From positions 1-37,183 of the forward strand of contig JACOZR010000007.1 in assembly GCA_016181245.1 (NCBI GenBank): a stretch of DNA of 37,183 bases. Direction: 5' to 3'. Below the pieces are notes generated by a model, which saw nothing but the letters and a program-made list of their open reading frames with translations, had not been told where the DNA came from and made no database searches. Origin of the DNA: Candidatus Woesearchaeota archaeon (lineage in GTDB: Archaea > Nanobdellota > Nanobdellia > SCGC-AAA011-G17 > GW2011-AR20). Each line of letters starts with the position of its first letter. Positions within the stretch are counted from its first letter, which is position 1. A program made the position numbers and the translations under genes. Of the stretch, positions 1 through 37,183 are shown in pieces.

Positions 1-3000
1 GAATTAACAACAGCTGAATGTAATCAACAATATACTAGATGTAAGGTATTTGCAAATCCATCAAATGGACAACAATCATGCACTGACTTAACAACTACTC
101 CCCCTATTTCACCATGTACGGGTCTTTCTCAACAAGGATGTGGAACTACAGGTGCAAGTAGTTGTTATTGGTTATCAGATGCCTGTAATGATAAAAAAGC
201 AAATAGTGCAACTTGTGCTTCAGATAATGAATGTAGAAGTGATTATTGCGATGATACTCAAAAGAAATGTGCAGATGCACCAGGCTATGATATTGCAGTT
301 CCGACTAACTTTAAAGTAGAATATAAAGATAATTCTGCAGTATTGACTTGGAATCCATCTTCTGTTAGAACTTTAACACCTAATGCAGGAGCAGCAGTAA
401 CTGATACAGATATGATTACTGGAAATGCTGGATTTATAGATTCTATTACAGGTTTCTTTAAAAAATTATTTGGAATTGGGGCTAGAGGAACTGTAATAAG
501 AAGACAACAAACAGATATTGTTTATGATGTAAGAAGAGATGGAGAATTAGTAGCTCAGGATGTAATCTGTTTAACTGCTTGTCAATATATAGATAGATCT
601 GCTGTTCAAGGTGAGAGCTATACTTATGTTATTGGTGCTAGATTTAGAGATCAACAACCAAGTGCATCTTTAAACCATGTTGCTCAAACAGTTATTACTA
701 TACCTGGAACGCAGATAGTTTGCGAATCTTTGAATACTGTTTCAAGTGTTTTAGATAGAGCTTCACAATGTGCAGATATTTCTGTTAGATGTGATTGGGA
801 TGCTGTAAACAATTCTTGTTTAACTAAAGTAGAAATCCCTGCCCCAACTCCTCCAGGAGGTACACAACCACCTGCAGTGCAACCGTTAACTTGCCTACCT
901 AGAACGAGTGTAGCTACCTACAATAGTTTGGACTTTAATGTAGATAATGGTGTCGATATGGTAATTGGAGGTAGTGGTGTAGAGGGATTGTCAGGGCAAG
1001 ATGGTATCTTATTCAAGAACCATTTTGATATTAACTCACAAAGCGCAAATTGGGATGCTAAATATGATTTGAATGGAGATTGTTATGTAAACTTTGATGA
1101 TTTCTTCCTGCTAATAGATTTATTTGGACAACCTCCTGGAGCTACAGTATTACCAAAGGCTCCTGAAGTTTCATTTGAAGTTTTACAGGGTTATAACTCG
1201 GGCATACCTTTGAATTTTGATGCTTCTGCTTCAAAGGATGATGATGGAACTATAGTTTCTTATAAATGGAATTTTGGGGATAATAGCGCTGAGCAAACTA
1301 TCAACATACCTCAGACATCCCATATTTATGCAACTTTTGGAAACTATGTTGCAGTTTTAACAATTACTGATGACGATGGATTAACTGCTACAGCTCAAAG
1401 AGATATTAGGATTAATAATTTAGGATCGCTCGTTGTTGTTCCATTAAATGTTGATTTTACTTACCGAAGTAATGCTATTGTTGGAGAAGAGATAACATTT
1501 ACAGGAACTGCTGAAGATGTAGCAGTACCAATCCAAGATTTATCAACTGGAGTTACTTATGAATGGGAATTTGGAGACAATAGCGCAAAATTAAATGGTA
1601 ATCCTGTAAGACACTTTTATGCCCAACCCGGAACTTATAATGTTAAAGCTACAGCAACAAAAGGAACTGATACTGGAGGTTTTACAAAAATTGTTATTGT
1701 TACTGCAGCACAAGAATCCGTTCAACTAGCTTTACCTTCAGATGTTAACTTAAGCTATGCCCCGATTGATAATAGAATATCTGTGAAATGGAAAGATGTA
1801 AGCAATGAAGTTACAGTTGCTAATGGGAGAGGTAGAAGTGAATTATCTTACATAATTAGCAGGGAAGCTGGTGATGTAAACTCGGAGGAATATGCTACAG
1901 TTCGAGCTGAAGATGTTTGCAATGATAATTTCTGTGCATATACTGATTCTGAAGCAACAAGAAGTGGAGTAAATTATGTTTATAGAGTTAAGGCGGCAAA
2001 AGGAGTGATTAGGAGTACTAGAACGCAAGGAGTTTCAATTAGTGTACCTTCTTCATGCGTTTCTGCAAATGGTGATGGATGTACTGTTTTACTACAAGGA
2101 GGAGAATCCGAGACAGCAGCAGGAAATAATTATTGCAACCTTGTTAATAGTGGTAAATGTGTAAAGTGTGATGCAGGATTTAGATGGGATTTGGCTTCCA
2201 ATAATTGTTTGTTTGTTAACCCTAAAGCAAATGGAGAAAGCTGTAATTCTGGGAATGAATGTGCTTCTGGTGTGTGCACCTCTAATGTGTGTTCTGAGAT
2301 AACTAGAACAGAATTAGCTAAATATGATTTGAATAATGATAACTGTGTGGATAGAGCAGACCATGATGTGTTAGCAACAGCTTTAGCTAATATTGCTACT
2401 ATAAATCCGTTGACCTATGATTTGGATGGAAATGGTAAACTTGATTTAAGTGATGGAACAATTTTGGCAGACAAAGTTGGATTAGGAGATGCTTGTCCTA
2501 TTACCAAGGCTGATTTTGATAATAACAGATGTGTCGATAATGCGGATAAAGTGATATTGCAAAATGAAATTGCTAAACCTGAAGCAAGTAGGAATGCTAA
2601 ACGAGATTTGAATGCCGATACTAAAGTTGATACAAATGATTTAACTGCCTTCAGAAGTGAATTTAGAAAAGGGGGAGGATGTAATCCATTGTCTCGACCT
2701 GTGGGAGATTTAGATTGGAACTACTGCATTGATGAAAGAGATGAGGAAAGAATGCAAGAATTGAGAATAGCTGGTTCTCAAACAGCTGTTGCTCAAAATG
2801 ATCTAAATGGTGATGATGAATTAGATAATGATGATGTTGAGATTATAAGAAGATCGTTTGGAGATGGAGATAATTGTCCAGCAGTTGTAATAAGATGGGG
2901 AGACTTTAATTCAGATAATAATGCTGAAATAGTATTTGGTTCAGATGTAGGAAGTTTGGTCGGAGCTGATGGTGTGTTATTCAGAAATCATATTAATACT

Positions 3001-4281
3001 AAAGAAGGAGATGCAATTTGGGATAAAAAGTTTGATTTGAATGGCGACAAAATTGTAAACTCACTGGATTATGATTTATTATTCAGGAATTTCGGAATAA
3101 TTGAAGAAACAGTGAATTTCAATACAAGATCTGGAGGCATTGAGACGAACTTAATTGATTCAAAGATAAGATTAATTGTCAATCCAGAAGGAACTGAAAT
3201 ACAAACTAAACTTAATGGGAAATATGGCCTTTTTAGTCCTGTTAGCGATAAAATTGTAAGAGATAGAAAAGGATTGAATTTTGTTACTTTAAAAAGTGTT
3301 GCAGATTTAACTGACAAAATACAAAGCATATCAATTTCTATTACTTATAATGAATCAGAAGCACAGAGATTAGGAATCTCAGAATCAACCTTGAAAATGT
3401 ATTATTATAATCCTAGTACAGATGGGTGGGAGTTAATTGATAATTCAATAGATACTGAAAATAATTTAGTTACAGGAGCGACTAATCATTTATCTGATTA
3501 TGGATTGTTTGGAGAGAGTATAGTTACTGCTCCTCCTGGAGATAGTGGTGGGGATGGAGGAGGAAGTTCTGGTGGCAGTAGTGGGGGAAAGAAAAAATCT
3601 CAGCCAAGCTCTAGCTGTTCAACTGTTCTCATAGAAAATTTAGAAGGGGATTGTAAACGCGCATGCCAATCGAGCTTAGACATTTGGCAAAATAGTGGTT
3701 ATAATGTTGTTGATAGTTGTAGTATAGGAGAACCTCAACAACCTGTTTCACCTTCAACTGGGGGAGAAGATTATCCAACAATCGAAGATTATGAAAGAGC
3801 AGGTATTAATAGAAATGATGCAGATTCTGATAATGATGGGATTTTAGATGACTTAGAATTGCAGTTCTTTGGAGATTTAACTCAAGGATTTGATGATGAT
3901 TATGATGGAGATGGAATTGTTAATGGAAAAGAGATTAATGTTGATCAAACCAATCCAACTGATCCTAGTGATTTCCTTACAGAACAAGATGGAGGGAATA
4001 CTGGCATTATAATTGGCGTAATTGTAATTATCATTGGCGCAGGGATAGGAACCTTCGTTTGGATGAGGAAAAAAGGTAAACTTGGAGTATCTGGAAAAGC
4101 AAGTTCTAGAATTTCTCCTAAATCTGCTAAAGTATCTTTAACTGATCAGGAAAAGAAAATTGTTACATACATAAAAGATGCAAGAACAGCAGGCATGAAA
4201 GATTCTGAAATCAAGTCTAATTTAGTGAAAGCTGGATGGAAAGGATCTCAAGTAGAGAATGCTTTTTCTTCTCTTAAATAA
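1..4281 (+). CDS. Giant surface/secreted protein, 5'-truncated by the window edge: Cys-rich segments, FnIII-like and PKD-like domains, several dockerin-like Ca-binding segments, TSP3-like Asp-rich repeat, C-terminal TM helix and short cytoplasmic helical domain
   Basis: Frame 1 is open from base 1 (ELTTAECNQQYTRCKVF...) into the listed ORF, so the TTG at 343 is not the real start. PKD-like KWNFGDNSAEQ and YEWEFGDNSAK; dockerin-like KYDLNGDCYVNFDDFFLLIDLFG, YDLDGNGKLDLSDG, KFDLNGDKIVNSLDYDLLFRNFG; TSP3-like DADSDNDGILDDLE...DYDGDGIVNGKE; TM GIIIGVIVIIIGAGIGTFVW then RKKGK. Confidence 0.9.
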   Translation, partial: ELTTAECNQQYTRCKVFANPSNGQQSCTDLTTTPPISPCTGLSQQGCGTTGASSCYWLSDACNDKKANSATCASDNECRSDYCDDTQKKCADAPGYDIAVPTNFKVEYKDNSAVLTWNPSSVRTLTPNAGAAVTDTDMITGNAGFIDSITGFFKKLFGIGARGTVIRRQQTDIVYDVRRDGELVAQDVICLTACQYIDRSAVQGESYTYVIGARFRDQQPSASLNHVAQTVITIPGTQIVCESLNTVSSVLDRASQCADISVRCDWDAVNNSCLTKVEIPAPTPPGGTQPPAVQPLTCLPRTSVATYNSLDFNVDNGVDMVIGGSGVEGLSGQDGILFKNHFDINSQSANWDAKYDLNGDCYVNFDDFFLLIDLFGQPPGATVLPKAPEVSFEVLQGYNSGIPLNFDASASKDDDGTIVSYKWNFGDNSAEQTINIPQTSHIYATFGNYVAVLTITDDDGLTATAQRDIRINNLGSLVVVPLNVDFTYRSNAIVGEEITFTGTAEDVAVPIQDLSTGVTYEWEFGDNSAKLNGNPVRHFYAQPGTYNVKATATKGTDTGGFTKIVIVTAAQESVQLALPSDVNLSYAPIDNRISVKWKDVSNEVTVANGRGRSELSYIISREAGDVNSEEYATVRAEDVCNDNFCAYTDSEATRSGVNYVYRVKAAKGVIRSTRTQGVSISVPSSCVSANGDGCTVLLQGGESETAAGNNYCNLVNSGKCVKCDAGFRWDLASNNCLFVNPKANGESCNSGNECASGVCTSNVCSEITRTELAKYDLNNDNCVDRADHDVLATALANIATINPLTYDLDGNGKLDLSDGTILADKVGLGDACPITKADFDNNRCVDNADKVILQNEIAKPEASRNAKRDLNADTKVDTNDLTAFRSEFRKGGGCNPLSRPVGDLDWNYCIDERDEERMQELRIAGSQTAVAQNDLNGDDELDNDDVEIIRRSFGDGDNCPAVVIRWGDFNSDNNAEIVFGSDVGSLVGADGVLFRNHINTKEGDAIWDKKFDLNGDKIVNSLDYDLLFRNFGIIEETVNFNTRSGGIETNLIDSKIRLIVNPEGTEIQTKLNGKYGLFSPVSDKIVRDRKGLNFVTLKSVADLTDKIQSISISITYNESEAQRLGISESTLKMYYYNPSTDGWELIDNSIDTENNLVTGATNHLSDYGLFGESIVTAPPGDSGGDGGGSSGGSSGGKKKSQPSSSCSTVLIENLEGDCKRACQSSLDIWQNSGYNVVDSCSIGEPQQPVSPSTGGEDYPTIEDYERAGINRNDADSDNDGILDDLELQFFGDLTQGFDDDYDGDGIVNGKEINVDQTNPTDPSDFLTEQDGGNTGIIIGVIVIIIGAGIGTFVWMRKKGKLGVSGKASSRISPKSAKVSLTDQEKKIVTYIKDARTAGMKDSEIKSNLVKAGWKGSQVENAFSSLK

Positions 4282-4470
4282 AGTCATAGTAATCGTTTAG
4301 CTATCTCTAAATATAAAAAGATGAAAATTAATTTTATATGGAATAAAAATGTCATTAATCATTTTTGGCTATTTTTTATGAAAGTCATGTTTATTGCCAA
4401 TAAATCAAAAAACAGTTAAATGGATGCAAAAAATGGAAAATATTATAAGGAAGTTTACTTTTTAGTTATC

Positions 4471-4935
4471 ATGGGGGTTTTAAACTGGTTAACAAAATCA
4501 AGAAAAGCAGAGCCTGGCGATGTAAATCCTGGAGTATGGGGGGGTGCAGTAGTAGCAACACTTATTTCTACAGTAATTATTGTACTATCTTCGATGTCTG
4601 GAGAAGTTAATGCATCAAATGTAAATGAAGTTGCTAGAAGAAATAACTTAACCCAAGAACAGGTACGTGCATTGGATAGGGCAGTAAGTTTAAATCTTTC
4701 TCAAAAGACAATAGAGCGTTCGATTCATGTGGCTGAAAGCTTAAAAGCTGATTTGGGGATAATCAAAAGAGATTTAGATTCTAGAAACTTGAGGGAAGCA
4801 TTACATGGAGTTATAAATGCAAAATCTCTCGTGGAAGAATTACAAAAATTAGGAGTGTTTGAAACAAATGCAGCAAAGGCAGAATTAGACAGTTTAAGAG
4901 TAGAATTAGCGAGCAGAATTGGTCAAAAAAATTAA
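4471..4935 (+). CDS. Small membrane-anchored helical protein of unknown function (start re-assigned to MGVLNWL)
   Basis: ORF with one TM segment (GGAVVATLISTVIIVLSS) followed by a charged helical region; internal ATG at 4471 gives a more typical N-terminus than 4420. Confidence 0.65.
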   Translation: MGVLNWLTKSRKAEPGDVNPGVWGGAVVATLISTVIIVLSSMSGEVNASNVNEVARRNNLTQEQVRALDRAVSLNLSQKTIERSIHVAESLKADLGIIKRDLDSRNLREALHGVINAKSLVEELQKLGVFETNAAKAELDSLRVELASRIGQKN

Positions 4936-5117
4936 AGAATGAATCAATCGTAGATAAATGTGAATTCAACCAGAAAAAAGAAAAAAACAGAGATTATACA
5001 CAGAGGTAGTAAATGTGGTTGATGAAGAACTTCTTTATTGGAAAGAAAATATAAAAGTGCACTATTTCTGTTTATTTTTTGAGTTTCCTTTCACGGTGTT
5101 ACATCATAAAAAGTTTT

Positions 5118-5138
5118 AAATAGAAGGGACTTCTATTT
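5118..5138. promoter_or_regulatory. Perfect 9-bp inverted repeat (AAATAGAAG-GGA-CTTCTATTT) overlapping a TATA-like box ahead of the 5145 gene
   Basis: Read directly from sequence; TATA-like TTTTAAATA at about 5114–5122, ATG at 5145. Confidence 0.6.
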
Positions 5139-5144
5139 TTACTG

Positions 5145-6296
5145 ATGAAAAAGGGGCAAAGTGCAGGGAATATTGGGGTGCTGGTTTTTCTTATAGCTGC
5201 CTTTTTAGCTTTATTTATTTTGTTACTGCCTCAAGAAGACAGAGATGAGCTTTTGAGAACTAATAGTAGTGTAGACCCTGAGCGTACTTCAAGCAATGTA
5301 ATCTTACTATCACAATCTCCTGGACTGTTGAATACTTTAACTGCTGATGAATCTTTACATAAAATTGATTCTATTAATTTGTTTTTAAGAGATGAACCTA
5401 TTGTCTCTGATTTGGCTAGCAGGTTGACAGTTAAAGAGGGAGTTTTTAGTTCAGATGTAAGAAAACTTACATTTAAGATTGATGATACTGATAATTTAGA
5501 AAATGCATATCTTATTTTTTCTGTAGATTCTGGCGAAGGAAATTTAATTATAGGTTTAAATGATGCTGAAGTTTTTGCTGGGAAAGCAGAGGGATTGCAA
5601 ACTGTTGTTTTGCCTAGAAATCTTTTACAGGAAATCAACTCTTTAGGCTTTGAAGCTTCTAACCCTGGAGTTAATTTATTTAAGAAAAATGAATACACCT
5701 TGAAAGATGTTAAAGTAAGGCAGAGTTTTGAAATTGTAAATACGAAAGAAAGAAGAACTTTTGTTTTGAGTGCTGCTGAAAAAGGAAATGGTAAACTTAG
5801 CTATTTCTTATTTTGCAATAATGCTGCTAAATCAAGTAGATTAAGAATATTTTTGAATAAAGAAGAAATTAGCAATGAGCTGATAACTTGTGGTTCTGCT
5901 GATAAAGAAGTAGACATTAATGCAGCAGATTTAGAAGATGGGACTAATGAACTTATCTTTGAAATTGACAGTGGAGATTATTTAATAAAGGACATTGAGC
6001 TAAGGGTCAAGACTTCTGATGGAGGAGCTGCTAAATATAAGTTTGCTGTTAGTAAATCTACTTTTGATAAAATAAACATTGATAACAGAAAAGTTCAATT
6101 AAAAGTTTTATTCGATGATAATGATAAAAAGAAATTTATTTATGAAATTAATAACAATGAATTTAGTGTTGATATAGAAGATGATGAGTTTATTGTTGAT
6201 GATTTGGGCGAATTTATTGAAGAAGGCAATAATATGTTTACAATAACGCCGCAAAGCGAGTTTACCGTTGATAGACTAGACCTGATATTGAAATGA
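5145..6296 (+). CDS. Membrane-anchored extracellular protein of unknown function
   Basis: 383 aa, N-terminal TM anchor (IGVLVFLIAAFLALFILLLP), beta-rich acidic remainder. Confidence 0.8.
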   Translation: MKKGQSAGNIGVLVFLIAAFLALFILLLPQEDRDELLRTNSSVDPERTSSNVILLSQSPGLLNTLTADESLHKIDSINLFLRDEPIVSDLASRLTVKEGVFSSDVRKLTFKIDDTDNLENAYLIFSVDSGEGNLIIGLNDAEVFAGKAEGLQTVVLPRNLLQEINSLGFEASNPGVNLFKKNEYTLKDVKVRQSFEIVNTKERRTFVLSAAEKGNGKLSYFLFCNNAAKSSRLRIFLNKEEISNELITCGSADKEVDINAADLEDGTNELIFEIDSGDYLIKDIELRVKTSDGGAAKYKFAVSKSTFDKINIDNRKVQLKVLFDDNDKKKFIYEINNNEFSVDIEDDEFIVDDLGEFIEEGNNMFTITPQSEFTVDRLDLILK

Positions 6297-6300
6297 GAAG

Positions 6301-7713
6301 ATGGCTAAAAATCAAAAGGATTATGATGATCCTTACTTAAGAGAATCTAAATATGAAAAGGCTAAGCGAGTTGGTGGCAGAATTATTGAAGGACCGAGAA
6401 GAGATGTTTCTGAAGTACTGAAATTACCTTTTTTGCCCCTTGCTGGCATATTTAAATGGATTCTTTTTGGTTTGGGTATTATTATTGGAATTTCAATTCT
6501 TGTTGTGGCTGTTGTATTTTCTTTTAATGTTTATAGGACTGGAGCTGGAGACAGTTTGTATGCTACTCTTTCAGATTCATTTAGTAAAGTTCCAGGAGTC
6601 TCTTATTTAATACCTAAGCTCAGAGAAGCAGGTACTGTCATTACTGATCCTTCACAGGCTATTGTTAAAACTTCAAATAGCCAGTGGAAATCTAGTGTTG
6701 ATGCTACTGAGGTTGATAAGGAATTGGGTTTAAATTTTATAAGAAAACCTTATTCAACTTCAAATCTTTATTTTACAGACGAAAAGATTTTAACTGATGC
6801 AGACTTGGCTATAAAAATACCTAAAGAGGAAGAAGATGAGACTTCTATTGTTTCTTTTGGATGCTTGGGGGAAAGTAATGGCGAAGTTAAAGAAGGAACT
6901 GTTGTACCTTCCAAAAAAGAAGTTGTTAAAGGAGAACAAACATCTATACATTTAAGCTGCGAATTTCCTAAAAACACATTTATTGTCGATTCCAGCATTT
7001 TACAATCAGAAACTAAATTACAGCCATTAAAAGTAAAATTTGTTGTTGATTATGAGTTTAGCTCTTATGCTTTTTGGGAAGTTTATACTAAAGGATATGA
7101 AAATCTAAGAGAAGACAGACAGTTAGAGGAAGATCCCTTTAATGGTATTAAAAGTAAGTATATTGTAGACAGGAAAACTGGAAAAGTTGCTAGCCAACCT
7201 TCAAAAGCTCCTATGAGGATTGTTTTAGGAGGATTAGGACAGCCTTATAGTGATAGAAGTGAAAATGAGAATGGAAACTTTTTAGGATTTTCTTTTGAAG
7301 AATATGGCAAATATGCTCCTGCAAATAAAGGTGTTGTAAGAGAAATAAAAGATATAAGATTAAGGTTACCAAATAATTTTGTTTTGGATACTGAGCAGGG
7401 AGATTTTGTCGAAACTGAGACTCAAGAAGATAATAGAAAAGAATATGAAGTTAGGCCTGAAAAATTAACTGAATTAAATGCTAGATGCGAAAGACTAGGT
7501 GTTAAAGAAAAACTTACACAAGGATATTTAAGTGAAGATTGCTTCAAAGCTTTGATATTAGAGGACTTTTCTTTAAGAACTGCATTTAATGTTGATTATT
7601 TGGAAACTGAAGAGTTAACCGTTGATGAGATTACTGCGAAAGCAGAATATTTATATGAAACTTATGATACATTAGTCTTAAATTTGAGAAAACCACAGGG
7701 AGCTGCTGCATGA
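6301..7713 (+). CDS. Single-TM membrane protein of unknown function
   Basis: 470 aa, cytoplasmic basic N-terminus, TM IFKWILFGLGIIIGISILVVAVVFSF; 4 bp after the previous ORF. Confidence 0.8.
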   Translation: MAKNQKDYDDPYLRESKYEKAKRVGGRIIEGPRRDVSEVLKLPFLPLAGIFKWILFGLGIIIGISILVVAVVFSFNVYRTGAGDSLYATLSDSFSKVPGVSYLIPKLREAGTVITDPSQAIVKTSNSQWKSSVDATEVDKELGLNFIRKPYSTSNLYFTDEKILTDADLAIKIPKEEEDETSIVSFGCLGESNGEVKEGTVVPSKKEVVKGEQTSIHLSCEFPKNTFIVDSSILQSETKLQPLKVKFVVDYEFSSYAFWEVYTKGYENLREDRQLEEDPFNGIKSKYIVDRKTGKVASQPSKAPMRIVLGGLGQPYSDRSENENGNFLGFSFEEYGKYAPANKGVVREIKDIRLRLPNNFVLDTEQGDFVETETQEDNRKEYEVRPEKLTELNARCERLGVKEKLTQGYLSEDCFKALILEDFSLRTAFNVDYLETEELTVDEITAKAEYLYETYDTLVLNLRKPQGAAA

Positions 7714-8621
7714 AAAAGATATTAATTGTTTTTTTGTTGATTTTTATAATTGGATGTGGGCAATCAGGGCAAGGAAGAGGTAAAATTACTGGTGAACCTG
7801 ATGGATTAAAGATTAGCTTTTTGCCTTTACAACCTAGTCCCTCTATAAGAGAAAATCAGGATGTTAATGTTGGTCTAGAATTAATTAATAATGGGGTTTG
7901 TGCTATAAGCTCTGAAATTTGTGTTAGTGATACCTTGAGCAGTGTTTGGAGCGGAATAGAGGAACAATGTACCTCTTTAGAATTAAACGGAATTGAGCAG
8001 GTTGGAGAAAGTATTACTAGAGATACTATTACAAAACAATTTAGCTTTCCATCCTATAAAAGCCTAGATAGGGATTTATCTACTTCAGTTATTGCAAAAT
8101 CAAGTTATAATTGCGATATTACTGCTGGACCGCAACTTTGTGTTAAGAATTTAATCGGGCAAAAAGAAAAGGAATGCCCTTCTTTTGAAAAGATTACGGG
8201 AGATAAATTAAGAGCGACTATTGCTCCCATTACACTTGCAGGTGTTGATAAACAATTAGTTCCTGAGCAGGGTGGTATAAAGCTTGTTACTGTTATAACT
8301 ATGAAAAAAATGAAGACTGGAGAAATAAAAGGGGAACTTGATGAAACTACAATTAACAAAAAAGGAGCTGCTTCTGCCTTGAGGTATGTTCCTCTAAGAG
8401 TTGAAGTAGAGTATAAGGGATATGGAAGTTTAGAATGCAGAGAACTGGAGAATGGAGTATTCTTATGGAGAAAGGACAAAGATCAGGAAATCCTTAATTG
8501 TGAAATATTTTTAGGTAATATTGATTATGTCGAGAATCCTTTAGACATTAAAATTGGATATGAGTATGAGATTTCTCAGATTTTGCCTGTGCAAATTTTA
8601 GATGTAGACAAACAGAGATAA
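7710..8621 (+). CDS. Putative lipoprotein with CARDB-like extracellular domain
   Basis: Lipobox-like signal MKKILIVFLLIFIIGCG; ATGA overlap with the previous ORF; N-terminal region resembles 8663..9580. Confidence 0.8.
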   Translation: MKKILIVFLLIFIIGCGQSGQGRGKITGEPDGLKISFLPLQPSPSIRENQDVNVGLELINNGVCAISSEICVSDTLSSVWSGIEEQCTSLELNGIEQVGESITRDTITKQFSFPSYKSLDRDLSTSVIAKSSYNCDITAGPQLCVKNLIGQKEKECPSFEKITGDKLRATIAPITLAGVDKQLVPEQGGIKLVTVITMKKMKTGEIKGELDETTINKKGAASALRYVPLRVEVEYKGYGSLECRELENGVFLWRKDKDQEILNCEIFLGNIDYVENPLDIKIGYEYEISQILPVQILDVDKQR

Positions 8622-8662
8622 TTTTATAAATGAGTGAATCTCTTTAAATACTAGGTGTTACA

Positions 8663-9580
8663 ATGAAAAAATATTATATTCTTATTATAATCTCTTTATT
8701 TCTAATTGTTGGTTGTAATAAGCAAGATACTGGTAAAGTTGGAACTTTTTTTGGGGGTGTTGATGGTGTTTCTGTGGAATTTGAGCAGTTAGCCCCTCCA
8801 AGCAAGTTTGAACAAGATGATTCTGTGTCTATAAGGACTGTTTTAAAAAATAAAGGCGAATTTGACTTGCAAAGCGGAAAGGCAAAAGCCAGAATTTTTG
8901 GTATTAATTTGAATACTTTTGGATTAACTGATCAGTATAAAGGGACTGCAGGACCATTAAGGGGGAGAGGAGAGTTTTCTGAGCAAGGAGGAGAACAAGT
9001 AGTTGACTTCGGAAATGCTCGTTACAATCAGCCTATAATTAATTCACAAGATTTTACAATAAGAGCTAAGGTTTGTTATCCTTATCAAACCAAAGGTTTA
9101 GTTAATGTTTGTATAACTCCTTTAATTGCAAAAGAAAGTGAGAATTCTATTTGCAGTATAGAAGAACAAAAGATTAAGAAAGGAGATGTTTCTAGTGGGC
9201 CTGTTCAAATAACTTCTGTTACTGAAGAAATAAGAGGAAGCGATCAAGTAAGATTTAATATTGAAATACAGAATAAAGGAAAAGGAGAAGTATTCATGCC
9301 TGAAATTGAATGTGAGAAGCTTGAAGAAGCTGCCGCTAGAATTTCTAATAAGGATAAAGTTGAGGTACAAATATTAAATCCTGCAGATGTTCAATGCGAT
9401 TTCAGGACTTCTGATTTAACAAATAAAGGTGTTGTTGAGTTAGTTAATGGAAAACAAGTTGTTAGCTGCTTTACTACTGCTCGTGATAGTTATGAAGACA
9501 AATTGAATATTCGTTTGAATTATGTTTATATTGATGAAACCAGTGTTCCTGTGACTATCTTTGAGGCTACAACTAAATAA
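8663..9580 (+). CDS. Putative lipoprotein, likely paralogous to 7710..8621
   Basis: Signal MKKYYILIIISLFLIVGCN; shared GK(I/V)..(G).DG(L/V) then (S/E)F..L.P...(N)xDxV.. layout. Confidence 0.8.
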   Translation: MKKYYILIIISLFLIVGCNKQDTGKVGTFFGGVDGVSVEFEQLAPPSKFEQDDSVSIRTVLKNKGEFDLQSGKAKARIFGINLNTFGLTDQYKGTAGPLRGRGEFSEQGGEQVVDFGNARYNQPIINSQDFTIRAKVCYPYQTKGLVNVCITPLIAKESENSICSIEEQKIKKGDVSSGPVQITSVTEEIRGSDQVRFNIEIQNKGKGEVFMPEIECEKLEEAAARISNKDKVEVQILNPADVQCDFRTSDLTNKGVVELVNGKQVVSCFTTARDSYEDKLNIRLNYVYIDETSVPVTIFEATTK

Positions 9581-9582
9581 TC

Positions 9583-10320
9583 TTATTTTTTTGCTACATT
9601 TTCCCAAAGATATTTGTGATATTCTTTGTAATTTTCTGCTAGTTCTTTACTTTCTATTACAAAAGCAAATAAATTTTCTCCAAACAAAAAGTTAACCACC
9701 TTATTACCATAAATTGCTATTACTGTTGGATTTCCTGAAAACTCCGAAGGAAGAAATCTTCTATCATGCCATATATTTTTGTCTGCCACATTTCTTTTTT
9801 CATACCTAAATAAGTGGTAACTCTTTACTTTATTTTTTTTCCTTCTTTTGTCCCAGTCTTTAAAAAATGCTGGAAATTTATCTGGTACATACATGCCTGA
9901 ACCTATCCAAAATATGGCTTTGTAATGCAACATATCATCCCAAACTGCCTTAATTCCTTCTTTATCCTTAAAAGTCATTGCTTGAAATTCTTGTTTCTTA
10001 GACTCGCAAATTTTTTGCATATCTGGAACCAATTTTTTTATTTCTTCTTTAATATCTTCTAAATTTGTTTTCTTTTCTTCTATATAGCTAAGAATTTTAT
10101 CTGGATTTGAAATCCTAAAAACACGTTTACCATCCGACTCTATATACGCAACTAATCCCCTTTCTATTAATTTATTTAAGATATCATAAATATTCCTCCT
10201 ATCAATACCTATTTGTTCATGAATATTATTAATAGGAGTTTCTCCAATTTTCAATAAAGCATTATAGACCTTTACTTCTCCTTCTGACAACCCTATTTTT
10301 CTTAATATTTCTAAATTCAT
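9583..10320 (-). CDS. TrmB-family transcriptional regulator
   Basis: N-terminal wHTH (LRKIGLSEGEVKVYNALLKIGETPINNIHEQIGIDRRNIYDILNKLIERGLVAYIE) followed by TrmB-type effector region. Confidence 0.85.
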   Translation of the reverse strand: MNLEILRKIGLSEGEVKVYNALLKIGETPINNIHEQIGIDRRNIYDILNKLIERGLVAYIESDGKRVFRISNPDKILSYIEEKKTNLEDIKEEIKKLVPDMQKICESKKQEFQAMTFKDKEGIKAVWDDMLHYKAIFWIGSGMYVPDKFPAFFKDWDKRRKKNKVKSYHLFRYEKRNVADKNIWHDRRFLPSEFSGNPTVIAIYGNKVVNFLFGENLFAFVIESKELAENYKEYHKYLWENVAKK

Positions 10321-10439
10321 AATTTTCTAAAGATTTAATACTATATAAATATGGTGGCATGGCATTACCATAAAAGCTTATATACCTCCATGAGTAGTTA
10401 TTACTAATAAGTTATCAAATAATTTAGGAGGAAATCAAA

Positions 10440-10718
10440 ATGGCAGAAAAACTAAATACACCTTATGGATTTACTGTAATAGACTCTTGTGAACGCCTTA
10501 GATCCTCATTAAGAGGGGCTATGCTTCTTGAAAGAATGGCACTTGAAGGTTCTAAGAAAAGTATTCGGGAATTGATAAATAGTTCAATGCCTGATGTTTT
10601 GAGATATATGTGTAGAAGAGGTGATAGTAAAAGAACAATGAAATACTATCAACACAAACTTGATGAGATAGAAGGAAGAGAAGGGGAACTTGAAACAACA
10701 TATTTGTTACCAGCATAA
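10440..10718 (+). CDS. Hypothetical small protein
   Basis: 92-aa ORF with a strong Shine-Dalgarno (AGGAGGAAATCAAAATG). Confidence 0.65.
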   Translation: MAEKLNTPYGFTVIDSCERLRSSLRGAMLLERMALEGSKKSIRELINSSMPDVLRYMCRRGDSKRTMKYYQHKLDEIEGREGELETTYLLPA

Positions 10719-10815
10719 TTAGTTAATAAATAGAAATTTTTGGACTATTATGGGACTATTGGTACGATTTAACCAATGTAGAAATTATAAGATTTAACTG
10801 TGGAGGCAGAAGAAA

Positions 10816-11571
10816 ATGAAACCTAAAAAGTTATTATTAGTACAAAGTCAAGATGATGACCAAAGGAGAAATTCTCCTTATTTTGAAGATGTAGCCAAAG
10901 CTCTAGATACAGAACTTTTACCTCTACCTCTTCCTAAAAATCATATTGGCGGATTAGATATTTCATATTATGGGAATAGTAGGTTAATAATTGTGGATGG
11001 GCATTCTTTTGAAAGATCACGAGCCGAGAATTCTCTTTTTTACAAATTAATGACACATCCTTTAGCTTTACTAGAGTATAGTAAACATGAACAAGAAGAA
11101 ATATTTAATGAAAGTAGAAGCTCATCTTATCCTTACCACTCCAAACGCTATAAAAGTTTAAATGATGTAACTATGCCTGAAGTAATTGAAGGGAATCCTA
11201 GAACTTTGAAGTACGGTATGAGGTATTTTAATTATATTCCCCCTGCAACATTTAAATCAGGCGAATTCCTTGCATTGCCAGAATTTCAAAATCTTCCAGA
11301 GGTTGTTATTCCAAAAGAAGCAGCTGAACTTAAAGAGAATATCGGATCTCATCATCCTATGCTGTACTATCTAATTAATGAACCATCTCTTGAGTTAACT
11401 AAAGACATAATGCGTATTGGTTATGATTCGGTAGAAGGTAAACTTAGTGATGATGGTGTTCCTAGTGAGAAACCTGAAGACTTTGTTGATTATTTTTTGA
11501 GAATTGAAAATGGAAAGAGATTGTATCAAAAGGGATTGAATGCTATGAAAGAAAGAAATTTACAAAAATAA
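10816..11571 (+). CDS. Hypothetical protein
   Basis: 251-aa ORF preceded by a purine-rich GGAGGCAGAAGAAAATG. Confidence 0.7.
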   Translation: MKPKKLLLVQSQDDDQRRNSPYFEDVAKALDTELLPLPLPKNHIGGLDISYYGNSRLIIVDGHSFERSRAENSLFYKLMTHPLALLEYSKHEQEEIFNESRSSSYPYHSKRYKSLNDVTMPEVIEGNPRTLKYGMRYFNYIPPATFKSGEFLALPEFQNLPEVVIPKEAAELKENIGSHHPMLYYLINEPSLELTKDIMRIGYDSVEGKLSDDGVPSEKPEDFVDYFLRIENGKRLYQKGLNAMKERNLQK

Positions 11572-11686
11572 AACTTTTATTATGGATTAATTGAAGTGTT
11601 TACTTTAATATATATTTTCTATTCACTAGCCAACTGGACAACCCCACGCGCCAGCTTTATAAATGAATTTGCTTTTTCTTTATCTA

Positions 11687-11752
11687 ATGAATGAGTGTGA
11701 GAATAAGGGTATTGTTAGACTGGAAGATTTGTCTGAGGTGTATACTAAATGA
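11687..11752 (+). CDS. Putative 21-aa upstream ORF (MNECENKGIVRLEDLSEVYTK) coupled by ATGA to the endonuclease Q gene
   Basis: TATA-like TTTATAAA at 11656–11663 is about 25 nt upstream of its ATG; its TGA overlaps the 11749 ATG. Confidence 0.4.
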   Translation: MNECENKGIVRLEDLSEVYTK

Positions 11753-14334
11753 ATCTAATCAGTGATCTTCAAATTCATTCTTCTTATTCACGAGCTACTA
11801 GCAAGAATATAACTTTTCAAAATTTGGAGAAATATGCCAAAATTAAAGGATTAGACTTACTTGGCACTGGAGATTTTCAGCATCCTAAACAATTCGAAAT
11901 GATTAACAAAGAATTGGAAGAAGATGAGAATGGCATTTTATGGAGTAAGACTAAATTTCCTTTTTTATGGCAAACAGAAATAAGTTTAATTTATACTCAA
12001 AATGGAAAGGGACAAAGAATACATCATTTGATTTTTTCTCCTAGTAAAGATGTGGCTAAACAAATTATTGGTGCATTGGGGAAAAAAGGAAGATTAGATT
12101 ATGATGGAAGACCAATATTTGGGTTTAATAGCATTGAATTAGTGGATATGATGAGGGGTATTAGTGAGGATATAGAAATAATTCCTGCGCACGTATGGAC
12201 AAGTCACTTTAGTTTAATGGGAGAGTATAACCAACTTACTAAGGTTGAGGATTGTTTTCAGGATAATACAAAATATATTCATGCGCTGGAAACTGGGATG
12301 TCGAGCAATCCCGCTGATAACTGGAGAATCAACTCTTTAGATAAATTTCAATTAGTAAGCTTTAGTGATGCCCATTGCGTTCATCCTGAAACTTTTATAA
12401 CTTTGGAAGATGGTTATGTTTTGCCTATAGATAAAATCGCTAATGAGTTAGTTGTGTCTCATGCGGATTTTAAAGATATGTCTTATAAAAACGGAATTAA
12501 AATTCAAAACTCTAAGATATTTTCTCCATCTACATTAAAATATATTAAGTATGATGGAGGAGAAATCAAAGTTTCTGAAAATCATAGATTTTATGCTTTT
12601 GAAAATGAGAACATTAAGGAAAAATATGCATCAGAATTAAAATCTGGTGATTTTTTGGTGAGAATAGCGAGAATTGATCATACAGATAAAGGTTCTATTG
12701 AATTAAAAAGACCAAAGTTTGATACCTATTTTAAATTGAATGATCGGGGAACAGAATTTCTTAAAAAACAAAGAATAAAAAATGGGTATTTTCAAAAGGA
12801 ATTGGCAGACTTGATTGGACTACACGTTGATCATTATTGGAAAATAGAAAAAGGGCTTGTAAAAATCAATAAAAGATTTCTAATAAATTTATCTAATATC
12901 TTAGATTTTAATTATAAAGACTTTATTAAAGAATCTATAGTTGAAAAATATCCTAACTTTTCTTTTCCTAAAGAATCTTCTGTGGAGCTTTTAGAATTAT
13001 TAGGTTATACTATTGGGGATGGATGTTTTACAAAAATAAATAGGGGAGAATGTATATTGCTTACAGATAAAAATGAAAAAATTCTTAAATATTATCAGGC
13101 TATTGTGAGAAAGTTATTTTTATGCAACTCAAGATTACATAAATGTACTACAAAAGGTTCTTATGAATTGGTTTTACCTTCTTTGGTTTCAAAATTTATA
13201 AAGATAAATTTTTCAGAACTATCTAGAAAGAGTCAATATAGGAATGTCCCTAGGAGGTTTTATTCATTGCCCTTAGAACAAATCTCAGCCTTTTTGAGGG
13301 GATTTTTTGATGCGGAAGGATGTATGGGCCACCATGGAGCCGATGCTTGTTCTGCAAATAAGTTATTGATATATCAAATTGACTCTTTGTTGAAAAAATA
13401 TGGCATCTTTACTTCGTTCCATCTTAATCAGTTAAATAAAGAAAAGAAAAAATTTAGACATAGATTGTATATTTATGGTGAAAACTTAAAGATTTTTTAT
13501 GAAAATATCAATTTTAATCATGAAGCAAAAAAATTTAAATTAGAGTCATATATTTCTAAATTAACAATTCATAGAAAATCTAAAATAAAACGACTAGGAG
13601 ATTTTATTCTTTGTAAGGTTAAGTTTGTTGGTGATATAAATTCTGATACTGATTATTTGTATGATATTTCCGTTCCTGTGGCACAGAATTATTTTGCTAA
13701 TCAGATTGTAGTTCATAATTCTCATTGGCCATGGCGTTTAGGTAGGGAGGCTACGATTTTTGACTTTAAAGAATTGACTTACAATAACTTTTTAAAAGCT
13801 ATTAGAACTGGAAGTGGATTTAAAAGTACAATAGAAACACCTACTCTTTATGGCAAATATCACTATACGGGGCATAGAAATTGCGATGTTGTTTTTTCTC
13901 CAGATGAATCTAGGAAATTAAATAAAGTTTGCCCCAAATGTCATGAAAAATTAACAATTGGTGTTGCTGATAGGATAGAAAAACTAGCTGATAGACCCGA
14001 AGGCTATAAAAGGGGAAATTCTAAACCTTTTGTTTCCTTAATTCCTTTGCATGAATTGATAAGCTCTGTTTATGACATTAAACAATTAGAATCTAAAAAA
14101 GTCTGGGAAATTTATAATCTTTTGATTAAAAATTTTAATAATGAATTCAATGTTTTATTGAATGTTAAAGAGGATGAATTAAAAAAAATTATTAATGAAA
14201 AATTAGCTAAAGTTATTTTGATGAATCGGGAAGGAAAATTGAGATTGAAGGCAGGCTTTGATGGTGTTTATGGTTCTATTCTTTTAGATGAAGAATACAA
14301 AATAAAAATGCAGAAAAGCTTAGGAGAGTTTTAG
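11749..14334 (+). CDS. Endonuclease Q-like PHP-domain DNA repair nuclease, interrupted by an intein
   Basis: Extein motifs DLQIHSSYSRATSKNITF, GTGDFQHP, HVWTSHFSLMG, SDAH|SHWPWRLGREATIF, zinc-binding C...CPKCHEKL; extein total about 413 aa. Confidence 0.88.
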   Translation: MNLISDLQIHSSYSRATSKNITFQNLEKYAKIKGLDLLGTGDFQHPKQFEMINKELEEDENGILWSKTKFPFLWQTEISLIYTQNGKGQRIHHLIFSPSKDVAKQIIGALGKKGRLDYDGRPIFGFNSIELVDMMRGISEDIEIIPAHVWTSHFSLMGEYNQLTKVEDCFQDNTKYIHALETGMSSNPADNWRINSLDKFQLVSFSDAHCVHPETFITLEDGYVLPIDKIANELVVSHADFKDMSYKNGIKIQNSKIFSPSTLKYIKYDGGEIKVSENHRFYAFENENIKEKYASELKSGDFLVRIARIDHTDKGSIELKRPKFDTYFKLNDRGTEFLKKQRIKNGYFQKELADLIGLHVDHYWKIEKGLVKINKRFLINLSNILDFNYKDFIKESIVEKYPNFSFPKESSVELLELLGYTIGDGCFTKINRGECILLTDKNEKILKYYQAIVRKLFLCNSRLHKCTTKGSYELVLPSLVSKFIKINFSELSRKSQYRNVPRRFYSLPLEQISAFLRGFFDAEGCMGHHGADACSANKLLIYQIDSLLKKYGIFTSFHLNQLNKEKKKFRHRLYIYGENLKIFYENINFNHEAKKFKLESYISKLTIHRKSKIKRLGDFILCKVKFVGDINSDTDYLYDISVPVAQNYFANQIVVHNSHWPWRLGREATIFDFKELTYNNFLKAIRTGSGFKSTIETPTLYGKYHYTGHRNCDVVFSPDESRKLNKVCPKCHEKLTIGVADRIEKLADRPEGYKRGNSKPFVSLIPLHELISSVYDIKQLESKKVWEIYNLLIKNFNNEFNVLLNVKEDELKKIINEKLAKVILMNREGKLRLKAGFDGVYGSILLDEEYKIKMQKSLGEF
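12376..13719 (+). mobile_element. Intein (448 aa) with LAGLIDADG homing endonuclease and internal HTH-like region
   Basis: Block A CVHPETFITLEDGYVLPIDKI; block B-like VSENHRFYAF; LAGLIDADG-like LLGYTIGDGC and FLRGFFDAEGC; C-terminal YDISVPVAQNYFANQIVVHN followed by Ser +1. Confidence 0.95.
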
Positions 14335-14376
14335 TTTTTGGGTGGTTTTATATACTTATTTGCTGTTAATAATTTT

Positions 14377-14859
14377 ATGTCTATTATTAAAGTTCCATTC
14401 AAAGCTTCTTTAATGAGATTGGAGGAAAGATATTGGCATCATTCTACAACATTTGTAATTGGTGTAGAACCAGAACATTTACAATCAAGAGGTCTACCTT
14501 CAAATAATTCTATATATAGGCCTATATCTCAACTTGAAATTCATGTAGGGCAACCCAATGAGCAGAATGAATATCTTAACAGTCTGATAGATGCAGTAAG
14601 AGCAGAAGAAAAAGTTGAATTTGATGGAACATACCTTTATGGTACGCGCCCATTTTTTGTATTGATTATTGGTTCTTTTAACTTACTTTTTGAAGGATTT
14701 AATTATCAAAGGGCAATGTCTTCAATTGAGGAGATGATACCGAAAGGACTAGAAGGGGGATTAATCATAAAAGGATGCACCTATTGTATTGATTATAGAC
14801 TTCCTACTCATCATTTTACAATAGGTCCTGAGAGTTCTTCTGAAAGAAAAAGGGCATAA
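14377..14859 (+). CDS. Hypothetical protein (start re-assigned to MSIIKVPFKASL)
   Basis: The listed ORF begins at a TTG; the ATG at 14377 is more plausible. Confidence 0.65.
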   Translation: MSIIKVPFKASLMRLEERYWHHSTTFVIGVEPEHLQSRGLPSNNSIYRPISQLEIHVGQPNEQNEYLNSLIDAVRAEEKVEFDGTYLYGTRPFFVLIIGSFNLLFEGFNYQRAMSSIEEMIPKGLEGGLIIKGCTYCIDYRLPTHHFTIGPESSSERKRA

Positions 14860-14921
14860 ATATTTCTTTCAAAATTTTGATAAATATCAATATCTAAATT
14901 TTAGAATAAAAGAAAATAATT

Positions 14922-15689
14922 TTAACCAATATAACTTACTTTATCTTGTTGGACAGACATAGCTTTTGTTAATTTGCTTAATGTTTTTGAAGAGATATCC
15001 ATTTCTTTTTCTATACTCTCTATTTCTTTATCTAAGCTTTTAATGTTTAAATCTAACTCTAGAGAGTCTTTTAATACTGCAAGAAGTTCTCTAGCTCCTC
15101 TTATGCCTATATAAGTTGGATGACCGAATGTTTGAGCTAGCAATATCATGCCGGGAATTTTTCTTTTAGAAGCTAAGCCTATTAATAAACCAGAAACTCC
15201 AATAATCGGGCCTACAACTCCAAAGATATTTGAATTAACATTTTTTGTTTTATATTTTTTTATAATTGCTTTTTCGTTTGCGGTACAATATACTAATGGT
15301 TGCTTTGGTATTTTTGGCAAACCAATGCCTCCAAGTGTGATTATTTCTTTTCCGTTGTGCTTTTGAAATATATCTAGTATTATTTCACAAAATGCATGGC
15401 AAGATTTTTCATCCAAAGGCTGAATGTCCCCTGATACAAAAAGAAAATCTCCCTTTTTACCTTTTTTATAATAAACATCTATTTTTGGCAAATCTATAAG
15501 ATTTTCTTCATTAACAAATACTGAATGAGGAAAATTAGATGAATGAATTTCAAGCATCTTTTTTGCATCTATCTCGTCTATAATAAAATCTATTGCTATT
15601 TTACCTACGTTTCCTATTCCCGGTAAACCTTCTATTAGGATAGGATTTTTTAGCTTAGGCTTTTCAATTTCTTTTATTTCAAATTCCAT
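14922..15689 (-). CDS. PAC2-family protein (proteasome assembly chaperone-like)
   Basis: ILIEGLPGIGNVGKIAIDFI...ITLGGIGLPKIPKQPLVYCTA...GVVGPIIGVSGLLIGLA; conserved archaeal neighbourhood. Confidence 0.88.
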   Translation of the reverse strand: MEFEIKEIEKPKLKNPILIEGLPGIGNVGKIAIDFIIDEIDAKKMLEIHSSNFPHSVFVNEENLIDLPKIDVYYKKGKKGDFLFVSGDIQPLDEKSCHAFCEIILDIFQKHNGKEIITLGGIGLPKIPKQPLVYCTANEKAIIKKYKTKNVNSNIFGVVGPIIGVSGLLIGLASKRKIPGMILLAQTFGHPTYIGIRGARELLAVLKDSLELDLNIKSLDKEIESIEKEMDISSKTLSKLTKAMSVQQDKVSYIG

Positions 15690-15846
15690 GTTTCTTCTTG
15701 TATTTTAATCTCCACCTCCCATATGGGTCTTCAGGAGAATATTTTGCTGGTTTTGTTGATAGTGTTTGAGATGAACAAATATCACATGTTTTCTTTAATG
15801 TGTACTTTGAACATTTATTACACTTTAGTATTTCTATTTTACTCAT
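15679..15846 (-). CDS. nop10: Nop10, H/ACA RNP component (55 aa; not in supplied ORF track)
   Basis: Own translation: MSKIEILKCNKCSKYTLKKTCDICSSQTLSTKPAKYSPEDPYGRWRLKYKKKHGI; CxxC...CxxC and PxKYSPEDPYGRWR motif. Confidence 0.92.
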   Translation of the reverse strand: MSKIEILKCNKCSKYTLKKTCDICSSQTLSTKPAKYSPEDPYGRWRLKYKKKHGI

Positions 15847-16610
15847 TTCCTTTTAAAATCTACCTTTACATTAAGTTCTTTTGCAAGCTTTGTTGTTGAA
15901 TCTGTTATTTTTTTTAACACTAATTCTGCTTCTTTGTAATCTGGAGCATTTATAATCAATTTGTAATTTGGAGCTCCAAGATAGGATAATGATGCTTGGT
16001 AATTAGCTATATGTTTTAATGTTTTTTTAATGTCTTCTATACCATTACCAGAAAAACTTTGTAGCTTTACAATTGAAGATACTGAAACAGAGGGTATTTG
16101 GATTTTATCTTTTATTTTCTCGGTTAATACTTTTTCTATTTTCAATGGAATTTTTAAGTCTTTTAAGTTTACTTCGTCTCTAACAACTTCATAGAAACAG
16201 GGAGTTAATGCACCATATTTTTCTATTATTAAATTTCCAGCTTGTTTGTAAATTTCCTCTAAACTTATCTTTAGTTCTTTTGCTGCATTTTCTAAAATTT
16301 TTTCTGCTTTTTGTTCTTGCTTGTATTCTGTAACTTTCTTTATTCTTTGAGATTGGTTAACTCTTCTTAATGATAAATCAACATGGCCTTTTTCTTTGTA
16401 TATGTTTAAGGCTTTACACACAATTTGCTTTCCTTCTCTTACATGATCCCTTAAGTTTCTTATTCTACCAGGAGCAATCTCAGATATATGAATCATACCT
16501 TCCATTTTGTACTCTTCAATATCAACGAAAATAGAATGAGGTAGAATTTTCTTTACTGTACACATGACGAGTTCGCCAACTTCTGGCAGGCCTTGTTTTT
16601 TATATAGCAT
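15843..16610 (-). CDS. Translation initiation factor aIF2 alpha subunit
   Basis: S1 domain (PEVGELVMCTVKKILPHSIFVDIEEYKMEGMIHISEIAPGRIRNLRDHV...GHVDLSLRRV) plus alpha-subunit C-terminus. Confidence 0.93.
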   Translation of the reverse strand: MLYKKQGLPEVGELVMCTVKKILPHSIFVDIEEYKMEGMIHISEIAPGRIRNLRDHVREGKQIVCKALNIYKEKGHVDLSLRRVNQSQRIKKVTEYKQEQKAEKILENAAKELKISLEEIYKQAGNLIIEKYGALTPCFYEVVRDEVNLKDLKIPLKIEKVLTEKIKDKIQIPSVSVSSIVKLQSFSGNGIEDIKKTLKHIANYQASLSYLGAPNYKLIINAPDYKEAELVLKKITDSTTKLAKELNVKVDFKRK

Positions 16611-16612
16611 CT

Positions 16613-16792
16613 TTATTCAAGTACCTCGAGAATTTGTGCTTTAATTTTTGTCTTTCCTCCGCTTGGAGAAGCCATAATATTACTGCATACGAGGCATTTA
16701 ATCTCTGAGGCTGATTTACCAAATATGATTTGCTCGTTCTTGCATTTTACGCATCTTACTTTTATGAATTTACTTGTTGGTTCTTTAATCAT
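16613..16792 (-). CDS. rps27e: Ribosomal protein eS27 (59 aa; not in supplied ORF track)
   Basis: Own translation: MIKEPTSKFIKVRCVKCKNEQIIFGKSASEIKCLVCSNIMASPSGGKTKIKAQILEVLE; two CxxC motifs. Confidence 0.92.
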   Translation of the reverse strand: MIKEPTSKFIKVRCVKCKNEQIIFGKSASEIKCLVCSNIMASPSGGKTKIKAQILEVLE

Positions 16793-17109
16793 TTTTCCTG
16801 CTCTATTACTAGTTTTTTTGTTCTAAATCCTTTATTCTGGACTGTTGTTTTTTTACAAACTTGGCATGTAAATTTGATATTTGTTTTCTTTGATACTTTT
16901 GCACCGGTTCTCTTGAATTGAGATATTGGTGGTTTTGAGCCCCATTTTCCTTTATTGCCTGCACCTTGGCCTCTCCCTCTTTTTCTGGCCCTTTTAATTG
17001 AACCATGTTTTAGGGCACCTCTTTCTCTACCTTTTACTTCTGAAACCTTGTGTTCTGAGTAGTTCTTACAGTATTTACAATATTTTCTTGTAGTTCTTGG
17101 GAATTTCAT
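16789..17109 (-). CDS. rpl44e: Ribosomal protein eL42 (L44e)
   Basis: MKFPRTTRKYCKYCKNYSEHKV...GSKPPISQFKRTGAKVSKKTNIKFTCQVCKK. Confidence 0.95.
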   Translation of the reverse strand: MKFPRTTRKYCKYCKNYSEHKVSEVKGRERGALKHGSIKRARKRGRGQGAGNKGKWGSKPPISQFKRTGAKVSKKTNIKFTCQVCKKTTVQNKGFRTKKLVIEQEK

Positions 17110-17702
17110 ATTTCTTCTGCTCTTTTATTCGTTATTAATAGTTCTGCTATTTTCGAAGGCAAATTTGCTACACATTCTTCTTCAAAAGGTCCATAGACTT
17201 TTTGATCATTGCCGATGAATTGCGGTACTGGATTGGTGAATCGGACGGTTTTTAAATTTTCCTCTTCTTTTGTTTCTACCTGTTTATTGCTTAAAACAGG
17301 CTGTTTTCTGTCTAATACCTTAGTTAGGATGTTTTCTCTGTAGAATAAAAGGTTGGAAGTTATTGCATTGTACATTTCCTGCTCTTCTTTTAGCATATAA
17401 GAATCGTTTAATGAGCCTGTTTTTGAGGCTATTAATGCTAATTTAACTATCTTGTTTTCTCTTCTTTCATAGAGCTCTTTTAACATCTTTTTTATGTTTT
17501 CTAACTGTTTTGCAGTCTTTTCCACTTCTTTTTCCGCGAAAATTGAGTTTTGCTGCTTTTGTGATTCTAAAATAGCTGTTTTCTCACTTAAATAAGAAAT
17601 AACCTCTGTTAGAAAGGTGTCTGGTATCTTTTGCAGTTCTGGGTAGATTTTCTCCTTTCTTAGCAGATCATAGACCCCTTCATAAGTTATTATATTACTC
17701 AT
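17106..17702 (-). CDS. GINS-complex-like DNA replication protein
   Basis: Helical A-domain-like N-terminus, C-terminal VRFTNPVPQFIGNDQKVYGPFEEECVANLPSKIAELLITNKRAEEI, position next to eL42. Confidence 0.8.
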   Translation of the reverse strand: MSNIITYEGVYDLLRKEKIYPELQKIPDTFLTEVISYLSEKTAILESQKQQNSIFAEKEVEKTAKQLENIKKMLKELYERRENKIVKLALIASKTGSLNDSYMLKEEQEMYNAITSNLLFYRENILTKVLDRKQPVLSNKQVETKEEENLKTVRFTNPVPQFIGNDQKVYGPFEEECVANLPSKIAELLITNKRAEEI

Positions 17703-17773
17703 ACTCTTTTTTTGATTGTTTTGTCTTTTATTCTTTTCGCAAGTTTTTAATGCTCTTTATGATTGTTATTTTT

Positions 17774-18751
17774 ATGTATAAACTTAAACAAATTCCTGAA
17801 GACTTTATTGTAGAAGAGAATATACGCTTGGATTTAACAGATAAAGGAGATTATAGCTATTTTTCGATTGAAAAGAAGAACTGGAATACCAAAGATATTG
17901 TAAAGATTATAGCTAAAAGGTTGAACATACGGGAGAGAAGGATCAATATAGCAGGTATTAAAGATAAGATTGCTATAACCAAACAGTATATTTCTGTTTT
18001 TGGAATTAATCCTCAAAACTTAGCTAGAATTAAGATTAAAGATGTTAAGATTGAATTTATTGGATATGGAAATGAGAGAATTAAATTAGGGCAAACTAAT
18101 GGGAATAAGTTTGTTATTGTTGTTAGGAATTTAGATTCCAAAGGCAAAGAGATTAAGTTTATTGAAAACTATTTTGATGATCAAAGATTTGGAGGAAGAA
18201 ATCATTTATTGGGTGAAGCTTTGGTTAAAAAAGAATTTCGGAAATTCTGTTATATGCTTAGATTAAAATGGGAAGAAAATGACTACATTGGCGCGATTAG
18301 AAAGCTGAAGAAAGGTTTATTGACATTTTATATTAATTCTTATCAAAGTCTTTTATGGAATAAAGCTGTTTCTTTTTATGTTAATGAGGAGTATATTGGC
18401 TGCTTTTATGTTGATTACTCTGCTGGTAGATTTGTTTTTTGTTCTGGCAAAGTTGATAACATTAAAGTCCCGGTTTTAGGTTTTGGAACTGAGTTTAAAG
18501 ATAAAAAAATTTCTAAAATTTACAATGAAATTTTAAAAGAAGAAAAAATAAAACTAGAAGACTTTATTTTTAAAGAAATACCAGAGCTTGTTAGTGAGGG
18601 CGTTGATAGAGATTTGATTGTTCCTATTAAAGATTTAAAAGTTAAATATCTTGATGATGAAAGGAATAAAGGTAAGAAAAAAGCTGTATTAAGATTTAGC
18701 TTGCCTCCTGGAAGCTATGGGACTATTGTTGTGAAGAAAATGTTTAACTAG
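17774..18751 (+). CDS. truD: tRNA pseudouridine synthase TruD
   Basis: QIPEDFIVEE, INIAGIKDKIAITKQYISV, GQTNGNKFVIVVRN, NYFDDQRFGG; start re-assigned to MYKLKQIPEDF. Confidence 0.92.
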   Translation: MYKLKQIPEDFIVEENIRLDLTDKGDYSYFSIEKKNWNTKDIVKIIAKRLNIRERRINIAGIKDKIAITKQYISVFGINPQNLARIKIKDVKIEFIGYGNERIKLGQTNGNKFVIVVRNLDSKGKEIKFIENYFDDQRFGGRNHLLGEALVKKEFRKFCYMLRLKWEENDYIGAIRKLKKGLLTFYINSYQSLLWNKAVSFYVNEEYIGCFYVDYSAGRFVFCSGKVDNIKVPVLGFGTEFKDKKISKIYNEILKEEKIKLEDFIFKEIPELVSEGVDRDLIVPIKDLKVKYLDDERNKGKKKAVLRFSLPPGSYGTIVVKKMFN

Positions 18752-19336
18752 ATTTCTACTAAGAAAGTTATTAATTCTTCCGTCTATCATTAAATGAAAA
18801 CTAAATCCAAGCATTCCAAAAATTGGAAGTATTGCCATTTTAATTGGCTCCTGCCATAAAATTGCGCCTACAATAAATAAGAATACCCCCCAAATAAAAA
18901 CAGTTTTATAATTATGAAAAGATTTTCCTTTTTTTGTGTAGAGTGGCTTCTTCCTTCCGTCTAAAATGTAATACATTATTACTGGGGCAAAAAATAATAA
19001 TGCATATTTTTCATACCATTTAGATTCAGCATTCTTTGTTTCTTTTATTAGAAAATCGGTATCTGGCAGGAAATTACTGTACAAGAATACTATTAAAGCG
19101 ATTACAAGAGACCCTAAAACATTCATTTTAAATAAAAATATTCCTGCCAAGATATACGCTATAGCTATTGGCAAAACTATTCTTTTAAATGCCCATCTTA
19201 AAAATCCAAAATGCTCCTTAATTTCATCTTCTATCTTTTGAAAATTAACGTAAGAAGGTATTTTCTTTGATATAAGTTCATCCCAGTAGATACTTAATTT
19301 TTTCTTAGTATTCTCCATAAATCTGGTAAATACCAA
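18689..19336 (-). CDS. Multi-spanning membrane protein, metal-dependent hydrolase-like
   Basis: LPDTDFLI, KSFHNY, FSFHLMIDGR with several hydrophobic segments. Confidence 0.65.
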   Translation of the reverse strand: MVFTRFMENTKKKLSIYWDELISKKIPSYVNFQKIEDEIKEHFGFLRWAFKRIVLPIAIAYILAGIFLFKMNVLGSLVIALIVFLYSNFLPDTDFLIKETKNAESKWYEKYALLFFAPVIMYYILDGRKKPLYTKKGKSFHNYKTVFIWGVFLFIVGAILWQEPIKMAILPIFGMLGFSFHLMIDGRINNFLSRNLVKHFLHNNSPIASRRQAKS

Positions 19337-19361
19337 TCATTAATAAAATTTGTGATTATTT

Positions 19362-19408
19362 GTATCTGTTTAGTTGCTAAGGCAAATGCTTAGTAGCTAA
19401 ACGGATAC
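19362..19408. repeat. 20-bp imperfect inverted repeat with 7-nt loop in the divergent intergenic region
   Basis: GTATCTGTTTAGTTGCTAAG-GCAAATG-CTTAGTAGCTAAACGGATAC; the three non-Watson-Crick positions are all G·T. Confidence 0.85.
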
Positions 19409-19453
19409 TAAAAAACAAAATGTTTAAATATAAGTACCACTTTCATAATTATT

Positions 19454-19966
19454 ATGGGAAAAAATACCATAAAACTAACAATGAATGAGAAAAAGTTCCT
19501 TAATGCGGTATTGAAACATGGTAATGTAACAGACACGGTAATTTGTAAAGAAACTGGTTTGAGTAAATCCAGTTGTTCAAGGATAAGGAGAAAATTAGAA
19601 GGGACTTTAATCTCTGAATATATCCCAATAATTAATTTAAATAAAGTAGGGATAGATGTTTTTTTAGTTTTAACTTTTCAATGGACTGCTTTTGATAACG
19701 AGCAATTAACAAAAAAAACTTTTTCTGATTTTAAAAGAGACCCGAATGTAATATTTTTAGCTAGTGGAGAAGGATCAACTTCAGGTACAGTTATGTTTAT
19801 TGCTTTTGAGGATTTAGAAGGTTATCATTCATATCTTAAAGAATTTAGAAAAAAATATGGAAAATATGCTCATCAAATTAATACTCTTTTACTCCCTTCA
19901 AAGGATGTCATTAAAAATGATTTCACGGAAGTAATTAGAGAAGTAATTGGAGGTAAACAAAAATGA
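19454..19966 (+). CDS. Lrp/AsnC-like winged-helix transcriptional regulator
   Basis: LTMNEKKFLNAVLKHGNVTDTVICKETGLSKSSCSRIRRKLEGTLISEYIPIINLNKVGI; TATA-like TTTAAATA at 19423–19430. Confidence 0.75.
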   Translation: MGKNTIKLTMNEKKFLNAVLKHGNVTDTVICKETGLSKSSCSRIRRKLEGTLISEYIPIINLNKVGIDVFLVLTFQWTAFDNEQLTKKTFSDFKRDPNVIFLASGEGSTSGTVMFIAFEDLEGYHSYLKEFRKKYGKYAHQINTLLLPSKDVIKNDFTEVIREVIGGKQK

Positions 19967-20328
19967 ATAAAAATCTATCAAAGTGTTTGGTAATTTTCTT
20001 AGCTATGTTTTTAGTTGTTATTGGACAAGTTCAAGCTCTAGCTGAATTTGATGCTAATGCACAACAACCAAGTAAATTTCAATGGGGAGAAACTAAACAG
20101 ATTAGTATAAATATACAGTGTGATAATAGTGCACAATCCTGTAGATGTAAAGCTTATTGGGATAATGCATGGTCATCTGAGTTTCTTATTAATCCACAAA
20201 GTAGTACTACTCGATACGCCTCTGTAACAGCGCCTTCTTCTAGTCAAGGAAGCGCATCTTACAATTATAAGGTGGGTTGTAATGAATATTGGGATTCAAC
20301 TTATGTTTACGGTAAATTACCCCACTGA
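19963..20328 (+). CDS. Secreted N-terminal fragment: signal peptide plus small Cys-containing domain; probably the 5' part of a frameshifted gene with 20282..21961
   Basis: Signal LSKCLVIFLAMFLVVIGQVQALA; ends abruptly in ...YVYGKLPH* where the next frame reads ...NYPTDAQWAQYQ. Confidence 0.7.
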   Translation: MNKNLSKCLVIFLAMFLVVIGQVQALAEFDANAQQPSKFQWGETKQISINIQCDNSAQSCRCKAYWDNAWSSEFLINPQSSTTRYASVTAPSSSQGSASYNYKVGCNEYWDSTYVYGKLPH

Positions 20329-21961
20329 TGCTCAATGGGCACAATACCAGGCAGAGTTACAAGCAAAGGCCCAAGCAGAATCGGCTAAAAATGGTGCAAG
20401 CAGTGCAATAAGTGGTGCTAATTCTGCAATCAATAGTGCTCAAAGTAGAATTAATGAAGCCTCTGGAATAGGTGCTGATATTAGTTCAGCAACCCAGTAT
20501 GTTAATTCTGCCCAATCTGATTATTCAAGTGCCAATACTTTATTATCTTCAGGAAATAGTGCCTTTAGTTCTGGAGATTATTCAAGTGCGACTTCTTATT
20601 ATCAACAAGCACAATCAAAAGCAAGTTCTGCTCAATCAAGTGCTTCACAAGCAAAGAGCCAAGTTGATTCAATTATAGAGGAATATAACAGAAAGAAAAC
20701 AGAAGCTCAAAATAAAGTATCTGATTCTAATTCCGCAATTGATACAGCAAAACAAAGAATAGATGCTGGAGACAAAGTAATAGGAGATGCTACTATAATA
20801 GGATTAGATACAGCGCAAGCAAAGGCTGACATCGCTACTGCTAGATCTAAAATTGATACGGCAGAAGATTATTATAAAGAAGCTTCTAACTTATTTTCTA
20901 CAGGTAATTTTGAGGGTGCCAAAAGTAAAGCACAATCTGCAATTGATTTATCTAATCAAGCAGAAAATTTAGCAACAATTGCTTATAATACCCTAAATGA
21001 AAGGCTAACTGTTGCTGGGGAATCTTCTAAAGCAATCCTTAATGCTAATTCTGAAATCAGTCAAATGAATGAAATATTAACAAAAATGGATTATATTGTG
21101 AGAAGCACTGAAAAATGGGGAGTGGATTTAACAGAAACAAAATCTGTTGTTACTACCTCTAAAACAAATGTTGATAATGCAGAAGATTTATTATCTCAAT
21201 CAAAGAATAGGCAATCCTCTGGTTCTTTTAATGATGCTGTAAACTTTGCAAATCAAGCTATGGACAAAGCTGCAAGTTCAAGGAATAGATTAGATACTAT
21301 GACAAACACAATTTCTTTAAGTACACAAGATGCATTAGAAAAAGCTTATTTAGGTTTACAAGTAAAAATACAGGAAGCAGAATCAGAGGTTAAGTCTGCA
21401 CAAGAAACATATGGAGCAACACCAAACCTAATAGTTGATGCTCAAAACGATCTTTCAGAAGCTAAAAAATCTCTAACAGAATCACAAAAACAAATTGAAA
21501 GTGTTAAAACTGCTTCTGGATTAATACCATTATTAGAAAAAGCTGATACAGCATTTAAGTTACTAGATACTACTGAAGAAAAAATTACAAGTGCAATAGC
21601 TAATGCTAAGAGTGCAAAACTAGGTCTAACTAAAAAGATAGCAATTGGTGCAGCTATTGCTACAGCTGCAGGCGGTGGAGGATTCTTGTATTATAGAAGC
21701 AGAAAAAAGAAAAAACAAAAACATGAAAAATCTGAGGAGCATAAAGAAGCGAAGAAAGAAGAGGTAAAAGAAAGTAAAGAAGAGGGAGCTAAAGAAAAAA
21801 TAGGAGAAAGAAATGAAACTAAAGAAAAAGAACTTAAAAAAGAAAAAATCGACAAAAAAGAAGAACCTCTAAAAAATTGCCCTAAGTGTAATGCCAAACT
21901 TAAGAAAGGTCAGAAATTTTGTAATGAATGTGGAGAAAAACTAGTTAAAGGCTACGAATAA
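20282..21961 (+). CDS. Ser/Ala/Gln-rich coiled-coil ectodomain, TM helix, Lys/Glu-rich linker and C-terminal zinc ribbon
   Basis: Heptad-like NSAQS/SSA repeats; TM IAIGAAIATAAGGGGFLYY; zinc ribbon CPKCNAKLKKGQKFCNECGEKL. Confidence 0.8.
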   Translation: MNIGIQLMFTVNYPTDAQWAQYQAELQAKAQAESAKNGASSAISGANSAINSAQSRINEASGIGADISSATQYVNSAQSDYSSANTLLSSGNSAFSSGDYSSATSYYQQAQSKASSAQSSASQAKSQVDSIIEEYNRKKTEAQNKVSDSNSAIDTAKQRIDAGDKVIGDATIIGLDTAQAKADIATARSKIDTAEDYYKEASNLFSTGNFEGAKSKAQSAIDLSNQAENLATIAYNTLNERLTVAGESSKAILNANSEISQMNEILTKMDYIVRSTEKWGVDLTETKSVVTTSKTNVDNAEDLLSQSKNRQSSGSFNDAVNFANQAMDKAASSRNRLDTMTNTISLSTQDALEKAYLGLQVKIQEAESEVKSAQETYGATPNLIVDAQNDLSEAKKSLTESQKQIESVKTASGLIPLLEKADTAFKLLDTTEEKITSAIANAKSAKLGLTKKIAIGAAIATAAGGGGFLYYRSRKKKKQKHEKSEEHKEAKKEEVKESKEEGAKEKIGERNETKEKELKKEKIDKKEEPLKNCPKCNAKLKKGQKFCNECGEKLVKGYE

Positions 21962-21962
21962 A

Positions 21963-22529
21963 ATGTTATACCTAACTTTAATCACATTTGGAGTATTTGT
22001 GTTATTTTGGTTAGGTGACTTATACCTTACCTTAAAAACAGTAAAACATTTAGGGAGGCATATAGAAATAAACCCCATTATCAAATTTGTTTTAAAGGGG
22101 AGAAGAAAATTAATCTATTTATTTAAGCCTATTGAATTGATAGCGTTCTTATACTTAATTTGGTTTTTAAATAAGTTTGAAGGAGTAATTCCTTTCTATA
22201 TTTTATTGATGTTTATTTTATTCTACGCCTTATTAGTTGTTAATAATGCTCATGTTTTTTATAAAGTAACGAGAAAAGAAAGTGGTGCCTTTAAAGTTGT
22301 CTTTATCGGACTAACAATAGCAATGTTATTTTTTATTTACCTCAATTATTTATTATATTTAGACCTTGGAATATCTTATAATGCTTTATCTAGATCAAAT
22401 GATAGGTATAATGAATTATTTTGGCAATGTAAGGAAAGAAATAATTCTATTAATGCGCCAGAACCACAAGATCTCAAAACAGCATTTCCTGAGCTTGATT
22501 TACCAATAAGAAGGAGTGGTTTAGAATGA
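21963..22529 (+). CDS. Polytopic membrane protein
   Basis: Four or more hydrophobic segments; 1 nt after the previous stop. Confidence 0.75.
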   Translation: MLYLTLITFGVFVLFWLGDLYLTLKTVKHLGRHIEINPIIKFVLKGRRKLIYLFKPIELIAFLYLIWFLNKFEGVIPFYILLMFILFYALLVVNNAHVFYKVTRKESGAFKVVFIGLTIAMLFFIYLNYLLYLDLGISYNALSRSNDRYNELFWQCKERNNSINAPEPQDLKTAFPELDLPIRRSGLE

Positions 22530-22981
22530 ATAAATATATTGTACTCTCAATACTAATTTTAATTGTCTTCCTAGCAGGATGTAATCATAATCCTGTTAAT
22601 CCTCCTGATGATTCTTATAAGCCTTCTATGGAATTAACACTTAATAAGGATTTAATAAATGTAAGAAGTGATACAACATCAGAAACTATTATTATAACCT
22701 TGATAAAAAAAGACTCTAAAAAAGTACAATCCTCTTTTATTATAGAATTAATATCCCCTGAAAAAGAATTTATTTATTTTGTTGACGATGCAAATAAACC
22801 AATAGATAAAATTAATACTACTCTATTTGAACATGTAGAGGATAGGCAGTTATATGACTTTAAAGTATATGCAAAAAAAGACCCACAAAAAGATTCAGTG
22901 GAATATACACTAAATTTCAAACTGTTATATAATGGAGAAGGAATAGGTACTATGCCTAATTTAAAAGCGAGGGTTATATAA
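22526..22981 (+). CDS. Putative lipoprotein
   Basis: Signal and lipobox MNKYIVLSILILIVFLAGCN; ATGA overlap. Confidence 0.75.
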   Translation: MNKYIVLSILILIVFLAGCNHNPVNPPDDSYKPSMELTLNKDLINVRSDTTSETIIITLIKKDSKKVQSSFIIELISPEKEFIYFVDDANKPIDKINTTLFEHVEDRQLYDFKVYAKKDPQKDSVEYTLNFKLLYNGEGIGTMPNLKARVI

Positions 22982-22982
22982 G

Positions 22983-24908
22983 ATGAAAATATACTTAATA
23001 GGATTATTAGCAATTTTATTGTTATCCTCTGTAACTTCAGCCACAACAAATTTAGATTTTAGATTGGATGTTGAAGAAAAAGGATTTTACCCAAATGAAA
23101 AGATACCTCTTAATGTTACTATAATTAATCGAGATGCAACATTTGCAGCTAGAGATGCTGAATTAACTGTAAACATAGGAGATAGGTTTTATACTTTTGA
23201 TTTAGGAAACCTTAAACCAGGTGAAATGTTTCAAAAAGAGATAACACTACCAGAATTTTCCACTGGGACACACGGTATAAAGGGGGAGATTAATTATACT
23301 GGAATTTTAGATGAAAGATTTGTTGAAATGAGTTATGGTTCATTTGAAGTTTTATTTCCACCAATCGAAAGATACCCCAGAAATGTTTATGTTTCTGCTT
23401 ATGATTTACCCGAAAAAATAATTAGCGGCAAAGAATATGATGTTAGTATAACCATAACTAATGATTGGGAAGTAAGTGCTGATTTATTAATAGAATTTGG
23501 TTCTATTGATGAATTCTTTGAAGAAAAAACTAAATTAGAACCTGGTGAAAGTGCCACAGTAAAAATGGAAGTTAAATTTGATAATCCAGGAGTTTCTCTT
23601 ATAGAAGCAAGAGCTTATGCATTAATTAATGGAGAAAAATACTTGCTTAATTACAGGGGAAAGAAAACTTATGTCCAAGGAGAAAGAGAAGCTAAGCTTA
23701 TTTTTGATAGAATTGAATTAATTAATGAAGGGGATAATAAAATAAATCAAGAAGATAGTGTTAAATATAAGGTTTTTATTAAAAATGATGGGGATACAGC
23801 AACGGATGTAAAAGGAGAGTTATCTTCAAATATACAAAAAATAAATATTTCAGATTCAAGTGTTTCTTATGTAACAATAGCAAATAAAGATAGTTTTGCA
23901 CCTTCTGAAGATGTATTTGAGATGGAGACTAAAGGAATAGAAACGGGTGATTATGAACTAAATTTAAAGTTAAGTTATATTGATTCTGAAAACAGAGAAA
24001 AAGAAATTAAAGTGCCAATTAGTGTAAATGAGGGTGGGGATATTTGTACAAAAAATACAGATTGTTTAGATACTCAAACATGTGAAAACAGTCAATGCAA
24101 GGAGATTAAATGTGTTGATGGATTTATTAAAAATAGAGAATGTATAAAATATGAATGTGCAAGAGATTCTCAATGTTCAGATATCCAAATTTGTAATTTA
24201 CAAATACATAAATGTATTGAAAAAAGTGGATGTATAAAAATATTAGATAATGGAGATAGTAGCACAAAGGCAGACATAGCTTTTGTAGGAGATGGTTATA
24301 TTGATTTAAATAACCTAAAGGAAGATGTATTAAAATTAGTAGACTATGATGGAAAATTCAATGGACTTATGTCAGTTGAACCATTTAAATCAAATAAAAA
24401 TAAATTTAATATTTGGATGATAAAGGCGGATAATAAAATCGGTTATCAAAATGGAAAACCTAATTATAACGATGCTATGTCTATTGTGGCTCAATGCACA
24501 AGTGCAGATTATACTTTAGTAATTTCAAAAAAAGAATATAGGTCTTATTGTTATTTTGGTACCCCTTGTTTTAATTCTGTTGGAAACCCACTTGATACAT
24601 ATTCTGGAAGATTAATACTACACGAATTTGGACATGGGTTTGCGCATTTAACGGATGAGTATAGTGAGGTAGGAAAACCAAGATACCCAAGAGAGCCTAA
24701 TTGCGCTCCAGATATTCAAACGGCAAAGACATGGTGGGGAGATCTTGAAGGGAAAGAAGGAGTTGGTTATTATGGGGGGTGTAGTTATGCACCAGAAAAT
24801 ATAAGACCGACAAAGAATTCCATAATGTTTCATCATTGGGTGTTAAAGGATGATTATTACCCAGTTAATGAAAGAAAAATATTAGAGGTAATAAATAAAT
24901 ACTCTTAG
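22983..24908 (+). CDS. Secreted M64-like metallopeptidase with N-terminal CARDB-like domains and Cys-rich linker
   Basis: Signal peptide; CTKNTDCLDTQTCENSQCKEIKC; zinc motif HEFGHGFAHLTDEYSE (HExxHxxxxLxDEY). Confidence 0.85.
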   Translation: MKIYLIGLLAILLLSSVTSATTNLDFRLDVEEKGFYPNEKIPLNVTIINRDATFAARDAELTVNIGDRFYTFDLGNLKPGEMFQKEITLPEFSTGTHGIKGEINYTGILDERFVEMSYGSFEVLFPPIERYPRNVYVSAYDLPEKIISGKEYDVSITITNDWEVSADLLIEFGSIDEFFEEKTKLEPGESATVKMEVKFDNPGVSLIEARAYALINGEKYLLNYRGKKTYVQGEREAKLIFDRIELINEGDNKINQEDSVKYKVFIKNDGDTATDVKGELSSNIQKINISDSSVSYVTIANKDSFAPSEDVFEMETKGIETGDYELNLKLSYIDSENREKEIKVPISVNEGGDICTKNTDCLDTQTCENSQCKEIKCVDGFIKNRECIKYECARDSQCSDIQICNLQIHKCIEKSGCIKILDNGDSSTKADIAFVGDGYIDLNNLKEDVLKLVDYDGKFNGLMSVEPFKSNKNKFNIWMIKADNKIGYQNGKPNYNDAMSIVAQCTSADYTLVISKKEYRSYCYFGTPCFNSVGNPLDTYSGRLILHEFGHGFAHLTDEYSEVGKPRYPREPNCAPDIQTAKTWWGDLEGKEGVGYYGGCSYAPENIRPTKNSIMFHHWVLKDDYYPVNERKILEVINKYS

Positions 24909-24917
24909 GAGGACAAA

Positions 24918-25505
24918 ATGAATAAAAAATTGTTTATAAGTGCTCTGTTTATTGTACTTTTATCCATTACAATGATTAATGCACAATTAGAGAATGTTGT
25001 TTTATCTTTAACATTAAAATATGATAATGGAAAAATAATGCACGAAGAAACAAAATTGATTAGCGGTTCTCCCCCAGATAGAATAAACCAACCAATAAAT
25101 GGATATACGGCTAAAATACTTTCTTTCAAAAATGAATTACTTTACTCTTTTAAATTTCCAATAGAATTAATACCATTAAGTGCTTTAGACCCTTCTTGGT
25201 TTGATGATGAAGGCAATCAGATTTTCTTTCCCAACGAAACTGTAGAATCTTTAAAAAAACTGACATTTATTTTGAATTTTCCTTTTTTTAATAATGCAAA
25301 ATATATTGAAATATATTCTCCTGAAGATAGTTTAATTTTGACAGTTGATATTTCTAAATTTGCTTTATGTAATCAGAATAAGATTTGTGATAGTGATGAA
25401 TCAAAAGAACTCTGCCCAGATGATTGTTCAAATGTAGATGTATCTTATGAAAAAATATCTTTCTGGCAAAGAATTATTAATTGGATAAAATCTCTTTTTA
25501 GTTAG
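24918..25505 (+). CDS. Secreted protein with C-terminal Cys motif and amphipathic tail
   Basis: Signal LFISALFIVLLSITMINAQ; CDSDESKELCPDDC; ISFWQRIINWIKSLFS. Confidence 0.7.
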   Translation: MNKKLFISALFIVLLSITMINAQLENVVLSLTLKYDNGKIMHEETKLISGSPPDRINQPINGYTAKILSFKNELLYSFKFPIELIPLSALDPSWFDDEGNQIFFPNETVESLKKLTFILNFPFFNNAKYIEIYSPEDSLILTVDISKFALCNQNKICDSDESKELCPDDCSNVDVSYEKISFWQRIINWIKSLFS

Positions 25506-25512
25506 ATATTTA

Positions 25513-25965
25513 ATGCTCATGGCAAGGTGTATTAAGTGCAATTACCTTTTGGTGTTATTGCCTAAACGAAACAAATACAAATGCCCAAGGTGTAGTAGTT
25601 TATTTCCAGAGAAGGAAATTGATAACAAAGAATTCAGAATTTACAATCAACGACAAAGAGATATCGATAGAGAAGAATTAGAGTTCGAAATTAAACAGTA
25701 TAAAGAAGAGAAACTAAAAAGAAGATTAGAAAGACAGAAAAAATTACAGAAAAAACTCTGGAGACAAAATAATAATGAACATTATAGAGAATGGAAGAAA
25801 CAACACAGATTAAAACAAATAGAGAAGATAAGACAGCAAGATAGAATACAGTTTTGGAGAAAGCAACAGAAGGCATTAGTACTACAAAGGTTGGAAAATG
25901 AGCAATATAAGGCTTCTAAGCATGGAATTCGCAGTTCAGGTTCCACTTACTTAACTAATGATTAA
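25513..25965 (+). CDS. Zinc-ribbon protein with highly charged coiled coil
   Basis: CIKCNYLLVLLPKRNKYKCPRC then K/R/E/Q-rich helix. Confidence 0.65.
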   Translation: MLMARCIKCNYLLVLLPKRNKYKCPRCSSLFPEKEIDNKEFRIYNQRQRDIDREELEFEIKQYKEEKLKRRLERQKKLQKKLWRQNNNEHYREWKKQHRLKQIEKIRQQDRIQFWRKQQKALVLQRLENEQYKASKHGIRSSGSTYLTND

Positions 25966-25989
25966 AACAAAAACAAAATAAATTTGAAA

Positions 25990-26271
25990 CTACCTACCCT
26001 TTTGGAACTCTTCGTCTTTTCCTTTGTGCCAACCGAAATGCCCTGCTAATTTTGCATCGACTTTTGCTATATTGTTATTGAGATGAAGCAGATAGCCACC
26101 AATACCAAAACTGATTGTAAGATTGAATATCACTAAGGCGAGAATTATTTCTTCAATTGCCCAACTTCCTCCCAGTAAAATTCCAAGTATCTGTATGACC
26201 AAAATTGCGGCCAGGATATATGCAATAATCTGGCTTATGATGTAGAATATTTCTCCTATGCTCTTTTTCAT
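25990..26271 (-). CDS. Small membrane protein (93 aa)
   Basis: Two hydrophobic segments and a polar C-terminal tail. Confidence 0.65.
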   Translation of the reverse strand: MKKSIGEIFYIISQIIAYILAAILVIQILGILLGGSWAIEEIILALVIFNLTISFGIGGYLLHLNNNIAKVDAKLAGHFGWHKGKDEEFQKGR

Positions 26272-26273
26272 TG

Positions 26274-26381
26274 TTAACCACTACCCAGTCTTTTTATTAG
26301 AAGAATTGTTGCGAGAATTATGATTATGAAAAGAACTATTAATAGAATTAGAAGTGAATTACTTATTCCTCTTTTTTTCAT
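26274..26381 (-). CDS. Single-TM microprotein (35 aa; not in ORF track)
   Basis: MKKRGISNSLLILLIVLFIIIILATILLIKRLGSG; immediately upstream of the 93-aa gene. Confidence 0.5.
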   Translation of the reverse strand: MKKRGISNSLLILLIVLFIIIILATILLIKRLGSG

Positions 26382-26448
26382 ACTTATAAAAAACTACTTT
26401 CTTATTTAAACCCTATGGTTTTTTAAGTTCATTCTTCTTAATTAAAAC

Positions 26449-27633
26449 ATGTTTAAGTTTTTAAAAGACAAGTTCAAAGATGTAGTTGATAAGTTTTCAA
26501 AGAAAGTAGAGGAAGAAGGAAAAGAAGTTAAACCTGAAATAGAGCAACTCAAAATAGAAGAGAAAATTCTTCCTGAAGATGAACCTAAGAAAGTTAAATC
26601 TCTGAAAAAGAAAAAGCCTTCTAAGGAAGTTATTAAAGAAGAAAAACTTGAGACTGAAGAACCTATAGGAGAGCCAGAGAAAAAATCTTTTCTTGAATCT
26701 TTGAAAGAGAAATTTGCTGAAAAGCCTGAAATTCAAAAAGAGCCTGTTGAGGAAAAGAAATCTTTTTTTGAATCTATCAAGGAAAGAGTAACTACTAAAA
26801 AAATAGATGAAAAACAATTTGATGAGTTTTTTTGGGATATTGAACTTGGTTTAATGGAGAATAATGTTGCTACAGAGGTTATTGATAAAATTAAAGAAGA
26901 TTTAAAGAAAAACTTAGTTGATCAGCCTTTGAAAAGAGGGGATATTGAAGAAACAATTAAAGATTCTTTAAAGAAAAGCTTAAATGAAGTTTTGAGCTTT
27001 GAAACTGTTGATTTAATAAAAAAAATCAAGGAAAGTGAAAAGCCTTTCGTAATTATATTTTTTGGAATTAATGGGGCTGGGAAAACTACTACAATTGCCA
27101 AGATTGCGAATTTGATTTTAAAAAATAAATTAAGATGCTTATTGGTAGCGGGAGATACTTTCAGAGCTGCTGCTATTCAGCAATTAGAGGAACATGGGAA
27201 AAGATTAGGAATAAAAGTTGTAAGGCAAGATTATGGGAGCGATCCTTCTGCAGTTTCTTTTGATGGAGTTAAAAATGCCAAGGCTAGAGGAATAGATGTT
27301 GTTTTGATTGATACTGCTGGAAGGCAGCACAGCAATGAAAATCTTATGGAAGAAATGAAGAAAATTGTAAGGGTAATAAAGCCTGATATGAAGATTTTTA
27401 TTGGAGAAAGTATAACTGGTAATGATTGTATTGAGCAAGTAAAAAAGTTTAATGAAGTTGTGAAAATAGATGGTATTATTTTAAGTAAAGCTGATATTGA
27501 TGAGAAAGGCGGAACTGCTTTAAGTGTGAGTTATGTTTCTGGAAAACCTATTTTATATTTTGGAATTGGGCAGAAATATGATGATTTAAAAGAGTTTGAT
27601 AAAGATTATGTTTTGAAAAATTTAGGATTATAA
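26449..27633 (+). CDS. ftsY: SRP receptor FtsY
   Basis: FFGINGAGKTTTIAKIA, GDTFRAAAIQQLEEHGKRLG, DTAGRQHSNENLMEEMKK, SKADIDEKGGTALS. Confidence 0.95.
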   Translation: MFKFLKDKFKDVVDKFSKKVEEEGKEVKPEIEQLKIEEKILPEDEPKKVKSLKKKKPSKEVIKEEKLETEEPIGEPEKKSFLESLKEKFAEKPEIQKEPVEEKKSFFESIKERVTTKKIDEKQFDEFFWDIELGLMENNVATEVIDKIKEDLKKNLVDQPLKRGDIEETIKDSLKKSLNEVLSFETVDLIKKIKESEKPFVIIFFGINGAGKTTTIAKIANLILKNKLRCLLVAGDTFRAAAIQQLEEHGKRLGIKVVRQDYGSDPSAVSFDGVKNAKARGIDVVLIDTAGRQHSNENLMEEMKKIVRVIKPDMKIFIGESITGNDCIEQVKKFNEVVKIDGIILSKADIDEKGGTALSVSYVSGKPILYFGIGQKYDDLKEFDKDYVLKNLGL

Positions 27634-28188
27634 AGAATTTCCTATTACTAGGATTATTAGGATTCCTATTGTATTTGTTATATATGATACTACTGCAAAC
27701 ATCTTTTCTGAAATCTTTGTATAAGAAGCAAGGAGAGAGACACCAATTTCATCAGGCAATGGAGATGATAATATTATGTATCCTAAAATTACTACGAGAT
27801 GTTTTTTTATTTTTTTTGGAACTTTAGATGTTAAGTAGATAACTACTTTTTCTTTTGTTAAATTTTTAAATTCGTCATCTACTGAATGTCTTATGAATTT
27901 GAATATTGTCAAATCTCCTATCATTGCTCCAATCCCCCCAATAATAGCTGCTAGAAATATGTTTTGATCTCCTGCTAATATCAGTAGTATTGCTGTGGCA
28001 ATGGCAGATGTAAATCCAAAAGTATAGAGTATGCCTGCTATAAATATACCAATGTAACCTAAAGGAATTAAGAAATTGTGAAATTGCGTATTGAGGTTAT
28101 CACTAAAAATTATATATGCTAGAATGTATGTAGCTATTAATATTGCTAGCTTTGGATATGTTAATACTTCCACTCTCTTTTTTTGCAT
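27628..28188 (-). CDS. Polytopic membrane protein (DedA/VTT or small-exporter like)
   Basis: Multiple TMs; GDLTIFKFIRH, ILSSPLPDEIGVSLLA; 6-nt convergent overlap with ftsY. Confidence 0.6.
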   Translation of the reverse strand: MQKKRVEVLTYPKLAILIATYILAYIIFSDNLNTQFHNFLIPLGYIGIFIAGILYTFGFTSAIATAILLILAGDQNIFLAAIIGGIGAMIGDLTIFKFIRHSVDDEFKNLTKEKVVIYLTSKVPKKIKKHLVVILGYIILSSPLPDEIGVSLLASYTKISEKMFAVVSYITNTIGILIILVIGNSL

Positions 28189-28258
28189 TAGGTTGTTAAT
28201 TTTTTTGCATATAAATGCTTTTTGCTCTTTTCTGTAAATGCATAGTGGTTAAATAATT

Positions 28259-28528
28259 TTATGGTCTTTTAATTTTGTTTATATCTTCCTTGATCCTATT
28301 AAAAGATTCTCTGCTATTATCCATAAACTCTTCTGCACGTCCCATGAACTTTCCAAAGTTATATGTAGCGATAAGAAGATATGACATAATTACTCCAAAG
28401 CCAGTGTAAAGTATGGTAATATCTGCAGGGCTGTGTCCTGTTATCTTAAGAATAAGCTGATATCCAAGTATTATAACTAATACCCAGAAAATTATTTCTA
28501 TTATTGTTTGTGTTACATCTTTAACCAT
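28259..28528 (-). CDS. Small membrane protein (89 aa), same layout as 25990..26271
   Basis: Two hydrophobic segments and a charged helical C-terminus. Confidence 0.65.
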   Translation of the reverse strand: MVKDVTQTIIEIIFWVLVIILGYQLILKITGHSPADITILYTGFGVIMSYLLIATYNFGKFMGRAEEFMDNSRESFNRIKEDINKIKRP

Positions 28529-28634
28529 TTCTTAATGTCCTTAATATGAGCCATATCAATAATAAGATGAGAATTACTGCAAGTGCGATAAAATAACGCA
28601 AAGGAACAGGTGAAAATGCATTCTTTTTTGTCAT
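28521..28634 (-). CDS. Single-TM microprotein (37 aa; not in ORF track)
   Basis: MTKKNAFSPVPLRYFIALAVILILLLIWLILRTLRNG; overlaps the start of the 89-aa gene. Confidence 0.5.
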   Translation of the reverse strand: MTKKNAFSPVPLRYFIALAVILILLLIWLILRTLRNG

Positions 28635-28737
28635 GCTTTTATTAAAACCTTTTTTTATATAAAACTAGTTATTTGTTTTAGTTGGTAAATTTTTAGAATT
28701 TATAAAGATTTAAAAACATGCTTTCTTTAGAATTTTT

Positions 28738-30093
28738 ATGGTTTTGGACAACTTAGGAGAGAAGCTAAAGGAAAGTTTAAGGAAGATAGCTAGAAGCATG
28801 ACCGTTGATGATGGTGCCATCCAAGATTTAGTTAAAGACATTCAAAGAGCTTTATTACAGGCAGATGTTGATGTAAACTTAGTATTAGAGATTACTAAGA
28901 AAATTAAGGAAAGAGCTCTTAAGGAAAAAGATGTTAAAGGCCTTAATCTAAGAGAAAGGATTGTCAATATTGTTTATGAGGAATTAGTTAATTTTTTGGG
29001 AGATGAAAAAGCAGATATTGTAATTGAGAAAAGAAAACCTTTCAAAATTATGATGGTTGGTTGCTATGGTTCCGGGAAAACTACGAGTGTTGCTAAGATA
29101 GCTAAATTTTACCAAAAAAGAGGACATAAGATTGCTGCTTTAGGATTAGACGTGCATAGGCCTGCTGCACCTGAGCAACTTCAGCAAGTTTGTGATGCTA
29201 TTCATGTTCCTGTTTTTATTGATAAAAATGAAAAAAATGCCTTAAAAATTTATGAAAAACATGAAAAAGAATTCAGCAAGTATGATATTTTAATTGTTGA
29301 TACTGCGGGAAGGCATGATTTAGATTCTGAGTTAGTTAAAGAAATTGAAAATTTATCTAAAAGAATACAGCCTGATGAAAAACTTTTGGTTATGAGTGCA
29401 GATATAGGGCAAGCTGCACAAAAATTGGCTAAAGGATTTCATGATGCTTGCGGGGTCACAGGAATAATTATTACTAAACTAGATGGAACTGCAAGAGGTG
29501 GTGGAGCTTTATCGGGAGCTGCGGTTAGTGGAGCTAAAGTTAAATTTATTGGTGTCGGGGAAAAAGTTGACGACTTAGAACTGTTTAACCCTAAAGGTTT
29601 TGTTGGTAGATTACTGGGAATGGGCGATATAGAGGCTTTACTAGCTAAAGCAGAGGAGGCTATTGACAAAGAGAAAGCTGAGGACATGAGTAAGAGATTA
29701 TTAGAGGGTGATTTTAATTTAGTTGATTTATATGAACAAATGGAAGCTATGAATAAAATGGGACCTTTGAATAAAATAATGGAAATGGTTCCTGGATTTG
29801 GGCAAATTAAATTACCTAAAGAAACTTTGAAAGTTCAAGAAGATAAATTACAAAGATGGAAATATGCAATGGGGAGTATGAATAAGAATGAATTGGAAAA
29901 TCCTGAACTGATATTAGAAGGAAATAGAATACAGAGGATAGCTAAGGGAAGCGGTGTTAGTGGTGCGGAAATAAGAGAATTAATAAAGCAATACAGAATG
30001 TCTAGAAAGATGATGAAGATGATGAAAGGAGGAGATCCTGAAAAATTAATGAAAAAATTTCAAGGTAAACTTGGAAAAGGATTTGGGATGTAA
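28738..30093 (+). CDS. srp54: Signal recognition particle protein SRP54
   Basis: GCYGSGKTTSVAKIAKFY, DVHRPAAPEQLQQV, DTAGRHDLDSELVKEIE, TKLDGTARGGGALS, M-domain at C-terminus. Confidence 0.97.
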   Translation: MVLDNLGEKLKESLRKIARSMTVDDGAIQDLVKDIQRALLQADVDVNLVLEITKKIKERALKEKDVKGLNLRERIVNIVYEELVNFLGDEKADIVIEKRKPFKIMMVGCYGSGKTTSVAKIAKFYQKRGHKIAALGLDVHRPAAPEQLQQVCDAIHVPVFIDKNEKNALKIYEKHEKEFSKYDILIVDTAGRHDLDSELVKEIENLSKRIQPDEKLLVMSADIGQAAQKLAKGFHDACGVTGIIITKLDGTARGGGALSGAAVSGAKVKFIGVGEKVDDLELFNPKGFVGRLLGMGDIEALLAKAEEAIDKEKAEDMSKRLLEGDFNLVDLYEQMEAMNKMGPLNKIMEMVPGFGQIKLPKETLKVQEDKLQRWKYAMGSMNKNELENPELILEGNRIQRIAKGSGVSGAEIRELIKQYRMSRKMMKMMKGGDPEKLMKKFQGKLGKGFGM

Positions 30094-30127
30094 TATTTGG
30101 TAATAGGAAACTTTATATATTATTTAG

Positions 30128-30139
30128 GTACTTAAGTAC
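30128..30139. promoter_or_regulatory. Perfect 12-bp palindrome GTACTTAAGTAC just upstream of the antitoxin start
   Basis: Between a TATA-like TTTATATA and the ATG at 30142; a further GGTACT lies at 30144–30149. Confidence 0.55.
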
Positions 30140-30141
30140 TT

Positions 30142-30399
30142 ATGGTACTAAAATTAGAATTTCAAAACAACTTGGAACAAAAATTTAGAGAGGTTGCAAT
30201 GAAAAAATATGGATATATGAGGGGTTCTTTAAGAAAGGCTTCTGAAGAGGCAGTAACGGAGTGGATTATGAAAAATTCTACAAAAGTTCCAATTGTTGAA
30301 AACCCATTTAAGTTAGTTAATGGAATATTAGCTAACTTGAAAGGCAAAAAAAACTCTATTGACTTGCAGCATGAGGCTGGTAGGTTATGGACAAAGTAG
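30142..30399 (+). CDS. Putative VapB-like antitoxin
   Basis: 85 aa, overlaps a PIN-domain gene by 13 nt; short basic N-terminal DNA-binding-like region. Confidence 0.65.
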   Translation: MVLKLEFQNNLEQKFREVAMKKYGYMRGSLRKASEEAVTEWIMKNSTKVPIVENPFKLVNGILANLKGKKNSIDLQHEAGRLWTK

Positions 30400-30791
30400 T
30401 TTTTATAGACACAAATATTTTTCTTGAAATATTTCTAGGAGATATTAAATCTAATGTATGTATGGACTATTTGGCGTCATTAAATGAGCAAAAGATTGAT
30501 GCGGTAACTACTGATTTTGTAGTTTATAGCTGTATATTAATCATTCAAAATAAAACAAATAGACTAGATCTTATTAATAATGTTATAATCTTTTTTAACA
30601 GCTATCCGCTGAAAATTTTAAGACCTTCTCTTAATGATCTTTATGACTCTGTCAAAATGATGAAGAACTATACACTAGATTTTGATGATGCTTTGGTTTT
30701 GGCATGCATGAAAAATAATGGCATAAAAGACTTGGTTTCTATGGACAAACATTTTGATAAGATAAAAGACATAAGCAGAATAGGTTTTTGA
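30387..30791 (+). CDS. PIN-domain ribonuclease toxin, VapC-like
   Basis: FIDTNIFLEIFLG...YTLDFDDALVLACMKNNGIKDLVSMDKHFDKI. Confidence 0.82.
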   Translation: MDKVVFIDTNIFLEIFLGDIKSNVCMDYLASLNEQKIDAVTTDFVVYSCILIIQNKTNRLDLINNVIIFFNSYPLKILRPSLNDLYDSVKMMKNYTLDFDDALVLACMKNNGIKDLVSMDKHFDKIKDISRIGF

Positions 30792-30799
30792 TGACTTAA

Positions 30800-30844
30800 A
30801 TGAAAAAATTCCAAGGCAAGTTAGTGAAAGGATTTGGATTTAAC
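30800..30844 (+). pseudogene. Displaced partial copy of the SRP54 3' end (MKKFQGKLVKGFGF)
   Basis: 13 codons align with 30049–30087 of srp54 at 31/39 nt; five of six changed codons are synonymous. Confidence 0.7.
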
Positions 30845-31557
30845 TACTTCTTTGCTGTTTTCCATAGCAATTCAAAATAACTTAAATAACTTTTGGCTAT
30901 TTCTTTGCTGCACATCACTGTTGCAATTGGCACTTCACTCCACACCATAATTGCTATATAATTTCCATATACAAAAGTAGTTGTAGGTGCTGAATATTCT
31001 TCAGGAATGTACTTGAATTTTGAATATGCTAATTTAACCTGTTCTGTTCTTTTCGAGGATTCTGAAAGAATTATCCTAGAACTTATTTTTAATTCTTTTT
31101 TCCTTTTTTGGAAGTTGATAAAATCATGCTTCATTATTTCTATGAACCTTCCTGAAGACCCAAAAGCGATGTACTTTTTACAGTTCAAAATGTCTTGTAA
31201 TATTGAGATTATACCTTTTTTTCCCTTGTAAATATTGAAATCTTCTTTTTCTTTTGGTTCTTTGTATATAGAATTTAATTCCGGTAACAGGTCTTTAGCT
31301 CTAATCTCCTGTTCAACCAAGAATTCTACTATTTTTTTTGGCTGAGATGGCCTGAATACTTTTCTATTTGACTGCACTGTGTAAGTTACTAATCCTTTTT
31401 CTAATAATTTTTCTAAAACTTGATATGTTGTAGTTCTGTTTGTTTCAGCCTTCTTACTAATTAATCCTGCTTGTGCCTCTCCTAATCTCAATAAAGTTAT
31501 ATATACTTTGGCTTCTAAATTTGTGAATCCTAATCTTGTTAATTTTTCTGATTCCAT
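30844..31557 (-). CDS. TrmB-family transcriptional regulator
   Basis: LTRLGFTNLEAKVYITLLRLGEAQAGLISKKAETNRTTTYQVLEKLLEKGLVTY. Confidence 0.88.
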   Translation of the reverse strand: MESEKLTRLGFTNLEAKVYITLLRLGEAQAGLISKKAETNRTTTYQVLEKLLEKGLVTYTVQSNRKVFRPSQPKKIVEFLVEQEIRAKDLLPELNSIYKEPKEKEDFNIYKGKKGIISILQDILNCKKYIAFGSSGRFIEIMKHDFINFQKRKKELKISSRIILSESSKRTEQVKLAYSKFKYIPEEYSAPTTTFVYGNYIAIMVWSEVPIATVMCSKEIAKSYLSYFELLWKTAKK

Positions 31558-31596
31558 TTTTAAATTATAGAACTTGCTTTATTTAAATCTTTTTAT

Positions 31597-31618
31597 TGTT
31601 GTTAATAAATTGACAACA
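31597..31618. promoter_or_regulatory. Near-perfect 22-bp palindrome TGTTGTTAATAAATTGACAACA, candidate TrmB operator
   Basis: 9 of 11 half-site positions symmetric; flanked by TATA-like boxes for both divergent genes. Confidence 0.6.
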
Positions 31619-31675
31619 TAAATTTAAATATACTGCTTGTTGTTTTTGTTAAGTAATAATATCGGGAAAGATAGA

Positions 31676-31990
31676 ATGAGAAAATTTTTAGATTATTCAT
31701 GGAAACCAGATCCGATTTGTAAGTATCTAAGGTTTAATACTAGTGCAGAAGATAGGGGAAGACAAGGTTATAGATGCGGTTTAACAAATTTTGGGAAATG
31801 TGTTGGTCATAGGACTTTACCTATTCCTTACCTAAGCTTGGATAGGGAGTGGGATCTCTGCGGCTTATATGCTACTTTAAGAAAGAGTATTGTTATGAGG
31901 TGTCCTTCTAGAGAACCCCTACAATCTCTTGGAGAAGTGGTAAAAGATGAAATAATAACTTGTAACAGTTTTTTAATGGAAGAAAAATAA
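31676..31990 (+). CDS. Hypothetical Cys-containing protein
   Basis: Start re-assigned to MRKFLDYSWKPD; contains CGLTNFGKC. Confidence 0.6.
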   Translation: MRKFLDYSWKPDPICKYLRFNTSAEDRGRQGYRCGLTNFGKCVGHRTLPIPYLSLDREWDLCGLYATLRKSIVMRCPSREPLQSLGEVVKDEIITCNSFLMEEK

Positions 31991-31991
31991 A

Positions 31992-32357
31992 ATGAAAGAA
32001 GAAAATAGATTAATCCATGGAATTAAGCAAGTTGAAGATATTATGTGGGAGTATTGCTCACCTGATAGTTATCATAGCCAAATTACTTACTTTTATGGTA
32101 TAGTCGCTTCGAGTTTTCTTATTTTGAGTACTACAATCTGTCTTAGTTACCAGTCTATCACTAATTGGGGGGAAATGGATAATTTATGGATAAAAGCTTC
32201 AGCACTAGCAGATACGAACAACAATGGAGATTTATCTTTAGATGAAAAACTGAAAATGTTCTTTGATATGAATATTCCAATAAATTTACCTGGAGAAACA
32301 AGAAGCCCAACAATAGAAGAACTTAGAGGCTATGTTAAAAATTATGAAGGAAAATGA
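31992..32357 (+). CDS. Hypothetical TM protein with EF-hand-like loop
   Basis: TM VASSFLILSTTICLSY; DTNNNGDLSLDEKL. Confidence 0.6.
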   Translation: MKEENRLIHGIKQVEDIMWEYCSPDSYHSQITYFYGIVASSFLILSTTICLSYQSITNWGEMDNLWIKASALADTNNNGDLSLDEKLKMFFDMNIPINLPGETRSPTIEELRGYVKNYEGK

Positions 32358-32358
32358 A

Positions 32359-32916
32359 ATGACAAATGAACTATCTAACTGTCTACATTTGGAAGAATCT
32401 TTGAAAGATGGTTATAAAAAAGGTAGATGGTATGCTCGTCATTCTTCAGAAAAGGATACTTACTGTTATGTATTTAAGCCGGATTACCCCGTATTAAGTT
32501 TGGAGCTTAATGATTCAGACCAGTTTCCTTCAATTTCCTATTGTCGTAAAGGGGATTCAATAAGTCTTGCGAGAAGACCCATGTCTACACTCTTGGATCA
32601 TTTTGATAAAAGTCCCGAGTATACTCGATATCTAACAAGATTAGGGTATTTATCTTCAGGACAACCAGAGTATATGCTTTATTATTTTATTGGCAGACCG
32701 TTAGAAATGGCAATCATGGGAGAGGATCTTGTAGATGAGATTGCCTTTGATTTTGCTAAACAGATAAGGAAGATAGAGCTTCTTAAAAAAACACTCAATA
32801 AAACAGGCTTTGCAAAGGGCTTGATAAACAACGAAAAGAAATTATTGAAAGAATTAGTATTTAAAAACAGCGGAGGTTCTCTTTGGGAAAAAGGTTGGCA
32901 TAATTTAGGTGGATGA
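32359..32916 (+). CDS. Hypothetical protein
   Basis: ORF with likely start MTNELSNCLHLEE one nt after the previous stop. Confidence 0.6.
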   Translation: MTNELSNCLHLEESLKDGYKKGRWYARHSSEKDTYCYVFKPDYPVLSLELNDSDQFPSISYCRKGDSISLARRPMSTLLDHFDKSPEYTRYLTRLGYLSSGQPEYMLYYFIGRPLEMAIMGEDLVDEIAFDFAKQIRKIELLKKTLNKTGFAKGLINNEKKLLKELVFKNSGGSLWEKGWHNLGG

Positions 32917-33039
32917 TCTATAAGATAAGGGCTATGATATATGGGGGATGGAAGAAAAAAATGAAACAGGAAATGTATTATTGAGACGTTACTGGCAAAT
33001 TCATTAATGAAAAGCTTTTAATTCTTTTTTATTATCAAA

Positions 33040-33345
33040 TTGTTAATGGGAATAGAAGAAGAGTTTAAATTGGAGGTAGCTCCTTTAAGAGAAGAAATTA
33101 AACAATTTGATAATACTTTACTACTTGTACTAGAAGATAGGTTTATGGTATGTGCCGAGATTGCTGAACTTAAAGCACAATATGGGTTAGACAATCATGA
33201 TCCTTCTAGGGAAAAAGAACTTATAGCAGATGCGATAAGTAAGCATCCTAACTTATCTCCTGAACTTATCACAAGATTGTATTCATTGATATTCACTTAC
33301 AGTAAGCGATATATGAAAGAAGTGAGGCAGGAATTAGCTCATTGA
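33040..33345 (+). CDS. Chorismate mutase (AroQ-like, stand-alone)
   Basis: LREEIKQFDNTLLLVLEDRFMVCAEIAELKAQYGLDNHDPSREKELI. Confidence 0.8.
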   Translation: MLMGIEEEFKLEVAPLREEIKQFDNTLLLVLEDRFMVCAEIAELKAQYGLDNHDPSREKELIADAISKHPNLSPELITRLYSLIFTYSKRYMKEVRQELAH

Positions 33346-33381
33346 GTTAATTTAATAAATACTAAGAATTTCTTATTGCCT

Positions 33382-33978
33382 ATGGAATTAATTAAACAAG
33401 GTGCTGAAGCGAAGTTGTGGAAGGATGGAGAGCTTCTAATTAAAGACAGAATTAAGAAAAATTATAGAATTGATGAGATAGATTCTAAACTAAGAAAAAC
33501 AAGAACTAGAAAAGAAGCTAAGCTATTGGAAAAATCCCACAATTTGATTAATGTTCCAAAATTACATAATGTAGATGAGAAATCTATGACTCTTACCATG
33601 GAATTTGTGCACGGAGAATTAGTAAAAAATGTTTTTGATGAACTTAATGAAAGAGTTAGAATGAATTTATGCGCCGATATGGGAAAACAGATTGCTGAAT
33701 TACACAATAACAATATTATTCATGGGGATTTGACAACTAGCAATATGATTCTTAATAAGGATAAATTATTCTTATTTGACTTTGGCTTAGGCTTTGAATC
33801 CTTAAGAATTGAAGACAAAGCTGTAGATTTACATTTATTGAAACAAGCATTTGAAAGTAAGCACTATTTACACTCTGAAAAGGCTTTTGATAATGTTTTA
33901 AGAGGATATTCTGCTAAAGGAGATAAAAATGTTATAGAAAGATTAAAAAAAGTTGAGGGCAGAGGAAGGTATAAATGA
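33382..33978 (+). CDS. bud32: Bud32 (KEOPS) atypical protein kinase
   Basis: MELIKQGAEAKLW, NIIHGDLTTSNMILNKDKLFLFDFGLGF, DKAVDLHLLKQAFESKHY. Confidence 0.93.
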   Translation: MELIKQGAEAKLWKDGELLIKDRIKKNYRIDEIDSKLRKTRTRKEAKLLEKSHNLINVPKLHNVDEKSMTLTMEFVHGELVKNVFDELNERVRMNLCADMGKQIAELHNNNIIHGDLTTSNMILNKDKLFLFDFGLGFESLRIEDKAVDLHLLKQAFESKHYLHSEKAFDNVLRGYSAKGDKNVIERLKKVEGRGRYK

Positions 33979-34097
33979 GTGAGATTCATCCGGTATTATT
34001 GATTTTTTTATCTATTACTGGGTTGTTAGTTCTTTATTATGTTCTGTTTGGCAAAAATAGTATATTTAGAAAACAAGACTCTGAGAAACAATTATAA
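33975..34097 (+). CDS. Single-TM microprotein (40 aa; not in ORF track)
   Basis: MSEIHPVLLIFLSITGLLVLYYVLFGKNSIFRKQDSEKQL; ATGA overlap with bud32. Confidence 0.5.
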   Translation: MSEIHPVLLIFLSITGLLVLYYVLFGKNSIFRKQDSEKQL

Positions 34098-34120
34098 GTT
34101 TTTCTAAGCAATTTTATTTA

Positions 34121-34912
34121 ATGGGGAAATGGGCAAAGTCTTTATTTGGAAGAGAATCTTTTAGCGATGTAGGAGTTATAGTAGCGGGAAATAATCCTGA
34201 TGTACTTGAAAATAGGACTCTTAGAGTCTTTGATGCAGTTAATTCAAATAGGGATTGCGCGTATCATGCTCATCTGGCAAAAATAAATCAAGAATTTTAT
34301 CCTGTTGTTTTCAATGTTTATGGAGCCCCTGCAGTTATAGACGTTTTGGCACAAATGCATGATGGCGGGTGTAGAAATGTTATTTTTGTAGGGTATGCTT
34401 ATGGATTTAAAGATTTAAAAGTTGGAGATGTTGTTGTTCCTACTAATTCTTATCATTTTGATAGTGTTTATAGGGATGTTGATTCAGAGAGACTATTTTC
34501 TTCGCCTAACACTTCTTTAAAATTCGGGCTTTGGAGTTTCTTCAATAGCTTTTCTATTGACTATAGTGTTGGAACAAATGTTTCTGTACCTGCTGTAACA
34601 CTTCAATTACCCCATGACAATGAACATTACAGAAAAATTAAACCTCTTACTATTGAAATGGAGCTAGCATCTTTCTTTTCCAGAGCAAAAGATATTGGCA
34701 TTCGTGCTGCTGGTGTTTTAATTGTTAGTGATACTAGAAATACTAACATAATCGATAAAGAAGCTCGCAGAGAGAGAAAAACTGCAATTCTTGAACTGCT
34801 ATTTAGAAATATTGGTACTTTTACATTTCCCCCATTAGATAGAAAATTTAGTATTGACGAATACCTTGCTGGTATTGTTGGTGGCTCAGATAATGTCTAT
34901 AAACAACAATAA
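34121..34912 (+). CDS. Nucleoside phosphorylase-like protein
   Basis: GAPAVIDVLAQMHDGGCRNVIFVGYAYGFKDLKVGDVVVPTNSY; EMELASFFSRAKDIGIRAAGVLIVSDTR. Confidence 0.75.
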   Translation: MGKWAKSLFGRESFSDVGVIVAGNNPDVLENRTLRVFDAVNSNRDCAYHAHLAKINQEFYPVVFNVYGAPAVIDVLAQMHDGGCRNVIFVGYAYGFKDLKVGDVVVPTNSYHFDSVYRDVDSERLFSSPNTSLKFGLWSFFNSFSIDYSVGTNVSVPAVTLQLPHDNEHYRKIKPLTIEMELASFFSRAKDIGIRAAGVLIVSDTRNTNIIDKEARRERKTAILELLFRNIGTFTFPPLDRKFSIDEYLAGIVGGSDNVYKQQ

Positions 34913-34976
34913 AAAGCTTTTAAAAGAAAACAGTTTTTATTTCTCTTTATAGCCCCGTCGTCTAGCGGTCAAGGAT

Positions 34977-34996
34977 AATACCTAAGGTATCCTTAA
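34977..34996 (+). other. tRNA intron 1 (20 nt) between tRNA positions 25 and 26
   Basis: AAGG/CCTT central helix, bulges AT|A and AA|A, inner hairpin ATACC-TAA-GGTAT. Confidence 0.82.
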
Positions 34997-35008
34997 AGTG
35001 GCCTTTGG

Positions 35009-35020
35009 ACTTTGGAGGAA
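35009..35020 (+). other. tRNA intron 2 (12 nt) at canonical position 37/38
   Basis: Anticodon stem GTGGC/GCCAT outside; CTTT/GAGG central helix with G·U pairs; bulges GG|A and AA|A. Confidence 0.75.
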
Positions 35021-35035
35021 AGCCATTGACCGAGG

Positions 35036-35064
35036 AATTTCTCAGTATTCTGGGAGTTTCGGAA
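35036..35064 (+). other. tRNA intron 3 (29 nt) between tRNA positions 53 and 54
   Basis: Outer helix TTGA/TCGA, central helix CCGA/TCGG, bulges GG|A and AA|T; removal restores T-arm CGAGG-TTCGAAT-CCTCG. Confidence 0.85.
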
Positions 35065-35085
35065 TTCGAATCCTCGCGGGGCTAT

Positions 35086-35844
35086 TCACTTTAAACTTGA
35101 CATTACTCTATCTAATTTCACTTCTTTTCCTTCTTCATTAATAAACCATGAAGGAATCCCAAACTGAGAAGCCTCCGCTAGAGTGGTATGGTATGGATTT
35201 GCTAGTGCATAATGGCCTATTTTTTTTCGAGCAACCAGGACTAAAGGATGATTCCATTTTCTCACTACTCTATCTCTTAAAGAAAAACCTTTTTCTTCTA
35301 TCGGCAAGACTCTTGTGCAGAGTAATACTTTCTTTTCTAATTTTTTACTTTCTTCTGATTTACTTTGGAGCCAGAAAGGAACTCTTTCAGTTATTAAGTC
35401 TGGGTTTTTGCTACTAATACACCATCCTATTTCGTCAATTCTAATCTCTCTATTTCCAGTGCTAACTCGAAACATTTGACCAACAAACCCGTAATATAAA
35501 AACTTATGATCAAGTGTGGCTAGATATGGAAGGATTCTTTCTTCTTGGGATCCTGGAGATGTGTCTGTATAAGTATTCATCATTCTGGCAAAATCTTTAC
35601 TAGACAATTTACCAAGAAGTGCTTCTGCAAGTTCCAATGAGGTTGTATAAAGAGTATCTTGTTCACTATCCCACCTCTCATAATTAGGTTCTCCTAGTAA
35701 CTTATCGCGAAGACCAAATGCTTGTCTCATATCATGATGAAGCTGATATGTACGTTCGTCTTTTAAGTCATGAAAATCAAAAATGTAAGTGCCTGCTTGT
35801 TCCCAAATCCCTATTGTTGATTTTTGCATAAACTTTAGATACAT
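35086..35844 (-). CDS. Hypothetical protein
   Basis: 252-aa ORF ending 1 nt from the tRNA; no family recognised. Confidence 0.65.
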   Translation of the reverse strand: MYLKFMQKSTIGIWEQAGTYIFDFHDLKDERTYQLHHDMRQAFGLRDKLLGEPNYERWDSEQDTLYTTSLELAEALLGKLSSKDFARMMNTYTDTSPGSQEERILPYLATLDHKFLYYGFVGQMFRVSTGNREIRIDEIGWCISSKNPDLITERVPFWLQSKSEESKKLEKKVLLCTRVLPIEEKGFSLRDRVVRKWNHPLVLVARKKIGHYALANPYHTTLAEASQFGIPSWFINEEGKEVKLDRVMSSLK

Positions 35845-35944
35845 GAAAAACTTAAATATTGATATGTAAAAATCGCAAGGAATAGCTTTATAAATGCCTA
35901 CTTTTTAAGGCTGATTAAGGATAGTATTGGTGAAAGCTAGTCTA

Positions 35945-35968
35945 TGCCTGGATGATTAGTTCTAGGCA
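35945..35968 (+). promoter_or_regulatory. Hairpin in the putative uS15 5' leader (TGCCTGGA-TGATTAGT-TCTAGGCA)
   Basis: 8-bp stem with one G·U pair, ending 9 nt before the ATG; TATA-like TTTATAAA at 35887–35894 implies a leader of about 60 nt. Confidence 0.5.
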
Positions 35969-35977
35969 CTTTAAAAA

Positions 35978-36433
35978 ATGGCAAGATTATACAGCAGAAG
36001 AAAAGGAAAAAGTGGAAGTAAGAAACCTATAAAGAAGGTTAAGCAAAGTTGGATTAGGTATACTGATAAAGAAATTGAACAGCTTGTTACCAAATTAGCT
36101 AAACAAGGTTTTAGTCAAAGCAAGATTGGTATTGCATTAAGAGATATTTATGGTATTCCCGATGTTAAAACTTTGACTGGAAAAAATATTAGCACTATTC
36201 TTAAAGAAAATAAACTTATTTCTGAAATTCCTGAAGATGTACTTAACTTAATGAAAAGAGAAACTATGATTCATAAACATTTGGAAGCAAATAAAAAAGA
36301 CAAGACTGCTTTGAGAGGATTACAATTAACTGAAAGCAAGATTAAAAGATTAGTTAAGTACTACAAGGCTAATGGTAAATTACCAAGCACATGGAAATAT
36401 GATAGGGAGCAAGCTAAACTATTAACGAGTTAA
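35978..36433 (+). CDS. rps15: Ribosomal protein uS15
   Basis: MARLYSRRKGKSGSKKP...QGFSQSKIGIALRDIYGIPDVK...LKRLVKYYK-like C-terminus. Confidence 0.95.
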   Translation: MARLYSRRKGKSGSKKPIKKVKQSWIRYTDKEIEQLVTKLAKQGFSQSKIGIALRDIYGIPDVKTLTGKNISTILKENKLISEIPEDVLNLMKRETMIHKHLEANKKDKTALRGLQLTESKIKRLVKYYKANGKLPSTWKYDREQAKLLTS

Positions 36434-36435
36434 CT

Positions 36436-37005
36436 ATGGCAGTTCAAGATTTAAGCAAAAAAGGTAGAAAAAAATGGTACACCATTACTGCTAGTTCCAA
36501 CTTTAATGAAAGACCACTAGGTGAAACTTTGTCTTATGAACCTGAAAAATTAGTTGGAAGAGTTGTAAGTGTTAATTTGTCTAATTTAACTGGGAATTTG
36601 AAAGCTCAGAATATTAAAGTTAGTTTTAGGGTTAAAGAAATTAGAGACAATCATGCTGTTACTGAACTTATAGGTTATGAAATGTCTTCATCTTATATTA
36701 AAAGAGTTGTGAGAGCTGGAAGAGATAGGGTTGATCTTTCTTTTTCTGGCAAGACTAAAGATGGTGTTGATATTATTGTTAAGCCATTTTTATTAACTAA
36801 ATTTAATACTCATAGATCTATAAAAACTGCTTTGAAAGAAAGATGTAAAGCCTTTTTTGATAAATATCTGAGTGAAACTGATTATCCTACTTTGGTTTCT
36901 CAGCTTATTTCTAATAAAATTAACCAAGATATGAGAGAAGCTTTAAACAAGGTTTATCCTCTAGGAAATGTAGAAGTTAGGGCTATGAAGAGAATTCTTG
37001 GCTAG
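36436..37005 (+). CDS. rps3ae: Ribosomal protein eS1 (S3Ae)
   Basis: KKWYTITASSNFNERPLGETL, KTALKERCKAFFDKYL, PLGNVEVRAMKRILG. Confidence 0.93.
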   Translation: MAVQDLSKKGRKKWYTITASSNFNERPLGETLSYEPEKLVGRVVSVNLSNLTGNLKAQNIKVSFRVKEIRDNHAVTELIGYEMSSSYIKRVVRAGRDRVDLSFSGKTKDGVDIIVKPFLLTKFNTHRSIKTALKERCKAFFDKYLSETDYPTLVSQLISNKINQDMREALNKVYPLGNVEVRAMKRILG

Positions 37006-37183
37006 TTTTGTACTCTCGTTTGGTTTGATAATAACCTTGATAAGTATGCTCTAATGGATCGTAAATAACAACTACTTCAAATGGAATGTCTCCATAGATT
37101 GCATGACCTTTTTCAGTAGCTTCTTTATGTATTTTTTCTAATTCTTCTTTTGAAATAAATGGAGCTGCGCCGTTTCTTAATTT
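36983..37183 (-). CDS. C-terminal fragment of an unidentified protein, truncated by the right window edge
   Basis: Open minus frame ...KLRNGAAPFISKEELEKIHKEATEKGHAIYGDIPFEVVVIYDPLEHTYQGYYQTKREYKTSQEFSS*; overlaps the eS1 3' end by 23 nt. Confidence 0.6.
   Translation of the reverse strand, partial: KLRNGAAPFISKEELEKIHKEATEKGHAIYGDIPFEVVVIYDPLEHTYQGYYQTKREYKTSQEFSS

Follow-up and report, generated by a model that had tools for sequence, protein, structure and literature searches.

Endonuclease Q (EndoQ) is defined by its cleavage of DNA on the 5' side of deoxyinosine or uracil. In the Pfu enzyme (PfuEndoQ), the highly conserved PHP residues are D6, L7, H8, H10, H139 and S191-H194, together with E76, H84 and E167, and the discovery paper singles out SDAH as the most conserved EndoQ motif (PMC4357722). 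The preference of inteins for conserved active-site positions is well known (PMC7765530), as the sequence-only reading of the present locus had held, and hosts invaded at several sites are represented by MCM and PolB (PMC10643990). HTH-like accessory domains are known from the TliVMA and PI-TkoII inteins, and that of TliVMA contacts DNA (PMC8966425). Catalogued DPANN inteins are few, with a 2023 table holding 2 DPANN genomes and 1 intein (PMC10643990). The collection of papers searched holds no report of an EndoQ intein, and the only inteins in PHP proteins found in it were those of bacterial DNA polymerase III. The position described here, the junction between SDAH and the following serine (SDAH/S, site c; the slash marks the insertion point), is apparently unreported as an intein position.

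The window is the whole 37,183-nucleotide stretch of contig JACOZR010000007.1 that was analyzed, from a Candidatus Woesearchaeota archaeon with a 0.9-Mb, ~83% complete genome in 51 contigs. Its EndoQ gene and the insert within it comprise the following features, all on the forward (+) strand.

11749-14334, +: EndoQ precursor open reading frame with in-frame intein, 861 aa, matching TIGR00375 and PfuEndoQ
11749-12375, +: N-extein, EndoQ residues 1-209, last residues SDAH; 89% identity to the equivalent stretch of a same-genus genome (G001)
12184-12192, +: PAH motif, equivalent to site a, empty in the window
12289-12303, +: ETGMS motif, equivalent to site b, empty in the window
12364-12375, +: SDAH motif, in which D207 and H209 do not vary among 20 EndoQs; H209 is H194 in PfuEndoQ numbering (PMC4357722)
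12376-13719, +: intein, 448 aa, Cys1 to Asn448, precursor residues 210-657, beginning with C and ending VVHN
12376-12396, +: block A, start CVHPETF, with the Cys1 nucleophile
12565-12594, +: block B, IKVSENHRFY, an SxxH block with H70
12760-12906, +: accessory HTH_3 domain at residues 129-177 of the intein (Pfam HTH_3 match above cut-off, E 1.5e-5); aligns in aRF1 inteins
12988-13023, +: first LAGLIDADG motif, LLELLGYTIGDG, with D215
13282-13320, +: second LAGLIDADG motif, ISAFLRGFFDAEG, with D312
13654-13719, +: blocks F and G, YLYDISVPVAQNYF ... IVVHN, with D430, H447 and N448; TIGR01443 above cut-off
13720-14334, +: C-extein with stop codon, EndoQ residues 210-413; its first residue is Ser+1 (13720-13722)
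13720-13725, +: TCTCAT, a putatively co-converted flank where the four closest relatives read AGCATG

By its full-length match and its retained PHP residues, the host gene is EndoQ. The exteins align with PfuEndoQ (5zb8) in two collinear stretches that break at SDAH/S, with both halves matched (E 4e-40), and PfuEndoQ has an unbroken SDAHSPNPHRLGRE where the window EndoQ holds the intein; TIGR00375 is likewise matched across two stretches (E 9e-51). Residues D6, H10, E77, H92, H148, E181, D207 and H209 are invariant in 20 aligned EndoQs and kept in the window, and of the four-Cys zinc motif C264, C280 and C283 are invariant in the same 20 EndoQs, with the fourth Cys outside the invariant set. 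The window EndoQ reads DLQIHS where the Pfu enzyme reads DLHIHS, and the Gln also occurs in two relatives (L040, L261). The gene's neighborhood is conserved, in that a gene for a PAC2-like protein lies nearby in the window (14922-15689), as it does in two or more distant relatives (L039, L041).

The insert itself is a real intein. It matches the Pfam families Intein_splicing (4e-15, above cut-off), LAGLIDADG_3 and HTH_3, and all class-1 splicing residues are present (C1, H70, D430, H447-N448 and Ser+1), so that the sequence-only reading of an intein directly after SDAH of an EndoQ-like nuclease is borne out, with exact borders and a host confirmed by PfuEndoQ and TIGR00375. An alignment with 20 related inteins shows no variation at C1, S67, H70, D312, D430, H447 or N448 and almost none at D215. 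The N-terminal splicing block TIGR01445 falls slightly below its cut-off (22.8 versus 24.5 bits), and block B has Ser in the usual Thr position, a substitution common to the aRF1 relatives. The 861 codons run without a stop or frameshift, and removal of the intein translation leaves joined exteins of 413 aa, the length that the same reading had estimated. Its further statements, that block A, the LAGLIDADG pair and the VVHN/S end are intact and that the insertion splits the most conserved PHP motif, agree with the residues found (C1, D215, D312, H447, N448 and Ser+1) and with the discovery paper (PMC4357722), respectively. The HTH_3 domain, two other EndoQ intein sites and the aRF1, RadA and beta-CASP kin described below go beyond that reading.

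The AlphaFold2 model of the intein has a mean pLDDT of 65, being mostly 80-94 in the endonuclease part and of low confidence (<50) in the HTH part. Its best structural match is the TliVMA intein (7qsu, E 6.5e-16), followed by PI-SceI, PI-PkoII/PI-TkoII and PI-PfuI, and the endonuclease part matches the I-DmoI fold with a TM score of ~0.65-0.70 by target length. The window intein shares its three-part build with TliVMA and PI-TkoII, which are LAGLIDADG inteins with an HTH-like domain, but it resides in EndoQ rather than in VMA or a DNA polymerase, is 14-17% identical to them over the fold match, and has an HTH that is of the HTH_3 type by Pfam. By analogy with these systems, the HTH of the window intein most likely helps in target choice.

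How widely is EndoQ invaded? Genomes with an EndoQ match number 232 of 371 in the phylum of the window and 71 of 99 among close relatives (these two sets overlap), 122 of 156 in the phylum sampled via an Aenigmatarchaeota record, 135 of 300 in that sampled via a Bathyarchaeota record, and 14 of 19 sampled via a Micrarchaeota record. Among the matches listed for these sampled genomes, EndoQ inteins occupy three positions only, designated sites a, b and c. Site a (PAH/C) is occupied in at least ~16 of the sampled archaea, in one of them partially (G033, G053, G054, G166, G171, G288, G298, G316, G330, G402, G408, G475, G489, G549 and G881; partial in G052). Site b (ETGxS/S) is occupied in at least six (G033, G367, G578, G583, G592 and G616), and G033 holds inteins at both a and b. 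Site c is occupied in the window only, among the matches listed. Contigs of G553 and G846 terminate exactly at sites a and b. The residue after site a is Cys in every carrier and mostly Ala, Ile or Val in free EndoQs (Cys in 7 of 70), whereas that after site c is Ser in nearly all EndoQs, and the rarity of site-c inteins is therefore not explained by an absent nucleophile. The site-b inteins of G578, G583, G592 and G616 (L242-L245), all from the phylum sampled via the Bathyarchaeota record, have starts (CYDEET...) and ends (...WCGN) close to those of G033 and G367; on sequence grounds, transfer of site-b inteins between phyla is suggested. A second site-c intein was sought in G027, in which contig C74 stops one base short of the site-c junction, and this candidate was rejected, as no intein-bearing contig was found. 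The ends of C74 (L044) and C35 (L043) overlap by exactly 99 nt, which marks an assembly fork that could reflect mixed site-c intein occupancy. The intein matches in G027 and three other genomes checked are all aRF1 inteins.

A tree of 43 inteins places the site-c intein on a long branch that groups with HTH inteins of RadA and of a beta-CASP nuclease, beside the aRF1 clade; its exact sister is not fixed by the tree, since long branches meet there. The nearest sequences are DPANN aRF1, RadA and beta-CASP nuclease inteins at 25-30% identity (best ~30%), and viral contigs yielded no close kin, just LAGLIDADG inteins at 22-27% identity. The site-a and site-b inteins occupy a separate, supported part of the tree, and a close kinship of the site-c intein with them finds no support there, a result to be read with some care in view of the long branch of the window intein. 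Because the site-c intein lies far from the site-a and site-b inteins in the tree and its nearest identity is 30%, EndoQ has most likely been invaded at least three times independently by different intein lineages. With the DPANN aRF1 (GGQ/S), RadA and beta-CASP HTH inteins, the window intein has in common its domain order, its conserved residues, C1 and Ser+1; it differs from them in host and site, and it lacks the extra C-terminal stretch of most aRF1 inteins, which are ~505 aa long. With the site-a and site-b inteins it shares the host enzyme and a location within conserved PHP motifs, but site-a inteins use Cys+1 and site-b inteins end in GN rather than HN. Independent invasion of one gene at several active-site positions resembles the situation in haloarchaeal MCM and PolB, although those are replication proteins with much higher occupancy than EndoQ (PMC10643990).

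Several observations on related inteins were made alongside. In many DPANN genomes, aRF1 is interrupted directly behind its catalytic GGQ by members of a family of ~505-aa HTH/LAGLIDADG inteins (L050-L073, L256-L259), and no report of an aRF1 GGQ intein was found in the papers searched. The host genome's own aRF1 has a small intein without an endonuclease at the same GGQ site (L008, G000:C51:6868-7233), and further inteins in this 0.9-Mb genome (contigs C5, C12 and C46; L001-L007) lie in a VirB11/PilT-type ATPase, topoisomerase VI B and RNA polymerase A' and A''. In a beta-CASP (aCPSF1/FttA-like) nuclease, another intein (L074:1501-3228) directly follows the metal-ligand motif SHAHLDH, a position akin to EndoQ sites a and c.

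The EndoQ of G001, from the same genus, is uninterrupted and 84% identical to that of the window, and those of G021, G038 and G059 are uninterrupted at 77-81% identity. Because the EndoQ genes of these four closest relatives are all uninterrupted, a recent gain of the intein in the lineage of the window is most likely. Immediately 3' of the junction the window has the two codons TCT CAT, where all four relatives have AGC ATG, such that six of six bases differ while Ser+1 is kept, and among 34 codon pairs invariant in the four relatives the next largest difference in the window is three of six bases. A change of serine codon between AGY and TCN requires two substitutions. For this reason, co-conversion of a short tract by a donor sequence appears more likely than point mutation at TCTCAT, a comparison that is suggestive rather than proof and concerns a putative tract of two codons only. 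The corresponding stretch in the EndoQ of G039, from the same order, reads TCA CAT TGG CCA TGG CGT and is nearly identical to that of the window, so a donor of the G039 type is possible. A possible footprint of mobility consists of sporadic occupancy and a six-base flank change that is only suggestive. The view of the sequence-only reading that the element is active or recently active gains support, at the level of sequence, from the intact catalytic residues, the empty nearest relatives and this possible co-conversion.

Taken together, the explanation that we favor, with a probability of roughly 0.88, is that the insert is a full-length class-1 homing intein lodged between a metal-ligand His and the next Ser of EndoQ. 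The basis by direct analysis is the sequence anatomy, the predicted fold, the empty sites and the distance from site-a and site-b inteins; from these we infer splicing, DNA cleavage, co-conversion and inactivity of the precursor, and the intein is probably functional. The precursor would be translated as a single 861-aa chain, in which Cys1 would attack the SDAH peptide bond, Ser+1 would take over the N-extein and Asn448 would cyclize, yielding an EndoQ of 413 aa in which SDAHS is unbroken. Since the intein separates the metal ligand H209 from the residue that follows it, PHP chemistry predicts that unspliced EndoQ should be inactive, and selection on EndoQ would thereby preserve splicing. Guided partly by the HTH, the endonuclease would cut empty EndoQ alleles at the conserved stretch, and repair would copy the intein in.

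One alternative is that splicing is intact while the endonuclease has lost its activity or its target, and the intein has been kept by vertical descent only. That a single occupied allele is known among the matches listed, so that spread at site c is not observed, speaks for this account, yet both LAGLIDADG acidic residues are retained, the four of four empty closest relatives fit recent gain better than long descent, and the flank change is consistent with homing; we regard it as unlikely. A different question is whether the position itself has a function. A metal bound by the ligands D207 and H209 beside Cys1 might stall the first step, such that splicing would depend on metal or redox state and EndoQ would be released only under certain conditions or upon a signal. 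Zn and Cu binding at Cys1 inhibits splicing (PMC7765530), and insertion directly at a metal ligand recurs in EndoQ site-a inteins and in the beta-CASP intein after HxHxDH, but the intein preference for conserved active-site sequence already explains the position, and such gating seems improbable. If true, it would mean that the inteins recurring after a metal-ligand His in DPANN nucleases (EndoQ a and c; beta-CASP HxHxDH) reflect selection and not only site conservation.

Two further readings would deny the element any function or existence. Were the insert decayed and non-splicing, the EndoQ gene would be dead, and the absence of a second EndoQ match in the host genome, a draft ~83% complete, has been counted in favor of this; against it stand the uninterrupted frame, the retained splicing residues and the retained invariant EndoQ residues of the exteins, and decay is accordingly very improbable. 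An assembly chimera might be imagined in a draft of 51 contigs, but the borders are splice-exact, a single frame runs through them on a 37-kb contig, and both flanks are closest to the gene of one relative, which leaves a chimera with hardly any likelihood. A class-1 homing intein remains the most probable reading, for an element known at site c from one copy only.

As an intein type, the element is an ordinary homing element; what is unusual is its host, its ligand-adjacent position, the pairing of empty and occupied alleles, and the presence of three sites in one enzyme. The finding extends the range of intein hosts to a DNA-repair nuclease, and it shows that, across DPANN and other archaea, one small enzyme has been invaded at three positions of its active site. 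The natural pair of occupied and empty EndoQ alleles, at 84% identity, offers a system for the study of splicing beside metal ligands and of homing in a reduced genome.
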